Source: Halostagnicola kamekurae
Lineage (GTDB): Archaea > Halobacteriota > Halobacteria > Halobacteriales > Natrialbaceae
Assembly (NCBI RefSeq): GCF_900116205.1
Contig: NZ_FOZS01000003.1
Span: forward strand, 372,001-436,000
Reading direction: 5' to 3'
Length of the DNA: 64,000 bases
The first letter of the stretch is position 1. Every line of letters starts with the position of its first letter. Both the position numbers and the translations under genes were made by a program. Shown piece by piece: positions 1-64,000 of this stretch. The notes below the pieces were generated by a model. The model was given only the letters and a program-made list of their open reading frames with translations, was not told the DNA's origin and did no database searches.

Positions 1-35
1 AGCTGTACTGACTATACCGATTGGTATACGAACAA

Positions 36-62
36 CGCCGCCTAAACGCGGAGGTTGAACCG
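36..62. repeat. possible solo end of an IS200/IS605 element
   Basis: A short CCGC/GCGG stem followed by GAGGTTGAAC resembles the right-end hairpins of the degenerate IS200/IS605 elements seen elsewhere in this window. No transposase or TnpB gene accompanies it, so this is only a resemblance. Confidence 0.25.
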
Positions 63-369
63 TTACGGAGAAGCCACCTTGCGGATACTCCTCCTAACAA
101 TTACTTTGTATGATGATGGACGAGTACGGACTAGGATAGAGCATCTTCACTTGAATATATTATTTTATATTTAGTATATTTAATAAAATAATGAAATCCC
201 CTTCTCTAACTATGAATGAATTCAGGCGGAAGCGACTACGTGGATCGGTTCTGTACGTTTAACTCGGGGCGTGCTGTAGACAGCGTCAACGGCTGATACT
301 GCCGATAACAGATTTCCTGTCGTGTACCGACCCGTTGGAGGAGTTTCAGTACTTCACAAAGCCGGTTAG
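63..369. other. non-coding stretch with a very AT-rich core
   Basis: No coding frame is convincing. Positions about 150-195 are almost pure A/T with TATA-like runs. The part from about 260 onward reads like the leader of the transposase remnant that follows, so the IS end probably lies in here. Confidence 0.5.
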
Positions 370-864
370 TTAGAACGTCTGCTTGCTAATGGTGGGTCTA
401 GAACCAAGCAAGCAGACGGTGAGATCCACAAGGACCACCTTCTTAACTTTCTCGTCAACCGACTTGACGAGGAAGTTCTGCTCTCCTTAGACAATAACGC
501 TGAAATCACTGCTGAAGACATCTATGAGGTCCTCTACCATCTCCGGACGAAGTTCGAGCCGGAGCGGCTCGAACGAGTCACTAACACGCTCCTGCGAGAG
601 AATCTCGATGAACTGCTCCCGAGAAGGTGGAGGTCTGGGCAGACCCCCCACCTGCGGCCCTACTACGGTGATGAAGACGACACGAATGGACTCTTCCACT
701 CGGTCGCAAGGCGTGAAACCACTGCGTTCCACGTCTACACTACACTCTACGCGCGTGTGAAGAACAAACGCTACACGCTGGCGGTACGCCGTCTCGAAGA
801 CGGCGATACCGCCAGCAGTGTCCTCGCTGAGTTCCCCAGTATCCTCGACGGCCTTGACACCTAG
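370..864 (+). pseudogene. transposase remnant (ISH8/IS4-like N-terminal half)
   Basis: A single frame is open from just after a stop at 367-369 to the stop at 862-864. It has no usable start codon in frame. It contains HKDHLLNFLVNRLDEE, ENLDELLP and RYTLAVRRLEDGDTASSVL, which I recognise from haloarchaeal IS transposases of the ISH8 type. An ATG at 389 lies in another frame and would give the expected start MVGLEPSKQ, so a frameshift near 405-415 separates start and body. The C-terminal half is missing: the sequence runs directly into an IS1595-type remnant on the other strand near 920. Family assignment is from memory of similar proteins; the decay itself is directly visible. Confidence 0.7.
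376..418. repeat. perfect 12-bp inverted repeat
   Basis: CGTCTGCTTGCT (376-387) is perfectly repeated in inverse at 407-418 with a 19-nt loop. It sits across the start of the transposase remnant and encloses the ATG at 389, so it could fold over the translation start and limit transposase expression. That role is inference. Confidence 0.6.
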
Positions 865-1391
865 TACGTGAGAGAAGTTTTGGAGCTGGAGAGAGATAAT
901 CGATACACAGTGAGCGGTAGTCCTCCTCAAGTGGTTCGTACGCCCGAAAGCCGTCAGTATAGACGGTTAACGACTCCTGCTGGCGGTTGGCCAACAGGAA
1001 TCGAATCCGTGATTCAGTCGCGGCTTTCGCCGGGATCACGTGTCGTTCATCGATGCCACGATCTGCGAGAACAAACACAGGAGGTTTGTCCTCAGCGTAA
1101 TGTTCCACGTCCGCGCGTGGACAGGCCACGCGAGCGCGACGGTTGGTCGCGCTCGCGGCCCTTGAGCCCCACTTTCACGTAGAATCCGTCGATCTCAATC
1201 GGATCTTTGAGGTGTAGCCGAGGCGCGTCCAGCGTTCGGAGAAAGCGCTGGACACGCCGGTAGATCTCTTGTAGGAAACGTCGATATCCACGCCTAACTG
1301 CCTGATACTCGTGTTGAAGCGGATGTAGGTGTAGACGGCGAGAAACGACTTTCTGAGCGCCATCGCTGAGTGTTCGAAGACGGTGCCGGTC

Positions 1392-2328
1392 GGTTCTATT
1401 GAATCCACCGACGGCGTCGAGGTAAGTCGTCAGAATGATTGAATTGAAGCGGAAGAGGAACCTTTGTGCGGAAGACTCTCTTCCGCTTCGTCAAACAGGC
1501 TATGTCGATCGCACGAAAACTTACTGATGCAGCGCTGATAGAGATCAGCCATCCTGCCGGCAACGAAGTTGCCGGCTGGAAGCACGCTGTCTTGCATTTT
1601 CCCCGGCTGCACATGGAAGCGACACTCGAAGAAGTCCTCGATTGGACCGAAGAGATGGAGCAGGTACGAGCCGCGCTCGCTCTCGAGCGCGGCGAGCTCC
1701 CCGGCCCATCCGCGCTCTGCAAGTCGTTTGATCGAGCACCGATGCAGATCTAGCGAGAGCTGCTCCGACTCTCGTCGGAGCTGCTCGACCACTCCAGTCA
1801 CGCTGCTATCGATGCCACGTACTTTGACCGTCGACCGGCATCAACCCACTACCTCAAGCGCTGTGGCCGAGACGTATGGACGATACAAGCGACATGCCTC
1901 GTCGATACCGCGCAGGGCGCGGTTATCGACGTCCACTGCAGCACGAAGTGGCCGAACGGAACCAACATCGGGCCGCAGGTCGCCCGGCGCAACGCCGGCG
2001 ACCTGCTCAGCCTCGCCGCCGACAAAGGTATAACGACATGAGCTTCCGCGAAGAACTCCGTTCCGAAGGCGTAAAACCACTGATCAAACATCGCGTCTCC
2101 GCATTCTACGATCACGCGCATAACGCGCGGATTGAGGATGAACGCTACAACCAGCGCTCGATCTGTGAAACCGCGAACTCGGTGATCAAGCGCTCGTACG
2201 GCTCCCCTGTCCGAGCGCGTTCCATGGTACCGCCAGTTCCGTGAAATCACTCTCGCAGCCGCGGTCTATAACGTCGAACAAGTCGTCAAGCAATGAATCT
2301 CGTCGCCCTCTGCGGATTCAATAGAGCC
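1392..2328 (+). mobile_element. IS5-family (ISH1-like) element with intact inverted repeats, inserted in the IS1595 transposase
   Basis: The left end (1392-1421) begins GGTTCTATTGAATCC and the right end (2299-2328) is its inverted copy, matching at most of 30 positions. GTGCCGG occurs directly outside both ends (1383-1389 and 2329-2335), so an 8-9 bp target duplication is likely. Joining the flanks restores the reading of the IS1595 transposase, confirming the insertion. The single internal gene (1466-2296) is broken. Confidence 0.85.
1466..2296 (+). pseudogene. IS5-family transposase, one nonsense codon and two frameshifts
   Basis: The protein begins MRKTLFRFVKQAMSIARKLT and keeps family motifs such as SALCKSFDRAP, HAAIDATYFDRR, VDVHCSTKWPNGT-like text and DHAHNARI. 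TAG at 1751-1753 replaces the Trp codon of the DRAPMQIW motif. A missing base near 2032 shifts the frame within DKGY, and an extra base near 2225 shifts it again before QFREITLAAAVYNVEQ and the stop. Everything else aligns end to end with intact haloarchaeal homologues as I remember them. The element is therefore recently dead and could move only if a related transposase acts in trans. Confidence 0.85.
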
Positions 2329-2686
2329 GTGCCGGCTGATCGTAAACGTGCGGTCGCAATCCTTACACAGATACCACTGAAACACTCGATAGCTGCCGTA
2401 CCGAATCACAGATTCGCCACGGAAGCGCGGGCAATAGGCGCGACGCTTCGAGACGAACGTCTTGATTGGGAACATCGTTCGTCGGGTGACGTGATCGCGT
2501 CACCCTTGCCTGCTGTGACTTTTGACTACTGCTGGAACTGACCAACAACCCTCTACCCAAGAGCGTATATACTAAGCACGATTAACGATAACGTGTAGCA
2601 CAATAGATGACGCAAAGCAAAATACACTCAGCTATTCACAATAGTGCACTTGGGTCTTGCTCGGTAAGTCAGCGGGGAGCAGAAGA

Positions 2687-3466
2687 ATGACGGTTAAATA
2701 CGATTTTACCGGTCAAACCGCAGTTGTGACTGGAGCAGCAGGGGGAATTGGCCGAGGAATCGCAGAACTGTTCGGTGAATGTGGGGCTTCCGTTGTGCTT
2801 GCCGATATCCAAGAGGAAAAGTTGCAAAAAACTATCAACGAACTCCGTGATAGAAATCACTCCGTATTGGGTGTGGAGTGCGATATTACTTCAGTGGAGG
2901 ATGTCCGATCCCTCGTTCAGGAGACGCTCGATTCGTTCGGATCAATCGATATCTTAGTGAATAACGCAGGGATTTCATCACCAGGCGGTCTCATGGATGT
3001 CGATTTGGAACGATGGGGGAACATTATCGGGGTGAATCTCACCGGGACGTTCAATTGTACCCGGGAGGTAGCGCCAGTGATGATTGAACAGGGTGGCGGA
3101 AATATAGTAAATATATCCTCGATGGCTGGTAGAAATATCAGTCATTTTGGTGGGCCGGATTATACAGCTTCAAAATGGGGGATAATCGGTCTCACAAAAC
3201 ATACTGCATGGGATCTGAGCGAGTATGGAGTTCGGGCTAACGCGGTTTGCCCAGGACCAACACTTACTCCACTATCTGAACGCACTGCAACGGAGGAAGA
3301 CCACCAAGAAGTGGAAGAGATGACCGCACTCGGTCGTTGGGGAACGCCTCAAGACCAGGCTAAGGCCGCCGCATTTTTGGTCTCAGATGCGGCATCCTTC
3401 ATTACTGGGACGGTACTCGAAGTCGATGGAGGGGCGAGTCTGTCGAGCCGAGAAAAAAACAGTTGA
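2687..3466 (+). CDS. short-chain dehydrogenase/reductase (SDR)
   Basis: A 259-residue classical SDR that should oxidise or reduce a hydroxyl/keto substrate with NAD(P). The cofactor motif TGAAGGIG lies at about residues 15-22, NNAG at 92-95, the catalytic Ser in NISSMAG near 144, and the YxxxK pair at Tyr159 and Lys163. It ends with the usual SDGAASFITG-type region and a GG-containing tail. The ATG at 2687 is preferred over an upstream TTG at 2657 because homology to Rossmann SDRs begins only here. Substrate unknown; the neighbouring ABC importer and the Zn-dehydrogenase, quinone-reductase and VOC genes further on suggest catabolism of a small organic compound. The gene is AT-richer than the usp/lut block downstream. 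Confidence 0.9.
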   Translation: MTVKYDFTGQTAVVTGAAGGIGRGIAELFGECGASVVLADIQEEKLQKTINELRDRNHSVLGVECDITSVEDVRSLVQETLDSFGSIDILVNNAGISSPGGLMDVDLERWGNIIGVNLTGTFNCTREVAPVMIEQGGGNIVNISSMAGRNISHFGGPDYTASKWGIIGLTKHTAWDLSEYGVRANAVCPGPTLTPLSERTATEEDHQEVEEMTALGRWGTPQDQAKAAAFLVSDAASFITGTVLEVDGGASLSSREKNS

Positions 3467-4179
3467 ATCCACCTGTCCTGAAGAGTTCCCTCTCACACTT
3501 CCGCAATCTGGAAGCTGGTCGACATCTACAGTCCACGATTCAGTACCACCCTTCCGATGTCTGACGTAGTTCGATTAGCGCTTGAGGGCAGTGTGTACGG
3601 CGCCTTTGAAAAGCCGATTAGGGAGAAAGACCGCGAATTCGCGGTGAAATATCGGAATGAGGAATTGAGTCCAACCAGGTACATTTGTATAACCTTCGGA
3701 CCCGCTACTTGCTTACGAAGATGACGCCTGGTCAAACTATTTTTGGATTCTTTGCCGAGAGTACGTCTTCAAGTCACCTCCCCTCGAACAAGCTTTTTCT
3801 TTGTCTTGTGTGATGGTGTTTCCAGCGTGGCTGATAATGAGTACAACAACGCCCCGGAGAATGAGATTGAGTTTACTAGGCAGACCTATTTCCAAAAAGA
3901 GTTCTGGGAGAGGGTGAAATCACCCACATGCTTTAACTGTGATCCTATGTTATTTGAATATCAACCAAAACCCATCATTAACAATCCAGTATATTTATAT
4001 GCCCTCATGTGAGTTTGAGTCATGGTGGCACTCGCCAGTGAACTTTCGTGAGAATCCAATTAGGAGATCAGAGCCGCTCGTTATATGATGGCTAAATAAC
4101 TGGTACCCGTAATGACTGTATCACTTGAAGAATGAACATTCGTGCAAAGCGCAAAAATTCAACAACAGGTTACACAAAC
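3467..4179. other. intergenic region, no convincing gene
   Basis: A 55-codon frame at 3557-3724 (+) starting MSDVVRLALEGS has coding-like composition and may be the head of a decayed gene, but no family is recognised. A longer frame at 3743-4012 lacks coding character. The segment 3960-4130 is AT-rich and probably carries the promoter of the ABC transporter operon. Confidence 0.4.
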
Positions 4180-4965
4180 ATGATAGAAGGCAAAGTCACG
4201 ATCTCAGGCCTCGAAAAAGTCTACGATACTGGTGACGAACGAACGAAAGCAATCGACGACCTCTCGCTTGAGGTCCCTAGCGGTGAATTTCTAAGCGTTG
4301 TCGGACCTAGTGGTTGCGGGAAGAGTACATTATTGTACCTTATCGCGGGGTTCCTTGACGAGAGTGACGGGACAATCGCTGTTGATGGTAATGCCATTAA
4401 TGGACCCGGGACGGACCGTGGCGTCGTCTTCCAGGACTATGCGTTATTCCCGTGGCGAACTGTGATGGGGAACGTCACGTACGGGCTCGAGCAAAAAGGG
4501 ATAGATAAAGAGGAACGACAGACAACCGCTCAGCGATTCATTAATATGATGGATCTTGACGGATTTGAGGATAAATACCCAAAAGAGCTCTCGGGCGGGA
4601 TGAAACAGCGTGTCTCGCTTGCTAGGACGTTAGCATACGACCCAAAAATCCTCTTAATGGACGAGCCATTTGGGGCGCTCGATCAGCCGCTCCGTGAATC
4701 GTTACAAGAGCATCTACTTGACATTTGGCGGGACGTCGAGAAAACTGTAATTTTCATCACGCACGACGTTGAGGAAGCTGTTTATCTCTCAGAGCAGGTT
4801 ATGGTTATGACTCGTCATCCCGGAACCAAAAAGGAGATCTTCGATATCGACCTTGATCGGTCCGAAAGCCGTGAAGATGTTATCCTCTCCGAGGAATATA
4901 CAGACATGAGAAAACAGGTATGGCAATCACTCCGTGAAGAAACCAACCCCAATACTGGAAACTAA
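4180..4965 (+). CDS. ABC importer ATPase, SsuB/TauB/NrtD type
   Basis: Energises uptake of a small anion or organic solute together with the two permeases that follow. It shows Walker A GPSGCGKST (about residues 42-50), Q-loop VFQDYALFPW, signature LSGGMKQR, Walker B ILLMDEPFGALD and the H-loop in FITHD. These match the nitrate/sulfonate/taurine/pyrimidine-precursor transporter subfamily. ATG at 4180 fits the family's N-terminus; an in-frame ATG at 4132 would add 16 residues. Two nucleotides separate it from the first permease. No substrate-binding protein gene lies nearby, so the substrate cannot be told. Confidence 0.9.
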   Translation: MIEGKVTISGLEKVYDTGDERTKAIDDLSLEVPSGEFLSVVGPSGCGKSTLLYLIAGFLDESDGTIAVDGNAINGPGTDRGVVFQDYALFPWRTVMGNVTYGLEQKGIDKEERQTTAQRFINMMDLDGFEDKYPKELSGGMKQRVSLARTLAYDPKILLMDEPFGALDQPLRESLQEHLLDIWRDVEKTVIFITHDVEEAVYLSEQVMVMTRHPGTKKEIFDIDLDRSESREDVILSEEYTDMRKQVWQSLREETNPNTGN

Positions 4966-4967
4966 CC

Positions 4968-5768
4968 ATGGCACACGCCACACTTCGAATTACGGAGTTA
5001 GGAAAGTCGCTCCCAGAACCTGTCCAGAAAACTGGCTGGTTCGTCTTTGAGTGGATACCAATCGCACTTGTCGCGGGATTTTGGGAGATAATAAGCGGGT
5101 CGTTTGTATCCAGCGAGATTCTACCCCCATTCTCAGAGGTGGTTCTGGCAACGTGGGAAATCATCGTAACTGGGCAGATACTGCCACATATCCAAGTTTC
5201 CCTCTTCCGGGTCACTGCTGGCCTCGGGATGAGTATCATAGTCGGTGTGCTACTCGGAATCGGTATGGCGAGGTTACAGAGTGTTGAGAACTTCTTCGAG
5301 GTGCCTCTGGCACTAATTTACCCTCTACCAAAGATCGCGCTTGTCCCCTTAGCGATTCTGTGGCTCGGAGTCGGGACAGCAACGTCCGTATTAATCGTAT
5401 TCTTAGCTTGCCTACTGCCAATCGTGTTGAACAGCTACAACGCTGCGCAAAACGTCGATCAGAATTTAATTTGGTCAGTACAAATGATGGGAATGGACTC
5501 TTGGAAGATTCCTCTAAAAGTCGTGGTTCCCGCTACAATCCCGAGCATCCTAACTGGAATTCGCCAAGCGATCCCAATTGCATTTATCTCACTAGTCGGC
5601 GCGGAGCTTGTCGCGTCAAATAGGGGAGTTGGATTCGAAATCCTCCGGCATGGACAGATAGGAAACTACACTTCGATGTTCGCCGTTATTGTTGTAATCT
5701 CTCTCATCGCATTCTTCTCGGTGCGTGTGTATGAGTGGGGCGAACGGAGGTTGGTACAATGGACATAA
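4968..5768 (+). CDS. ABC importer permease 1, SsuC/TauC type
   Basis: A 266-residue inner-membrane permease of the BPD_transp_1 family with about six hydrophobic spans, beginning after about 30 residues. The loop region near NVDQNLIWSVQMMG followed by KVVVPATIPSILTGIRQA is the EAA-type segment that contacts the ATPase. It starts two bases after the ATPase stop and its end overlaps the next permease by 10 nt, so the three genes form one operon. Paralogous to the downstream permease; a heterodimeric channel is likely. Confidence 0.88.
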   Translation: MAHATLRITELGKSLPEPVQKTGWFVFEWIPIALVAGFWEIISGSFVSSEILPPFSEVVLATWEIIVTGQILPHIQVSLFRVTAGLGMSIIVGVLLGIGMARLQSVENFFEVPLALIYPLPKIALVPLAILWLGVGTATSVLIVFLACLLPIVLNSYNAAQNVDQNLIWSVQMMGMDSWKIPLKVVVPATIPSILTGIRQAIPIAFISLVGAELVASNRGVGFEILRHGQIGNYTSMFAVIVVISLIAFFSVRVYEWGERRLVQWT

Positions 5769-6538
5769 TCAGTAGCGATTCCATTAGCCGGGCTAATGTC
5801 ATGGGCTTCGTAACGTCCATCTATTCGCTTGTACTCGTAATTGTGCTCTGGGAAATTATCGGGCAGTTCGGGTTAGTTTACTACTATTTCCTCCCTCCGA
5901 TCTCGGATATCTTCCTGGAGTTATATGAGTTAACGGCCTCCGGTGTTATGGTACACCATGCATATCTGACCGTCAGGCGAGCGGTTATTGGGTTAGTAAT
6001 TGCATGCACGCTAGGTGTTCTAGTTGGAGTATTAGCGGCTCGTGTTCGGGTTATGGCATGGTTCTGGAATCCGATCATTGAAATTGGATATCCCGTTCCG
6101 ATAATCGCGTTAATTCCAGTGTTCCTCTTCTGGTTTGGATCCGGTGACTTCTCGAAGATTGTGCTTGTGATTATTGGCTGTTTCTGGCCAGTTGCGATTA
6201 ACGCTCGTAACGCAACACGAGATATAGACAAGAACCTCATCTGGTCAGCACGAATGATGGGTACGTCCGACCGAGAACTAATCCGAAAAGTTGTCCTTCC
6301 AGCGGCAGCGCCCGGTATCATTTCCGGAATTCAGATTGCACTCCCGCTATCACTCATCATTACATTCGTCTTCGAGATGACAGCTGGAGGCGGCGGTCTG
6401 GGTTTCCTCGAAATATCCGGGGTCAGAGACTTCAACTCCGCTCAAACCTATGCGACACTCATCGTGATGATGGTTATTGGGTTTGCCTTTGACCGTGGGC
6501 TCGTGCTCACTCGCTCGCGAATCCTCCGGTGGACTTAA
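5759..6538 (+). CDS. ABC importer permease 2, SsuC/TauC type
   Basis: A 259-residue permease paralogous to the gene before it. The same EAA-type region is visible (DIDKNLIWSARMMG, then KVVLPAAAPGIISGIQIA). The ATG at 5759 overlaps the preceding stop by 10 nt, typical of translational coupling; a GTG at 5735 would add 8 residues inside the upstream gene. Two different permeases and one ATPase without a binding protein is an incomplete importer set. The binding protein may be encoded elsewhere. Confidence 0.88.
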   Translation: MDIISSDSISRANVMGFVTSIYSLVLVIVLWEIIGQFGLVYYYFLPPISDIFLELYELTASGVMVHHAYLTVRRAVIGLVIACTLGVLVGVLAARVRVMAWFWNPIIEIGYPVPIIALIPVFLFWFGSGDFSKIVLVIIGCFWPVAINARNATRDIDKNLIWSARMMGTSDRELIRKVVLPAAAPGIISGIQIALPLSLIITFVFEMTAGGGGLGFLEISGVRDFNSAQTYATLIVMMVIGFAFDRGLVLTRSRILRWT

Positions 6539-6642
6539 TCGACTTTCTTTTTAGTCAAATAGACGATGATTTAGTTAGTGGTTTTTGCCGCGGATTCACT
6601 TTCGGGCGTATTCTTTTGTACCTGTGATATAATACTCAAATT

Positions 6643-7134
6643 ATGACTATCGTCGCAGCAGTCGACGGGGAACAGATTCCTGACCGGGTCGCGGAAGTCG
6701 GCGCCGACCTCGCCGCGCAGTACGACGAGGAGCTGGTCGTCGTCCACGTGATGTCTCAGGACGCCTACGAGGAGCGCGCCGACAGCGGCTCCACCGCGAA
6801 CTTCGGCTTCCCGACCGCGTCCGGGACTGACTACGGCGGCACCGAAGGCGACTCCTACCCGGTCGACCAGGCGAACCGGGACGCCGCGGGCGTCGCCGAG
6901 GACGTCACCGAGCAGACGCTCGAGGACCTCCCGGCGGACGCCCGCTACGTCGGGCGCGTCGGCGAAACTGTCGACAAGGTGCTCGGCGTCGTGGACTCCG
7001 TTGACGACCCGACGTATCTCGTGGTCGGCGGCCGGAAGCGCACGCCCGTCGGGAAGGCGGTCTTCGGGAGCGCCACCCAGTCGTTCCTCCTCAACGCCGA
7101 GATTCCAGTCGTGACCGTCATGACCGAGGAGTGA
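6643..7134 (+). CDS. universal stress protein (UspA family)
   Basis: A 163-residue single-domain cytoplasmic Usp. It begins MTIVAAVDG and has the C-terminal nucleotide-binding signature GGRKRTPVGKAVFGSATQ followed by VPVVTVM-like text (IPVVTVM). Such proteins bind ATP and modulate stress responses. A TATA-like GATATAAT lies about 15-20 nt upstream of the ATG, so the message may be nearly leaderless. Its stop overlaps a frame running into the LutC-like gene, which begins 39 nt later, suggesting co-transcription. This is the start of a strikingly GC-rich block (to 9874) with AT-richer genes on both sides. Confidence 0.9.
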   Translation: MTIVAAVDGEQIPDRVAEVGADLAAQYDEELVVVHVMSQDAYEERADSGSTANFGFPTASGTDYGGTEGDSYPVDQANRDAAGVAEDVTEQTLEDLPADARYVGRVGETVDKVLGVVDSVDDPTYLVVGGRKRTPVGKAVFGSATQSFLLNAEIPVVTVMTEE

Positions 7135-7172
7135 CCGGTAGACATAAGCACGACGTGGGCCACGTACGGCAC

Positions 7173-7679
7173 ATGCGGATTGATACCACAGACCGGTTCG
7201 CGGACTCGCTGGACGCAGCCGACGTCTCGTGTACGCGCGTCGAGGCCGCGGGGTTCGCGGACGCGCTCGCCGATGTAGTCGAGCAACCGGCCGTCGGCGT
7301 CCCGCTGGGCATCGACGGAGTCTCGCTGGACGACACGGACGTGGAGACGACGCCGACTCCGCGCCACCTTCGAGAGGCCGAGACCGGCGTCACGCGCGTG
7401 TACGGCATCGTGAACCACGGGACCTTCGTGATTCAGGCCGACGAGGCGGGAGCGGAGCCGGTGAGCCTCTATCCCACTACGCACGTCGGCGTCGTCTGCG
7501 CCAGCGACCTCCACGAGGACGTCTGGGAGACGGCGTCGTGGCTCCACGGGGAGTTCGACGCTGGCCGGGATTCGGCGGTGCTCGCGACTGGCACCAGCGC
7601 CACGGCGGACATGGGCGAACTCGTCTCGGGCGTCCACGGCCCACAGAAGGTCCACGCGGTGGTGGTGACCGACCGATGA
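7173..7679 (+). CDS. lutC: LUD-domain protein, LutC-like
   Basis: A 168-residue LUD (lactate utilisation) domain protein. It contains HGTFVIQADEAG, LYPTTHVGVV and a glycine/alanine-rich end near ATGTSATADMGELV, as in LutC/YkgG proteins that help oxidise L-lactate to pyruvate. ATG at 7173 is chosen because the preceding residues do not fit the domain. The stop overlaps the ATG of the next gene (ATGA at 7676-7679), indicating coupling with the LutAB-like fusion. Confidence 0.85.
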   Translation: MRIDTTDRFADSLDAADVSCTRVEAAGFADALADVVEQPAVGVPLGIDGVSLDDTDVETTPTPRHLREAETGVTRVYGIVNHGTFVIQADEAGAEPVSLYPTTHVGVVCASDLHEDVWETASWLHGEFDAGRDSAVLATGTSATADMGELVSGVHGPQKVHAVVVTDR

Positions 7680-9874
7680 GTACGGACCGACAGCGCAAGG
7701 CGGCGAAGCTTCGACACCTCCTCGAGACCGAGGGCGACGCCGTCTTCGAGAACACGACGCACGTCAACGAGGGGCGCTACGAGACCAACCGCCACCGTGA
7801 CGACATCGACGAACTGCGGGCGGAGGCGAGGGGAATCAAGGAGGACGCCATCGAGGCCCTTCCCGAACTCGTCGCGACGGTCCGGGAGTCCGTGGAGGCC
7901 AACGGCGGTGAGGTGTACCTCGCCGACGACGCTGCGGACGCGAACCGATACATCACCGAGGTCACCGAATCGAAGGGCGCCGAGACGCTCGCGAAGTCGA
8001 AGTCGATGACCACCGAGGAGATCGACGTCAACGACGTGCTCGAAGACGCGGGCGTCGACGTCACCGAAACCGACCTCGGCGAGTTCGTCGTGCAGGTCGC
8101 CAACGAGGCGCCCTCGCACCTCGTGGGGCCGGCGTTCCACAAGTCCACGGAGGACATCGCGAAACTGTTCGACGCGCACTTCGACCCCGAGGAGCCCCTG
8201 AAGACCGCCGAGGACCTCACGCAGTTCGCGCGAGACCACGTCGGCGAGAAGATCATGGACGCCGACGTGGGGATGACGGGCGCGAACTTCGTGTTCGCGG
8301 AGTCGGGCACCATCGCGCTCGTCACGAACGAGGGCAACGCCCGAAAGTGCGCAGTCACGCCGGACACCCACGTCGCGGTCGCGGGCGTCGAGAAGCTGAT
8401 TCCGAGCGTCGACGACTTCCCGCCGTTCGCCGAGCTCATCGCGCGCGCCGCAGGCGGTCAGGACATCGCGACGTACCTCTCGTTGCTCTCCCCGCCCGTC
8501 GACTCGCCGGTCGTCGACTTCGACGAGCCGGACGAGCCCCTCGACCGGAGCACGGACGACCGGGAGTTCCACCTCGTGCTGCTGGACAACGGTCGCATGG
8601 AGATGCGCGAGGACGACGAACTGCGCGAGACGCTGTACTGTATCCGCTGCGGGGCGTGCGCGAACTCGTGTGCGAACTTCCAGCACGTCGGCGGCCACGC
8701 GTTCGGCGGCGAGACGTACACGGGCGGCATCGCGACTGGCTGGGAGGCCGGCGTCCACGGGATGGACTTGGCCGCGGAGTTCAACGACCTCTGTACGGGC
8801 TGCTCGCGCTGCGTCGATGCCTGCCCCGTGAACATCGACATCCCGTGGATCAACACCGTGGTGCGGGACCGAATCAACCGCGGCACCGACAGGGAGTTCG
8901 ACTGGCTCGTGGAGGGCTTGACGCCGGACGCCGACCCTGGAGGCGTCGACCTCCAGAAGCGTCTGTTCGGGAACTTCGGGACGCTCGCGAAGCTCGGCTC
9001 TGCGACCGCGCCCGTCTCGAACTGGCTCGCCGACTGGGGGCCGTCGCGGGCGGTGATGGAGCGCGTCGCGGGCGTGGATCGCCGTCGGGATCTCCCCAAG
9101 TTCCGGCGCGAGACGCTCGTCGACTGGTTCGAGTCGCGGGAACCGCTCTCGTCGGCCGGCGACGCGGACCGCGAGGCTGTCCTCTACCCGGACGCGTACA
9201 CCAACTACGTGCTCGTGGACCGCGGGAAGGCCGCCGTCCGGACGCTGGAAGCCCTCGGCGTGGACGTGACCGTCGCGCCGTGCCATGAGAGCGGGCGCGC
9301 GCCGCTCTCTCAGGGGATGATTTCGACGGCGCGCGAGAACGCCGAGCGCGTCGCCGACAGTCTCGGCCCCCACCTCGACGTCGGCCGCGACGTGGTGGTC
9401 GTCGAGCCTTCCGATCTTGCCGCGTTCCGTCGTGAGTACGACCACCTCCTTCCAGAGGGGCGCGCTGAACGGCTCGCGGCGAATAGCTACGAGGTCATGG
9501 AGTACGTCTACGGCCTCCTAGAGAACGGCGCCGACGAGGACGTGCTCGCCGCCGGCGGCGACGTGGCGTACCACAGCCACTGCCAGCAGCGCACGCTCGA
9601 CGTCGACAAGTACACAGAGGCGGTCTTCGAGCGCCTCGGATACGACGTCGTGACCTCCGACGTGGAGTGCTGCGGGATGGCCGGGAGCTTCGGGTACAAG
9701 TCCGAGTACTACGAGCTCAGCGTCGACGTCGGGGAGACGCTCGTCGACCAGTTTGAAACACTCGACGTTGGCCGGCAAGATGTGGTTGCCAGCGGTGCGT
9801 CTTGTCAGGAACAAATCTCGTCACTGTCACCGCAAATTTCGACGCACCCTATCGAAGTTGTTTCACCACAGTAG
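7676..9874 (+). CDS. LutB-LutA-like fusion: LUD plus 2x[4Fe-4S] plus CCG-domain oxidoreductase
   Basis: A 732-residue iron-sulfur protein combining what are two subunits (LutB and LutA) in many bacteria. Residues about 60-300 form the LUD domain (MTGANFVFAESGTIALVTNE). Two ferredoxin-type clusters follow, CIRCGACANSC near residue 322 and CTGCSRCVDACP near residue 372. The C-terminal third is a cysteine-rich CCG domain with HSHCQQ near 632 and VECCGMAGSFG near 662. Together with LutC it should oxidise lactate (or a similar 2-hydroxy acid) in the cytoplasm. The start at 7676 gives the ATGA overlap. A 658-residue frame on the opposite strand is only a GC-driven shadow. Confidence 0.9.
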   Translation: MSTDRQRKAAKLRHLLETEGDAVFENTTHVNEGRYETNRHRDDIDELRAEARGIKEDAIEALPELVATVRESVEANGGEVYLADDAADANRYITEVTESKGAETLAKSKSMTTEEIDVNDVLEDAGVDVTETDLGEFVVQVANEAPSHLVGPAFHKSTEDIAKLFDAHFDPEEPLKTAEDLTQFARDHVGEKIMDADVGMTGANFVFAESGTIALVTNEGNARKCAVTPDTHVAVAGVEKLIPSVDDFPPFAELIARAAGGQDIATYLSLLSPPVDSPVVDFDEPDEPLDRSTDDREFHLVLLDNGRMEMREDDELRETLYCIRCGACANSCANFQHVGGHAFGGETYTGGIATGWEAGVHGMDLAAEFNDLCTGCSRCVDACPVNIDIPWINTVVRDRINRGTDREFDWLVEGLTPDADPGGVDLQKRLFGNFGTLAKLGSATAPVSNWLADWGPSRAVMERVAGVDRRRDLPKFRRETLVDWFESREPLSSAGDADREAVLYPDAYTNYVLVDRGKAAVRTLEALGVDVTVAPCHESGRAPLSQGMISTARENAERVADSLGPHLDVGRDVVVVEPSDLAAFRREYDHLLPEGRAERLAANSYEVMEYVYGLLENGADEDVLAAGGDVAYHSHCQQRTLDVDKYTEAVFERLGYDVVTSDVECCGMAGSFGYKSEYYELSVDVGETLVDQFETLDVGRQDVVASGASCQEQISSLSPQISTHPIEVVSPQ

Positions 9875-9920
9875 CTACTTATCTGAGGATATGATTGGTT
9901 TTGTAAAAACTGAACCGATG

Positions 9921-10985
9921 TTATGGATTTAGTGTGATTTTGATGCCTACCCTATTATTCTCTGCAGCGAATGCCTCTTCAAAGTCTTCCAAGTCATAAC
10001 TTGGGCCAACAACTGGTGACAGATCAATTTGTTCCGCTATTGCAATTGCTCGATGCCAGCTGGATTCTTTCCTTCCGAAGATGGTCTCAATCGAAATCCC
10101 ATTATTGAGGAGGTGATTTAGATTCACAGGAACCGCGTCTTTGCCGTGGTATACCCCGATCTGAATGATTTCACCTCCTTTCTGGGTATGTTCTTCTGCG
10201 GTCTTTAGTGCTGACTCATGTCCCGATGCCTCAATAAACACGTCTACGGGCTTCTCAAGAGATTCTTCTTCGATATTTACGGTTTGTGTTGCGCCCATTT
10301 TTTTAGCGATTGGGAGACGGCGGTTTTCATCATCACTAGTACCAATCATAACCACTTCATTTGCTCCTCCAACAGACGCCGCTATTAACGCACTTAGTCC
10401 GACTGAGCCGGGACCAGTTACTGCAACTCGGTCTCCGGCCTCGAAGTCTGACCGTTCAACTGCGTGAACACCGATTGCTAATAATTCTAAGAAGGTCCCC
10501 TCATCATACGTTATTGAATCTGGAATTGTGTATAGGTTACTCGCAGGGACAGTTACATAATCGGCGAGTGCGCCATCATTATCGATATCTATCCCGATAG
10601 ACTTCTGACCTGAAGGACCGTATCCCGATTTTTCGGTGCAGATATTCCAGTCTCCTTCCCGGCAATTTCGACAACGTCCACAGAATATACTTGGTTCGAC
10701 AGCCACCCTATCGCCTGTCTGATAATTAGATACGTCACTTCCAAGAGCATCCACCTCACCTGCAAATTCATGGCCGAATACTTGTGGCAGATGTTCCTCG
10801 TAATGTTGGTAGCTAGGAACCCACTGATAGAGCGGGGCTTCTACACCTCCATCGATACCAACTGACTTCACGCGTAGCCGAACTTCATCGGGTTCTGGTT
10901 CCGGGATCGGTTTTTCTTGGAGTGTCATTCCTGGCTTGGGTTCCGTTTTTGCCAGAACCCGCATGTCTGAATTCTCTTCTCCCAT
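9921..10985 (-). CDS. zinc-dependent alcohol/sorbitol dehydrogenase (MDR family)
   Basis: A medium-chain dehydrogenase of about 354 residues. The catalytic-zinc motif GHEFAGEVD and the structural-zinc cysteine cluster CGRCRNCREGDWNIC are both present. The Rossmann motif VTGPGSVGLSA is followed by an acidic/neutral cofactor region. It likely oxidises an alcohol, polyol or sugar with NAD(P). Start chosen at 10985 (MGEENSD); an ATG at 10964 (MRVLAKTEP) is equally plausible. It converges on the lut operon with only 46 nt between stops. AT-richer than that neighbour. Confidence 0.88.
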   Translation of the reverse strand: MGEENSDMRVLAKTEPKPGMTLQEKPIPEPEPDEVRLRVKSVGIDGGVEAPLYQWVPSYQHYEEHLPQVFGHEFAGEVDALGSDVSNYQTGDRVAVEPSIFCGRCRNCREGDWNICTEKSGYGPSGQKSIGIDIDNDGALADYVTVPASNLYTIPDSITYDEGTFLELLAIGVHAVERSDFEAGDRVAVTGPGSVGLSALIAASVGGANEVVMIGTSDDENRRLPIAKKMGATQTVNIEEESLEKPVDVFIEASGHESALKTAEEHTQKGGEIIQIGVYHGKDAVPVNLNHLLNNGISIETIFGRKESSWHRAIAIAEQIDLSPVVGPSYDLEDFEEAFAAENNRVGIKITLNP

Positions 10986-11163
10986 AACGTGGATATTAAA
11001 ATACAGGCATATATAATTATTGATAGGTGTCATTTCTCTGATGGGGATAACTTTACTGAGACCTATATATTACTAATAGTGATGGGATCTAATGAGATAG
11101 AACCATCAATTCGGAGATAGTCAAGTAGTTGATGTAGTCGTCTAATTTTGAAGTCCGTAGTGG

Positions 11164-12135
11164 TCAAGGCTCGACGACTATCTTTCCGACGATACTATCC
11201 TCTTGGAGGGCACGATAAGCCTTCTCTGCGGTGTCAAAATCATATACTCGATCGATTTCTACGCTAAGTTGGCCATTGGCGAGAAGCCGACTAATATATG
11301 TGAGTATTTTTCCGATATTAGGTAAGTCACGGTGTGTAACAAGGTTTGTTACACTCATCATATGGAGGTCAATCTCTTTTTGCCGTATCGAGGTGATGTC
11401 TGAGATGGTCATTTCTTTTCCCGCGATAACCACAATATCACCCTCCAAATTAAGCACGTCTATATTCGTATTAATATCTCTCTTCGGAAAGTGGTCTAAT
11501 ATAACATCAACTCCACCACATTCAGATTTGATTGCCTTTCCGAGATCGTCGCGTGTATAGTCGAAAGCGAAGTCCGCCCCGAACTCTCGTATCGTCGAGT
11601 AGTGCTTCGGTCGTGCAGTTGCTACTACTGAGGCGCCCATTAGACTCGCAATCTGTATCGCTATGTGGCCGACGCCACCATTTCCTCCATGGATAAGTAC
11701 TGTCTCTCCGGGTTCAATATCTGCATGATTGATGAACGCACGCCAAGCAGTAACTCCGACGAGAGCAATTGCAGCTCCTTCTTTGAAACTCACCTCTTTT
11801 GGAAGTGGCGAGAGTAGATCTGTCGGAACGATCACGTAGTCAGCAAATGATCCGCCTGAGAAGCGTTCAGCATGAAGGCCTGTCGCGAATACTCGGTCAC
11901 CGTTTTCATATGTGGTCACACCGTCTCCGACTGCTTTCACTCTGCCAGCCAAATCAGATCCTGTTGTCTTTGGATGGTTGGTTTGGCTTAAGTTACGAAC
12001 CACGCCATCAACAGGATTGACGCTAGCTGCACGAGTTTTGACCAAGACTTCATTCGGGCCTGGCTCCGGTTGTTTGATCTCGTCAATTTGGAGGACACTT
12101 GGTGTACCGGATTTATGATAGCGGATTGCACGCAT
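11164..12135 (-). CDS. NADPH:quinone reductase-like MDR (zeta-crystallin type)
   Basis: A 323-residue zinc-free MDR enzyme starting MRAIRYHKSG. The NADPH motif is VLIHGGNGGVGHIAIQIA, and the tail ends AYRALQEDSIVGKIVVEP, both typical of quinone oxidoreductases and crotonyl-type reductases. No zinc-ligand cysteine cluster is present. ATG at 12135 is chosen because the family begins exactly here; the longer upstream frame is not domain-like. It is divergent to the VOC gene, sharing a roughly 115-bp promoter region. Confidence 0.88.
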   Translation of the reverse strand: MRAIRYHKSGTPSVLQIDEIKQPEPGPNEVLVKTRAASVNPVDGVVRNLSQTNHPKTTGSDLAGRVKAVGDGVTTYENGDRVFATGLHAERFSGGSFADYVIVPTDLLSPLPKEVSFKEGAAIALVGVTAWRAFINHADIEPGETVLIHGGNGGVGHIAIQIASLMGASVVATARPKHYSTIREFGADFAFDYTRDDLGKAIKSECGGVDVILDHFPKRDINTNIDVLNLEGDIVVIAGKEMTISDITSIRQKEIDLHMMSVTNLVTHRDLPNIGKILTYISRLLANGQLSVEIDRVYDFDTAEKAYRALQEDSIVGKIVVEP

Positions 12136-12251
12136 ATTCTCATCCACGGTAGGCTGATACTTATAATTGAACACCTGTGTTATGTATTTCTCCGCATACC
12201 TTCCACATCCCGAATATTTATGAACTTCCGCGATTAGTGTTAGATAGTGGC

Positions 12252-12779
12252 ATGGTAAACGCACGCTATACACACGTGACAATCGTCGCTGATGAACTAG
12301 AAGAGGCGGTTCAATTCTATGGAGATGTACTTGGAATGGATCAAATTCCGACCCCAAATTGGGATCTTCCAATTCAGTGGGTGGGTTGTGGTAATCTCCA
12401 ACTTCATCTGGTCGAAACTGAGGCAAATATACCCGAATTCCACCATTTTGCGGTCCACGTAGACGACTTAGAGCACGTCTATGAGGCCGTCAAATCACAC
12501 GATTCCGCTGAGTTTGAGGTCCTTGAACAATATGTGCATGGTGGCTATGAAGATGGGGATCCGCCTGTCTATTACTTACCAACCGGAACGGTCCAGATGT
12601 ACATTCGTGATCCTACCGGGAACATGATCGAGGTTAATTATCCCGAGGTTGACGAACTTGATACGGAGATTATTACGAATCTGGTGGAGCGTGACGACGT
12701 GTCTGCTCCTGAACCAGGAGAACCATCGAGCGATATCTACGGTGAATGGGGGGTTCAACCACGGAAATCAGATGATTGA
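12252..12779 (+). CDS. VOC (glyoxalase/dioxygenase) superfamily protein
   Basis: A 175-residue protein beginning MVNARYTHVTIVADELEEA, the first beta-alpha-beta motif of vicinal-oxygen-chelate proteins. His/Glu metal-ligand candidates occur at YTHVTI, LQLHLVE, FHHFAVHV and NMIEVNYPE. Members isomerise, epimerise or cleave small molecules using a bound metal. Next to the two MDR enzymes it fits a catabolic module, but substrate is unknown. ATG at 12252 is preceded by a TATA-like region; an upstream extension to 12177 is not domain-like. Confidence 0.85.
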   Translation: MVNARYTHVTIVADELEEAVQFYGDVLGMDQIPTPNWDLPIQWVGCGNLQLHLVETEANIPEFHHFAVHVDDLEHVYEAVKSHDSAEFEVLEQYVHGGYEDGDPPVYYLPTGTVQMYIRDPTGNMIEVNYPEVDELDTEIITNLVERDDVSAPEPGEPSSDIYGEWGVQPRKSDD

Positions 12780-13181
12780 ATTGATTAACTGATTTTTGTC
12801 ACCTCCGTCGCGTACGTCATGGAGCGGACAGTGGCCCCGTCGCGTTCCAGGACGACTGAACTAACCCTATTAACTGTCGTTGCAGACTGTTTCTGGGCAG
12901 TGATTTACCCAGCCCAAACATCATGAACTTCAATGGATACATCCTCTTAATGGGCACTGTCTAGTTTCTTGACTTCGCACGTTAGACGAACTCTTCCCCA
13001 ATGCGCTCGCTGGGCGCAACGAACTCACCAATGATCTTCCGCGAGACGGTTCACTCGCAGCCGGGCCGCTGTCCTCACGACAGCGGTTGCGGAACATGTG
13101 AACCGCCTCGGAGTCAAGTGGTTCGAGACGCCGAGGCGTCTCGTCACCCCGAGAATCAAGGGTTCCCGGACAACCTCGAGG
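12780..13181. other. intergenic region with an IS-end relic
   Basis: No gene is convincing here. GGCACTGTCTAGTTT at 12953-12967 matches, in inverse, the AACTAGACAGTGCC at 34949-34962 and the related end at 42435-42450, so it is probably a solo inverted-repeat end of the same IS family. The part from 12990 onward reads as broken, low-information frames. Confidence 0.45.
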
Positions 13182-13334
13182 CACTCGGCCTGCTTCGCTT
13201 GTATAACTCGCTGTCTGCGCTGATCACACTGACTTCGATGCTGTCGACGATCGTATAGTTGCCGTCGTCGAACGCGTCAGTCTTGATGGCACGATGTGTA
13301 TCAATCAGTTTGGTTTGGCGTTCGGAAAGGTTCA
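13182..13334 (-). pseudogene. truncated N-terminus of a possible AbiEii-like nucleotidyltransferase
   Basis: Starts at ATG 13334, 14 nt after the upstream wHTH gene on the same strand, and reads MNLSERQTKLIDTHRAIKTD then AFDDGNYTIVDSIEVSVISA before running into junk and a stop. The beginning resembles haloarchaeal nucleotidyltransferase (AbiEii/AbiGii-type) proteins, in which DDGNYVLVGG-type text leads into the catalytic site. The catalytic part is absent. The family assignment is tentative; the truncation is clear. Confidence 0.4.
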
Positions 13335-13348
13335 TAGGACATTGATTT

Positions 13349-14032
13349 TCAGTCCGCGGTCATTCGGTCGTGGTGGCTCGCATCGAGATCCATATCGTAT
13401 TCCTCATCAATGATCTCTAACGCTGGTTCGTACGCCGGTCGATTATCCATCATTTGCTTGACCGCCTCACCCAACGGGATGACTGGGTTACCGTCGGTCC
13501 ACGCTGTTTCAATGCCGCCTGCTGTGGGAAATAAGACATAGTAGATATTTCCCTCCATGTCGCTGGCATCGGGGCGTTCGTCGATCACGGTCTCGATTCC
13601 GTATTGTTCGAAGAAGGAAATCCAGCGGTCGACATCCTGGTCGTGAACATTGATGAACACGGGATAATCGTCGTGGCTGCGTGCGATCTGATAGCCGCCC
13701 TGTGTCCAGACGTAGGCCGCGTCGATCTCCGTGTACGCGAACTCCATCCCGGCAAAGTGAGGAATGAGATAGGCGTCCTCCTGCGAGAGACAGTCACGGC
13801 GGTACAATGCGCCCATCATCTCATCATAGTGACGGCGCATCTCATGGTCGACAATGTGAATTCCATCATCTGTATTAGCGATAAAGCCTGCATCAGCTAA
13901 CCGCTCGATCCAATCGTATATCCACGAGTAGGAGATATCGACCTTATTCGCAATTCGGTTGATAGAATCCCCACGCTGGGCTGCTAAGACGACTTTCGCA
14001 GCGGTGGGATCCATGAACTCAGTCATCGACAT
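13349..14032 (-). CDS. winged-helix protein, possible AbiEi-like antitoxin
   Basis: A 227-residue acidic protein. Residues about 10-60 form a winged helix (VVLAAQRGDSINRIANKVDI then SYSWIYDWIERLADAGFI). The rest is a mixed domain with ITFVNVHDQD-like strand text (YPVFINVHDQD) and no recognised catalytic residues. In haloarchaea such proteins are found directly upstream of nucleotidyltransferase-fold genes, an arrangement like the AbiE toxin-antitoxin systems; here only a stub of the partner remains (13182-13334). Its promoter region has a CTATCGAGATAG-type dyad near 14050, a possible operator. Confidence 0.6.
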   Translation of the reverse strand: MSMTEFMDPTAAKVVLAAQRGDSINRIANKVDISYSWIYDWIERLADAGFIANTDDGIHIVDHEMRRHYDEMMGALYRRDCLSQEDAYLIPHFAGMEFAYTEIDAAYVWTQGGYQIARSHDDYPVFINVHDQDVDRWISFFEQYGIETVIDERPDASDMEGNIYYVLFPTAGGIETAWTDGNPVIPLGEAVKQMMDNRPAYEPALEIIDEEYDMDLDASHHDRMTAD

Positions 14033-14217
14033 GATACGCTTCTAGTTATCTCTATCGAGATAGCTATACAAAAGTGCTCTGCATGAACCCAGATAGATTC
14101 AAGAACCGAAACTCCTCGAGAAGTGGTACAGTCGAAAAGTGTGTGACTATTTTGAATGAACAAGGAGGCTTCCTCACCGATAGTTAGTAGTACTTAGAGA
14201 GTATAGTACAACATAAT

Positions 14218-14523
14218 ATGTCGAGTAGTACTCGAGACCCAGAAGTAGTACGCGTCTCACAGAAGGGGCAGGCAACGATCCCGAAGACGCTCCGAGAGAA
14301 GTTCGGGATCGACACCCCTGGAGAGGTATTCATTTACGAAGAGGACGAACGTATCATTGTCGAACCAGTTCCCTCACTCGAAGAGTTAGGCGGGATTCAC
14401 GCCGATGCTGATCGCGAACGTGGCGAGGTGATCGACCAGGTTCGTGAACTGAAACAGGAGGAACGTCGGCGAGAAAATGCCCGTGCTGATCGACTTCGGC
14501 CGGCTGACTCGAGGGACGAATGA
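14218..14523 (+). CDS. vapB: AbrB/SpoVT-fold antitoxin, VapB
   Basis: A 101-residue protein whose first 50 residues are the swapped-hairpin DNA-binding domain (VSQKGQATIPKTLREKFGI). A charged helical tail (about 60-101) follows and would wrap around the toxin. It overlaps the PIN-domain gene by 4 nt (ATGA at 14520-14523), the standard vapBC arrangement in which the complex represses its own promoter. A sequence of short TA-rich blocks upstream (14190-14217) could be the operator. Confidence 0.88.
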   Translation: MSSSTRDPEVVRVSQKGQATIPKTLREKFGIDTPGEVFIYEEDERIIVEPVPSLEELGGIHADADRERGEVIDQVRELKQEERRRENARADRLRPADSRDE

Positions 14524-14957
14524 GTAACGAGTACGTCTTTGACACCGAAGCGATCATTGCATACCTCTATGACGAGCCGGGTCGGAGCGTCGTCGAAGAG
14601 TATCTTGGAGACGTTCGTGACGGGGCTGTCGAAGGGCTACTGGCAGAAACCAACGCTGGTGAAATACTGTATCTCATTGCTCGCTTCGAAGGAATTGACG
14701 ACAAACCAACGACAGACTCACTTCGCACTGCCGATCGGGATCTCCGTGCGCTTGAGCGATGGGGAATTCAAATTACGCGAGCCGACTGGCGTCTTGCCGC
14801 CGAAGTAAAGGCAGATGGCCACATCTCGTTCGCGGACGCTCATGGCATTGCACTCGCCCACGAGACGGATGCGACACTTATCGCCGGTGCCGATGACGAC
14901 TTCGAGACGCTCCCGATCGATGTCGATCTCGTTCGATTTCGCGAGAGTGGTGTCTAG
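14520..14957 (+). CDS. vapC: PIN-domain ribonuclease toxin, VapC
   Basis: A 145-residue PIN-domain protein. The metal-binding acidic residues of the family are visible in VFDTEAIIAYL (Asp8), AETNAGEI, SFADAHGIALA and AGADDDF. VapC toxins cleave tRNA or rRNA and are held inactive by VapB. No stop or frameshift disturbs it, so this toxin-antitoxin pair looks functional amid decayed surroundings. Confidence 0.88.
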   Translation: MSNEYVFDTEAIIAYLYDEPGRSVVEEYLGDVRDGAVEGLLAETNAGEILYLIARFEGIDDKPTTDSLRTADRDLRALERWGIQITRADWRLAAEVKADGHISFADAHGIALAHETDATLIAGADDDFETLPIDVDLVRFRESGV

Positions 14958-15011
14958 GCCAGTCGAGTCTATCGGAGACCCAATCGGGTTCTCATGCTTT
15001 GGTGACATCCT

Positions 15012-15047
15012 CCTCGCCGTAAACGGCGAGGCTCCCCATGCATGGGG
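15012..15047. repeat. IS200/IS605-type end: paired hairpins
   Basis: CCTCGCCGT at 15012-15020 is perfectly inverted at 15023-15031, followed by the 14-bp palindrome CCCCATGCATGGGG (15034-15047), with GACATCC just upstream. This is the form of the right end of haloarchaeal IS1341-type elements read on the minus strand. No tnpB remains beside it. Confidence 0.6.
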
Positions 15048-15060
15048 AATACCAGTCAGT

Positions 15061-15335
15061 CGTCACTGGGCAGCGGGTTCCAACTCTTCGTAGGACGTGA
15101 GCGTCATCTGCGAGGGTGTCTCGCTCGTCTTCGGCGTTGCACATCTCCCGGCAGCAGTCAGTATCACCAACGGACTGTCTCTCGCCGTTACCACTCGCAT
15201 TCTGTTACTCAACGGGATCGCCGGAGCGTGTTCGGCTACTTATATTGGACCCGAGGGATACTCATTGCGATGACCGCTCATCTCACTGCGAACGTGGTCC
15301 TACACGTTGTCGCTCCGACCATATCGACTGTTTGA
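15061..15335 (+). pseudogene. CPBP-family intramembrane protease, C-terminal fragment with frameshift
   Basis: One frame reads VSLVFGVAHLPAAVS then RILLLNGIAG; the text then continues in another frame as VFGYLYWTRGILIAMTAHL and ANVVLHVVAP before a stop. This is the C-terminal half of a CPBP (Abi/Rce1-like) membrane protease: the H of AHLPAA and the H of TAHL are metal-site positions. The N-terminal half is gone at the IS end just upstream, and a frameshift near 15220 separates the two parts. Confidence 0.65.
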
Positions 15336-15350
15336 CAGAGTGCTACAGCA

Positions 15351-16253
15351 CTATTCAATGGCGACCGAACGGACTCTGAGTTCGTGACCAATAGTGATCT
15401 CGGCGACAGCCTCGTCGTACGTGATGCGGATCGTGGCGTGGAATGGGTCATCAGAACTGACTCGACCGGTTACGTTGGAAAGCACTTGCTCCGTGGCCCG
15501 CATACTACTCGACTCACTGAGCGGGATACCTAATTCGAGCAATGCGTTCGTCACCTGTGGTTCGAACTGGAGCGCACTGACGATATCGACAGTGACGAAC
15601 CACGAACACGTCTGACAGGTCAGTTCCGCAGTGGGTGTCGATTCTCCATCAAGGCGGTCCCGCGGCATCGTTCCGTTGGTGATGCCAGCGCATGACGGGC
15701 ATTGCCCCGTACGCGCCAGTCCGATGTGATGCATCATCCGGTCATAGAGTGCCTCGTAAATACTCTCTCCCTCGCGGACAGCGAGCCCGTTCTTCGGAAA
15801 CCGATACGTTGCTCCCCAGAACAGGTCACACTCGGAGCACTCGACGGTCAGGAAACCCTGCTCGTACTTTCCCTGGAGTCCAGACGCACAGCTCGGACAC
15901 GACTCATCTATATCGAAGTTGACCGGTATCGACTCTGTCGGTCGGTTCGCTATGACAGCCTCGTAAAGTGCGATAGCGCCCGCAGTCGGGACGTACCCTT
16001 CCTCAATTTCTTCGACGTAGACACCGCGGAGCTTTTCGAGGTGATAATTGAACTTTCCGCTGTCTTCCATATCTGTTGCTGCCATCAGTTCCGCGTACGA
16101 GAGCGTGCGCTGCTCCCGCACCTCCGAGCGTGAATCCGGATCGACCGGCGCATATCGCTCGAAAAACGCATGTAGAATAGCGAGTCTAATTTCATGGCCG
16201 AGCAACGCGAATGCCTCCTCCGATGCCGCTTCTCCTTGTCTACTGTTCGTCAT
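15351..16253 (-). CDS. wHTH transcriptional regulator with zinc-ribbon region
   Basis: A 300-residue protein. Residues about 10-90 are an ArsR-like winged helix (EEAFALLGHEIRLAILHAF, then SGKFNYHLEKLRGVYVEE). The middle carries two C..C knuckles (CPSCASG and CSECDLFWG), and a second pair follows (CPSCAGI, CQTCSWF), so it binds zinc. A beta-rich end completes it. This is a common haloarchaeal regulator architecture (DUF7351-like). Start at 16253 (MTNSRQGEA) is chosen because the HTH begins 10 residues later. It diverges from the M23 peptidase gene across a short shared promoter region, so it may regulate that gene. Confidence 0.75.
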   Translation of the reverse strand: MTNSRQGEAASEEAFALLGHEIRLAILHAFFERYAPVDPDSRSEVREQRTLSYAELMAATDMEDSGKFNYHLEKLRGVYVEEIEEGYVPTAGAIALYEAVIANRPTESIPVNFDIDESCPSCASGLQGKYEQGFLTVECSECDLFWGATYRFPKNGLAVREGESIYEALYDRMMHHIGLARTGQCPSCAGITNGTMPRDRLDGESTPTAELTCQTCSWFVTVDIVSALQFEPQVTNALLELGIPLSESSSMRATEQVLSNVTGRVSSDDPFHATIRITYDEAVAEITIGHELRVRSVAIE

Positions 16254-16376
16254 ACGGAACTGTTGAACAGTAGGGCCATTGAGTGCTCCCCTCCCGATGT
16301 GTGCGAGCTGTTCTTGTGAAGTTGTGTTCACAGAACGCTTACGACCAGGAACACCTACATATAGCGTAACGTTCGT

Positions 16377-17882
16377 ATGTCGAATAAAGCTACGTTACCG
16401 CCTCTGGGTTCGCGTCTCCGCGAGCGAATCCAGTCCATTAGCCCGTTTTCCCTGACGCTGCTGGGACTCATCGGAATCCTCGGGAGTTGGTTCCCGTCAC
16501 TGGAGATTCTCAAGCTGTTCCATGTGTTCTGGTTCTTCGCATTATGGCCGCTCGTGTCGATACTACTACGCGACAGCAAACAATCGCTCGGCTTCGACAC
16601 TGACGACGAAGGGCCACGAGACTGGCTCGAAATGGACAGCGGATGGAGAGGGCACATCGCCTTTCTGCTCGGTATTCCACTGTCATTTTTCAATCCGCTT
16701 GTGTTTCGGCAGGACGCGATGCAACTCGTCGGGAGCCTCGTCGCTATCGGGAGACACCGTGGTTCCCTTCCCGAACCAGAAACGTACGACCAATCCACGA
16801 ACTATCGGCTGCCCATCGAGGGGACGTGGACAGTCGTGAACGGGAGTCCGATTAAAGAGTACTCTCACTCATGGTTCCCGGCAACCCAGCGCTACGCCTA
16901 CGACTTCGTGATTACTGATGAGGAGGGGCGGACCCGTCCCGCCGGCACAGATACGAGTATCGAGAACTACTACTGCTACAATCAACCAGTTGCCGCCCCT
17001 GCCGACGGCGTCGTCGTCGATGTCCACGACGGCGACCCAGAGCTTGGACGGGCTGGTGGGTTTTCTCACCCACTCAAACGAAGTATGACTGGGAACGCCG
17101 TCACGATCCGCCACGCAGAAGATGAGTACAGTTGTCTCGCCCATCTCGTCCCAGGCAGTATCGAGGTCGAACCTGACGACCACGTTACGCGCGGCGAGCA
17201 GATTGGCCGGTGTGGGCATTCCGGGAACTCTGCAGAGCCCCACCTTCACTTCCAGATCCAAGACCACCCGACGTTCGAAGTTTCGGCCGGGCTGCCCGTC
17301 CGGTTCGACAGTGTTGACGTGGACACGCCGGGTATAAATGTTGTTGAACAGACTGGCTGGACGGAACCGGACGGCTCTGGTCGCTACATTCACGCCGGCC
17401 AACGAGTCACGTCTACTGCTGACGATGGCCCCAATCGAATCGACGACGTAGTTGATCCTTCCGAGATGACGGCTTCCTGGGGACTCGGTCGTGTGCGGAT
17501 GCTTGGCCGGATCGCTATCGGATTCTCCATCGGTGGCTTCGTCACCGTACTCGCGGGGTTTGTCGTACCGTCGCTACAGACAATTGCACTCGCGCTCGCA
17601 GGACTTACCGGTCTTGGCCTGGTGTATCAGGCTGGGCGAGGCCTCGTGGACGGTGGCCGAGTTCAGTTCGGGTCGTTCAGCACGGTTGGTGGTGTCGGCA
17701 TGACGGCGGCAGTGGTCAGTGCAGTTGACGTTTTGGATATGCTTCCGGAACTGGGGGCATCTCCAGTCGGTACGGGAGTGTTCCTGACTGGATTTCTGTT
17801 GTACATTGCCGTCTGGGAACACGAGCGACGACATCTGCTTCGAGAGACTCTTCCGCCGGTCAGCGGGGTAACTGACGAATGA
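16377..17882 (+). CDS. membrane-anchored M23 (LytM) metallopeptidase-like protein
   Basis: A 501-residue protein. Two or three membrane spans lie in residues 20-115. A LytM/M23 domain spans about 170-320, with QRYAYDFVI (Asp ligand), DEYSCLAHLVPGS and CGHSGNSAEPHLHFQI, the last holding the HxH motif. Three or four more spans follow at the C-terminus. M23 enzymes cut peptidoglycan cross-links, but haloarchaea lack peptidoglycan, so the target is probably a surface protein or the domain is structural. The first-motif His seen in bacterial enzymes is not obvious, so activity is uncertain. Confidence 0.75.
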   Translation: MSNKATLPPLGSRLRERIQSISPFSLTLLGLIGILGSWFPSLEILKLFHVFWFFALWPLVSILLRDSKQSLGFDTDDEGPRDWLEMDSGWRGHIAFLLGIPLSFFNPLVFRQDAMQLVGSLVAIGRHRGSLPEPETYDQSTNYRLPIEGTWTVVNGSPIKEYSHSWFPATQRYAYDFVITDEEGRTRPAGTDTSIENYYCYNQPVAAPADGVVVDVHDGDPELGRAGGFSHPLKRSMTGNAVTIRHAEDEYSCLAHLVPGSIEVEPDDHVTRGEQIGRCGHSGNSAEPHLHFQIQDHPTFEVSAGLPVRFDSVDVDTPGINVVEQTGWTEPDGSGRYIHAGQRVTSTADDGPNRIDDVVDPSEMTASWGLGRVRMLGRIAIGFSIGGFVTVLAGFVVPSLQTIALALAGLTGLGLVYQAGRGLVDGGRVQFGSFSTVGGVGMTAAVVSAVDVLDMLPELGASPVGTGVFLTGFLLYIAVWEHERRHLLRETLPPVSGVTDE

Positions 17883-17928
17883 GAAGGGACAGAGACAGTG
17901 GTTGTCTCAGAGAGGGCCACACGGTCAG

Positions 17929-18255
17929 ATGGCGACCCGAAAGCGTCCGTCGACGTACGTGCCAATGATGAACTGGACCGGAAGCCCTGAATTCCACTTT
18001 TTGATGGTGGTTTTTGGAGTGGTGATGATCGGACTCGGAGTACGTAGCTACTCTCACGGTCGCCTTTCGCAGTCCGGACTCACGTTTGTGCTCGTTGCAT
18101 CCGTCGGTTGGATCGCCTACTCAATAGCCGACGCTGCAGCGTTTCTATCCCTACCAAACGCCATCTCCGGTCTGTTAACAGGGGTTCTGTCACTCTTGTT
18201 TATCGCGCTGTTTCTCTACTGGGGATACACGCAACGAGGTACAGAGGGCGATTAA
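17929..18255 (+). CDS. small membrane protein
   Basis: About 108 residues with three hydrophobic spans (FLMVVFGVVMIGLGV, LTFVLVASVGWIAYSIA, and ISGLLTGVLSLLFIALFLYW). No family is recognised. It begins 47 nt after the peptidase gene on the same strand and could be co-transcribed. An upstream ATG at 17902 would add nine polar residues. Confidence 0.6.
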   Translation: MATRKRPSTYVPMMNWTGSPEFHFLMVVFGVVMIGLGVRSYSHGRLSQSGLTFVLVASVGWIAYSIADAAAFLSLPNAISGLLTGVLSLLFIALFLYWGYTQRGTEGD

Positions 18256-18522
18256 TTCTTCTCCCCATGGACTACTGTTTCCTCATAGAGGCCCTGCTAT
18301 GGTCTCTCTCAACTTCGGTTCACCGATGGGTTCCACTGACGGAATTCGGAGTCGCAGCTGTAGCGACGGAACTCGATACTCTATCAGTAGATAGTAGCGC
18401 TATTTCTTTACGCAAAGGAATAGTTGGATATAAACCGATTGATTCGGCAACTACGTGTGCGAACGGAGTGTTATAATCTAAACTACAAAGCATTTTTGTG
18501 TATGTAATATAAATAATGGGTT

Positions 18523-18774
18523 ATGATGACTTCACTGACCGAAGTCAAAAATATGTGGTCTACCACAACCGATTACAACTCCCCATGGCTAAAACTCTTC
18601 AGCGTTATTGCTACTGTTGTAGTGGGCTGGGCTATTTCATGGGAGCTGAGCGGAGCGTGGGAAGAGATGTTTGGATATTCATCTGTGATAACTGTACTCA
18701 CAACGATTCTCGTCTTACTCACGCTCTACTTTTGTTTTAGCTACGTTATTACTCAAACGTCAAAACTAAATTGA
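18523..18774 (+). CDS. small two-span membrane protein
   Basis: 83 residues with two hydrophobic spans (LFSVIATVVVGWAISW and VITVLTTILVLLTLYFCFSY). It lies in an AT-rich stretch, preceded by an A/T-rich promoter-like segment (18480-18515). A second frame of similar length starts at 18516 but lacks hydrophobic order. No function can be assigned. Confidence 0.5.
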   Translation: MMTSLTEVKNMWSTTTDYNSPWLKLFSVIATVVVGWAISWELSGAWEEMFGYSSVITVLTTILVLLTLYFCFSYVITQTSKLN

Positions 18775-18994
18775 CATGTTCCGAAGCGGTGAGTACACGC
18801 TCTGTACTTGCCGTGAGTTTCACGCCTCACTCTGAGTAAAGAAACCGTATTACCAACTACTGCTATGGTAGCCGTATAGCCGGTATGCGAAATCAACCAA
18901 GAGCTTCCTCAGACACTGCCTCACAGAATCTCTCGTCAGTACGGTTCCACTGATGAGTTGTATACCTATAGAAGCCAGCAACAGGAATACTCAA

Positions 18995-19201
18995 TCACCG
19001 ACCATCGAGGTGTGAGTTCCCTGTGCGCCACTGAGGCGAGTCAAATATCGTAGACGTACCTGTCAATGATTCATTAGCTAAGAACAGCCCAGCAAGAAGA
19101 ACGCTTGAAAAGAGTGTACCGCGAAAAGTGGCGAACTTGGTCCACCTGCCGATTAACCCAGCACTTACTACGAATCCACCGAGAGTGATTCGCCAGTTCA
19201 T
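18995..19201 (-). CDS. putative small membrane protein
   Basis: 68 residues (MNWRITLGGFVVSAGLIG start) with two hydrophobic stretches. It follows the larger membrane protein at 19265-20176 on the same strand after 63 nt. No homology recognised; 18775-18994 contains nothing I can name. Low confidence that it is expressed. Confidence 0.35.
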   Translation of the reverse strand: MNWRITLGGFVVSAGLIGRWTKFATFRGTLFSSVLLAGLFLANESLTGTSTIFDSPQWRTGNSHLDGR

Positions 19202-19264
19202 ACCGATGGCCTTCCAGATTGCATCGCCGTGCTGGTTCAGTTGATATGCGTGAGTAGTAGCGTG

Positions 19265-20176
19265 TTAGCTCCGTATCCACTCCAGAAAGATGCCCGCATC
19301 TTGTACGAAGTGGTAGGCCCAATAGAGGAGCCAGCCGACGACCAGTATCCCCAGCGGAATGTAGAATTCGAACCAGAGACTCACGGCGACGACAAGCAGC
19401 CCCGTAATGAATGCTCCTTTCTGCAGGGCTCGTCGTTTGAGCCAGCGTCGGTGCTCGTCAAACCCGTTGTCGGAAAGCAATAGTGGCACGTCGTCGGTCC
19501 CGCGGAGGACTGGTTCACCCTGCTCAACGTGTATTTCACCGCTAATGCTCACTTCGTCACCCTCCAGCAGCGGACGCGCCTCTAGCAAATAGCGATCCAG
19601 ATCAATCTCATCGTTGTGCCGCTGCACGTAGCCAGCAAACCGCTGGAACGAGCGGTGTTCGATACGGTCACGGAGATAGGTGTACCAAGAGTCCCAGAGA
19701 TACACGGACAACCGGTCGTGCTTATTGACACCGCCGATCTCTAACTCCGCAAGTCGTTCGGCGTCGAGCGCGGTTCGGAGCCACGACGGATCGATACGAA
19801 CCGTCTGACTGCCAGCGTCAACGCCGAACCGACCCCATTCGATACCTGAGGCGAACGTGTGCCAATGCTGGCGCTCCCAGCCCCAGTCTTCGATTGTGAG
19901 GTCACTATTGGTGTTGTCCGAGAACCGACTCTGCCAAAGATACGCACCAACAGGCCGGTCAGCATCTTCGACGGCCGCAGAAGCTGTTTCAACCGGCTCC
20001 TCAACCGTCAGTTCACCCGTGAGGGCGACTGTCTCACCGTCGACGATTGACGACGGCATGTCGGTATCTGACGGGAGAGATCGAAGTACGAGCAACGCAG
20101 TCAGCGTTCGATACCCATGGGCCAGGACGATAGTTACGAGGACCGCGATTATGAGGAGAACAATCGTGGGTGGCAT
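19265..20176 (-). CDS. membrane protein, GIDE-like architecture
   Basis: A 303-residue protein with one N-terminal span (IVLLIIAVLVTIVLAHG) and a hydrophilic middle of about 210 residues. Two C-terminal spans (GAFITGLLVVAVSLWF and LGILVVGWLLYWAYHFV) follow. The middle starts with a beta-rich VDGETVALTGELTVEEPVE segment and repeats the pattern later (GDEVSISGEIHVEQGEPV), like the GIDE domain of E3-ligase-like membrane proteins. The gene at 35033-35842 has a similar plan. Function unknown. Confidence 0.6.
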   Translation of the reverse strand: MPPTIVLLIIAVLVTIVLAHGYRTLTALLVLRSLPSDTDMPSSIVDGETVALTGELTVEEPVETASAAVEDADRPVGAYLWQSRFSDNTNSDLTIEDWGWERQHWHTFASGIEWGRFGVDAGSQTVRIDPSWLRTALDAERLAELEIGGVNKHDRLSVYLWDSWYTYLRDRIEHRSFQRFAGYVQRHNDEIDLDRYLLEARPLLEGDEVSISGEIHVEQGEPVLRGTDDVPLLLSDNGFDEHRRWLKRRALQKGAFITGLLVVAVSLWFEFYIPLGILVVGWLLYWAYHFVQDAGIFLEWIRS

Positions 20177-20447
20177 GCGTGGATTGAGTTGAGACGCTTA
20201 AGGCTGTCTTAGTGGATGGGTTGGTTACCGATACTCCGTTTACCGATATTCAGTTGGGATGTCATTAGTCTGGCCCTGTTGGCTGTACAGCACCTGCAGC
20301 GGTGGGTACACGTGGGAAGGCCTTGCGTTACAGGGAGGCTTCATCACACACCGAGGATGGCGAACCGGTTGAATATTTTGAGAAACAGCGTTCACAAGAA
20401 CTGGTACCACAACACATTATTTGTATGGTCCACATCCGAGAACACGG

Positions 20448-21073
20448 TTACGAGACGTTCTCAGCGTACCCGTCGAGATGGGTGAAGTAATTGAACACGT
20501 CAGCGTCCATTGGCAGGTGGGTGGTCATGAGGACGCTTTCCCGCGGTCGCGGAGCTTCGACAGCTGATGATGGACCTCGCGCACCATCGTGAGGTCGAGG
20601 GCGGCTGTGGGTTCATCGAGGATGTACAGCGGTGTCTCGACGCTCAGGGAGATGGCGAGCTCGAGTTTCCGGCGCATCCCGCCGGAGTACTGGTCCGCTC
20701 GGTCGTCGAGCTGGTCGTCAATGCCGAACGTTTCAACCAGCGTCCGCCACCGGTCGGTAAATGACGGGTTGGGTTGGTCGTAGAACGTGATATTCTCCCG
20801 TCCAGTCAACCTATTGAGACACAGAGCATCCTGAAGCAGAAAACTCGTCGTTCCGGGAATAGTAGCTGGTTCGTCTCCCGAAACTTCGACGGTGCCCTCG
20901 GAAGGGGACAGACCACCAGCGAGACAGGAGGCGAGTACGGATTTTCCCGTTCCGTTTGGGCCCAGCAAGACGACGACCTCACCAGAATCGACGGTCAGGT
21001 CGAGCTTATCAAATACGGCATCCCCGCTGAACGACTTTCCGAGGCCGTCGGCAGCGAGGGCGGGTTCGCTCAT
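20448..21073 (-). pseudogene. ABC-2 type exporter ATPase, C-terminal frameshift
   Basis: Starts at ATG 21073 (MSEPALAADGLGKSF). It has Walker A LLGPNGTGKS, Q-loop LLQDALCLN, signature YSGGMRRKLELA, and Walker B LYILDEPTAALD. The frame ends at 20525 right after LRDRGK, but the adjacent frame continues with VLMTTHLPMDADVF, which holds the H-loop, to a stop at 20448. A single-base shift near 20535 therefore removes the H-loop. With its permease also broken (21074-21301) the system is dead. 20177-20447 otherwise holds nothing recognised. Confidence 0.75.
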
Positions 21074-21301
21074 CGTCGGACCCCTGTCGTACAGCTGCCA
21101 CCGCGTGAGAAGCACACCTAACACTGCCGCTCCGACACTGTAGACGACAAGCGGTACGAGACGACAGTGTTCCGTAGCGAAGCCGACGCTTGCAATGTTT
21201 TCGGTAGTGACGAGCTGAACTGCTATAGTGCGCGTCGCAAGCACGTTCGGGAGAACCCCAACCATCGATTCCTCGAGGACGACGCGACCTCCGCCTTCGC
21301 G
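21074..21301 (-). pseudogene. ABC-2 permease, C-terminal fragment
   Basis: Open from an in-frame stop at 21302-21304, it reads VVLEESMVGVLPNVLATRT, then a span near LVPLVVYSVGAAVLGVLL, and runs in frame into the ATPase start. This resembles the last part of an ABC-2 permease that should precede the ATPase. The N-terminal part has been lost; the end of the next gene sits only 5 nt away, marking a deletion point. Confidence 0.55.
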
Positions 21302-21308
21302 TTAATAG

Positions 21309-22256
21309 TCAGATCGGCTCCAAGTCAACGTCGCTGGGCTCACCTTCCAGTTCGACCATAGCCAACCGGCCCTCCTGTGAGGTGCCGACGATTGTTAGCT
21401 CCTCGGAAGTGGTAGTTTCGTACTCTTGTTCAAGCGCATTGAGGTCGACATCGGTTTCCCCGCCGTACAGTTCGACCACCGTGAGCGCCAGCTGGTCATC
21501 ACGGATCTCCTGGGTGACCGCACTGGTGAGAAAATCACTTTCGTCGGCTTCCTCGGCGACTGATGGCGCAGGAAGGTCACCGTAGCTAACGGTTGCGGTC
21601 GACAGTTGGGACATCAGATCCTCGTAAGCCCCCTCACGCTCGACGTAACGGTCCCGTTCGTCCACATAGGTGTCGATCGCGAGTTTCAGTTCCATCCTGT
21701 TGTCTGACTCAATACCGTAGGCACCACGACCAGCGAGCACGTAGTCAGTCGATTCTGCCAACAGAAACCCGCCGTCATCGGTGAACACTGTAAAATCACG
21801 GTACTCTCCCTCTTCGGAGAGACCGAGTCCGTTGGCGAGCGTAGCGCCATCTACGTTGCCCGATAGGATGACGAACTGATTCATCGTCAGCGAGTACTCG
21901 ATGTCATCAACGGACAGCCGGTCGCCAAACATCGCCCCATAGTAAGATTCTAGTTCGGACGCGGACTTTGCATCGCTGTCGAGCAAGGTTGTTACGTCCG
22001 TATATCCGAATCCAGCACTCTCTACGTTGATCTCAGCGGGATTGAACATCCACTCTGTGTAGGCTGTTGTCTCCCCATCGAAGCTCACGCCTCCACCGTC
22101 GGATTCAGCCGTCCCCTCAGTGGAGGTGTTGTTCGTCGAATCGGATTGTGTTTCGTTCGAATCCGAGGTATCGGTTCCATCTCGGCTACAGCCTGCGAGA
22201 CTCGTGATTCCGCCAACTGCTGCTCCCGTTTGCAACACAGATCGCCTTGATACCAT
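21309..22256 (-). CDS. secreted Tat-type lipoprotein
   Basis: A 315-residue protein starting MVSRRSVLQTGAAVGGITSL, a twin-Arg signal that ends in the lipobox LAGC at about residues 20-23. A low-complexity Asp/Ser/Thr/Glu linker (about 25-58) follows, typical of haloarchaeal surface lipoproteins. The folded part has no motif I recognise, though it carries repeated ESxYVLAGR/GGxLLAES-type segments, suggesting two similar halves. Anchored on the outer face of the membrane. Function unknown. Confidence 0.75.
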   Translation of the reverse strand: MVSRRSVLQTGAAVGGITSLAGCSRDGTDTSDSNETQSDSTNNTSTEGTAESDGGGVSFDGETTAYTEWMFNPAEINVESAGFGYTDVTTLLDSDAKSASELESYYGAMFGDRLSVDDIEYSLTMNQFVILSGNVDGATLANGLGLSEEGEYRDFTVFTDDGGFLLAESTDYVLAGRGAYGIESDNRMELKLAIDTYVDERDRYVEREGAYEDLMSQLSTATVSYGDLPAPSVAEEADESDFLTSAVTQEIRDDQLALTVVELYGGETDVDLNALEQEYETTTSEELTIVGTSQEGRLAMVELEGEPSDVDLEPI

Positions 22257-22292
22257 GAATCGACTCCCCCTGTCCTCAGTATGAGTAGAGTG

Positions 22293-22834
22293 TCATAAAA
22301 CAATTCTTGTACGAACCACGTCCGCGCGTTGACAGGCCACGCCCGCGCGACTCTGGTCGCGCCCGCGGCCTTTCTTCCCGGCAGAGCGTACACTTCGTCG
22401 ATTTCGACCAGGCCAACAAGATTCGAGAGAAGGCGTATCGGGCGCTTCGCCAGAGATCTCGATGCGCCGGTCCATCATTTGTATGCCACTTCAATTTCGT
22501 ACTGGAATTGTCTGAAACCCGTGTTAACCGGAGAAGCGTGTGAATTGAGAACAGCTACCGAAGGACGCAATCTTCGAGTGAACAAAGATCACGCCAGTCT
22601 TGTCGTTGAATATTCGGTCGTAATTCTCACAGAGATACCGTTGAAACTCTCCGTAGCTGCCGTTTCTGACCAGACGTCAGAACGGAAGCGATAACAGGTA
22701 ACGCCGTCACGCCAGCGAACCGGTTCCAGCAGGTCTGCTGCGACCGATCCCGAACCAAACACATCTAGCGGAATCATTCGTGACGGGCACCGCGTTAGCG
22801 GTGTCCTTGTCCTCTTTGACTCTACAGCGACCAC
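22293..22834 (-). pseudogene. second IS1595-family transposase remnant
   Basis: On the minus strand the text starts VFGSGSVAADLLEPVRWRDG, then YRFRSDVW...ETAATESFNGISV (zinc-ribbon region with Cys lost). It is broken by a stop and frameshifts, then resumes at 22430-22310 with LVGLVEIDEVYALPGRKAAG and VARAWPVNARTW. The latter matches the same region of the element at 920-2475 almost base for base at 22320-22380. C-terminal DDE part absent. Decayed element. Confidence 0.65.
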
Positions 22835-22953
22835 CCAGCAGTATCAACAATCTCCTATGCAAGAGCGTTGCCAATAACTAGTGTGATCCAACAGCGTCGT
22901 TGCAAATAGCAGCGCCATCCTACAGGGACCGTCAAGCCTACTCTCTGACTACG

Positions 22954-23319
22954 ATGTCGAAATCAAAACTGACCCGTAATACGTCGCGGCTACGCGGGAA
23001 ACGAGGATTTCAGTTCAAGAACGATGGTACAACAATCGATTCGGAGGCAGTGCTCGATCTGTTGAGTGACGACCATGCTCGGCGCATACTAGACAAACTT
23101 GATGGCAAGCCACTCTCTGCACGGGAGTTAGTAGAGCGGTTGGACAGTTCCCGAGCTACCGTCTATCGACGTCTGGATAGTCTCGAAGCCGCAGGTCTCG
23201 TCCGGACTTCGATGAGCGTCGAGGTGGACGGTCATCATCGACAGCAATACCATGTCGCAGTCAACCGACTCCGGCTCACCTTCGAGAGCAATGGCGTCAC
23301 GGTCAAGGCGGGCGATTGA
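22954..23319 (+). CDS. ArsR-type wHTH regulator
   Basis: 121 residues. After a basic N-terminus (SKSKLTRNTSRLRGKRG) comes a winged helix: LLSDDHARRILDKL, SARELVERLDSSRATVYRRL, then LEAAGLVRT. This is the usual haloarchaeal ArsR-like layout with a beta wing near HHRQQYHVAV. It likely controls a neighbouring gene or itself. The next gene is a paralogue in tandem. Confidence 0.8.
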   Translation: MSKSKLTRNTSRLRGKRGFQFKNDGTTIDSEAVLDLLSDDHARRILDKLDGKPLSARELVERLDSSRATVYRRLDSLEAAGLVRTSMSVEVDGHHRQQYHVAVNRLRLTFESNGVTVKAGD

Positions 23320-23378
23320 GCTACCGGATCCTCGAATTCAGCCTATCTCTGCATAGCTAGAGGACAGTGGTGGTGAAG

Positions 23379-23807
23379 ATGCCAGATAGTAGTGGGATAT
23401 TATACGGACGTTCAAACAGTAGTAATGATATACCGATGCCGACCACCAACTGTATACCTCAGTCTGTCACCGGCTCAGAGAACAGCGCGACCAGCGAGGA
23501 GCGCATGATTGAACTTGACGAACTCCTCACCGTGTTGGCCAAGGCGTACACGAACGACATTCTCGCAGCACTGGATAAAGGACCGATTCCTGCCCGCGAG
23601 ATCGCCGAGATATCTGGTGCTTCTCGTCCGACAGTATATCGGCGTCTCAACCAGCTTGAAGCGGTCGGTGCCGTTGAGACGACGATGTCTATGCCGTCCA
23701 ATGGACAGCAACGCAAGGAATTCCGACTTGTTATTGAGGAACTCGAGTTCTCGCCCGTGAGCGACAGGGGTGTTGTCGAGGATGTGGATTTCGTAGCTTC
23801 GAATTGA
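23379..23807 (+). CDS. ArsR-type wHTH regulator (tandem paralogue)
   Basis: 142 residues; the winged helix is at about residues 50-110 (VLAKAYTNDILAALDKGP, IPAREIAEISGASRPTVYRR, LEAVGAVET). The order and wording match the upstream gene, so they are paralogues by local duplication. ATG at 23379 follows three consecutive GTG codons, any of which could be used. The first 45 residues are variable; an internal ATG at MIELDELLT could be the true start. Confidence 0.75.
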   Translation: MPDSSGILYGRSNSSNDIPMPTTNCIPQSVTGSENSATSEERMIELDELLTVLAKAYTNDILAALDKGPIPAREIAEISGASRPTVYRRLNQLEAVGAVETTMSMPSNGQQRKEFRLVIEELEFSPVSDRGVVEDVDFVASN

Positions 23808-23849
23808 ACAATTCGACGGTTGGGTAAATATCCGGACCGTTGACGACCT

Positions 23850-23869
23850 CCCGCGCCTGAAGACGCGGG
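23850..23869. repeat. hairpin at the right end of an IS200/IS605 element
   Basis: CCCGCG (23850-23855) pairs with CGCGGG (23864-23869) over an 8-nt loop, followed by AATCCC. It lies just downstream (minus strand) of the TnpB relic and corresponds to the element end where the omega-RNA scaffold is normally encoded. Confidence 0.6.
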
Positions 23870-23902
23870 AATCCCACGGCACTGCACCGCTGGATTGGGG
23901 TA

Positions 23903-24345
23903 TTAGGGTTTGCAGTCTCCCACCACTGCCCGAGGTTGGAATCCTCGAGAGAGGTCATGAAGGTAGACTTCGGGCTGTGCCACCCAGCCGGTACTCCTAT
24001 CCGCGTCCAAACTGGACGCAGACTCGGAGTTACTTTCGGTGATATCGAGACGGATGTTCTCCGCCCCGTTCACGTCAGCGTTGAGCGCCGCATCGCACGA
24101 TTCACAGACGTACAGTCCACGTTCAACGCGTTGACTCTCGTCTTCTTGACCGCAGATACAACACGTCTTACTCGTATCGCGCTCAGACACTTCTACGACT
24201 TCGATACCCTCGACCTTCGCCTTGTACGAGAGAATCTTCGTGGAGCGATCGAACACCCAGCCGTGTCGGTCAAGCATCTCAGCCACTTGCGAGTGGTTGA
24301 GGATCTCGCTCGCTAGGTGCGGTGGAATTCCAGCATCCTGAACGC
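23903..24345 (-). pseudogene. TnpB (IS1341-type), C-terminal fragment
   Basis: The minus strand reads KAKVEGIEVVEVSERDTSKT, then a zinc finger with CCICG and CESC, then DVNGAENIRLD, and finishes LHDLSRGFQPRA with a natural end. This is the RuvC-III/zinc-finger end of TnpB, an RNA-guided nuclease. The N-terminal two-thirds are missing; upstream text (SEILNHSQVAEMLDRHGWV) fits less well. Inactive as a nuclease, but the right end with its hairpin is present. Confidence 0.75.
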
Positions 24346-24496
24346 CTGTATAAGCACTTATTCAGCTGTCGTGATTGATTTGTTCGAGGAGTTTATATTC
24401 TTGAGATCGGATATCGATTATCGTCCCTTCTCTTACAGGTGTTAACCATCTACTCGTACCGGGATATTAGTACCGCCACACCCTACCGCCGGTAAC

Positions 24497-25081
24497 ATGG
24501 CCAGCGAGATGCGTGTGGAAAATCCTCGAGTCCTGATGGTCGACGACGAAAAGAAGGTAGCCGACGCGTATGCACTCCGTCTCGAAGGCGTCGGTGAAGT
24601 GACCGTCGCGTATGGAGGCGAGGAAGCGCTCACAGTCGTGGGCGAGCAGTTAACGCCAGACGTTGTCCTGCTTGATCGGCATATGCCCGGCCTCTCTGGT
24701 GACGAGGTGCTCGATCAGCTCCGGGGACGAGATCTCAAGACACGCGTCGTAATGGTGACGGCGATCGATCCGGGTCTGGATATCGTCGATATGCCGTTCG
24801 ACGACTATCTCTCGAAGCCAGTCGACCGTGAGGATCTTCACGCCGCCGTTGACCAGCAGTGTCAGGTGCTCGCGTACGAACTTCTCGGCGAGTACTTCCG
24901 GCTAGAGTCGACGCGAGCGGTCATCGACGCCGAACTACCGGCCGGCGAGGTAGCGGCTGATGATCGACTCGCCGACATCGAGGCACGCCGTAACGATGTC
25001 AAACAGCGTGTTCTGAGACTGCTTCCGGAAACTGAGGAGTTACTTTCCGAGTTCTCGGGGATCGACCGCGAACGATACTGA
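24497..25081 (+). CDS. HalX-domain response regulator
   Basis: A 194-residue protein with a receiver domain (VLMVDDEKKVADAYALRL, phospho-acceptor Asp60 in VVLLDRHMPG, Lys in YLSKPVD). A C-terminal HalX domain (about 125-194) is rich in charged helices, a haloarchaea-specific output module. It would be phosphorylated by one of the histidine kinases in this region (26708-27931 or 31133-32788). It converges with the Bat-like regulator gene, 7 nt apart. ATG 24497 or 24509 are both possible starts. Confidence 0.88.
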   Translation: MASEMRVENPRVLMVDDEKKVADAYALRLEGVGEVTVAYGGEEALTVVGEQLTPDVVLLDRHMPGLSGDEVLDQLRGRDLKTRVVMVTAIDPGLDIVDMPFDDYLSKPVDREDLHAAVDQQCQVLAYELLGEYFRLESTRAVIDAELPAGEVAADDRLADIEARRNDVKQRVLRLLPETEELLSEFSGIDRERY

Positions 25082-25088
25082 TTTCGGT

Positions 25089-26711
25089 TCACTGGTCGTT
25101 GGAGACAGTCGCCTCCCCACCTGTCGGATCTGACTCTGCACCATCAAAAAAAGACTTGACGAGTTTCTGCTCCGCACGCCGGAGGTGGTATAGCATCGTC
25201 GACCCGGCGATGTCGAGCGTTTCCGCCACTTCAGAAGAGGTGCTCCCTCGCGGTGACGCGAAGTAGTCCGACAGGTACGCAGTCCGGAGTACGGTCTGTT
25301 GCCTGTCGGTCAGCCGATCGTTGAGTCCATCTTGGAACGCCTCGACCGGTTCGGGTGTTTGGTTCGTCTCCTCTTTGGCGATGAGTTTCGTCTCCGAGAC
25401 AGTTTCATCGACGACCTCGATCAGCCGCCGAACGTCGCCGTCAGACGGGAGTTCGGCGACGAGACGAGCCGATTCGGAATTGTATTCGCCACCCCTGATC
25501 GTCGCGCCCCATGCTGCAAGCGCGGTCACGGGCGTTTCATCGGTGACAGTGACCTGCAACAGTGGCTGTGTCTCCGACCGAATTTGTCGCACGTCGGTGA
25601 CCGTTTGGTAGTCAGCCAGTAACTCGTCAAGGCATTCGATCGGTCCGTTCGCCGCAAGATAGCAGATGACGGCACCGTCACCACGGGGGACCGCACCGTC
25701 CAGCGACAGGGTTTGGTCCACATCTCGCGCGGCACCGACGAACGGGACTGTCTCGTCGCGGGCCTCGATAGTTACTTCGGTGACCGTGTCAGAGACCAGC
25801 AAGTTCTCCTGCCGGCCAGCCTTGATTGCGAACCCGGCGACGCTACCCAAGGTTTCGAGGGCGACACACTCCTGTTCGCTAAACCCGTCCTCTTGGCCGG
25901 AATACACCGTTACGACGCCGTAGACGGTCCCATGATACGCTAGCGGGACCGCAAGGCACGACCGGATGCCGTGGCCGAACGCCGCTCGACGGACGCCACG
26001 GGGGACAGTATCGTCCTCGGCAATCGTCTCAACGAGTTTCGTTTCGCCCGACGTGACAGCTTCCTGTCCGGGTAGAGTCCGCTCATCACCCAGACTCTCG
26101 TCGATTTGCTCTTGCAGGTCGGGGGCCTTGCCCGCTGAAGCAACCATCTGCAGACGTTCCGGGGAGAGCTCCCGGTCACCGACCCACGCAAACCGGTAGA
26201 GGTCGGTGCCACCCAGTCGCTCGCATACCGTCCGGGCGATGTCCGAGCGATCCGAGGCGCCGAGGACCTGCTGTAACACGGCTGCAACCAGCGAGTTGAT
26301 GCGTTGGAGTCGATCGAGTCGGTGGTCAAGCCGATCGATAGCTTGCGTAGTCTCCTTTCTCGGTGTACAATTCCGAACGTACACGAGCGCACGCTCGTCG
26401 ATTTGAACATCGATCGCGAGCCACTGATCGATCAGCGGGTAATACTCCTCGAACGATGCCGATGTCGGCTGAGCGTCGTCGAACGTTTCCCGCAGCGTCC
26501 CGGCGGCCGACTTCGGGAAGCTCTCACTGATTGTCGTACCACGCAGGGTAGCCGGATCGCCGTCCAGCAGCGTCGCGGCGGCGTCGTTGACGTCGAGAAT
26601 CTTTCCGTCACTCGTCGTCTCGATGACCCCGATCGGGGCCTGTCGGAGGCGAGTGTCCATCGTCTTTGTAGCACTGTCGTCTAGCTCGGCGGCATCGTTC
26701 TGTTCAGTCAT
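25089..26711 (-). CDS. PAS-GAF-HTH_10 regulator, bacterio-opsin-activator-like
   Basis: A 540-residue cytoplasmic sensor-regulator. A PAS domain spans about 25-125 (IGVIETTSDGKILDVNDAAA). A GAF domain lies at 140-300 (SCLAVPLAYHGTVYGVVTVY), followed by the BAT domain and a C-terminal HTH_10 (LTDRQQTVLRTAYLSDYF, then SSEVAETLDIAGSTMLYHLR). Such proteins sense redox, light or ligands and activate transcription. The ATG overlaps the stop of the kinase gene (26708-26711), so both are co-translated and probably act in one pathway. Confidence 0.88.
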   Translation of the reverse strand: MTEQNDAAELDDSATKTMDTRLRQAPIGVIETTSDGKILDVNDAAATLLDGDPATLRGTTISESFPKSAAGTLRETFDDAQPTSASFEEYYPLIDQWLAIDVQIDERALVYVRNCTPRKETTQAIDRLDHRLDRLQRINSLVAAVLQQVLGASDRSDIARTVCERLGGTDLYRFAWVGDRELSPERLQMVASAGKAPDLQEQIDESLGDERTLPGQEAVTSGETKLVETIAEDDTVPRGVRRAAFGHGIRSCLAVPLAYHGTVYGVVTVYSGQEDGFSEQECVALETLGSVAGFAIKAGRQENLLVSDTVTEVTIEARDETVPFVGAARDVDQTLSLDGAVPRGDGAVICYLAANGPIECLDELLADYQTVTDVRQIRSETQPLLQVTVTDETPVTALAAWGATIRGGEYNSESARLVAELPSDGDVRRLIEVVDETVSETKLIAKEETNQTPEPVEAFQDGLNDRLTDRQQTVLRTAYLSDYFASPRGSTSSEVAETLDIAGSTMLYHLRRAEQKLVKSFFDGAESDPTGGEATVSNDQ

Positions 26712-27931
26712 TCGTCTGTAACCGGTCGGAACTCAAATCGGGCGCCGCCGGACGATCCCTCCGTGATCGAAACTGTCCAGTCGTGTGCGCGAGCAATCCG
26801 CTCGACGATCGTCAGTCCGAGTCCAGTTCCTGCCTCGGCAGAGGAGTAGCCAGGATCGAAGACTCGTTCACGCTCGTCAGGTGCGATTCCGGGCCCGTCA
26901 TCGGCGACGAAGAATCCGCCGTCGAGACTACCCACGAGGATACGAACCGACTCGTCAAGGTCCAGTCCTGCCTCAGCACTGGGTGAAGAATGGGAGTGTT
27001 GGGCGTCGTCCTGGCGAGTTTGCGAGCCGGGGCTCGTTGAACTGTGTTCCACGGCGTTTCGGAACAGATTCTCGAACAGTCGTTGCAGTCGATCGGCGTC
27101 GGCGTTGATTGGTGACAGATCGTCGTCGACATCGAGGGACGCAGCACCCGTATCGACAGTCTCCCAAGCGTTGGACGCCACGTCGCTGATGGTGACGGAC
27201 TGTGACACGTCAATCGCGCGCTCCCCACGGGCGAGTGTGAGCGCATCTTGGATAATCCGTTCCATCCGATCGTGGGCGTCTCTGACTTGCTCGAAGTGCT
27301 CGTCCTCCCCCGTCTCTCTGGCAGCCAGAAGATGCGCGTTAGCGACATCAAGCGGATTCCGGAGATCGTGAGTGATGACGCTTGCGACGTGGTCAAGCCC
27401 TGAACTATCGGTATCTGTCGGCTTCATCTTGGTCACAAGGACGTGCCCATCGACTGTATCACTGCCGACCGTTCCGTCAGTCGCATCGCCGTCGAAGCTG
27501 CGAAGCCGAACGGGGCGCCGTTCGTTAGCGGAACTGCCGGCCGGCCGGACCCTAATTTCGGCGTCGATGGCATCCCCTTCGGCGAGCGCGGAACAGACCT
27601 CTTCGATCGCCGCCTCGTCGACCGCATGGTTCCGGAGCAGCCACTCACGGAGAATCGTACCGGTCGACGCTGCGTCGAACGTCGCGTCGAACGCATCGTT
27701 CGTCGCTGCAATCTGTGGCGTCCCGTCAACGACGGTGTAGCCGACGACCGGCTCTGGAACTGCATTGAGCACAACGGTACCAGGCTCACCCGTCCGAGTA
27801 TTGTTCCGATGGTCAGTCACTTGGATCACCGGCTCCACGCCTTCGGGGCGACGCGCTCGGGACGGTCCATGCGACAACTCGCCTCGGCCGCTTGAACCAG
27901 CGTCTGCCGTGCTGCTGTCGAAGTCATACAC
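26708..27931 (-). CDS. PAS-type sensor histidine kinase
   Basis: A 407-residue soluble kinase. An N-terminal sensory region of about 160 residues (PAS-like, PQIAATNDAFDATFD) precedes the H-box SVITHDLRNPLDVA. It then has the N-box LFENLFRNAVEHS, G1 VADDGPGIAPDE and G2 GTGLGLTIVER. The start codon is GTG at 27931, since no in-frame ATG fits. It is the first gene of the two-gene unit with the Bat-like regulator. A Ser/His/Gln-rich loop (about 300-325) between N and G1 boxes is unusual. Confidence 0.88.
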   Translation of the reverse strand: MYDFDSSTADAGSSGRGELSHGPSRARRPEGVEPVIQVTDHRNNTRTGEPGTVVLNAVPEPVVGYTVVDGTPQIAATNDAFDATFDAASTGTILREWLLRNHAVDEAAIEEVCSALAEGDAIDAEIRVRPAGSSANERRPVRLRSFDGDATDGTVGSDTVDGHVLVTKMKPTDTDSSGLDHVASVITHDLRNPLDVANAHLLAARETGEDEHFEQVRDAHDRMERIIQDALTLARGERAIDVSQSVTISDVASNAWETVDTGAASLDVDDDLSPINADADRLQRLFENLFRNAVEHSSTSPGSQTRQDDAQHSHSSPSAEAGLDLDESVRILVGSLDGGFFVADDGPGIAPDERERVFDPGYSSAEAGTGLGLTIVERIARAHDWTVSITEGSSGGARFEFRPVTDE

Positions 27932-27984
27932 TCACAGTTGTGATCCTTCACCCATAGACGCACCCTCTAGTAATACCGAAATCC

Positions 27985-28440
27985 GTTGTCAACTGCCTCG
28001 AGGTCAAGCCCCGAGGCCTGTCAGTGGACTCCCGCTCTAACCGAGTAATTCGGTAGGTCGAAATCAACCATTCGCGTTCACCGTCCCTGACCTCAGAGAA
28101 CCACTCCGTTCTCGGATTCTTCGTCGCAGGAGGGGTCAACGTCTTTCTTCACGGCGACGTGGAGATAGCACGTACCATCTCGTTTATGGAGCGTTGCTTC
28201 GGCTTTCTCCCATTCATCCGTCCAATAGTCCTCGAACGGTGTCCCTTCATCGTTGACTGACGTGACGTATTCGGCAGTCACGCGCTTGTCTGTGGCGGAG
28301 AGGGATACATGGTCGTCGTTGTACGTGATGGTTCGACCGTTATACACGACAACACTCCCTCGGAGCTCGGACTTGCTGGCTCGATATCAGCTTGTCCTTC
28401 GACGGGATTAACGAACGCAGCAAACGGTGTTTCTACTCGT
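27985..28440 (-). pseudogene. TnpB relic, internal fragment plus element right end
   Basis: A frame at 28347-28093 (minus) reads TITYNDDHVSLSATDKRVTA and WEKAEATLHKRDGTCYLHVA, the beta-barrel region of IS1341-type TnpB proteins before the RuvC domain. The RuvC domain is missing. At 27985-28012 a hairpin with CCTCG/CGAGG and the GGCAGTTGACAA end is the element's right end. So an internal deletion fused the two. Confidence 0.6.
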
Positions 28441-28487
28441 GAGATGTAGCGACGGTCGTTTTTTGAACTGTATTCGAAGTCGCGGTT

Positions 28488-29402
28488 ATGACAGCAATCA
28501 CTGCTGACGAGCTGTCGAAGCGGTATACGACAGTCACAGCTCTAGATCGAGTATCCCTTTCAGTTAACGAGGGGGAGATATTCGGGTTTCTAGGGCCCAA
28601 CGGCGCCGGGAAATCGACGTTCATCAATATCCTCCTCAACTTCGCGCGGCCGACCGCCGGTTCTGTGGAACTGTTCGGCCACGACTGTCAGGCGGAGGGC
28701 GTCGCGGCTCGAGACCGAATTGGCGTGCTGCCCGAGGGATATTCGGTGTTCGACCGGCTTACTGGTCGCCAGCATATCGAATACGCTGTTCGGTCGAAAG
28801 ACGCCGACGACGATCCGGTCGAAATCCTCGACCGCGTCGGCGTTCGGGACGCCGCCGACCGGCCGGCGAGCGACTACTCCAAAGGAATGAAACAGCGCCT
28901 CGTACTGGGGATGTCACTCGTCGACGAGCCCGACCTGCTAGTCCTCGATGAGCCGACATCGGGCCTGGACCCGAACGGCGCCACCGAGATCAGGTCGATC
29001 CTCCGCAAGGAGCGTGAGCGCGGTGCAGCGATCTTCTTTTCGAGCCACATCCTCGAACAGGTCGAAGCGATCTGTGACCGGGTCGGTATCCTGCAAGACG
29101 GCGAACTCGTCGCCGTCGACACGATCGAGGGGCTCAGACAGTCGATCGGCGGCGGCACCAAACTTCTAATCGACGTCACGGAGGTCGCCGACGCGACAGT
29201 CGAGGCAATTCGTGGCGTCGACGGCGTCGAGACCGCAACGGTCCGCGACGGATCGACAATCGAGGTGACCTGTACGAACGACGCGAAAATGGATGTCATA
29301 GTCGAACTGCAGCGCCTCGGCGCGGACGTGGTGAATTTCCGGACCGAAGAGGCATCTCTCGAAGACATGTTCGTCGCATACACCGGGAGCGGTCAGCGAT
29401 GA
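28488..29402 (+). CDS. ABC-2 type exporter ATPase
   Basis: A 304-residue ATPase: Walker A FLGPNGAGKS, Q-loop VLPEGYSVFD, signature YSKGMKQRLVLG (the SGG is SKG), Walker B LLVLDEPTSGLDPNG, H-loop FSSHIL. The last 90 residues form a regulatory-like domain ending SLEDMFVAYTG, the usual signature end of this family. With the two permeases (4-nt ATGA overlaps) it makes a drug/peptide/NosFY-like exporter. Substrate unknown. The gene begins 50 nt after the dead TnpB relic. Confidence 0.9.
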   Translation: MTAITADELSKRYTTVTALDRVSLSVNEGEIFGFLGPNGAGKSTFINILLNFARPTAGSVELFGHDCQAEGVAARDRIGVLPEGYSVFDRLTGRQHIEYAVRSKDADDDPVEILDRVGVRDAADRPASDYSKGMKQRLVLGMSLVDEPDLLVLDEPTSGLDPNGATEIRSILRKERERGAAIFFSSHILEQVEAICDRVGILQDGELVAVDTIEGLRQSIGGGTKLLIDVTEVADATVEAIRGVDGVETATVRDGSTIEVTCTNDAKMDVIVELQRLGADVVNFRTEEASLEDMFVAYTGSGQR

Positions 29403-30208
29403 GCTGGCGAGTCATCGCTCGGACGGACGCCGGACTCGCTGCCGAGCCACGATCGACTCGCCTATTGCTCGGGCTCCCAGCCGCTACGATTCTCGTGGCT
29501 GCGTATCTCTATCCAGTGCTCGGAACCGACCCGATAACGACCGCCCGCTTCACCGGGTTCGTTGACGGTTGGCTCACGACCGTCATTCCCCTCGTCGGCG
29601 TCTTGCTGGGCCACAATGCGATCGTCAGCGAGCGTCAGTCGGGCGCCCTGTTGCTTTCACTATCGCTGCCCCACAGCCGGGACGATCTCGTCCTCGGAAA
29701 GGTACTCAGCCGCGTCGGGCTGTTGAGCGGTGCGATCCTCGCAGCAATGACCATCGGCGCGGGGCTCGTCGTTTACCCGTTTGGTAGTCTTGCTATCGGT
29801 CGATTCATCGGCTTCGCCGCGGCGATAATCGTGTTCGGAGCGATCTGGACTAACCTCGGAATCGCGGCGTCGCTCTCGACTGGGACCAAACAGCGTGCGG
29901 CCGTGTTCTCGCTCGGGCTGGTCGTCCTGTTCGTGATGGCATGGAACGGCATTGCAGGCGCCCTGCGCTTTGGACTGAACAGGACCGGTATCATCGACGG
30001 CACCCTGCCTACTCCTGTTCAGTTCGTCTTCGATCACGATCCCGGAACCGTCTTCCAGCGGGTAACTGTAGGCTTTTTCGATCCGAGCACCGGTCTCGAC
30101 GGCCCCTGGTATCTCGGCAAGTGGATCGCACTTGCCGTGTTCTTGCTTTGGCTGGTTGTCCCGCTGGCGCTGAGCTACTCTCGCTTCACCAGCAGTGATC
30201 TCGCATGA
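29399..30208 (+). CDS. ABC-2 type permease A
   Basis: A 269-residue membrane protein with six spans. It begins MSWRVIARTDAGLAAEPRST and shows LVGVLLGHNAIVSERQSGAL and SLPHSRDDLVLGKVLSRV, the conserved cytosolic loop of NosY/ABC-2 permeases. It ends PLALSYSRFTSSDLA. Overlaps the ATPase and the next permease by 4 nt each. A paralogue of permease B, so a heterodimer is likely. Confidence 0.87.
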   Translation: MSWRVIARTDAGLAAEPRSTRLLLGLPAATILVAAYLYPVLGTDPITTARFTGFVDGWLTTVIPLVGVLLGHNAIVSERQSGALLLSLSLPHSRDDLVLGKVLSRVGLLSGAILAAMTIGAGLVVYPFGSLAIGRFIGFAAAIIVFGAIWTNLGIAASLSTGTKQRAAVFSLGLVVLFVMAWNGIAGALRFGLNRTGIIDGTLPTPVQFVFDHDPGTVFQRVTVGFFDPSTGLDGPWYLGKWIALAVFLLWLVVPLALSYSRFTSSDLA

Positions 30209-31017
30209 GTTGGCGATCCGTCGCGCGCAAGGATGTGCGCGACGCCAGCCGATCCCGAACACTCTGGGTGCTGTTCGGGCTGTTTTCGGTGCTGTTCGTC
30301 GGTTATGCTGCGGCGTACACCTACGTCGGAGACGAGACGTTCACCGGGTTCGTCGCCGGCGTCTTTAGTCTCGTCAGCGGCCTCCTGCCGATCCTCGGGA
30401 TTGTGCTCGGCTACCGGTCGATAGCCGACGACCGAGCGGATGGGAGCATCCTGCTTTCGATGTCGTTCCCACAGTCTCGCAGGGACCTGCTCGCCGGAAC
30501 GGTGCTTGGCCGGGTGATCGTGTTACTGGCCCCGGTGCTCCTCTGGCTATCAGTCGCCGGGCTGTACGCGGCGCTGCGGTACGGAACCGACGGGGCGCTC
30601 GCATATCCGTGGTTCCTACTTGTCACCGCCCTCTACGGAGCGTCGTTCGTAGCAGTCGCCGTCGCGCTCTCAGCGTCGACGACGGTCGACCGCCGGATTG
30701 TCTACGGTGCCGTCGGAGCGTATCTGCTACTGGTGGTGCTCTGGCGATCACTCGTTTCGTTTGCCGTGGCGTTCCTCCACCGATTCAACCCCAGTGTGGG
30801 GACACCCGACTGGGAATTGTTGCTCCAGCTAGCCGAGCCCGGTGAAGCGTACGCACGACTCCTGCGCGCCGGATTCGATATTGACCGGGCAAGTCAGTAC
30901 GTCGGGGAGAAAGCACCGGCGTTCGTCGACTGGTGGGCCGCATTGATCGTGATCGTCCTCTGGATCGTGGTGCCGCTGGCGATCGGCTACCGTCAGTTCG
31001 AGGCCAGTGACCTGTGA
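30205..31017 (+). CDS. ABC-2 type permease B
   Basis: A 270-residue paralogue of permease A: MSWRSVARKDVRDASRSRTL start, ILGIVLGYRSIADDRADGSI, then MSFPQSRRDLLAGTVLGRV in the same loop, and ending PLAIGYRQFEASDL. Six membrane spans. Translationally coupled to permease A. The downstream 115 nt separate it from the 7TM histidine kinase. Confidence 0.87.
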   Translation: MSWRSVARKDVRDASRSRTLWVLFGLFSVLFVGYAAAYTYVGDETFTGFVAGVFSLVSGLLPILGIVLGYRSIADDRADGSILLSMSFPQSRRDLLAGTVLGRVIVLLAPVLLWLSVAGLYAALRYGTDGALAYPWFLLVTALYGASFVAVAVALSASTTVDRRIVYGAVGAYLLLVVLWRSLVSFAVAFLHRFNPSVGTPDWELLLQLAEPGEAYARLLRAGFDIDRASQYVGEKAPAFVDWWAALIVIVLWIVVPLAIGYRQFEASDL

Positions 31018-31132
31018 TCGGTCACAGTCATCCGGGCAGTTCGGCGACTGTAGGAGATGCCACGTCTTCGGTGTCGGATCGGAGCTAGACCACCACGTTG
31101 ATTACATGGATCGAGAAATTGATGGATAGAAA

Positions 31133-32788
31133 ATGTCGATCGTCGGAACAGTAGCGGCCGTCACCCTTGACGCGATAGCGAGCGCGCTGCTGGGCTGGAC
31201 AACTTGGCTCGCTCTCCAGTCACGGGATCGTCCCAGCGCACACCCCTTTATCGCCATACTGGCCCTCCTGACGACCATGGCCGTGCTTTCGGTGCTTGCA
31301 GAACTCCCTGGTACGGCGGCGATTCCGCTTCTGTCGTCACTCGTCGAATTTGGTCAGTTCGGAATCGGGATCGTCATCCCAGGCGTGTGGGTCATGTACG
31401 CGCTCAGTTACACTGGTCGGGGGACCGGGCTAACCCGGTGGCGCGTCGCCATGTTTCTGGGGATTGCGCTGCCCCTCGTCTTGAGCGCCGCAATCCTCTT
31501 TGTCGACCTGCCAAGGACCGTCCTTGAAGGGCTGCTTGCATCGTTCCTCGGGACGGAGATCATGTTGCTGTTCGGCCTGTTTATCTATGGAACGTACTTG
31601 CTTCTCGGTCACGGCTGGAATCACGCCCGCATCTCGAAGCTTCAGATCGCGGCCGTAATCTCGGCTGTTGCAGCACCGTATTACGCCGGCGGGGCCGGAA
31701 GTAGCGATCCCATCGCGGACGGTGTGACTGTCGGCCTCCTCGTCTCCGGTGGGCTGTTTGCGGTCGCGGTGCGGCGCTATCCAGTGATGACTGGCTTCCC
31801 GAAAGCCGATCACGTCGCACGAACGCACGTTGTCGAGGCGCTGCAAGAGGCGGTCATCGTCCTCGACTGGGAGGATCACGTGCTCGACGCCAACGCGACG
31901 ACTGCCGAACTGTTCGACCGGTCGACAGCGTCGATGATCAGCGACCCGATCCACTCGGTTGTCGACGGTCTCGACGGCACCGACCTTTCGGCAGGCGCGA
32001 CAGGAACGGTCACACTCCAGACAACCAAGGGACGCCGACGATTCCAGTACAGCGTCTCGGCCGTCAACGACGCCGAAGTCGACGGTGGGGCCGACGCAGT
32101 TGCCAGAACCGTGCTATTACGCGACGTAACAGACCGCCAGACACGCGAACAGCGCCTCTCGGTGCTCAACCGAGTTCTCCGGCACAATGTCAGGAATGAA
32201 CTAGACGTCATTCTCGCCTATGCTGACCGCATCGACGACGAGACCGTTCGGGATGGGATCCGCGACAGCGCAACCGACCTCGTCGATCTTAGCGACAAGG
32301 CGCGGGAAGCGGAGGACGTGATGACTGCCAGTGCGGACTCACCGGAATCGGTCGATCTCGCGGCCGTCGCACGGGATGTCGTCGAACAGCACCGCACCGA
32401 AGATCAGCCGTGTGAGATCTTGTTGTCCTGTCCAGACGAACTGACCGTTTCGTCGCACCGAACTATCATCTGGCAGGTGTTGACCGAACTGGTCGGCAAC
32501 GCCATCGAACACACCGATAGACCGACACACGTCGAGGTTACCGTTCGAGGAGGCCCCAACGGTGCCGCCGAACTCGTTGTCGCTGACGACGGGACGGGGA
32601 TTCCCCACCGAGAAAGAAAGATTCTGGACGCCGGAACGGAAACCCAACTTGAGCATGGCAGCGGGATCGGGCTCTGGTTCGTCAACTGGGCCGTCACGCA
32701 ACTGGGCGGCGAGCTCGCCTTTCGGGAAAATGACCCGTCGGGAAGTGTCGTAACAGTTCGTCTTTACGACGATGAATACGACTCGTAG
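31133..32788 (+). CDS. 7TM-type sensor histidine kinase with PAS domain
   Basis: A 551-residue membrane kinase. Residues 1-215 form seven spans of the histidine-kinase N-terminal 7TM region. A PAS domain (VVEALQEAVIVLDWEDHVLD) spans about 235-330. The kinase part holds H-box LNRVLRHNVRNELDVI, N-box LTELVGNAIEHTD, G1 VADDGTGIPHRE and G2 GSGIGLWFVN. Many haloarchaeal kinases carry this RHNxRNEL box. Its cognate regulator may be the HalX protein at 24497-25081. Its end overlaps a TnpB relic on the other strand. Confidence 0.87.
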   Translation: MSIVGTVAAVTLDAIASALLGWTTWLALQSRDRPSAHPFIAILALLTTMAVLSVLAELPGTAAIPLLSSLVEFGQFGIGIVIPGVWVMYALSYTGRGTGLTRWRVAMFLGIALPLVLSAAILFVDLPRTVLEGLLASFLGTEIMLLFGLFIYGTYLLLGHGWNHARISKLQIAAVISAVAAPYYAGGAGSSDPIADGVTVGLLVSGGLFAVAVRRYPVMTGFPKADHVARTHVVEALQEAVIVLDWEDHVLDANATTAELFDRSTASMISDPIHSVVDGLDGTDLSAGATGTVTLQTTKGRRRFQYSVSAVNDAEVDGGADAVARTVLLRDVTDRQTREQRLSVLNRVLRHNVRNELDVILAYADRIDDETVRDGIRDSATDLVDLSDKAREAEDVMTASADSPESVDLAAVARDVVEQHRTEDQPCEILLSCPDELTVSSHRTIIWQVLTELVGNAIEHTDRPTHVEVTVRGGPNGAAELVVADDGTGIPHRERKILDAGTETQLEHGSGIGLWFVNWAVTQLGGELAFRENDPSGSVVTVRLYDDEYDS

Positions 32789-32849
32789 CCTCCGGCGGGA
32801 ATAGTGACGTCGTCAACACCTGCAGAGTTAACGTCGGGTAACTGTAGCA

Positions 32850-33228
32850 CGTCAGCTAGCACGTTTCCGCGCCTGCCGTGAAGTAGTGAACCATCGCTGC
32901 CTACTCGCCGCCTTCGGCGGCTCCTTGAGGCAGGGGTTCCTGCTTCTGTGACGCGTTTTGCAGGAACAACCGCAGTCCCTGCAGGGAACGCAGTCTCCAC
33001 AGACGTGCCTTCGGAGTGACCCACTCCTAGTTCGGTGAGTCCGCGAGAAAGGATATTCCACACTGCATTTGCGTCTCTGGCCGCCTCAAAGCTACACGCC
33101 GGACAGGAGGGTTCACGCGCCCACACCGGTTTGTCGGTTTCCACGCCACAATTGGACACTCTTTGGTTGTACTCTGGCTCAACGTCTACGAAGTGCGTCC
33201 CCTCACGGTTGCACTTGTATTCGAGCAT
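32850..33228 (-). pseudogene. TnpB relic, C-terminal fragment with frameshift
   Basis: Minus-strand text: MLEYKCNREGTHFVDVEPEY, SNCGVETDKPVWAREPSCPA (zinc finger C..C, second pair CPAC), FEAARDANAVWNILSRGL, then GVGHSEGTSVETAFP. After EAGTPAS the proper ending (LKEPPKAASR) continues in another frame, so a frameshift lies near 32945. The N-terminal part is missing. GCCGCC/GGCGGC (32908-32922) forms a short hairpin in the 3' end. Fourth TnpB-type remnant of this window. Confidence 0.7.
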
Positions 33229-33452
33229 CGAAGTGAGCGTGGCTCATACCGCTGACGCTGTGTTACGGAAAGTTCAATGCGAAAGCCTCGCCGTTTACAG
33301 TAGTTGTCGAATCTGTTTTAACCAGCTTATTTCGAAGTGAACTAATCCTGGCTGGCTGATATAAACCCATATATAGATGAGATCTACAAATCTGATACAA
33401 TCAGGTCTTTTGATAACAGTTAGAGAGGGGTTCGGCAACTACTGTTTAGCGC

Positions 33453-33472
33453 GAGGAGTGTCAACACTCCTC
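33453..33472 (-). terminator. perfect 9-bp hairpin after a small membrane-protein gene
   Basis: GAGGAGTGT and ACACTCCTC form a perfect stem with a 2-nt loop, four bases past the stop of the minus-strand gene ending at 33476. It may mark transcription or mRNA 3'-end formation for that gene; haloarchaeal terminators are usually T-rich, and no T-run follows, so the role is tentative. Confidence 0.45.
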
Positions 33473-33475
33473 GGT

Positions 33476-33718
33476 CTAGCCGCGCGCTTCTGCCTGAGCG
33501 TCGCTGATGATCTTGTAGACGTGGATCGGAACGATCACTATGCCCAACAGCAGGTAGTTGAGCGTGAGGAGATTGAGTATCGCTAGCCTCGTCCGGCCAA
33601 CGTAGTAGTACGCCACCGGCGAGAGCACGATTGACAGCAGGATCGCCACTGGAAAGGATTTATCGGCGATCGCTTGTGCGTGAGCGCCGTCGTCAGCGGG
33701 GGAGCTATTCGTCGTCAT
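33476..33718 (-). CDS. small two-span membrane protein
   Basis: 80 residues (MTTNSSPADDG start), with two hydrophobic segments (FPVAILLSIVLSPVAYYYV and LLTLNYLLLGIVIVPIHVY). Its start overlaps by 14 nt the end of a 37-codon upstream frame that also encodes a hydrophobic peptide. A leader upstream of 33718 is shared. Function unknown; similar small membrane proteins (DUF-type) are common in haloarchaea. Confidence 0.65.
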   Translation of the reverse strand: MTTNSSPADDGAHAQAIADKSFPVAILLSIVLSPVAYYYVGRTRLAILNLLTLNYLLLGIVIVPIHVYKIISDAQAEARG

Positions 33719-33818
33719 GGGTGTTAGAGGGATTGATTGAGCGCCGCCGGTAGAGCGCGTATCCGAGTGCGGCCGCGACCGCAACGATGCTCGCAAACCT
33801 CGTCTTGCTCACCTCCAT
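33705..33818 (-). CDS. very small single-span ORF, overlaps the next gene
   Basis: 37 codons: MEVSKTRFASIVAVAAALG with a single hydrophobic segment, then Arg/Ser-rich end. It overlaps the start of the 80-residue membrane protein by 14 nt, as in translational coupling. It is too short for standard gene calls, so it may be missed. Unknown function. Confidence 0.4.
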   Translation of the reverse strand: MEVSKTRFASIVAVAAALGYALYRRRSINPSNTHDDE

Positions 33819-34093
33819 ATCTGAACGAGGGGATGGTAGTCAAATAGGTCCAGACGCAGAGTCTCAGTTCACGAAACGCCCGTTTGCCGCATACTGGTGT
33901 GGGTGATGGCTCGCGTCGGTAGCACGACGGTTGGCCAGCAATCGCCACCTGGTGACAATGGTGTTCCGGACCGTGAAACACCACACCGGGGGCCTTGGCG
34001 CGACCCTGTCCGTCTCAGCTCCCGGTGTTTCGTACCGAGAGAATTTTCGTTACTGTTTATTTTCATCCGGCTTCAGTTCCAGATGAGCTACCA

Positions 34094-34597
34094 ATGACTG
34101 CTCAGACACCCCGCGACGGAACCCCCCCCAGACGGACATTTATTGCTGCAAGCGGCACGGCGCTACTGGGATCGACAGCAGGCTGTACAGCCGTAGTCAA
34201 CTTCATCGGGAGTCAGATCCTCGAGCAGGTTAACGTGTTCAACGAGACCAACCAACCGGTCACTGGCGCTATCACCATCGTCGATCCGGCCGGCGACACC
34301 GTGCTTGACGAAACCTTCGATCTCGCCGCCTCGGACTCGGAAGAGAGTGACAACGAGTCAAGTTCCAGTGATGAAAATCAATCACTCGCAGTGTACGACG
34401 ACGTGTGGACCGAGTCGGGATCGTACGAAGTGGCGGTCGAGTTGGACAGTGAGATTGACGGCCAATCGCAAGCGAACGGGACAGTGACGATCGACACTCC
34501 CGACGAGCAGAAACTCGCTGCCGCGCTCGGCACCGATGATGCCGACAGACCGATCGACTTCCGCGTAGGCAAAAGTCTCTCGGAATTTGGAGATTGA
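34094..34597 (+). CDS. Tat-type lipoprotein
   Basis: A 167-residue protein. A signal with RR (GTPPRRTFIAASGTALLG) and lipobox STAGC near residue 33 directs export and lipid anchoring. A beta-rich domain follows (QVNVFNETNQPVTGAITIVD), interrupted by an Asp/Ser/Glu-rich linker (about 78-92), then EVAVELDSEIDGQSQANGTV. No known family. ATG at 34094 gives the correct Tat signal; the upstream start at 33995 would hide it. Confidence 0.75.
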   Translation: MTAQTPRDGTPPRRTFIAASGTALLGSTAGCTAVVNFIGSQILEQVNVFNETNQPVTGAITIVDPAGDTVLDETFDLAASDSEESDNESSSSDENQSLAVYDDVWTESGSYEVAVELDSEIDGQSQANGTVTIDTPDEQKLAAALGTDDADRPIDFRVGKSLSEFGD

Positions 34598-35032
34598 GCG
34601 TTCTGGTATGCGAACGAGACGCTGTGCATCTCGTCAACGCCGCGGGACTGACCCCTTCCTGCACCTACTCACCGAGAACACGATCTCGACGAGCTAGAGC
34701 TTCCTCGCCGGTTCTGGCGGCTATCTGACTGCCCTAGCTCGTCACGAATAGAGCGGTCAGCTCAACTACTGCGATTGAAACCCGCCGAAAAGTGATTTCA
34801 GACCATCTCAATGCGAATTGACCCCTTTCACACGTTCTGGCGGGCAGTCCAGCCAGCGCAAGACGCTGGTTGACACTTCAGATACCATTATGACTATGAT
34901 CGACCGAATCAAGCGCTCGATGGTCGAACACCGTCCGGGGCGATACTGAACTAGACAGTGCCAGAAGAAGAAACCGATAATAATACTGACTTAGGCCCGC
35001 AGTATCTACTAACGAGGGAGATAGGCTAAGAT
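34598..35032. other. intergenic region ending in an IS relic
   Basis: 34598-34890 shows no frame I can support. A short frame at 34896-34949 reads MIDRIKRSMVEHRPGRY and is followed by AACTAGACAGTGCC (34949-34962). The same pair, in inverse orientation, is found at 42435-42505. Region 34963-35032 is AT-rich and holds the promoter for 35033. Confidence 0.5.
34896..34962 (+). mobile_element. IS relic: last coding codons plus inverted-repeat end
   Basis: IDRIKRSMVEH then a stop at 34947-34949 overlapping AACTAGACAGTGCC. The related copy (IDRIKRLMAER, then AAATAGACAGTGC) is at 42435-42505 on the minus strand, so both 3' ends point towards the segment between them. IS family unknown. Confidence 0.5.
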
Positions 35033-35842
35033 ATGTTTGTCTGTGATTCTCTCGGGTTTGTTATTCTGTTCGGAGTCTCCACACTGTTTGTCGATGGACT
35101 TCTACCTGGGTTATTCGGTGGAATTATTGCGACTGGGGTAGGGTTGGCCGCGACGATTAGCGGAGTCAAGGGTGTGAACGATTGGTGGAGACTATCGACT
35201 ACGGACTCTGTACCAATGGATGAGGCTGTCGGAGCCAATGAATTGGTTCAGGTTCAAGGGCATGTCCGTCCGTCCCAACCGAGTAATACCATTAGATCAC
35301 CGATCCATGACAAAGAGTGCGTAGCATACGAGTATAAGATCAATCATATAGTACAGGGTACCGGTGACCCTTCTATTGACTCTGGCAGCAAGTCTATCCC
35401 ATTCATTATTTCCGATGAGACAGCGGAGATCTTGGTTGATCCGACCGCGGATAGTCTGTCACTGCAACATGAGAGAAATACAGTCACGGGAGGAGAGGAA
35501 ATGCTAGACCAGGTTGATGAAGAGAAACTTGATGTGGAGCCTTCAGTCCATACAGAGAACTCAGGCGTAATCAAGGGTCCCATCGAGCTGATGGAAGGAA
35601 CGATCAGCATTGGCGAGGATATAACTGTTGTTGGGAAAACCAACACACCGCCGGAGAGCGTCTCCGTAGCTGCAGACGCAGTCATGACATCTGGAGTAGA
35701 AGACTTGACAGTGATGAACGATGGCCCAAGAACCACCACGTTGAAAACAGGCGCTCGGGGTGTTTTTCTGTTGATTATTGGGCTACTACTCAGCATTACG
35801 GGTTTGACGGCTTTTGTGACCACTATTACCGGGTTAGTGTGA
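35033..35842 (+). CDS. GIDE-like membrane protein
   Basis: 269 residues. Two spans at the N-terminus (LGFVILFGVSTLFVDGLLP region and GGIIATGVGLAATISGVKG), a beta-rich middle (ANELVQVQGHVRPSQPSNTI, HDKECVAYEYKINHIVQG, DETAEILVDPTADSLSL), and a C-terminal span (VFLLIIGLLLSITGLTAF). The middle follows the GIDE domain pattern of E3-ligase-like membrane proteins, but no RING domain is present. Compare the gene at 19265-20176. Function unknown. Confidence 0.65.
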   Translation: MFVCDSLGFVILFGVSTLFVDGLLPGLFGGIIATGVGLAATISGVKGVNDWWRLSTTDSVPMDEAVGANELVQVQGHVRPSQPSNTIRSPIHDKECVAYEYKINHIVQGTGDPSIDSGSKSIPFIISDETAEILVDPTADSLSLQHERNTVTGGEEMLDQVDEEKLDVEPSVHTENSGVIKGPIELMEGTISIGEDITVVGKTNTPPESVSVAADAVMTSGVEDLTVMNDGPRTTTLKTGARGVFLLIIGLLLSITGLTAFVTTITGLV

Positions 35843-35944
35843 GAATGCTGATTTCGATACATAGACTGCTGATATGCGTTTTGTATCCCACAGTATATAT
35901 TAAATAATTTATATACTGCATACCTCCACAAAGAGAGTTGATCG

Positions 35945-35974
35945 CCACGCCTTCGGTAGATTCAACAGAGCACT
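35945..35974. repeat. solo IS5-family inverted-repeat end
   Basis: In reverse, the sequence reads TGCTCTGTTGAATCTACCGA and continues AGGCGT, matching most bases of the end at 1392-1421 (GGTTCTATTGAATCCACCGA then CGGCGT). No transposase lies on either side, so only a solo end remains. Confidence 0.55.
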
Positions 35975-36233
35975 AAGTCCCTATGGGATCGGATTCAAGT
36001 TTACACATCGAAGACGGGGTGTGTCCCCGGGAGAACCTTCTGAAACCGCCCGCAAAATCACAGTCCTCGAGACGGGCTTCGCGTTCTTTGCGTTCGGCTA
36101 GCGCTTCGACGCAGCGGGCAACGTCTTGGAGCGGGTCGGACGAGTAATCGTTGAACGTATCGACGATGTCTGACGAGAGGTTCACTTGTGGCGTCAACAG
36201 TTCGTAGGACATCGGCTGTTCCGTGTTACCCAA
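35973..36233 (-). CDS. small acidic ORF, probably truncated
   Basis: 86 codons; the first 60 have a coding character (MSYELLTPQVNLSSDIVDTF, DVARCVEALAERKEREARLE). The end (SSMCKLESDPIGT) runs into the IS-end relic, so the 3' part is likely replaced. Start could be 36233 or 36212. Not recognised. Confidence 0.35.
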   Translation of the reverse strand: MGNTEQPMSYELLTPQVNLSSDIVDTFNDYSSDPLQDVARCVEALAERKEREARLEDCDFAGGFRRFSRGHTPSSMCKLESDPIGT

Positions 36234-36784
36234 CGAACCGTGTCAAATGGAGTTATGTTGGTTAAGATTACCTGAGGATCTTAGAAAAAGAAATTAAATG
36301 AACAAGTGACTACACACCTCTCATCCAGATCGGAAACGGTCAAAAGGAAGGGAGAAATTCCACCAGAAATAGCGTTTTCAGGATGTCCTAGATAAACAGG
36401 TATCGACGTTAGAGAAACTAACTTCCGTTTTTGATGTTATCGGACCAGAGAAGATAGCGTAGCGATACACACACCATCCTGCAAGCCTTCTTTACTCTAC
36501 CAGAATAATGGAATTATATGGGGTGAAGATAGTGGATAAAGATGCGTAAATATCAGGGAAAATTCAGATGAATACTTTCTCTGAATTCTGCTTTTTGTGA
36601 GTATGAGGCCTTCTTCTCCTATTCGTTTCCATCCAATAGCTACCATAACATCAGGTTAATAGAGCTAGCTAGTAGTCGAGAAAACTGTACTACTACCATC
36701 TGGATCCTTCCTCCTTCGCCATATTCGGGAGTATCCGACACCGTACTAACTCAACTCCCTCCCCCACTAATTCTGAACCTGAAA

Positions 36785-36855
36785 ACACTTGCAAGGTGGT
36801 GTGGGCCGAACACTGGCAGGTGGTGTAGTCAGAATACTTACAAGGTGGTGTGAGC
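36785..36855. repeat. three tandem iterons upstream of tfb
   Basis: ACACTTGCAAGGTGGTGT (36785), ACACTGGCAGGTGGTGT (36810) and ATACTTACAAGGTGGTGT (36834) recur with a 24-25 bp period, so about 2.3 helical turns apart. They resemble the origin-recognition boxes at 40196-40357 (ACACTGGACACGGTGGGGT). They could be operators of tfb or an initiator-binding array. Confidence 0.7.
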
Positions 36856-37022
36856 AAATCTCTCATCCAATACGACCCATTATCGAAGTGAAAAACGATT
36901 TTGCTTGGTGTTCTCTGTGATGTTTCTCGCCTATTTTCGATCTGCACTCGGGCAGCTACGTCAAAACAACCTCAGAATTCACAGAGCCTTTAACCTTCTC
37001 TGGGATGATTTACAATTCACTC

Positions 37023-37988
37023 ATGGAACGCCCTACTCGTCAGAAAGAGCGCACAGAGCAGACGACAGACGAACCAGTTGAGCAAAAGGGCGTTCAAACG
37101 TGTCCAGAGTGCGACTCGAGTTCACTTATTCGAAGTTCAGATGAAACCGAGGTGAGTTGTGAAGATTGTGGATTGATCCTCGAAGAAGAGACAATTGACC
37201 GGGGACCAGAATGGCGGGCATTCAATCATACAGAACGGAACAACAAATCCCGCGTCGGTGCCCCAACAACCCAGACAATGCATGATAAGGGATTAACCAC
37301 AACAATCGACTGGAAGGACAAAGATGCCTACGGCCGGTCTATCTCATCAGAAAAGAAGAGCCAGATGAATCGGCTTCGGAAATGGCAAGAACGCATTCGA
37401 ACGAAGGACGCTGGCGAACGAAACCTTCAGTTCGCCCTCTCTGAAACCGATCGAATGGCGTCTGCATTAGGGGTTCCCCGATCTATTCGCGAGGTCGCCA
37501 GCGTCCTCTATCGACGCGCTCTCGATGAGGATCTCATCCGGGGGCGCTCCATCGAAGGTGTTGCCACGAGTACGCTCTATGCGGCCTGTCGGATGGAAGG
37601 TGTCCCCCGATCACTCGAAGAAGTCGCTGCAGTCTCACGCGTCGATCAGAAAGAGATTGGCCGTACGTATCGATATGTCGCACAAGAACTCAGCCTCGAG
37701 ATGAAACCTGTCGATCCGAAAAAATACGTTCCTCGGTTCTGTTCTGAACTCGAGTTGCCTGATGAAGTTCAAGGGAAAGCGAACGAAATCATCGATACGT
37801 CAGCTGAGCAGGGGCTGTTATCGGGAAAATCGCCGACAGGATATGCGGCAGCAGCAATCTACGCAGCGAGTCTCCTTTGTAATGAGAAACGGACACAACG
37901 AGAAGTGTCGAACGTCGCGCAAGTAACTGAGGTAACCATTCGAAACCGATATCAGGAGCAAATCGAAGCCATGGGACTTCACACGTAG
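37023..37988 (+). CDS. tfb: transcription initiation factor IIB (TFB)
   Basis: A 321-residue basal transcription factor that bridges TBP-bound promoter DNA and RNA polymerase. The zinc ribbon is formed by Cys27, Cys30, Cys46 and Cys49 (CPEC...CEDC). The B-finger/linker region has [19 protein letters not shown]. Two cyclin folds follow, the second containing the helices [20 protein letters not shown] and [18 protein letters not shown]. Haloarchaea carry several TFBs with different promoter preferences; a tfb in an accessory block may direct a subset of genes. ATG at 37023 is used. The iterons (36785-36855) lie 170 bp upstream. Confidence 0.92.
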
Positions 37989-38003
37989 CGCTTTATCTCG
38001 TAT

Positions 38004-39308
38004 CTAATCATCACCAGAGACGGTATTTCCACCGTTGGCCGACGTCTGCGTCCAGACGCCGTCGTCGAGGTCGATGGCGTCGTTCCATTTGCCGACGACA
38101 GTCGAAACCGCGAGGTCACCGGTCACGTTGTTCATCGTCGCGATGCGACCGAGGACCGGGTCGACACCGGCGACGAATCCGACCACCGCAAGCGGAAGAC
38201 TGGCCTGGTTGAGTATGACGGTGAGCATGACGATCCCCGCCCCGGGGACGCCAGCGGTGCCAATGCTGATGAGTACGGCGACGACCAACACGAGTACTTG
38301 CTCGGAGAAGGCAAGCGGTTGTCCGACTACGTTCGCGGCGAAGACGACGGTAATCGCCTGTCGGATGGCGGCGCCGTCCATATTTGCTGTGGCACCAACT
38401 GGAAGCGCGAACGAGTAGATACGCTCCTTGATACGGAGATCCTCTTCGGCGTTGTTCATCGTCACCGGAAGTGTTCCGCTCGAGGAGCGGGTGGCGAAGG
38501 CGGTCACCATCGCGTCTTTCGAGCCAACGAGGAAAGCAAGCGGTGAGACATCAGCGACCACGTTCATGAGAAGCAGTAGGTAGGTGAACGAGATGTGGAT
38601 GACAACTGCGATCGCGACAGCGAGCACGAGCTCACCGAGCGACGAGAATACGCCGATTCCCTCGGTGCCGATCCCAGCAGCCATGAGGGCGAATACGCCG
38701 ATCACACCGTACTCGAGGACGCCACGAACAACGACGAACATCGCTTCGGCTCCAATTTCGAACGCCTCGAATACCGAGTCAACACGATCTGCGAGTTCAT
38801 CTTGTCGGGCACGCACGTAGGTGAGCGCGATACCGAAAATAATCACGAAGAAGACGGTTGCGAGCAGGTTCCCCTCTGCCATTGCAGTGACAGGATTGCT
38901 CGGGACAATACCGAGCACGACCTCGGTGAGCGAGGGCGGTGCCTGGGACTCGGCTTCACCACCAGTAAATTCGACGCCACGGCCGGGTTGAAGGACGTTC
39001 GCGACGGCGAGTCCGATGATGCCTGCGATGGTAGTCGTTACTGCGTAGAGGCCGACAGTTGCTCCCCCAATCTTGCCGAGCCGAGCTGGCGATAGCTGAC
39101 GGATTCCGGTCAGCAGCGTGAAGACGATGATCGGGATCACCAGCATGTTGAGCAGCCGCAAGAATAGGTCTCCGAGCGGTGCAACGACCGTCATCTGCTC
39201 ACCGAATGCGATCCCCGCTGCGGATCCGAGAAGGAACGCAAGTGCGATGCGATAGATCAGTGGCACCGACCGGTACCGCTGCCACATTGGACCGATTGTT
39301 GAGTTCAT
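38004..39308 (-). CDS. dicarboxylate/amino-acid:cation symporter (DAACS, GltP/DctA)
   Basis: 434 residues, eight spans plus two re-entrant hairpins. Family motifs are SSSGTLPVTMNNAEED (HP1 tip) and GATANMDGAAIRQAIT (the TxNMDG cation site). It would take up glutamate, aspartate, succinate or similar with Na+ or H+. A TATA-like TTTAAATA (39326-39333, read on the minus strand) sits about 20 bp upstream of the start at 39308. It converges with tfb, 15 nt between stops. Confidence 0.9.
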   Translation of the reverse strand: MNSTIGPMWQRYRSVPLIYRIALAFLLGSAAGIAFGEQMTVVAPLGDLFLRLLNMLVIPIIVFTLLTGIRQLSPARLGKIGGATVGLYAVTTTIAGIIGLAVANVLQPGRGVEFTGGEAESQAPPSLTEVVLGIVPSNPVTAMAEGNLLATVFFVIIFGIALTYVRARQDELADRVDSVFEAFEIGAEAMFVVVRGVLEYGVIGVFALMAAGIGTEGIGVFSSLGELVLAVAIAVVIHISFTYLLLLMNVVADVSPLAFLVGSKDAMVTAFATRSSSGTLPVTMNNAEEDLRIKERIYSFALPVGATANMDGAAIRQAITVVFAANVVGQPLAFSEQVLVLVVAVLISIGTAGVPGAGIVMLTVILNQASLPLAVVGFVAGVDPVLGRIATMNNVTGDLAVSTVVGKWNDAIDLDDGVWTQTSANGGNTVSGDD

Positions 39309-39756
39309 AGACGGTATCAGGTAGTCTCTATTTAAACAGTCGTCCTTCTCGCTCGTATTTGAAGCCGTCTATGACAGCTGTTCGTCCGGAGAAATGGGAG
39401 CTAACTCCCTCAGAACGACTAGATTCGGTCACCTATGTATACCTTGTCGCTGGAAGAGGAAAACGTATTCTCGCAGAAAACGGTTACAATCGCCGAAAGA
39501 CACACCATAGTCACACTCTCTACAGGCGGAGCAGGCCGAGTGCCTCGTGGTCGTACGGAAACCGGAGATTTCCTGATGACGAGAATCTTCGATTCTCGAA
39601 CCACTTGCCCCGAGGCGGTTCACGGATGCCTTCCCTTCGACGAAGATTGGAGACGGCACACTTCAGCAACAGCCCCCGGTGTTCGAGGGGGTTTATGGGA
39701 TGAGCAGGCGCAAAACCTCCCGCCTCAGCGCGGGGAGGATGTCAAGGAAGCAGGAG
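39309..39756. other. intergenic, decayed IS200/IS605 end
   Basis: The part 39500-39740 reads like the degenerate 3' end of an IS1341-type tnpB followed by the right end: CCTCCCGCCTCAGCGCGGGG with a hairpin (39716-39738) and AGGATGTCA. The join to the following orc1/cdc6 text falls at about 39748. No functional gene; the 39309-39400 part contains the promoter of the symporter. Confidence 0.5.
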
Positions 39757-40188
39757 ACGTGGCTGTCGAACAGGACGCTACGCAGGAAACCGTCGGCCAG
39801 GCTCGAGAGTCTCTCAAGCGGAGTCGGATCGTCGACGGCGTTGCTGGGCTTACCCAGCAGGGACATTTCGTGTTGTACGCCCTCCTGATGTTACACGAAG
39901 AAGGTGATACACCGATTCGGGCGCGTGACGTGCAGATCAATACGAAATTATCTGTGGTCGAGCGGCAGTTGACCCGCTCGTTCCGAGACGGATGCGTGAC
40001 CATCTCGGCGAGCTCTCGATGTTGGGGATTGCGAGTCGTACAGAGCGGAACAGAGGTGAATCGGGTGGTCGGTACTACGAGTATCTCTTGACACAAATCC
40101 TGATCTCCTACTCGAAGCTCTCGACGAGACAGTGGACATGGTGGGGGTAACCGACGCCGTTCAGCAGCGTCTCGATCAGGATCTCTGA
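39757..40188 (+). pseudogene. Orc1/Cdc6 initiator, C-terminal winged-helix fragment
   Basis: The text reads ARESLKRSRIVDGVAGLTQQ, GHFVLYALLMLHEEGDTPIR, ARDVQ. It shifts frame near 39950 to DPLVPRRMRDHLGELSMLGI and GESGGRYYEYLL, and shifts again near 40090 to NPDLLLEALDETVDMVG and TDAVQQRLDQDL with the stop at 40186-40188. This is the C-terminal part of an archaeal origin-binding initiator; AAA+ ATPase and N-terminus are lost at the IS junction. Origin-box-like repeats start 8 nt after the stop, as next to functional haloarchaeal orc genes. Confidence 0.7.
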
Positions 40189-40195
40189 CACCCAA

Positions 40196-40373
40196 AGACA
40201 CTGGACAAACTGGGGTGGTCGTCAGTGTACCGAAATGGTCGCGAAGACACTGGACACGGTGGGGTAGCCTGCTACTCTCGAGCTATCTGAGACACTGGAC
40301 ACAGTGGGGTGCAGTTCGGTTCGCAGATTGTGAGAAGACACTGGACACGAGGGGGTATGGACACTGGATTAGG
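40196..40373. repeat. four origin-recognition-box-like repeats plus one half repeat
   Basis: AGACACTGGACAAACTGGGGT (40196), AGACACTGGACACGGTGGGGT (40245), AGACACTGGACACAGTGGGG (40290) and AGACACTGGACACGAGGGGG (40336), followed by GGACACTGGATTAGG (40359). Spacing is 45-49 bp, all in the same orientation. Each has the inverted CACTGGA-type core followed by a G-run, the form of archaeal ORBs. This is probably the fossil or functional remainder of a replication origin. Confidence 0.7.
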
Positions 40374-40455
40374 ACTTGGGACCCAGATAGTCGGTAAGCG
40401 TTACGTTTGGTGCTGGACTCGACCACTATTTTCGTCAACCGTCGTCTCGCTGTGA

Positions 40456-40605
40456 CTGTCCGCAGAGCTGAAAGACCGCTTGGAAACAGGGGAAGACAGC
40501 ACTCTCGAAGATGTCTTCTTGGAGGTGACAACCATGGAAACGAATGGTTCGAACGAATCCCCTCCACAGAAGAGACCGAAATTGCCCTGTACCAAGCGGC
40601 GCTGA
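40456..40605 (+). pseudogene. ABC-2 ATPase C-terminal scrap
   Basis: A frame starting LSAELKDRLETGEDSTLEDV then FLEVTTMETNG ends at 40603-40605. STLEDVFLEVT is the end of ABC-2-type ATPases (compare SLEDMFVAYTG at 29380). No Walker motifs remain. It precedes the DUF7521/regulator genes, which in haloarchaea often accompany such exporters. Confidence 0.5.
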
Positions 40606-40637
40606 ATATAGAGTATCGAGTATGTGGTTCGTCCCGT

Positions 40638-40982
40638 TCACCGGGATTGTCCTGGGACTACGAGCAGGGAATAGAGGAGAGTGCACAGGCCAACGATTTC
40701 GCTCATTCGACTGAGGAGTGGGAGATAGAACGTATAGATCTGCGACTGGAAGTCGATACTCTGGCCGAGGGAGTGGACCCCAATTGAGAGAGACATCGGG
40801 ACGACAGTGATGAGACAGAGGCCTACTGCGAGGTACAGCATTCGAGCACTGTCGTTCCGGCGGTAGCCCGAGTAGGCGTGAAACACGATGAACAGCGCTA
40901 ATCCCGCCGCGATCAGCGTCGCGGAGAGCAACAGGAGATACTCGGATTGGGACTGTACGCCACCGATCTGAAGTGCCGTCAT
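40638..40982 (-). CDS. DUF7521-like three-span membrane protein
   Basis: 114 residues; hydrophobic spans YLLLLSATLIAAGLALFIVF, MLYLAVGLCLITVVPMSL, and a C-terminal one at LLSRMSEIVGLCTLLYSLLV. Its ATG overlaps the regulator's stop by one base (40982), so they are co-translated. Such pairs of a membrane protein with an ArsR-type regulator (DUF7521 family) are frequent in haloarchaea. Function unknown; possibly membrane-stress sensing. Confidence 0.7.
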   Translation of the reverse strand: MTALQIGGVQSQSEYLLLLSATLIAAGLALFIVFHAYSGYRRNDSARMLYLAVGLCLITVVPMSLSIGVHSLGQSIDFQSQIYTFYLPLLSRMSEIVGLCTLLYSLLVVPGQSR

Positions 40983-41329
40983 CACAGGCCCTCCCACATC
41001 TCGGTGAAGCGGTCGGCGAGGTGTCCGGTTGCTCGCTCGGCGACCGTGATCTCGAACCCGTCGTCGGTGAGCCGAACCGTGAGTTCGTCCAATCGCGCTT
41101 CGTACATGCTGTAGTGGTTCCCGTCGGGTTGCGGTACCCGTCGTTCCGCGAGGAGCCCGCAGTCGACGAGACGATCCGCACGACGATACACCGTTGAGAT
41201 CGAGATGTCACACGCTTCACTGAGTTCCTTTGCAGACATCGCGTCGCCTCGCGTCTGCCGGAGGATCTCTTGGGCGTAGCTGTCGTCAAGGAGGGCGAGG
41301 ATCTCATCGGCATTCTGGTCATCGCCCAT
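40982..41329 (-). CDS. ArsR-type wHTH regulator
   Basis: 115 residues with winged helix (ADEILALLDDSYAQEILRQT, MSAKELSEACDISISTVYRR, VDCGLLAERR). ATG at 41329 gives MGDDQNADE; the longer frame to 41416 lacks homology. Coupled to the membrane protein downstream. Likely controls this pair. Confidence 0.78.
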   Translation of the reverse strand: MGDDQNADEILALLDDSYAQEILRQTRGDAMSAKELSEACDISISTVYRRADRLVDCGLLAERRVPQPDGNHYSMYEARLDELTVRLTDDGFEITVAERATGHLADRFTEMWEGL

Positions 41330-41453
41330 GGGTATCCTCTCCGATTCCCTGAATGACCCCCACCCTCGACAACGAGACACTCCGAAAGAGGTCACGGACA
41401 CGCTCATTTCGGACACTCCATGTACAGATCATTCATTCGTCGCCAGGGTTTGG

Positions 41454-41849
41454 TCACGACGTTTGATAGACGCGCATAAATAGAGCGGCGATGCCATACT
41501 GAACGACGCCGGTTACGAAGTACGCGATGATACCGGCGTATGGACTCTCCACGAAGGACAGGGCGAGCTGGTAGGCGCCAATCAAGACCCCTGACGTGAT
41601 GAGTGCCGCCGAGATCGTCCACACGACGGCAGCACCCCCCGAGTACGAGATCGGCCAGTACTGCTCGTAAGCGTGTGGGATGTTTGCCGCGATCGCGAGT
41701 AAGAGCAGAAAGGATGCTGCAAACGAAACTCCAATCCGGTACAACGGGTAGATGGTGAGTAGCGCCATGAGGACGGCAACCACGCTAACCGTGAAGTCCT
41801 TTGTCAGCTCTGCTTTGAGACGCGTCCCTAGCGACGTGTCGTTTGTCAT
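41454..41849 (-). CDS. four-span membrane protein
   Basis: 131 residues, spans near VSVVAVLMALLTIYPLYRIG, SFAASFLLLLAIAANIPH, AVVWTISAALITSGVLIGAY and AGIIAYFVTGVVQYGIAALF. No family recognised. Same strand as the regulator pair, separated by about 120 nt. Function unknown. Confidence 0.6.
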   Translation of the reverse strand: MTNDTSLGTRLKAELTKDFTVSVVAVLMALLTIYPLYRIGVSFAASFLLLLAIAANIPHAYEQYWPISYSGGAAVVWTISAALITSGVLIGAYQLALSFVESPYAGIIAYFVTGVVQYGIAALFMRVYQTS

Positions 41850-42005
41850 ACGTCGGTCTATGGATCCACGTATGAAGGTACTTATGCGGATTCGCTGGGC
41901 CAGCGAATCTCCGATCGGTCGAGGTTGCAGAGACTATGAGGCCTGTCGAGCGTAATAACCTCAGTCCGTTTCACTGACTCTATCTAGGTGCGACACATCC
42001 GATGG

Positions 42006-42193
42006 TTAGTCCTCGTCGATTGCGGCGCCGACGAGCGGGGCTTCGACATCTGGGTCGTCGACGTCCCCAGTTTCCGGATCTCGGCAGTCATCCAAGTCCA
42101 CACCGACAAGTGGATCGTCGTCGGTAAACACGAACCCGACGCCATCCGCTTCTCTCGAGTTAGCATACTCGAGCGCCGTCTCGACTGATGCTC
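42006..42193 (-). pseudogene. primase-like (NrS-1 polymerase family) fragment
   Basis: The minus strand reads SVETALEYANSREADGVGFV, then FTDDDPLVGVDLDDCRDPET and DVDDPDVEAPL with a stop at 42006-42008. This is the metal-site region (GVDLDDC) of the primase/polymerase domain found in many haloarchaeal plasmids and viruses. It opens after an in-frame stop and ends early, so only an internal scrap remains. Confidence 0.6.
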
Positions 42194-42681
42194 ATGTGGT
42201 CGGATCCGTCGAGGACGCAAACTCACCACTCCCCGGTGTCACCGGGATCTTCGTTGGCTTCCCGTCTCGACATTCTTCTCGTCAGAGACCCACTGGTCAC
42301 GTTTTCGTAACTGCTCGGGAAGCACCGAAACCGTACTTTCAGACACCGCCAATCCACCTCGTGTTGTGCGTCCATCTGGTCGATTACTAACTATAGGAAT
42401 TCTTATAAATATACCGTAAGCCGGTAGGCTGTCCGCACTGTCTATTTCAGCACCTCCTCAGCTGGCGTTCGGCCATCAAGCGCTTGATTCGGTCGATCGA
42501 CGTCATCTCGGGAACCCTCGTGGCGAGCTTTGGAGGCTACAATACCTACGTCGCAACTATCGCTGACCATAGTCCTCGCTTTCGTATGACTGCCGAATAA
42601 CGAACTGGATGCGGGTACTCGAGCGATTACGCAGAGTCGACTGAACGGCTACGCGCAAAACGACCGGTGATCAACGCGTCC
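42194..42681. other. intergenic region with the second IDRIKR-type IS relic
   Basis: 42435-42505 (minus) holds MTSIDRIKRLMAERQLRRC and then the end AAATAGACAGTGC. The remainder holds no gene. AT-rich TATA-like text at 42395-42415 and a region 42520-42681 with no recognisable gene form the upstream region of the GH15 gene. Confidence 0.5.
42435..42505 (-). mobile_element. IS relic, inverted relative to the copy at 34896-34962
   Basis: IDRIKRLMAER followed by stop and AAATAGACAGTGC; the copy at 34896-34962 has IDRIKRSMVEH and AACTAGACAGTGCC. The ends face inward and bound the 35-42.4 kb segment. Confidence 0.5.
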
Positions 42682-44595
42682 ATGCAGTACAAACAACTCA
42701 CGGAGTACGGTGCGATCGGTGACGGGAATACGGTCGCGCTGGTTGGCCGTGACGGCTCGATCGACTGGTGTCCGCTCCCGCACGTCGAGTCGCCGAGCGT
42801 GTTCGCCGCGATACTCGATGCCGACCGCGGCGGGCACTTCGCCGTCCGACCGACCCAGTCGTTCGAGTCCGTTCAACGGTACCGCGACCGGACCACCGTC
42901 CTCGAGACGACGTTTCAGACGGCCGACGGCAGCGCGACCGTAACGGACTTCATGCCCGTCGCCGAGACGGCCGAGTCACCCGTCCGACCGCCAGCCGTCT
43001 ACCGAAAGCTCGAGTGTGACACCGGGCCGCTCGAACTCGAAGTCGCGTTCGAGCCGCGGTTCGACTACGCGCGGGACGTACCCGCCGTCGAACGAACCTC
43101 CGACGGCGTCGTCGCGATCGGTACCGACGAACGAGCCGTCCTCTCGAGCGATCTCCCGCTCCGACCGTCGACCGATGGGCACGGGGCGAGCGCGACGGTA
43201 ACGCTCGAACCCGGCGAGACGCGCTGGCTGGTCCTCGGCTACGGCGAGGCGATCCCCCTCGAGTCGTCTCACCACCAGAAGACGCTCGACGAGGCCGTCG
43301 GCTACTGGCGGGAGTGGAGCCACGATTGTGCGGGGGCGGACTGTCCCATCGATAGTCCGTGGCACGACCTGGCGGTTCGGTCGTCGCTCGTTCTCAAACT
43401 CCTCCTTCACCGAGAGACCGGCGCGGTGTGTGCAGCGCCGACGACTTCGATCCCCGAGGACCTCGGCGGCGTGCGCAACTGGGACTACCGGTTCAACTGG
43501 ATCCGCGACGCGGCCTTCACCGTTCAGGCGCTGGCCGAACTGGGCCACCTCGACGAAGCGCGCTCGTACTTCGAGCTGTGTCTCGACCACTGCGGGGGTC
43601 ACGAGCCCGCCGACGTTCCGCCGGTCTACGGCCTCCACGGCGGCGACGACCTCGAGGAACACGTTCTCGATCACCTCGAAGGGTATCGCGGGTCGGCTCC
43701 CGTTCGCGTCGGGAACGCGGCCCGAGAGCAACGTCAACTGGACGTCTACGGCGAGTTGATTCTCGCGATCTACGAGAGCGTCCGCTACGGCGAGGCGGTG
43801 ACGACCGACGACTGGGCGGTCATGTGCGATCTCATCGACTACGTCTGCGAGGGATGGGAGCGACCCGGTTCGAGCATCTGGGAGTCCCGCGACGGCCCGA
43901 AACACTACGTCTACTCGAAGGTGATGTGCTGGGTCGCGTTGGACCGCGGGATCAAACTCGCCGAAGCCGCCGGGGACGACGTGTCGGCCCCACTCGAGCG
44001 GTGGCGGACGTGCCGCGAGGGCGTTCGCGAGGCGATCCTCGAGCGCGGGTACAGCGACCGGGCGAACAGTTTCGTCCAGACGTTCGGCGGAGAGAGTCTC
44101 GACGCGGCGAATCTGCTCATCCCGATCGTGGGATTCCTCCCGCCCGAGGACGCTCGCGTCCAGGGCACGATAGACGCGACGATTGACCGCCTGGCGACTG
44201 ACGGTGGCCTCGTCCGACGGTACGAAGGCGACGACGGACTCCCCGGCGAGGCGAGTCCGTTCGTCGTCTGCTCGTTCTGGCTCGTCACCGCACTCGCACT
44301 GGCGGGGCGGACCGACGAGGCGACCGACCGTTTCGAGTCCGTGATCGAGTACACCAGCCCGCTCGGACTGCTGGCCGAGGCGATCGACCCCGAAAGCGGC
44401 GAACAGCGCGGCAATTTCCCGCAGGCGTACAGCCACATCGGACTCATCAACAGCGTCCTCTACCTCGCCGACGCGGACGGCTCGAGCGGCGGATCGCGGG
44501 AGCCGCTCGGGCGCGACGAGTGGACGGAGGACAGCGATCTGGGCGGTGAGATCATCCGACAGCCGAGCGACACCGAGAGAGGAGATACCGCATGA
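42682..44595 (+). CDS. GH15 glucoamylase/trehalase-like glycoside hydrolase
   Basis: 637 residues: N-terminal beta-sandwich (YKQLTEYGAIGDGNTVALVG, RDGSIDWCPLPHVESPSVFA) then an (alpha/alpha)6 barrel with NWDYRFNWIRDAAFTVQA and QRGNFPQAYSHIGLINSVLY, both standard GH15 motifs. It would hydrolyse alpha-glucosidic bonds of trehalose, maltodextrin or a compatible solute. ATG at 42682 fits the family; a GTG at 42667 adds five residues. Overlaps the next gene by ATGA. First gene of a GC-rich polycistronic-like block. Confidence 0.88.
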   Translation: MQYKQLTEYGAIGDGNTVALVGRDGSIDWCPLPHVESPSVFAAILDADRGGHFAVRPTQSFESVQRYRDRTTVLETTFQTADGSATVTDFMPVAETAESPVRPPAVYRKLECDTGPLELEVAFEPRFDYARDVPAVERTSDGVVAIGTDERAVLSSDLPLRPSTDGHGASATVTLEPGETRWLVLGYGEAIPLESSHHQKTLDEAVGYWREWSHDCAGADCPIDSPWHDLAVRSSLVLKLLLHRETGAVCAAPTTSIPEDLGGVRNWDYRFNWIRDAAFTVQALAELGHLDEARSYFELCLDHCGGHEPADVPPVYGLHGGDDLEEHVLDHLEGYRGSAPVRVGNAAREQRQLDVYGELILAIYESVRYGEAVTTDDWAVMCDLIDYVCEGWERPGSSIWESRDGPKHYVYSKVMCWVALDRGIKLAEAAGDDVSAPLERWRTCREGVREAILERGYSDRANSFVQTFGGESLDAANLLIPIVGFLPPEDARVQGTIDATIDRLATDGGLVRRYEGDDGLPGEASPFVVCSFWLVTALALAGRTDEATDRFESVIEYTSPLGLLAEAIDPESGEQRGNFPQAYSHIGLINSVLYLADADGSSGGSREPLGRDEWTEDSDLGGEIIRQPSDTERGDTA

Positions 44596-46133
44596 CCAAC
44601 GACGAGAGACACGACGACTCATCCGAAGAATCGGAACCGGACGCCGCACCGACCGCACCGAGTAAACCCGACGGCGGGACGCGACGCACCGATGCCGACA
44701 GCGGTCATGACGAAGGGAACGGAGGGCGGGACCCAGGTAACGGCGACGATAACAGTGACAGCGGCGATAACGGTGACGGCGGCTCGATGCGTCCGGGCGA
44801 TATGATGCTCTCCCATCCGACGAAGGAGATCTGGCCCCAGTACGCCGTGATATCGCTCGGGCTCTGGCTCCTCGCGAGCCCGCCGACGCTGGGCTACGGG
44901 AGCGCCTTGATGACCTGGAGTACGATACTCACCGGACTCGTTCTCATCACGCTCGCCGGGATCACGATCTATCGGGAGAGCGGCTACGCCAACTACGCGA
45001 ACGGGTTCGTCGGCCTGTGGTTGGTGTTCTCGCCGATCGCGCTCTGGGCGCCGACGGCCGCGGCCTACGCCAACAACACTCTCGTCGGCATCATGGTGAT
45101 CACGTTCTCGATACTCGTCGTAATGCGCTCGGAGATGGACGGGCCAACCGTTCCGCCCGGATGGTCGTACAACCCCTCGACGCGCGCTCAGCGCGCACCG
45201 TTGATCGCGCTCGGAATTTTCGGCTTCTTCGCCTCGTGGTACATGGCCGCGTATCAACTCGAGTATATCTCGGGCGTCTGGGATCCGCTGTACGGGTCGG
45301 GGACCGAGCAGATCCTCACCTCGAGGGTATCGGCCGCCTTCCCGGTCTCCGACGCCGGTCTCGGGGCGGTCGCCTACTCGGTCGAGGCGCTCATGGGATT
45401 CATGGGCGATCGCCGGCGGTGGCGCACCATGCCGTGGATGGTCGCGTTCTTCGGCGTCGTCGTGATCCCGCTGGGCTTCATGCAGGTGCTGCTGGTCATC
45501 ATGCAACCCATCATGGTCGGGACGTGGTGTACCCTCTGTCTGCTGTCGGCGTTCGGCATGCTCTGGATGATCGCGCTGACGGTCGACGAGGTCGTCGCGA
45601 TGGGGCAGTACGTCGTCCGTCTAATGGGCCAGGGGGACAGTCTCTGGACCGCTTTCTGGATGGGAGGGACGATACCCGAGACGGAGGCGGGCGTCGACGA
45701 GACCGAGACGCGACCGATCGGCGACTCGCCGGTCGGCGAGCCGTTCTGGGGCGTTTCGATCCCGTGGTCGCTACTCGCGGCGATGGCGCTCGGCGTCTGG
45801 CTCATGCTCTCGCTGACCGTCTTCGGAACGTCGGGAATCATGGCCGACAGCAGTCACCTCGTCGGCTCGTTGATCGTCTCGTTCACCGTGATCGCAACCG
45901 CTGAACCCGCTCGTGCGATTCGGTTCCTCAATGTCCCGCTCGCCGTGTGGATCATCGTCGCTCCGTGGTTCGTCGTCGGCGTCCCGGCTATCGCAGCCGT
46001 CAACGCCACTGTCGCTGGAGCACTCGTCCTGGCCCTCAGCATCCCGCGCGGTCCGATCGCAGACCACTACGGCGGCTGGGAGCGCTACGCCACCTTCGAA
46101 TCGGTCGACCGACTGAACCCCCTGAGTAGCTAA
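44592..46133 (+). CDS. SPW-repeat / VKOR-like membrane protein
   Basis: 513 residues. The first 70 are polar and low-complexity. SPW-type repeats follow at about 75-175 (WPQYAVISLGLWLLASPPTL, NGFVGLWLVFSPIALWAPTA) and 400-510 (SLLAAMALGVWLMLSL; FLNVPLAVWIIVAPWFVVG). A VKOR-like domain lies between (about 200-340: YISGVWDPLYGSGTEQIL, SDAGLGAVAYSVEALMG, GTWCTLCLLSAFGMLWM). VKOR enzymes make disulfides; the CTLC pair is present, but the loop Cys pair and the first Cys are absent, so redox activity is uncertain. Starts in an ATGA overlap. Confidence 0.75.
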   Translation: MTNDERHDDSSEESEPDAAPTAPSKPDGGTRRTDADSGHDEGNGGRDPGNGDDNSDSGDNGDGGSMRPGDMMLSHPTKEIWPQYAVISLGLWLLASPPTLGYGSALMTWSTILTGLVLITLAGITIYRESGYANYANGFVGLWLVFSPIALWAPTAAAYANNTLVGIMVITFSILVVMRSEMDGPTVPPGWSYNPSTRAQRAPLIALGIFGFFASWYMAAYQLEYISGVWDPLYGSGTEQILTSRVSAAFPVSDAGLGAVAYSVEALMGFMGDRRRWRTMPWMVAFFGVVVIPLGFMQVLLVIMQPIMVGTWCTLCLLSAFGMLWMIALTVDEVVAMGQYVVRLMGQGDSLWTAFWMGGTIPETEAGVDETETRPIGDSPVGEPFWGVSIPWSLLAAMALGVWLMLSLTVFGTSGIMADSSHLVGSLIVSFTVIATAEPARAIRFLNVPLAVWIIVAPWFVVGVPAIAAVNATVAGALVLALSIPRGPIADHYGGWERYATFESVDRLNPLSS

Positions 46134-46135
46134 CT

Positions 46136-47170
46136 ATGTCCGAACAGACTGACTCGGAAGTCGTCGTCGTCACAGGTGCATCGGCCGGCGTCGGGCGAGC
46201 GACCGCTCGCGCGTTCGCCGAACGCGGCGCGAAGGTCGGCCTGCTCGCGCGGGGCGAAGACGGACTCGAGGGCGCTCGAGACGACGTCGAACGAGCCGGC
46301 GGCGAGGCGATTTCCGTTCCGACGGACGTCGCCGATCCCCAGCAAGTCGAGGCGGCAGCCGACGCCGTCGAGGACGCGTTCGGTCCGATCGACGTCTGGG
46401 TGAACAACGCGATGGTGTCGGTGTTTTCCCCCGCGTCGGAGATGACCGCCGACGACTACCGCCGCGTCACCGAGGTCACGTATCTGGGGTACGTCCACGG
46501 AACTCAGACCGCACTCGAGCGAATGCGACCCCGCGACGACGGGACGATCGTCCAGGTCGGATCGGCGCTGGCGTACCGGGGGATCCCGCTCCAATCGGCG
46601 TACTGCGGCGCGAAACACGCGATTCAGGGATACACCGAATCCGTCCGGACGGAGCTCTTTCACGACGACTGTGACGTCCAACTCTCGATGGTCCAGATGC
46701 CCGCGATGAACACGCCGCAGTTCGAGTGGACGAAGAGTCGGTTGCCGCGCAAATCACAGCCGGTCCCGCCGATCTACCAACCCGAGGTCGCTGCTCGAGC
46801 GATTACCTGGACCGTCGATACCGAACGCGACGAACTCTGGGTCGGCTGGCCGACGATGAAGGCGATCCTCGGCAATCGGCTCGTCCCCCGACGACTCGAT
46901 CAGTACCTCGCAAGCGGCGGTTACGACTCACAGCAGACCGACGAGCCGGCCGATTCTGAGAGAGGGCACAATCTCTACGAGCCGCTCGCGGGAGATTTCG
47001 GTGCGCGCGGTCGCTTCGACGAGCGCGCACACGATCGGAGCTATCAGCTCTGGGTTTCGATACATCGCCGGCCACTCGCCGCAGTCGCCGGTTGTCTAGC
47101 GGCGGTCGTGAGCCTCGTCCTCGGCAAACTGATTCTCTCTTCCGAGACGGATGAGCCCGATGATCGTTGA
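46136..47170 (+). CDS. membrane-anchored SDR oxidoreductase
   Basis: 344 residues. SDR motifs: VVVTGASAGVGRATARAFAE (residues about 10-29), NNAMVS (in place of NNAG), active-site Ser in VGSALAYRG and YCGAKHA (YxxxK). After the SDR fold a 90-residue polar stretch leads to a single C-terminal span (PLAAVAGCLAAVVSLVLGKL). Two bases separate it from the SPW/VKOR gene, so same operon. Substrate unknown. Confidence 0.85.
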   Translation: MSEQTDSEVVVVTGASAGVGRATARAFAERGAKVGLLARGEDGLEGARDDVERAGGEAISVPTDVADPQQVEAAADAVEDAFGPIDVWVNNAMVSVFSPASEMTADDYRRVTEVTYLGYVHGTQTALERMRPRDDGTIVQVGSALAYRGIPLQSAYCGAKHAIQGYTESVRTELFHDDCDVQLSMVQMPAMNTPQFEWTKSRLPRKSQPVPPIYQPEVAARAITWTVDTERDELWVGWPTMKAILGNRLVPRRLDQYLASGGYDSQQTDEPADSERGHNLYEPLAGDFGARGRFDERAHDRSYQLWVSIHRRPLAAVAGCLAAVVSLVLGKLILSSETDEPDDR

Positions 47171-47213
47171 CGATCGACCACCTTGGAACGGTCGCTGCAG
47201 CGCCTAGACACTT

Positions 47214-49535
47214 ATGGACGATCACAATCACGACCGTTCGCCGGACGACGACGATCTGGCTGGAGCAGGGTCAGATCACACATCCAAGCCGATCGACGGT
47301 GACGAAACGAGTGGTGCAGAAAACGAATCGGAACCGCACGTCGAACAGTCGATGCTCGAGGAGGAAGCTACCGACGCCGGCGAGACAGCGCAGGCGATCG
47401 AATCGCGATACGGACGCGGGACGGATCGAGAGGGAAGCAGGCACGACGACACCGATCACGGGGGAATGCACGAGGGCCACGAGGAGATGTTCCGCCGTCG
47501 GTTTTTCGTTTCGACGCTGCTCTCGATTCCGGTGCTTCTCTATAGCGAGATGCTTCAAGAGTGGCTCGGCTTTTCGGTCCCGGCCTTTCCCGGAAGCGAG
47601 TGGATTAATCCGATTTTCGCGGTGATCGTCTTCGCCTACGGTGGCGTCCCGTTCCTCCGAATGGCCACCCCCGAACTGGGCGAGCGGTCGCCGGGGATGA
47701 TGACGCTCATCTCGATGGCGATATCGGTCGCGTTCGTCTACAGCCTGGCGAGCGTCGTCCTGCCGACCGAGTCGGCGTTCTTCTGGGAACTCGTGACCCT
47801 GATCGATATTATGCTGCTGGGTCACTGGATCGAAATGCGATCGGTTCGACAGGCACAGAGCGCACTCGACGAACTGGCACAGCTCATGCCCGATACCGCC
47901 GAACGGATCACGGACGATGGTGACACCGAAGCGGTTCCGGTGAGCGACCTCTCCGAGGGGGATCTCGTTCTCGTTCGTCCCGGTGCCAGCGTCCCCGCGG
48001 ACGGCGTCGTGGCGGAAGGAGACTCGGACGTGAACGAGTCGATGATAACCGGCGAGTCGATGCCGGTTTCGAAAGATCCGGGCGACGAGGTGATCGGCGG
48101 GACTATCAACGGCGATGGGAGCCTCCGCATCCGCATCGAAGCGACGGGCGAGGAGACGACGCTTGCGGGGATCATGCGCCTCGTCGAGGAAGCACGAGGG
48201 AGCAAGTCGCGGACGCAAGTGCTTGCCGATCGAGCCGCCGGGTGGCTGTTTTACGTCGCTGTATCGTCGGCGGCCGTGACCGGCGTCGCATGGACCGTCG
48301 CCGCGTCGTTCGACGCTGCAGTCATCGAGCGAGTTGTCACCGTGCTCGTGATCGCGTGCCCTCACGCGCTCGGCCTCGCCATTCCGCTCGTAGTCGCGAT
48401 CAACACGTCGATGGCGGCCCGAAACGGGATGTTGGTACGTGATCGTATCGCCATGGAAGAAGCGCGAAACCTGGACGCGATTGTCTTCGACAAGACCGGG
48501 ACGCTCACCGAGGGCGAACACGGCGTCGTCGGTACAAAGACCGCAGACGGTATCGACGAGGAAGAAGCGCTGACCCTCGCAGCGGCGGTCGAAGGGGACT
48601 CGGAACACATGATCGCTCGCGCTATTCGCGAGGCGGCTGCCGAACGTGGTGTCGGCGTTTCGGAGGTGGAAGACTTCGAGGCGTTGAAGGGACGAGGGGT
48701 TCGCGCTCGGGTTGCGGGTGACGAAGTCCACGTCGGCGGTCCAAACCTGCTGACCCACCTCGAGACCGACGTCCCGTCCGATCTACAACGATTCGCAGAT
48801 GAGGCCGGCGAAAACGGACAGACCGTCGTGTACGTCGTTCGCGAGGGGGACCCGATCGCCGCGTTCGCAATGGCGGACGTGATCCGCGACGAAAGCTATC
48901 GGGTCGTCGATGCGCTCCACGAACTCGATGTCGAAGTGGCGATGCTGACCGGTGACTCGCGGGACGTGGCCGATGCGGTGGCCGACGAACTCGGCATCGA
49001 CACGGTGTTCGCGGAAGTCCTGCCCGAAGACAAAGACGAGAAAGTCCGAGAGCTACAGAACCAGGGCAAGCTCGTGGGGATGGTCGGCGACGGGGTCAAC
49101 GACGCACCCGCGTTGACTCGAGCGGACGTTGGCATCGCCATCGGGAGCGGGACGGACGTCGCTGTTCAGTCCGCAGACGTCGTTTTGGTACAGAACAACC
49201 CGATGGACGTTGCCCGCCTCGTGAAACTAAGCAAGTCGAGTTACCGGAAGATGCAAGAGAACATCGTCTGGGCCGCCGGCTACAACGTCTTCGCCATCCC
49301 GCTGGCGGCGGGCGTCCTCGCGCCTGTCGGGCTCTTACTGTCCCCAGCAGTCGGTGCGATCTTGATGTCGCTCAGTACCGTTATCGTCGCAATCAATGCG
49401 CAGCTACTCCGGCGCGTCGATCTTTCCATCCCGGGATTATCGGACACGTCACCCGCTCGAGGTACACAACCGACCGATCAGGTGGGCACCCACGGAGCGC
49501 AAGGAAACCGGAACGTCACTCGGAAAATGAAATGA
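47214..49535 (+). CDS. copB: copper-translocating P-type ATPase, CopB type
   Basis: 773 residues. The N-terminus has a His/Met-containing [12 protein letters not shown] metal site. Actuator TGES ([14 protein letters not shown]), the CPH signature of P1B-3 pumps in [14 protein letters not shown] (about residue 382), phosphorylation site [10 protein letters not shown] (about 425) and hinge [10 protein letters not shown] are all present. CopB-type pumps export Cu and sometimes Ag ions. Its stop overlaps the next gene (ATGA). A heavy-metal role for the operon is suggested. Confidence 0.93.
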
Positions 49536-50533
49536 ACCGAATCTACCTCGCAGTTGGCGTGCTCCTTCTGGGAGGGACCGTAATCGACCTCCTCTGGACG
49601 ACGCTCTGGGTCGCGGGCGGTGCCGGCCCGCTCACGTCTCGGTTGATGGTGTGGACGTGGCGATCACTACGACGGATCGGCGCCCATAACTCACGACTCC
49701 TTAGCCTTTCGGGGCCGCTAGTCTTCGCGTTGAGCCTCACGGGATGGATCATCCTGCTCTGGGGCGGATGGACGCTTATTTTCGCCGGGGCCGAGGGCGC
49801 CCTCATCGATACGCTCAACCGCGGTCCCGTGTCGTGGACCGACCGGATCTACTTCGTCGGCTACACGGTTTTCACGTTAGGTATCGGTGATTTTGCGCCT
49901 CGAGACGGAATCTGGCAGCTTCTCACCGTTTTCGCGACGGGAAGCGGGTTGCTATTCGTGACGCTGAGCGTCACCTACGTGCTGTCGGTTCTCGACGCGG
50001 TCACCCAAAAACGCGCATTCGCTAACAACGTGAGCGGAGCCGGAACGCACGGCGAGGAGATCGTCCGAGCAGCCTGGGACGGCGAAGCGTTGCACGAACT
50101 CGATCTACCGTTAAACACCTACGTCAGGCAACTGACGGAGCTGACGGCGAATCACAAGGCCTACCCCGTTCTTCACTACTTTCACAGCGCCCGGTCCGAC
50201 CGATCCCCGGCCGTCGAAATTGCGGCCCTCGACGACGCATTGACGCTCATCCGATTTGGTATCCCGGACGAACATCGCCCGAGCGGTATCCTCGTCCGGA
50301 GCGCCCGAAAAAGCATCCAGAACTACCTCGGAACGCTACACGAGAATTTCGTCCAGCCGTCGGACGATGTTCCGCCGCCGCCGAATCTAAACGCCCTCAA
50401 CGAAGCCGACATCCCGACCGTCTCCGACGACGCGTTCGAAGCGTCACTCGCCGACCTGGATAAACGCCGGCGGACGCTACTCGGGTACACCGAGTCCGAT
50501 CTCCGTCAGTGGCCGACTCGAAGAAACGAGTGA
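49532..50533 (+). CDS. two-TM potassium-channel-like protein
   Basis: 333 residues. Two or three N-terminal spans with a pore loop [18 protein letters not shown] (TLGIGD instead of TVGYGD), followed by [20 protein letters not shown]. The rest (about 165-333) is cytoplasmic, with [16 protein letters not shown]. It belongs to the Ion_trans_2 class. The altered filter may change selectivity. Overlaps the copB stop by 4 nt. Confidence 0.8.
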
Positions 50534-50645
50534 TCTCCGCGGATCGTTCTCCCAGTGAGACGGCGAAGAAACTAGTTGCGAGCACTCTCCCGCGAGATCG
50601 GTTTCACACAGTGGTTTCAATACTCGTGTGTGCGTATTTCGAGAT

Positions 50646-51002
50646 ATGGCCATCGACGAGTCCCTGATTCGGACGGTGTTGGTCGTCATCGCCGTAATCC
50701 TTCTCTTGCCGTTCCTGATGATGGTCGTAATGATGCCGATGATGGGCCTGTGGGGTGGGGGACACATGTGGGGTGGCGGAATGGGCAACAGCGCTGGAAC
50801 TGTATTGGTATTGTTTCTCACGCTACTCGTCCCTTTGCTCGTGATTCTCGGTATCGGATATCTCCTGTACAGAGTGGTCGGTCAGCCCGACGCTCTCCAG
50901 CGAGACGCCGCACTCGAGGAGTTGCGAACCGCCTACGCTCGCGGCGAGATCACGGACGAAGAGTTCGAGGAACGCCGCGAGCGGTTACAAGAGAAGCGAT
51001 GA
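50646..51002 (+). CDS. SHOCT-domain small membrane protein
   Basis: 118 residues. Two spans (LVVIAVILLLPFLMMVVMMP and LVLFLTLLVPLLVILGIGYL) with a Gly/Met/Trp-rich loop between (GLWGGGHMWGGGMG) that could bind metal. A C-terminal SHOCT domain (ALEELRTAYARGEITDEEFE) follows. Commonly found in metal-related operons of haloarchaea. ATG at 50646 chosen. Confidence 0.8.
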   Translation: MAIDESLIRTVLVVIAVILLLPFLMMVVMMPMMGLWGGGHMWGGGMGNSAGTVLVLFLTLLVPLLVILGIGYLLYRVVGQPDALQRDAALEELRTAYARGEITDEEFEERRERLQEKR

Positions 51003-51124
51003 AACGCTTTTTCGACCGGGCAACGAATCCGACGAGAGGCACGCGAATGCCAGCCGTTCACCGATCCCTCGAGTTCGAAGGAGTCCCCGATAATTGGATG
51101 GAGCCGTTAGGGTGCCAGTTCTGA
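50999..51124 (+). CDS. very small ORF coupled to the SHOCT gene
   Basis: 41 codons beginning MKRFFDRATNPTRGTRMP, overlapping the SHOCT stop by ATGA. No hydrophobic segment; ends GVPDNWMEPLGCQF. Coupling suggests expression, but no homology is recognised. Confidence 0.35.
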   Translation: MKRFFDRATNPTRGTRMPAVHRSLEFEGVPDNWMEPLGCQF

Positions 51125-51236
51125 GTGCCGCAGTATGGTCTAAAATCCGAACGAAAGGCGTCACAGGCGAATAAAGAACCCAGCGAAAGAGAGGGTTCCA
51201 AACTCTGTTTCCGTGTTCTGACGAGTTGTCGAGCGA

Positions 51237-52019
51237 TTACTCGTCGAGGTCGAGATACGTCGCGAACTTCGGCTGTCCGGCCGAGGCGGTCATCCCACCG
51301 TCGACGACGAGGTCGTGACCAGAGACGTACGAGGCGGCATCGGAGGCAAGAAAGACCATCACGCTGGCGATCTCCTCCGGGTCCGCGCCCCGCTCGAGCG
51401 GGATCCGTTCTTCGTACTCGTCCATGATCTCCTCGCTGTCCTGAAAGTCCTGCGTCGCGTCGGTCAGAACGAGTCCGGGGCTGACGCTATTGACGCGGAC
51501 GTCGGGGCCGTGGTTGATCGCGAGGGCCTTCGTGAGATTTCGCACGCCGCCTTTCACCGCGTTGTACGCCTCGAGTCCGTGATCGCCGCCCCGGCCCGAG
51601 ATGGAGGCCGTGTTGATGATACACCCGTTCGACTCCTCGAGGTGCGGAAGCGCGGCGCGGCTGCCGTAGAATACCGAGTCGAGGTCGATACCGATCGTTC
51701 GGTCCCAGTCCTCGTTACTGAGGCCCGTCACGTGTCCGAACGTTCCGACGCCGGCGTTGTTGACGAGGACCTCGAGCGAACCGAACTCGTCGACCGTTTC
51801 CGCGACCATGTCGTCGACGTCCTCGGAGTCGCTGACGTCGGTTTCGATCGTCAGCGTCTCGCCGTCGATGGACTCGGCGGCCTCGGACATACCCTCCGTG
51901 TCGATGTCCGCGAGCACGACCGACGCGCCCGCCGCGCCGAACTGGGTCGCGACGGCCTTCCCGATTCCCGACGCAGCGCCCGTTACGATCGCGGTCTTCT
52001 CGGACAGTTGTGACGACAT
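51237..52019 (-). CDS. SDR oxidoreductase (glucose/3-oxoacyl dehydrogenase-like)
   Basis: 260 residues: AIVTGAASGIGKAVATQFGA, NNAGVGTFG, catalytic Ser in NTASISGRGG, YNAVKGG (YxxxK), and the family end VSGHDLVVDGGMTAS. NAD(P)-dependent dehydrogenase. Opposite strand to the cluster before. Substrate unknown. Confidence 0.88.
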   Translation of the reverse strand: MSSQLSEKTAIVTGAASGIGKAVATQFGAAGASVVLADIDTEGMSEAAESIDGETLTIETDVSDSEDVDDMVAETVDEFGSLEVLVNNAGVGTFGHVTGLSNEDWDRTIGIDLDSVFYGSRAALPHLEESNGCIINTASISGRGGDHGLEAYNAVKGGVRNLTKALAINHGPDVRVNSVSPGLVLTDATQDFQDSEEIMDEYEERIPLERGADPEEIASVMVFLASDAASYVSGHDLVVDGGMTASAGQPKFATYLDLDE

Positions 52020-52086
52020 AGGACAGTTGTCGGCTCCGAATCAGAAGGAGGGCGTCCTTTCCTGCGAAAGGGGATCGACTGACTCG

Positions 52087-52395
52087 GTGCTGGTGGACTC
52101 ACAGAACGCGGCTTCGCAAGCAAAGGCGCGGAACTCGAGCGAGAATCGGCCTCGAGACGAGACGAACGAAAGCACTGGAGACGCTGCCCCGGAGATGGAT
52201 ACCGAGAGCGGAGCCACCACGAATAGATCCGAAAACGGCTCCAACGAGACGGGAACCGACGAGCGGCACGCCAACGAGCGCACGGACGACTCCGATAGCA
52301 TTCCCGGCTTCACTACCGGCACCGGCCTTCTCGGGGGCGCACTCTCGCTCGAGTGGCTCCGTCGGCGTGCTGTCACGGACGAGCCAGACGAGTAG
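52087..52395 (+). pseudogene. orphan PGF-CTERM-like tail
   Basis: A frame rich in Asn/Ser/Glu/Thr ends DSIPGFTTGTGLLGGALS then EWLRRR, matching the PGF-CTERM tripartite sorting signal (PGF, hydrophobic span, Arg cluster) that archaeosortase A uses. No signal peptide or folded domain precedes it; ATG at 52195 would leave only 66 residues. Probably the 3' remnant of a cell-surface protein gene. Confidence 0.5.
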
Positions 52396-52744
52396 CAGAC
52401 TGTTCGTTTTTTACCGGAATAAGCGGGAGGTGCGAGTCGGAGCCAAATTCAGTTCTTTACGAAGCCGGTCGTTAGACGATCGCTGTAGTAGTCTCGAGGA
52501 AAATCGTTGCTGTAGGGCTCTGTTGTGAGTATGCGCTTTCGGATGGAATAGGGGTTGGGGTGTCCCAAGGGACAGCGCCAAAAAATTACAGCGCCCCCAC
52601 CCACACCTCAGCCACGGATTTCCAGTTGAAGCACCTGAAACGGTAGTCGTTTATTCTATCTGTCCTCCGCATATGAAGGAAGCAAACATGATGGATTCAT
52701 CATATAATCAGTAAATGGCGAGACGGAACCATCCCATTTCCAGA
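52396..52744. other. intergenic boundary to the AT-rich island
   Basis: 52396-52500 is GC-rich and contains no gene. From about 52510 the composition turns AT-rich and remains so until about 58.5 kb. Nothing else is recognised; the composition step marks the left border of the island. Confidence 0.5.
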
Positions 52745-52752
52745 GTTATATA
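52745..52752 (+). promoter_or_regulatory. TATA-like box for the cyclase operon
   Basis: GTTATATAC at 52744-52752 lies about 63 nt before the ATG at 52815. A start about 27 nt downstream gives a ~38-nt leader. Placement by distance and sequence only. Confidence 0.4.
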
Positions 52753-52814
52753 CATGTTCGCAAAGTAAAAGGCAGTAGTATCCCTCATTGTTAGCAACCA
52801 GACATCAGCCAGTT

Positions 52815-53585
52815 ATGAAATTCGATCCAAGTCCTATCGAAGATCGGGTTGAGGAGAGAGTCGAAGAAGTCGAAGAGCGTTTAGATGAGATCCCGTCTGG
52901 GCGAACGATGCCTGATAAGGAGGATATGCTAATTGGATCTGCAAAAAAGCTTTCTCTGGGATTTGTATTTATTGATATAAATGGGTTTACCGAATATTGC
53001 GAGGAAAATGACGAAGAAGACATTCTAATGATGCTGAATATATTTATACCGGAGATTATGGAAATTGCCCGTCATTATGACGGGACATTTGAGAAAAACA
53101 CTGGGGATGGAATTCTGGTATATTTTGGATCTGAAGATGGTGATGTTGAAGCTTGTCAAACGGTACTACTTTATCTACAGACAGTCAAATATGCCCTCAA
53201 ATACCACATAAACCCAAAATTAGAGGAAAGAAATATAGTGCCCATTTCAATTAGCGCAGGTGCAAGTTATGGTGTCGCTCATATCTCCCGAGTTGGTGTT
53301 CACAGTTTGAACCGTCGGACTGCAATTGGGAACTCTGCCAATATAGCTTCCAAACTTGAGGACATCGCTGAAGAGGACCAATTCCTGATAAGTGATTCTA
53401 TCTATTATTTTGCCCATGAGAAAGGAGGATATCATGAGGATGTTTGTTTCGAAGACCAAGGTGTGTATGGGTTGAATTCTCCTGGGGAACTCTATATTTG
53501 GCAACTTGATGAGAAAGAGAATGATTTATACCGGTATCATGATTTTATATGCTCTCCTCCTTCCCCCAGTCAGGTGAGTGACTAG
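52815..53585 (+). CDS. class III nucleotide cyclase, Pycsar cyclase (PycC-like)
   Basis: 256 residues, with a Glu/Arg-rich helical lead (1-45) and one class III cyclase domain (about 47-195). Metal-binding Asp54 in FVFIDINGFTEY and Asp98 in EKNTGDGILVYF are conserved. The base-recognition and transition-state segment reads RRTAIGNSANIASKLED: Asn176 is kept, while Asp/Thr typical of adenylate cyclases is Asn173 and the usual Arg is Lys180. Next gene is a DUF5706-like membrane effector starting at the base after the stop. In bacteria such pairs are Pycsar antiphage systems making cCMP or cUMP to activate a membrane effector. Signal type (cCMP, cUMP, cAMP) cannot be read from sequence alone. Confidence 0.82.
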   Translation: MKFDPSPIEDRVEERVEEVEERLDEIPSGRTMPDKEDMLIGSAKKLSLGFVFIDINGFTEYCEENDEEDILMMLNIFIPEIMEIARHYDGTFEKNTGDGILVYFGSEDGDVEACQTVLLYLQTVKYALKYHINPKLEERNIVPISISAGASYGVAHISRVGVHSLNRRTAIGNSANIASKLEDIAEEDQFLISDSIYYFAHEKGGYHEDVCFEDQGVYGLNSPGELYIWQLDEKENDLYRYHDFICSPPSPSQVSD

Positions 53586-54074
53586 ATGGCAGATAGGGAA
53601 TACCTTGTTGACAAATCGTATGAGCATTTAGACTCATATGTTAAGTATGCTGATAAAAAAGCATCTGTCCTATTAAGTGGGTTATTAGCGTTCTTAGCAC
53701 TTTATGTGAATTTTATTTTCTCAGTATCTGAGCAGTGGAATACCTCCTTCAACATAGTTTCTGGTTTGACTATCCTATTAGGTTTAATAGCGATCACAAT
53801 TTCTGGGTTTGTAGTTTATCCAAGAACCCCTGATAAGGAGAGGGGATTCTTCCTCTGGGAGAGTATTCTAGATCGTAACACTCCAGAAGATTACTATGAT
53901 GACTTGAAATCTCTAGATGATTATGAGGTAGTAGAAGAAGTTGTGTGGCAAAATTATCAGTTAGCAAAGGTAGCTGATTCTAAATATTCACTGATTAGGT
54001 TATCAATCATTATCGGATCATCTTCGTTCGTAAGCGCAGCGCTGTCAATAGCGATCATACTTTGTAATATGTGA
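53586..54074 (+). CDS. Pycsar transmembrane effector (PycTM/DUF5706-like)
   Basis: 162 residues. Hydrophobic spans: VLLSGLLAFLALYVNFIFSV (about 27-46), IVSGLTILLGLIAITISGFV (about 57-76) and a C-terminal span SFVSAALSIAIIL. The cytoplasmic middle has GFFLWESILDRNTPEDYYDD and QNYQLAKVADSKYSLIRLS, the conserved text of DUF5706 effectors (YADKKASVLLSG near residue 20 matches KAS.LL). On binding the cyclic nucleotide such effectors disrupt the membrane and stop phage growth. It starts with no gap after the cyclase. Identification as Pycsar is inference from family and gene order. Confidence 0.8.
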   Translation: MADREYLVDKSYEHLDSYVKYADKKASVLLSGLLAFLALYVNFIFSVSEQWNTSFNIVSGLTILLGLIAITISGFVVYPRTPDKERGFFLWESILDRNTPEDYYDDLKSLDDYEVVEEVVWQNYQLAKVADSKYSLIRLSIIIGSSSFVSAALSIAIILCNM

Positions 54075-54178
54075 TTGGACTACGTCCCTTCCCAGCTAGA
54101 ATCAAACATTGAGAAGATCGTTTACCGAATAAGAATACGGGGACGATTCTGTTATGCTCCTATGGGGGGAGGGTGATT

Positions 54179-54205
54179 GCGCGGCGTGCGCTCTGCGCGC
54201 CGCGC
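54179..54205. repeat. GC-rich hairpin in the AT-rich island
   Basis: GCGCGGCG (54179-54186) pairs with CGCCGCGC (54198-54205), loop TGCGCTCTGCG. It stands about 105 nt after the effector gene in a very AT-rich context. A terminator or recombination site are both possible. Confidence 0.45.
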
Positions 54206-54621
54206 TCGCGAAAAATTGAGCCAGCAGATATTGGATGTCATAGCGGGGCTACCCTATTGATAGAGAGTGACAGAATCTTGATAACTGTGGTTGTCGGATA
54301 CACCCACGAAGGTTTATCAGTGGAGCTGCAGCCAAACGCGAGCATTATGCGACATCCACAGGACGACCTACTGATCGTGTATGCACTCGCATTACTTGCT
54401 TGGGAATGCGAAGATACGCCGAAAGAAGATTGAGCTTTGAACCTCGCAGCCGAGATCACGGATAAGCATGGGCTCAGAGGAAGTGAGGCGATTCGTCAGT
54501 TTGAATAGCCACAGCTAAGATTGAAGCGTCAGATCAACTGGCCCGTCGCTACTCCTGTTAAAGCGCATGATGTTGGACGTACTTTCATATAGTCTGATTT
54601 TTCACTATATACACAGTCAAT
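54206..54621. other. intergenic stretch within the island
   Basis: No coding frame I accept. A frame at 54173-54433 crosses the hairpin and lacks a plausible start. The last 40 bases (TATATACACAG) act as the promoter of the next gene. Confidence 0.4.
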
Positions 54622-55452
54622 ATGCCTGGCAAAATCTTTGATAGGGCTAACACAGGAGAATCTGATCCAAATATACTGCAGACAGAATACGAAGGAGCGA
54701 AGGAACGACTAAGTCAGCAGCAAGACACCTTCAAAGAATTCTCCAGAGAAGGACTGCAAATGTTCCGTCTCCTTCTATTATTTGTCGCTGCACCGACAGC
54801 GTTATTTGGTGCGTTAGACCCACAAACCCTTGTTCAGGTGAATGACTTAGTCACGTCAAATTATTGTACAATTTCTGGTATTGAAGGATGTCTTATGTCA
54901 ATGAAGTGGGTTTCTGCTCTAACTGGAAGTTTCTTAGTATTGAGTGCTGGAATGAATCTATTTGCAGCTGGTTATGAAGCACGTGGTGTTCATAACGCTT
55001 CTAATCCAGAGGATCTTCATCGAATCATCTCTAACGACGATTTTGAAGAAGATTATTGGCGAGAACGGCTCAAAACCTATCGAGAGCGTATCGATCATAA
55101 CGACCGTGTCATCTGGATTAAAGAATCCTTGTTAGCGCTAGGTAAGGTAACACTCCTAATATCGATCTTCGGTATTACCTCTGTTATTGTGGTAACTATG
55201 ATTGGTTCACCCCTGAAAATTCGCCAATGGCTTACTGTGCTTCTGGTATTTCTGTTCCCAATGTTGCTTTCACTACAGAAAGCGCCAAAAAGATATGCAG
55301 ACGCAGACGCTTTTCGCCGTTATACTCCACTCTATGAGGTCAATTACAAGTCACAACCTACTGATAGCGAAAAGCAGGGAGATGAGCATGAGGAGAAGGA
55401 TTTAGAAGAACGCGCAGAAGTGGATGAAACAGAAATCGAAAACGACGTGTGA
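54622..55452 (+). CDS. multi-span membrane protein next to the Pycsar pair
   Basis: 276 residues; four spans near FRLLLLFVAAPTALFGALD, SALTGSFLVLSAGMNLFAAG, ALGKVTLLISIFGITSVIVV and WLTVLLVFLFPMLLSL. A helical linker between spans 2 and 3 (DDFEEDYWRERLKTYRERID and NDRVIWIKESLL), and an acidic C-terminal tail of about 35 residues rich in Glu. The span-linker-span layout resembles SLATT/Pycsar-type effectors of defence islands, but no family is proven. AT-rich like the neighbours; 547 nt downstream of the effector. Confidence 0.6.
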   Translation: MPGKIFDRANTGESDPNILQTEYEGAKERLSQQQDTFKEFSREGLQMFRLLLLFVAAPTALFGALDPQTLVQVNDLVTSNYCTISGIEGCLMSMKWVSALTGSFLVLSAGMNLFAAGYEARGVHNASNPEDLHRIISNDDFEEDYWRERLKTYRERIDHNDRVIWIKESLLALGKVTLLISIFGITSVIVVTMIGSPLKIRQWLTVLLVFLFPMLLSLQKAPKRYADADAFRRYTPLYEVNYKSQPTDSEKQGDEHEEKDLEERAEVDETEIENDV

Positions 55453-55478
55453 GTGTTGCAAGCTATCACTCTTCTCTT

Positions 55479-55590
55479 CTCCCCTGGGGTTGCACGTCGA
55501 CAAATCCGGTTTCCCGAATATGCACACGAAACCGGTAATACCGTGTGCATAATTGAAATCCACTGTAGAGGCCCCGGGTAGTGTTGGTCT
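55479..55590. repeat. direct repeat copy 1 (3' of the membrane-protein gene)
   Basis: About 110 bp that match 58111-58222 in the same orientation: CTCCCCT, TTGCAC, ACAAATC, CCCGAATAT, CGAAACC, ATTGAAATCC and GTTGGT occur in the same order and spacing. Each copy lies 27 nt after a gene end. Copy 1 also holds the inverted repeat TGCACACG/CGTGTGCA (55521-55549). Confidence 0.7.
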
Positions 55591-56090
55591 AGTCTCAGAC
55601 CATCATGCGCACGATACATGAAATTCTGGGGTCGTGGACGGAAGCAAAGGAGGTAGCCGATGTTTCTGACTACGGCGAACAACTCCAGAGAAGGAAGCAC
55701 GTGAGTTTTTCAATAAATTAGAGGATGCCGAGTTGGCCGATGAAAAGCATCCAAGTAAGTCCGGACATTTGCGGCTAAGACCAAAGCACCCTCACTGTTA
55801 CGCATCTGCTCTTTACCGACGTGATTACACTCTGATCTACTATGATTTTCGCGAATGTCTTTTTAGAGTACCAATGATATTCATGAACGGGAGTTTCAGC
55901 TGTTGCAAAATTAATGGTTTGGAAAATTCAGCACCTCGCCTATATTGAACGGTAAAATAGGAAATAATCAGACCAAGGAATGTAACCCTCACATTCAAGG
56001 AAAAGCAGGATGTGATTTTAATTAGAGAGTAGACCCCATTCGAAGAGTATATGGTCGCAAGCAAACATCTCACCAAAACATACCACATAT
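55591..56090. other. degenerate coding scraps between repeat copy 1 and the cassette
   Basis: ATG at about 55604 opens MRTIHEILGSWTEAKEVADV then a stop; the adjacent frame reads EKEAREFFNKLEDAELADEK and HPSKSGHLRLRPKHPHCYAS to 55948. These look like one decayed gene. No family recognised. 55950-56090 is AT-rich and holds the promoter (GTATATGG at 56048) of the cassette. Confidence 0.4.
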
Positions 56091-56738
56091 ATGCCACCTG
56101 AATTCCAGATTGACCACGTTTCTGTTTGTTTGACTCAGACAGTAAGCAGCGAAGAGAACTTTTTACAATATTTCGAAAGCTTAGAGGATATCTCTCAACA
56201 TGAATTGTCAAAGAAGCGTGTTGAAAAGAATTTGGAAGATCCTCTTGAAAGCTACATACAAATAACAGACTCCTCAAGTGGTCTTGATGAACCAAGTCCG
56301 GATTCTTCATCCACGCAACTGCTTATCGACTCGATAAGCGATGGTGAAAAATTCCATGCTCACGCTAATATAGACAACCAAGACTATATAGACTCATTTA
56401 ATGAATTTTTCAGTAGCATTTCCTCTACAGTAGGCACTTTAACTGCAGGGACAACAATTGTTAACGCAACTGTTGATGAAGGGTTTGATGCCTTTTCAGA
56501 GCGCCTATCGCTGCCTATTAGTTCTGATAGTGAGTATACAGTGCGAGGTATACGTATAAACAATGGAGATGGTACATATACCTTTCAAGATCTGAGCGAA
56601 TTTGAATCTGAGGATGATTCTATAGCGGTGCGCTATAGTAAAGATGAGCTTGTAAAGGTTGATTCAGAACACACATCAGACTTCATCGGAGAAGAAATAA
56701 GTAAGGTTGAGTCCTTTGTTGGAAGTGAGAGTCAATGA
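56091..56738 (+). CDS. cassette gene 1, unknown acidic protein
   Basis: 215 residues, acidic, no recognised family. It begins PPEFQIDHVSVCLTQTVSSE and includes a Ser/Thr-rich segment with a possible amphipathic/hydrophobic patch (SSISSTVGTLTAGTTIVNAT), followed by EYTVRGIRINNGDGTYTFQD. Its stop overlaps the ATG of gene 2 by 4 nt, so the two are coupled. Part of the direct-repeat-bounded cassette. It is not broken. Confidence 0.6.
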   Translation: MPPEFQIDHVSVCLTQTVSSEENFLQYFESLEDISQHELSKKRVEKNLEDPLESYIQITDSSSGLDEPSPDSSSTQLLIDSISDGEKFHAHANIDNQDYIDSFNEFFSSISSTVGTLTAGTTIVNATVDEGFDAFSERLSLPISSDSEYTVRGIRINNGDGTYTFQDLSEFESEDDSIAVRYSKDELVKVDSEHTSDFIGEEISKVESFVGSESQ

Positions 56739-57172
56739 GTACTGCTTTCAAAGAGTGGAGAGAGCGTGACACTCAACAGCGTAGAGACAGGGCGAACAAC
56801 CCTGTTGAGCGCAGAGGCGCACACAGTACTCACCACACTTTTGAGCCCACATCACGAAGTGTGGAATACATTGAGGAAAAAAGTCACAAAGGTAACTATG
56901 AGCGAATGCTCCGCGATACCTTAGCAAATGAAAAGCTACGGAACATCTATAAACATATCCGAACGTCTGAGGGAGAATGGATACAATTTAGAGATGTTCA
57001 TGAGGAGTTTAGCGACCTAGATGAGTTGGAGCTCACAAGGGAACTTCGTCATTTACAGAGAACGTGTCTAATTGAGAGAGGAATGACGAAAATAAACGGA
57101 GAAGTCAAGTCTCTATATCGTATAGATTCAATTATAGAAGGTTCTGAGCAGATTGTTGAAGAATACCTTTAA
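56735..57172 (+). CDS. cassette gene 2, wHTH-like protein
   Basis: 145 residues. The N-terminal 60 are very polar and basic (REROTQQRRD-like text: ERDTQQRRDRANNPVERRG). The C-terminal part (about 75-130) reads NEKLRNIYKHIRTSEGEWIQ, FRDVHEEFSDLDELELTREL and LQRTCLIERG: three helices and a wing-like end, as in winged-helix proteins. It may regulate the cassette or bind nucleic acid. Overlaps gene 1 by ATGA and lies 12 nt before gene 3. Confidence 0.55.
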   Translation: MSTAFKEWRERDTQQRRDRANNPVERRGAHSTHHTFEPTSRSVEYIEEKSHKGNYERMLRDTLANEKLRNIYKHIRTSEGEWIQFRDVHEEFSDLDELELTRELRHLQRTCLIERGMTKINGEVKSLYRIDSIIEGSEQIVEEYL

Positions 57173-57184
57173 CTACTCTACTTA

Positions 57185-58084
57185 ATGCCCTTATCAGCTA
57201 CTCCGATTAATATCTCGAACGAAAAGATCAAATCTACGAGAGATGCAATTATTGAAAGGAATGATCATCTTGAATATTCAAATATTCCTGTTGCAGTATT
57301 TGGCCCATTTTCAAGCAAATTCAACCCGTATGATGGAACTGCAATAGAAAAATCTCTTGACGATTCTATTAGCAACTCGGGAGACGTAGCATATGAGTTT
57401 TTAGAAGAAAACGTTGGAAGTGCTGGAGAAGATAACAATCCTAAAACTGGATCACAAGCACAGGTAGAAAACGAATTTTTGAATGAAGTTAAGAACGGCC
57501 TGCGAGATAAAGGTGTAAATGCTTTTGTAGCAAGTGACGTTCCTCCCTTTAGCGATCAAGAGAACACCATTGAGGATTGGGAAGACTATTTTGATGATGC
57601 TCAGCTTGGTGAGTGGGACTATGTCACGCAGAGCTACATATATTCAAAGATAGCGAATATAAATATATTCGTCTTCCGGTACCTTGGTAACCCTGTAGGT
57701 GTTACTTATGAAATAGCAGATATCTTTCGTGGTGCAAGGTCTGATGATCAACCAGAGATATTAGAACAGTCGTTACTCTGGTTTGAAAGTAGAATCGATG
57801 AGGAAATAAGAGCAAATAAAAAATATACCTCTCGATCAGAAGAAGAGATACGCCAACATCTTTCAGATAGTAGTGGGCCTCATTATCTTTCAGCTATGCT
57901 TGAACATGTGACTACGGATCAGAATTCAGATTTTGAACCGGCTTCTGATGTAAACCCAACAATATGGGAGCCGTTCCAACGTAGTCAAGATATAATTGAT
58001 AAGACCGTAGCAAAAGTGAAGATGGCATCTAATTCTGATGAAAGGTATGTTTCTCCAATTCAACGAATGTGCGATGTTAACTAA
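57185..58084 (+). CDS. cassette gene 3, DUF7509-like (nucleotide-sugar/SLOG-like fold)
   Basis: 299 residues. The first third shows IPVAVFGPFSSKFNP, then FLNEVKNGLRDKGVNAFVAS and DVPPF, followed by TQSYIYSKIANINIFVFRYL and GNPVGVTYEIADIFRG. That order (VxGP start, LRxxGVNAFxAxDxP, sN.xxFVFxxxG..vGV..E) is how I remember the haloarchaeal DUF7509 family, which has a Rossmannoid fold related to nucleoside 2-deoxyribosyltransferases or SLOG-type sensors. A conserved Glu after GVTY is a catalytic candidate. The last 100 residues are helical and unknown. It ends 27 nt before repeat copy 2. Could be an NAD- or nucleotide-consuming effector; that is inference. Confidence 0.55.
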   Translation: MPLSATPINISNEKIKSTRDAIIERNDHLEYSNIPVAVFGPFSSKFNPYDGTAIEKSLDDSISNSGDVAYEFLEENVGSAGEDNNPKTGSQAQVENEFLNEVKNGLRDKGVNAFVASDVPPFSDQENTIEDWEDYFDDAQLGEWDYVTQSYIYSKIANINIFVFRYLGNPVGVTYEIADIFRGARSDDQPEILEQSLLWFESRIDEEIRANKKYTSRSEEEIRQHLSDSSGPHYLSAMLEHVTTDQNSDFEPASDVNPTIWEPFQRSQDIIDKTVAKVKMASNSDERYVSPIQRMCDVN

Positions 58085-58110
58085 TCCACTAGATCACAAC
58101 TATCCTTTCT

Positions 58111-58222
58111 CTCCCCTAGGATTGCACATCAACAAATCTATCACCCGAATATACGCGCGAAACCAATAACATCATGTGAATAAATTGAAATCCTATATAG
58201 ATGTCCTTGAGCCGTTGGTGTG
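58111..58222. repeat. direct repeat copy 2 (3' of cassette gene 3)
   Basis: Second copy of the repeat described at 55479-55590, same orientation, starting 27 nt past the stop of cassette gene 3. The inverted-repeat core of copy 1 is not preserved here. Distance between copies is 2632 bp, enclosing the degenerate scraps and the three-gene cassette. Confidence 0.7.
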
Positions 58223-58275
58223 ATTATTCCCATATAATATTATATCATATAATCATAAGATGGTATTAGATTTAG

Positions 58276-58512
58276 GGTCCGTGTTCACCAACCAAGGAAC
58301 TTTCTCCTGAGTACGTACCTCAAACAGAGATCCTATTCGGCTGTCCTCAAGCAACTCGAGTTTGCTGTGACAAATTCTATACTGAGATCTATCGCACCCT
58401 CTTCAGTAATCTCGGAGGTCACTCACGATTTACTCCAGCAAACACCATTAGTAAGTACGAAGAGGTGAAATTGATCGGCTCTACTCAGTCGATTCGAATT
58501 CAGCGTCAATGA
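58276..58512 (+). pseudogene. truncated frame with cysteine pairs
   Basis: Open after a stop at 58273-58275, no start codon. It reads GPCSPTKELSPEYVPQTEIL, FGCPQATRVCCDKFYTEIYR and TLFSNLGGHSRFTPANTISK to a stop at 58510-58512. Coding-like, possibly a zinc-binding scrap; unknown family. It overlaps the 3' end of the wHTH gene on the other strand. Confidence 0.3.
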
Positions 58513-58783
58513 TTGCTTCAAGCTGATCGGATTCCCGATCATATTGATCGATATGATCTAGTGCAATCTCACCTCGAGAAGTAATCTCGTAGACACCTCG
58601 GCCGATATTGCGAACGAGGTCGTAGTCTTCTAGCTGATTGAGCCGTTTTGTGACCGTCTTCTTGTGGCGGTCGATTTCATCAGCGATGTTTGCACCGAGA
58701 TTACGGCCGCCCTGCAACTCCTCGAGGATTAGCCGGTCCGTCGGGAGCTGCAACAACATCATCGAATCGGAAACAGGGGACAT
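58481..58783 (-). CDS. wHTH repressor-like protein (phage PhiH1 repressor type)
   Basis: About 100 residues: LLQLPTDRLILEELQGGRNL, ANIADEIDRHKKTVTKRLNQ, EDYDLVRNIGRGVYEITSRG, then IALDHIDQYD. The fold matches haloarchaeal wHTH proteins of viruses and integrated elements. Start at 58783 is the best guess (58819 and 58768 are alternatives). It is divergent to the coiled-coil cassette, where it could be the repressor. Confidence 0.7.
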   Translation of the reverse strand: MSPVSDSMMLLQLPTDRLILEELQGGRNLGANIADEIDRHKKTVTKRLNQLEDYDLVRNIGRGVYEITSRGEIALDHIDQYDRESDQLEAIIDAEFESTE

Positions 58784-58978
58784 ATATGATACTGTTGGTA
58801 GCATTGTATTTGGAACCATTAGTAGGTTACCTATCGGATGCTACTACCAGTAGTATTATTAGGAATCCGTAGAGACTGTCGTGTGGAGATCGTCCCGCAG
58901 GACTCGCGAAAGGTCCGACGTGGTGCAACACGTCGGGACGGCCTCCGTCCGGCCTTCGATCAAGACCCCACAGAGACC

Positions 58979-59248
58979 ATGCGACAAGATAGCCTCCGAG
59001 CCCATAACTGTAGGGCTCACGAGCCAGGCGTATCGGCTGCCCACTACAATCAGGGCGATACCTCGGACGGATCGCAGAAACCGCATTCGCATCCCACCGC
59101 GACTACCCGGACGAGAAATCGGACACCCCCTACTCGCCCGTTCACACTGTTTTCCGCAGCGAGACCGAACGGCCCCGCTCCCGACCACGACGAGTTCATC
59201 GTCGCCGGCGAGGACGCGATCATCCTCGAGCCGAGGGGTGACCGCTGA
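58979..59248 (+). CDS. small Pro/Arg/His-rich ORF
   Basis: 89 codons from ATG 58979: MRQDSLRAHNCRAHEPGVSA, then a stretch rich in His, Thr, Arg and Pro; the end reads DEFIVAGEDAIILEPRGDR. Its TGA overlaps the ATG of the next gene (59246-59250), supporting translation of at least its 3' end. Only the last 25 residues look like part of a folded domain. Unknown. Confidence 0.4.
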   Translation: MRQDSLRAHNCRAHEPGVSAAHYNQGDTSDGSQKPHSHPTATTRTRNRTPPTRPFTLFSAARPNGPAPDHDEFIVAGEDAIILEPRGDR

Positions 59249-59682
59249 TGGACCGCGACCAACCCAACGAACGGCCCTCGAAGTACGTCGTCCCCACGGG
59301 ATCTGGCTACCTCGGGACCTACACCGTCAGCACCGACCGAACGGTGACGATTTCGACCGCCGCGCTGGGCGACCGCGACTGGCCGACCGACACCGCCCAC
59401 GCTATCGACCACGACGACGGGATCGCGCTCGTTCCGCGCCTCGAGTCCGCCGAGTCGCTCGCCGAGTACACCCTCTGTAGACGCTTCACCGGGGCTCGAA
59501 TCGCGGTCGGCCAGGTCGTGATCGACGCCCTCGAGCTATCGCGCGGCGACGACGTTCGGGTCTACGACCTCGAGCGTGTCGACGCTCGAGCGGGCCTCCT
59601 GCTCGTTGAGGCCGACGACGACCCGCGGCTCGCCACCGACGGCGGGCTCGAGGACGAGAGCCGTCCCGCCGCCGAACAGTGA
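59248..59682 (+). CDS. conserved-looking acidic protein, AbrB-like tail pattern
   Basis: 144 residues, strongly acidic. It starts MDRDQPNERPSKYVVPTGSG; repeated DRTVTISTAALGDRDWPTD and LCRRFTGARIAVGQVVIDAL then GDDVRVYDLERVDARAGLL. The last part has the strand order of an AbrB-like or beta-barrel domain, but no family is certain. Coupled with the ORF before and the coiled-coil gene after. Likely belongs to an integrated element. Confidence 0.5.
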   Translation: MDRDQPNERPSKYVVPTGSGYLGTYTVSTDRTVTISTAALGDRDWPTDTAHAIDHDDGIALVPRLESAESLAEYTLCRRFTGARIAVGQVVIDALELSRGDDVRVYDLERVDARAGLLLVEADDDPRLATDGGLEDESRPAAEQ

Positions 59683-59798
59683 CACCGCGGGCTAGCCGCC
59701 CGTTCGGGCCGGCTGCGTTCCCCCAGCGGTGTCGCCGTCTCGAGTCCCGCTGTCCGTACTGCTCGCCAACCAGTTCATCCCCGATCCCCCATACAGCG

Positions 59799-60716
59799 AT
59801 GTCTCCAGCCACCAGCGATTCGACGACCGAACAGCTCCCAGACCAACACAGCGAGCGTTTCGAAGCCCTCGAGAACCGACTCGAGGCGCTCGAGGCCGAA
59901 CTCGAGCACAAAGACGACCGGCTCGAGGAGCTCGAACGAGAGTGCGATCGCCTCGAAGACCGCACGGCGACTCTCGAAGAGCGTGTCGCCGATTTCGAGG
60001 AGCGAGTCGCCGATTGCGGCTCCGAACCTACCCGTCTCGAGAACATGGCCGAAGCCGCGCTCAAGAAAGCCAGTGCGAACAAATCGCGCGTTGCGGAACT
60101 TCAGTCCCGCGAACTCGAGAAGGGCGCGCACCTGCTCACAGAAACCGTCGACGTCCACGCCGTCGACATTGCAGATGGGCGGCTCGAGCGCCTGACGAAA
60201 GACGACGGGAACGCGTACTACCGCGTGCCCGAGAGTGCAGACCCGCTCGAGCGCGGCGGGACCGTCTCGCTCGCCTACGGCGACCTCCTGCCGATCCAGC
60301 AACTCGCGCGGATGGACGAGGAGATGCGCCGCTCGGCCGCGAACGCGCTCCCCACGCGGTTGGCCGCGAAGCTCTGGACCGCTCGAGTCGACGACGGCGT
60401 CGGTGACGACCCCTGGAAGTCCGGCTGTAAAGACATCGCCGAGTACGTCAAAGCGAGCGACCTGAAACACTGGATACGACGGCAGGAAAGCGGTATCAGC
60501 GAGACCTACGCGAAGAAGCTGGTCTCGCGGGTGATCGATGCAATGCTCGACCTGTCGAAGAACCGGCTGGCCGTTCGCAAACGAACGGAACGAAAGAACG
60601 GCCTCGAGTACACCGAACGCCGCCTCCTGTTACCCGCCGATGCTGCGATTCCCGGCGACGGCGGGCCGCCCGCAGACGCGGATCGGGAATCGAAGACAGG
60701 TGGTGTCCACGGGTAG
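59799..60716 (+). CDS. coiled-coil protein of integrated elements
   Basis: 305 residues. A long coiled coil (about 20-90: ALENRLEALEAELEHKDDRL, EELERECDRLEDRTATLEER) precedes a C-terminal domain with DLLPIQQLARMDEEMRRSAA, RLAAKLWTARVDDGVGDDP, and DLKHWIRRQESGISETYAKK, which reads as helical DNA-binding text. I know this type from haloarchaeal plasmids and proviruses but not its function. ATG at 59799 preferred; a GTG at 59679 overlaps the preceding stop and would add 40 residues. Confidence 0.65.
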   Translation: MSPATSDSTTEQLPDQHSERFEALENRLEALEAELEHKDDRLEELERECDRLEDRTATLEERVADFEERVADCGSEPTRLENMAEAALKKASANKSRVAELQSRELEKGAHLLTETVDVHAVDIADGRLERLTKDDGNAYYRVPESADPLERGGTVSLAYGDLLPIQQLARMDEEMRRSAANALPTRLAAKLWTARVDDGVGDDPWKSGCKDIAEYVKASDLKHWIRRQESGISETYAKKLVSRVIDAMLDLSKNRLAVRKRTERKNGLEYTERRLLLPADAAIPGDGGPPADADRESKTGGVHG

Positions 60717-61129
60717 GCCAGTCCACCGCGGTAGCTCCACCCTCGAGAGCGCGACCGCGCTCGAGGACTGCTCGAGCCACGGCCCGACCGCGGTCGATCG
60801 CACGGGTCGGGTAGCCGCGGGTCTCTTCGCTCGAGCGGTCGACGGCGTATACAGCGAGACGGGGGCGGCAGGCGGTTCCGGAGACGACGGTTGTCGCCGG
60901 AGCCCGGCGGTGTTCACAGTGCAGGCTCGTACTCTGCCCGCTCTGTGACGAGTTCGCTCACCGATCGTTCGAGGGCCGTCCCAATCGGAAGGTGGCCCAA
61001 GCGAATGCCTCGAGCGGGCTCGTATCGAAAACGTGGCCGGTGAGGATGGAGGAAAGATGCGAGGAAAAGCTCACTCGCTCGAGTCGCCCTCGAGCGGGTC
61101 GACCGCTTCCGGTGCGCTCGACGCGCCGC
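60717..61129. other. intergenic region, GC-rich, nothing recognised
   Basis: Several frames cross here but none has a coding signature, and the antisense frames to the phosphatase extend in as shadows. No IS end is visible. Confidence 0.5.
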
Positions 61130-62728
61130 TCAGATCCCGTGCATCGGGTCGGGCGTCCGGCGGCGCTTGCGGTACTTCTTTCTCGACGGCGGTTCGGGAG
61201 CCTCACCCTCGAGGATGGCGACGACGTCGCGGTAGTCGACGACGCCGTCGTCGTCGATATCGAGCGCGGCGGTCACGTCGTCGGTGACCGGCCCGACGTA
61301 CTGGAGGGCCATGTAGGCGTCGCGGGTGCCCCGCGGGTCCCGCTTAGTCACGGTTTGCTCCCAGGCCTCGCGTTGTCCCTCGGATACCTCGCCGAGTCGG
61401 CCGAACAGCAACAGGGCGGTGACCGTCGCCGAGAGGTCGACGTGGTGGAACCAGCCGTCGAACGGCTCGACGTCCGGCCCGGCGGCCATGACGGTCTGGG
61501 CCGGGCCGGAGTGGACGTTCGATGCCCACGCGACCCCGAGATGTTGCGAAATGACGGCACCGAGTTCGTTCGAGAGCGCGTACGCGCCCGACTCCTCGGC
61601 AGCCGCCTCGATCCGCTCGACGTCGTCGTCTGTCAGGGCCACGTCGATGCGGGTTTCGACCGCCTCGCGAACGTCCGCACCGTCTTCGATCGCGGCGGCG
61701 ATCGCGGCGTTGCTCGCCTCCGCGTTCGCGATCGCGTCGGTCTCGATCGGCGAGCCGTAGCCGTCGCCGGTGGCCATCCCACCCGTCTCGTGGTCGGAGG
61801 CGACGACCACGAGCGTATCGTCGCGGCCCTCGACGTACTCGAGGGCCCAGTCGACGACCTCGTCGAACTCCTTCGTCTCGGCGACGGCGGATTGGGCGTC
61901 GTTGCCGTGCTCGGCGTGGTCGATACGGCCGCCCTCGACCATCAGGAAGAACCCGTCGTCGCTCCGTTCCAGGCGGTCGACCGCCGCGGCGGTCATCTCG
62001 GGCAGGCACGGGATGGAGTCGTCCCGATCGAGCGCGTAGGTGACGTGACTGTCGTCGAACAGCCCGAGGAGCTTCTCCCCGCTCGCCGAGTCGAGGTCGT
62101 CCGCGTCCGAGAGGAGTTCGTACCCCTCTCTTTCGGCGCGAGTGAGCGTCTCGTCGTCGAACTCCTGGCGACCGCCGCCCAACAGCACGTCGACATCGGA
62201 CTCGACGAGCTGCGAGGCGATCTCCGCTTCCATGTCGCGGTCGGAGACGTGCGAGGCGTACACCGCCGGCGTCGCGTGCGTGATCCGCGTCGTCGAGACG
62301 AGGCCCGTCGACTTCCCCATCGACTGGGCGATCTCGAGCTGTGTCGAGAGCGGCGTCACGTCGTCTTCACCCGCGTCCGCGTCGCCGCGGACCGATATCT
62401 GCCCGTTGTACGCCTTCTGTCCGGTGGCGAGGGCCGTCCCCGCCGCCGCCGAGTCCGTCACCTCTCCGCTCAGGGAGTTGGTCCGAGTGTACCCGACGCC
62501 GGTCATTGACTGCAACGCGAGGTCGCCGTGGACCACCGAGGTCGTCTCGATCGGATCGAAGCCCATGCCGTCGCCGATCAGTACGATGACGTTCTCGATC
62601 TCACCGCCGCCGTTCGGACCGCGGCCCCGTCCCCTCGATTTCCCGTTGCCGTTCGTCCGTGCGCTGGCGGTTCCGGTCGCGAGCAGTCCCGTTGCGCCGA
62701 GCGCCGTGATGAAGTTTCGTCGTTGCAT
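61130..62728 (-). CDS. phoA: secreted alkaline phosphatase with dockerin-like tail
   Basis: 532 residues. Tat signal MQRRNFITALGATGLLATG; polar Gly/Arg/Asn linker (25-42). Active site of PhoA-type enzymes: metal Asp53 in LIGDGMGFD, nucleophile Ser93 in VTDSAAAGTALATG, SDHETGG and GRIDHAEHGND for Zn/Mg. The C-terminus has DIDDDGVVDYRDVVAILEG, an EF-hand/dockerin-like calcium loop, and ends with a basic stretch. It hydrolyses phosphomonoesters outside the cell, usually under phosphate starvation. Starts at ATG 62728; an AT-rich promoter (62740-62800) follows. Confidence 0.92.
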   Translation of the reverse strand: MQRRNFITALGATGLLATGTASARTNGNGKSRGRGRGPNGGGEIENVIVLIGDGMGFDPIETTSVVHGDLALQSMTGVGYTRTNSLSGEVTDSAAAGTALATGQKAYNGQISVRGDADAGEDDVTPLSTQLEIAQSMGKSTGLVSTTRITHATPAVYASHVSDRDMEAEIASQLVESDVDVLLGGGRQEFDDETLTRAEREGYELLSDADDLDSASGEKLLGLFDDSHVTYALDRDDSIPCLPEMTAAAVDRLERSDDGFFLMVEGGRIDHAEHGNDAQSAVAETKEFDEVVDWALEYVEGRDDTLVVVASDHETGGMATGDGYGSPIETDAIANAEASNAAIAAAIEDGADVREAVETRIDVALTDDDVERIEAAAEESGAYALSNELGAVISQHLGVAWASNVHSGPAQTVMAAGPDVEPFDGWFHHVDLSATVTALLLFGRLGEVSEGQREAWEQTVTKRDPRGTRDAYMALQYVGPVTDDVTAALDIDDDGVVDYRDVVAILEGEAPEPPSRKKYRKRRRTPDPMHGI

Positions 62729-62961
62729 GTCGCAGATAACACTGCCTAACTCAATAATTAAAACCCCTTATAATAGATATATATTGCTTGTAGTAATTCA
62801 CCGTAGCGGTACGTATTGCGTCTGACGCGTGATCGTTAACACAGGTATCTGCAAATGTGTGTGATGAGACTGACGAGACGGTGGAGTCGACTCGGAATAC
62901 GACCGAAAACGCTGCTCTTCTCGGCCGAGGACGAACGATCAGCGAGCGGTTCGAGACGGCT

Positions 62962-63998
62962 TCAGTCGGCGGACGGCGTAGCTGTGTGCGCCTGTGCGCG
63001 CATCGTCGTGATCGTGCTGTAGATCACGGCTCCGCTGACCACGAACGCCGAGAGCAAGATCAGGGCGAAGCCCACGGTGTTGAACGCCTCGATGGCGAGG
63101 TAGTCGCCGGCCTGCTGGAACGCGACGGCGATCGACCCGCCCAGGAGCATCAGCCCGAAGTAGACCTCGATGTCGCCCTCGTCGACGATGTTCGTCGACG
63201 CCGATCCGATCCGCGCGCCCAGCGCGCTGCCGGCGAGCAGCGGCGCGACGATCGAGAGGTCGAGGCCGCCGTTGAGCCCGTAGGTGAACGAGCCGAACCC
63301 GCCCGAGAAGACGATCTCGAACAGGTCGGTTCCCACCGCGACGGGCACCGGGACGCCGATGAGATAGAACATCGCGGGCATCCGGATGAACCCGCCGCCG
63401 ACGCCGAGAAAGCCCGACAGGAGCCCCGTCGCGAACGCGACGCTCAGGACCATCCACAGCGAGACCCGAATGTCGCCCGCGATCGTCATCATCGGTGGAA
63501 CGCGATACGACTGAATCTTCTTTGCAACCGCCGGGATGTCGTCCGGGTCTCTCTCTCCGTCCGCGGCGTCGTGGTGACCGCCGCCGGAACTATCCCCGTC
63601 GCTTTTGAGCGCGTTCCGGGTGACGAACAGGCCGATCACTCCCAACAGACCGACGTACGTGACGCCGATGACGCCGCTCGCGAGGCCGAGTTCCTCGAGC
63701 CGGTAGACGAAGATACTGCCGACCTCGATGCCGGCGGTGGTCCCGACGATCATCGATCCGCCGAGCTTGTAATCGACCTGGCCGAGGTCGTGGTGTTTCA
63801 GCGTCGCGATGACGGCCGTCCCGAAGACGAAGGCCATCCCGCTGCCGACCGCGACTCTGGCGGGATAACCCATCCGAGTAACGCGGGCGTGACGAGAAAC
63901 GAGCCGCCCATCCCGAAGAAACCGAACAGCACGCCGACCATGAAGCCGAAGGTCACGAACAGCGCGAGCGTCGTCAGTGCTATTCCGAACGGCTCCAT
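62962..63998 (-). pseudogene. TauE/SafE family sulfite/anion exporter, single frameshift
   Basis: A first frame from ATG 63998 reads MEPFGIALTTLALFVTFGF and GVLFGFFGMGGSFLVTPALL, then shifts at about 63870 to MGYPARVAVGSGMAFVFGTA, which runs on to LSAFVVSGAVIYSTITTMRA near 62962. The two frames together make a full-length TauE/SafE membrane protein (eight spans, two homologous halves with GxxGVGGGFI-type loops, FLGVGGGFIRMPAMFYL in the second). One base is missing in ACTCGG|ATGGG. Either a true pseudogene or a sequencing error. Exporter of sulfite or organosulfonates is the family role. Confidence 0.7.
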
Positions 63999-64000
63999 CA

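Follow-up and report, generated by a model that had tools for sequence, protein, structure and literature searches.

The window is a 64-kb stretch (64,000 nucleotides) of Halostagnicola kamekurae DNA on C3, a 491,679-bp contig of a genome in 16 contigs. At 39746-40188 on the plus strand, it carries the C-terminal third of an Orc1/Cdc6 gene, comprising the end of the lid and the winged helix. Aligned with the intact 405-aa Orc of Natrinema sp. DC36, the relic covers residues 254-405 in three frame segments (39741-39935, 39935-40090, and 40063-40185) with a protein identity of 83-96% per segment, and its TGA stop codon was found at 40186-40188. Comparison with five close intact relatives revealed a 9-bp in-frame deletion near 39792 as well as two -1 frameshifts, each caused by a single-base deletion, located around 39934/39935 and 40084/40085. 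The Pfam domain Cdc6_C was recognized above its cut-off in one frame (E=6e-10, 40.9 bits, positions 36-86 of 96). The AAA+ ATPase domain is missing, as homology to the intact Orc begins at residue 254, past the AAA+ core. With only residues 254-405 present and two frameshifts, the orc gene is not intact; the C-terminal domain with two frameshifts that had been read from the sequence earlier was confirmed by both the alignment and the Pfam match. The stub differs from the consensus of its close relatives at 2.1, 2.7, and 9.0% of codon positions 1, 2, and 3, respectively. This pattern indicates a young pseudogene, in which function would have been lost recently and non-synonymous sites would now be changing.

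Eight nucleotides after the TGA begins a row of four G-run boxes (GACACTGGACAnnnTGGGG), all in the same direction, at 40197-40216 (box 2, GACACTGGACAAACTGGGGT), 40246-40265 (box 3, GACACTGGACACGGTGGGGT), 40291-40310 (box 4, GACACTGGACACAGTGGGGT), and 40337-40356 (box 5, GACACTGGACACGAGGGGGT). Their spacings are 49, 45, and 46 bp, so the row is as the preliminary description gave it, with four same-orientation boxes 45-49 bp apart and the first of them 8 nt past the orc end. The four are real, but they are not all, because a fifth box with one mismatch (box 1, 40128-40147, GACAGTGGACATGGTGGGGG) had been overlooked within the coding 3' end of the orc relic. All five are ORB-like boxes with a terminal G-string, TGGGG or GGGGG, and box 5 is slightly decayed, with T changed to G in its G-run motif. 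A weight matrix built from 40 boxes, all from other genomes, matched exactly these five in the 64 kb (28-37.5 bits), and no match above 15 bits was obtained in 30 Markov-shuffled windows; the five boxes are therefore not due to chance. A loose box pattern (up to three mismatches) is expected about twice per window and is alone weak evidence. All five boxes lie on the plus strand and no minus-strand box was found anywhere in the window, so there is no inverted pair. An AT-rich unwinding element was also not found in the relic, where the AT content is 0.36-0.49 per 80 bp, compared with 0.52-0.59 in the DNA that the box pair of intact loci encloses.

On the left side, orc is cut off at 39693-39746 (+) by a TnpB/IS1341-type element end, which may also be a solo copy. 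The terminal CCTCCCGCC...GCGGGGAGGATGTCAAG of this stretch is typical of the ends of such elements. Positions 39693-39745 are repeated elsewhere in the genome at 87-94%, and the sequence from 39713 onwards also matches directly downstream of a TnpB gene (C2:756177; gene domain C2:755814-755999). Another dispersed repeat, probably a mobile-element remnant, lies left of the relic at 39519-39623; it recurs at C2:135019 (94%) and, less closely, at several other places. On the right side, the remaining downstream flank of the ancestral locus (40357-40467) runs into an HNH endonuclease gene, inside which the relic ends, with homology stopping at 40467. This border is formed by unrelated plasmid DNA, the first part of which (40454-40543, 84% to Halorhabdus tiamatea pHTIA) overlaps the relic by 14 bp; the similarity to pHTIA resumes from 40654 to 42000 at 86%.

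The relic was compared with loci from 125 genomes of Natrialbaceae, to which plasmid counterparts from BLAST were added. Intact plasmid counterparts are present in Natrinema halophilum and Natrinema sp. DC36, homologous over window positions 39746-40467, and in Natronorubrum daqingense, where BLAST homology extends to about 40347. The window aligns to these relatives in their downstream part only (39746-40467, 84-87%). The same boxes flank intact orc genes in 12 genomes, and the plan of the intact loci is conserved, leading from an inverted box pair (the ori core) through orc to a direct box array. The core pair consists of a minus-strand and a plus-strand box directly upstream of orc, whose starts are about 182-188 bp apart (260 in L123). 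Of the 12 loci whose orc is complete, 10 have this pair, and L128, one of the two exceptions, lies near a contig end. Direct boxes follow orc in most intact loci, usually three to six and about 45-50 bp apart, the first of them overlapping the orc end, and an HNH endonuclease gene lies antisense in the downstream flank. A variant origin was observed at L109:5649-5761 (G025), where the usual inverted pair is replaced by four direct boxes with an exact 29-bp spacing upstream of orc. Judged from these alignments, the window array can be assigned to the downstream row of an origin locus and not to its core. Since the window holds only this row and the core lies upstream in the relatives, the preliminary description noted the right objects but took them for the wrong part of the origin.

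In the orc reading frame, box 1 provides the codons for ETVDMVGV. In a set of six diverged intact genes with box 1, the identity of codons for the same residue is 0.84 in the box and 0.48 elsewhere, and 0.84 is reached by only 2 of 400 eight-codon windows, which are box 1 itself and its one-codon neighbour. From this codon pattern, box 1 seems to be constrained as DNA. The box is degraded in three further lineages (L128, L109, and Haladaptatus), and the signal weakens to 0.57 vs. 0.44, so that the box is dispensable and the synonymous sites of the orc-embedded ORB are conserved in most lineages, not in all. An ORB inside the orc 3' end was also observed in L043, L044, L046, L110, L113, L115, L116, L119, L120, L123, L126, and L127.

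Two further wrecks of the same origin type were found in this genome. C8:12804-13461 (L041:7803-8461) holds a second C-terminal relic of the same Orc (residues 290-405) with five same-family boxes, and C7:53397-53897 (L040:10396-10900) holds a complete core pair and direct boxes without orc. The C7 locus first follows the region that precedes orc in intact loci, as far as the plus-strand box; from inside this box onwards, it aligns with the sequence after downstream box 1. Because the alignment switches region within a box, recombination between two direct boxes flanking orc most likely took the gene out, and such an Orc-less origin would probably depend on a cognate Orc supplied in trans. In the window, the first box past the stop pairs with a later, not the first, box of the C7 and DC36 arrays, so box-to-box deletion also cost boxes. 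The genome thus contains three orphan arrays (5 + 5 + 8 boxes), for which no cognate Orc was found. Similar debris occurs in Halostagnicola larsenii and in L118, L121, and L125. The H. larsenii orphan array has no synteny with the window outside the array itself and therefore does not stem from the same event. A single box in G019 (L108) was left aside because its flanks are not homologous. When the window array is set against that of C7, 1 of 68 box sites and 25 of 203 spacer sites differ (p=0.007). We dropped this as a sign of present function, since the codon pattern of the stub puts much of the divergence before the decay; together with the same trend in intact loci, the better conservation of the boxes neither proves nor excludes present use of the array.

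The Orc winged-helix domain has 13 matching places in the genome. No intact Orc of the relic's family was found (completeness 99.94%, 16 contigs), the best candidates being 61% and 52% identical to the DC36 Orc, and only DNA missing from the 16-contig assembly could still hold a cognate Orc. The closest resident Orc, at C3:215425-216651 (P0004), is located 196 kb from the relic; it is 61% identical to the DC36 Orc and 75% identical to Cdc6K of pHH400. Upstream of this gene lie inverted boxes of its own, whose core is ACAGCGGACA, as opposed to ACACTGGACA in the relic, and the boxes of pHH400 are also of the ACAGCGGACA type. The search for a matching Orc, which had been named beforehand as a test, therefore went against the proposal, as the boxes of the nearest live Orc differ from those of the relic by two neighbouring bases of the core (CT against GC). 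Both box types contain ACA..GGACAnnnTGGGG, and the two Orcs share an identical winged-helix stretch, VPRRMRDHL. The C6 Orc (52%) is accompanied by ACAGCGGAAG boxes, and no Orc with the ACACTGGACA box type was found in the genome. As the C3, pHH400, and C6 box types each occur with their own Orc, this Orc family shows, at the sequence level, a graded set of box types that would each be tied to its Orc, which agrees with the published link between Orc and ORB families (PMC3528665). The live Cdc6K-type origin with ACAGCGGACA boxes at C3:215089-215426 (L130:10089-10426) is likely the active origin of C3. The GC-skew maximum is at 223 kb, near the live orc, and no nucleotide-skew extremum was seen at the relic; the curves of this 491-kb replicon are noisy and only weakly favour the live orc near 215-223 kb, so skew was set aside as origin evidence. 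In L106 (5662-7830), a single box of the ACACTGGACA type occurs among the ACAGCGGACA boxes of a Cdc6K-type origin (62% Orc), which is a hint that cross-recognition may be possible.

We consider it highly probable that the locus is the fossil of a downstream control array of a plasmid-type origin, and not a cryptic origin. The ancestral state would have been a plasmid-type haloarchaeal locus with an ori core, orc, and a downstream box array. In such an intact locus, Orc would bind the upstream inverted pair and open the AT-richer DNA between its boxes, and the downstream array would take up spare Orc and thus hold initiation down, as proposed for oriC2D of Haloarcula hispanica. Insertion of the mobile-element end, together with rearrangement, would have removed the inverted pair along with the unwinding region, as well as the AAA+ portion of the initiator; frameshifts would then have arisen in the orc stub, with the downstream array left over. 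The earlier designation as an Orc relic with ORB-like repeats and as a fossil holds in the light of the Orc alignment, the five boxes, and the lost core. In H. hispanica, the oriC2 origin lies upstream of cdc6E and 11 ORBs lie downstream as oriC2D, which alone does not replicate autonomously, acts negatively by lowering origin activity, and is not deletable while oriC2 is present (PMC3936714). Moreover, chromosomal oriC2D reduces the copy number of oriC2 plasmids, from which the authors infer titration of Cdc6E (PMC3936714). The likeness is one of layout, with Orc boxes clustered directly downstream of orc/cdc6 and the core upstream of the gene. This layout holds for the intact relatives, and the window array aligns at the corresponding place. 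On the other hand, oriC2D has 11 boxes against five here, and the locus in the window has lost both its core and a working gene. By analogy, we infer that downstream arrays of the ACACTGGACA family titrated Orc, and that, with no cognate Orc in the cell, the window array no longer has a function.

The preliminary description had suggested that the origin could still fire, which would require a resident Orc, most likely the Cdc6K-type protein at C3:215425-216651, to recognize the boxes in trans. Haloarchaeal Cdc6 proteins are able to act in trans (PMC3936714), and the shared box motif, the identical winged-helix stretch, and the lone relic-type box in L106 make cross-recognition across the two-base change conceivable. 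However, the core would be missing even so, since neither an inverted pair nor an AT-rich stretch accompanies the remaining direct array. Furthermore, each origin of H. hispanica depends on its own Cdc6, and its downstream array is a negative element that does not replicate by itself (PMC3936714). With the CT against GC difference and the noisy skew curves also pointing away from the relic, firing of this array is very improbable, and the relic most likely no longer works as an origin.

By analogy with oriC2D, the three orphan arrays may alternatively serve as decoys that capture Orc from incoming plasmids of the same family and cut their copy number, which would amount to passive incompatibility or immunity. 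The effect of the chromosomal oriC2D copy on a plasmid with the cognate origin (PMC3936714), the presence of 5 + 5 + 8 boxes without an Orc, and the lack of overlap between orphan-array and intact-locus genomes in the surveyed family are in line with this possibility. However, there are only about 12 intact-locus and 7 orphan-array genomes among the 125, a non-overlap equally expected by chance, and mutual exclusion was dropped for such small numbers. The relic is also young, with box 5 already decaying, and plain plasmid debris accounts for everything, so we regard a decoy role as unlikely. If orphan arrays did repress incoming plasmids, haloarchaeal plasmid incompatibility could be inherited as debris. 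Repeats unrelated to replication, such as a CRISPR-like array, a regulatory operator, or chance repeats, would fit the intergenic and repetitive nature of the array, but this explanation is refuted by the conserved association with intact orc in 12 genomes and can practically be dismissed. The spacers, in contrast to those of CRISPR arrays, share homology from one genome to the next. The array is on the downstream side of the minus-strand genes to its right, which is not a promoter position, and the Rfam search gave no match.

As a fossil downstream array, the locus can be placed beside other haloarchaeal systems. The oriP-cdc6K origin of pHH400 from H. hispanica belongs to a sister Orc family (60% to the relic's intact relatives) and has a similar box frame and G-run, but its core is ACAGCGGACA and not ACACTGGACA, its counterpart here lies outside the window at C3:215425, and it is intact and essential, as neither the Cdc6K gene nor the origin is deletable (PMC3936714). 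Haloarchaeal origins disrupted by transposases have already been described, as have Cdc6 winged-helix fragments left behind (PMC4441112). Among these, oriC3-cdc6D, oriC4-cdc6G, oriC5-cdc6H, and the stray Cdc6H_C winged-helix fragment resemble the relic in that transposases or rearrangement broke the origins in variable regions, with C-terminal Orc pieces remaining (PMC4441112); they differ in that the downstream box array survives here beside the C-terminal stub. The relic is thus a further case of known disrupted origins and Orc fragments, and downstream ORB clusters are also known. A limited literature search found no reports of orc loss by box-to-box recombination or of three orphan arrays per genome, and these are the less ordinary parts of the finding. 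An ORB array next to an orc stub is no origin if the array is the downstream one. Origins of this plasmid family would die by the two routes seen here, truncation by a mobile element in the window and recombination between direct-repeat boxes around orc at C7, and the layout of direct boxes flanking orc itself invites recombination.
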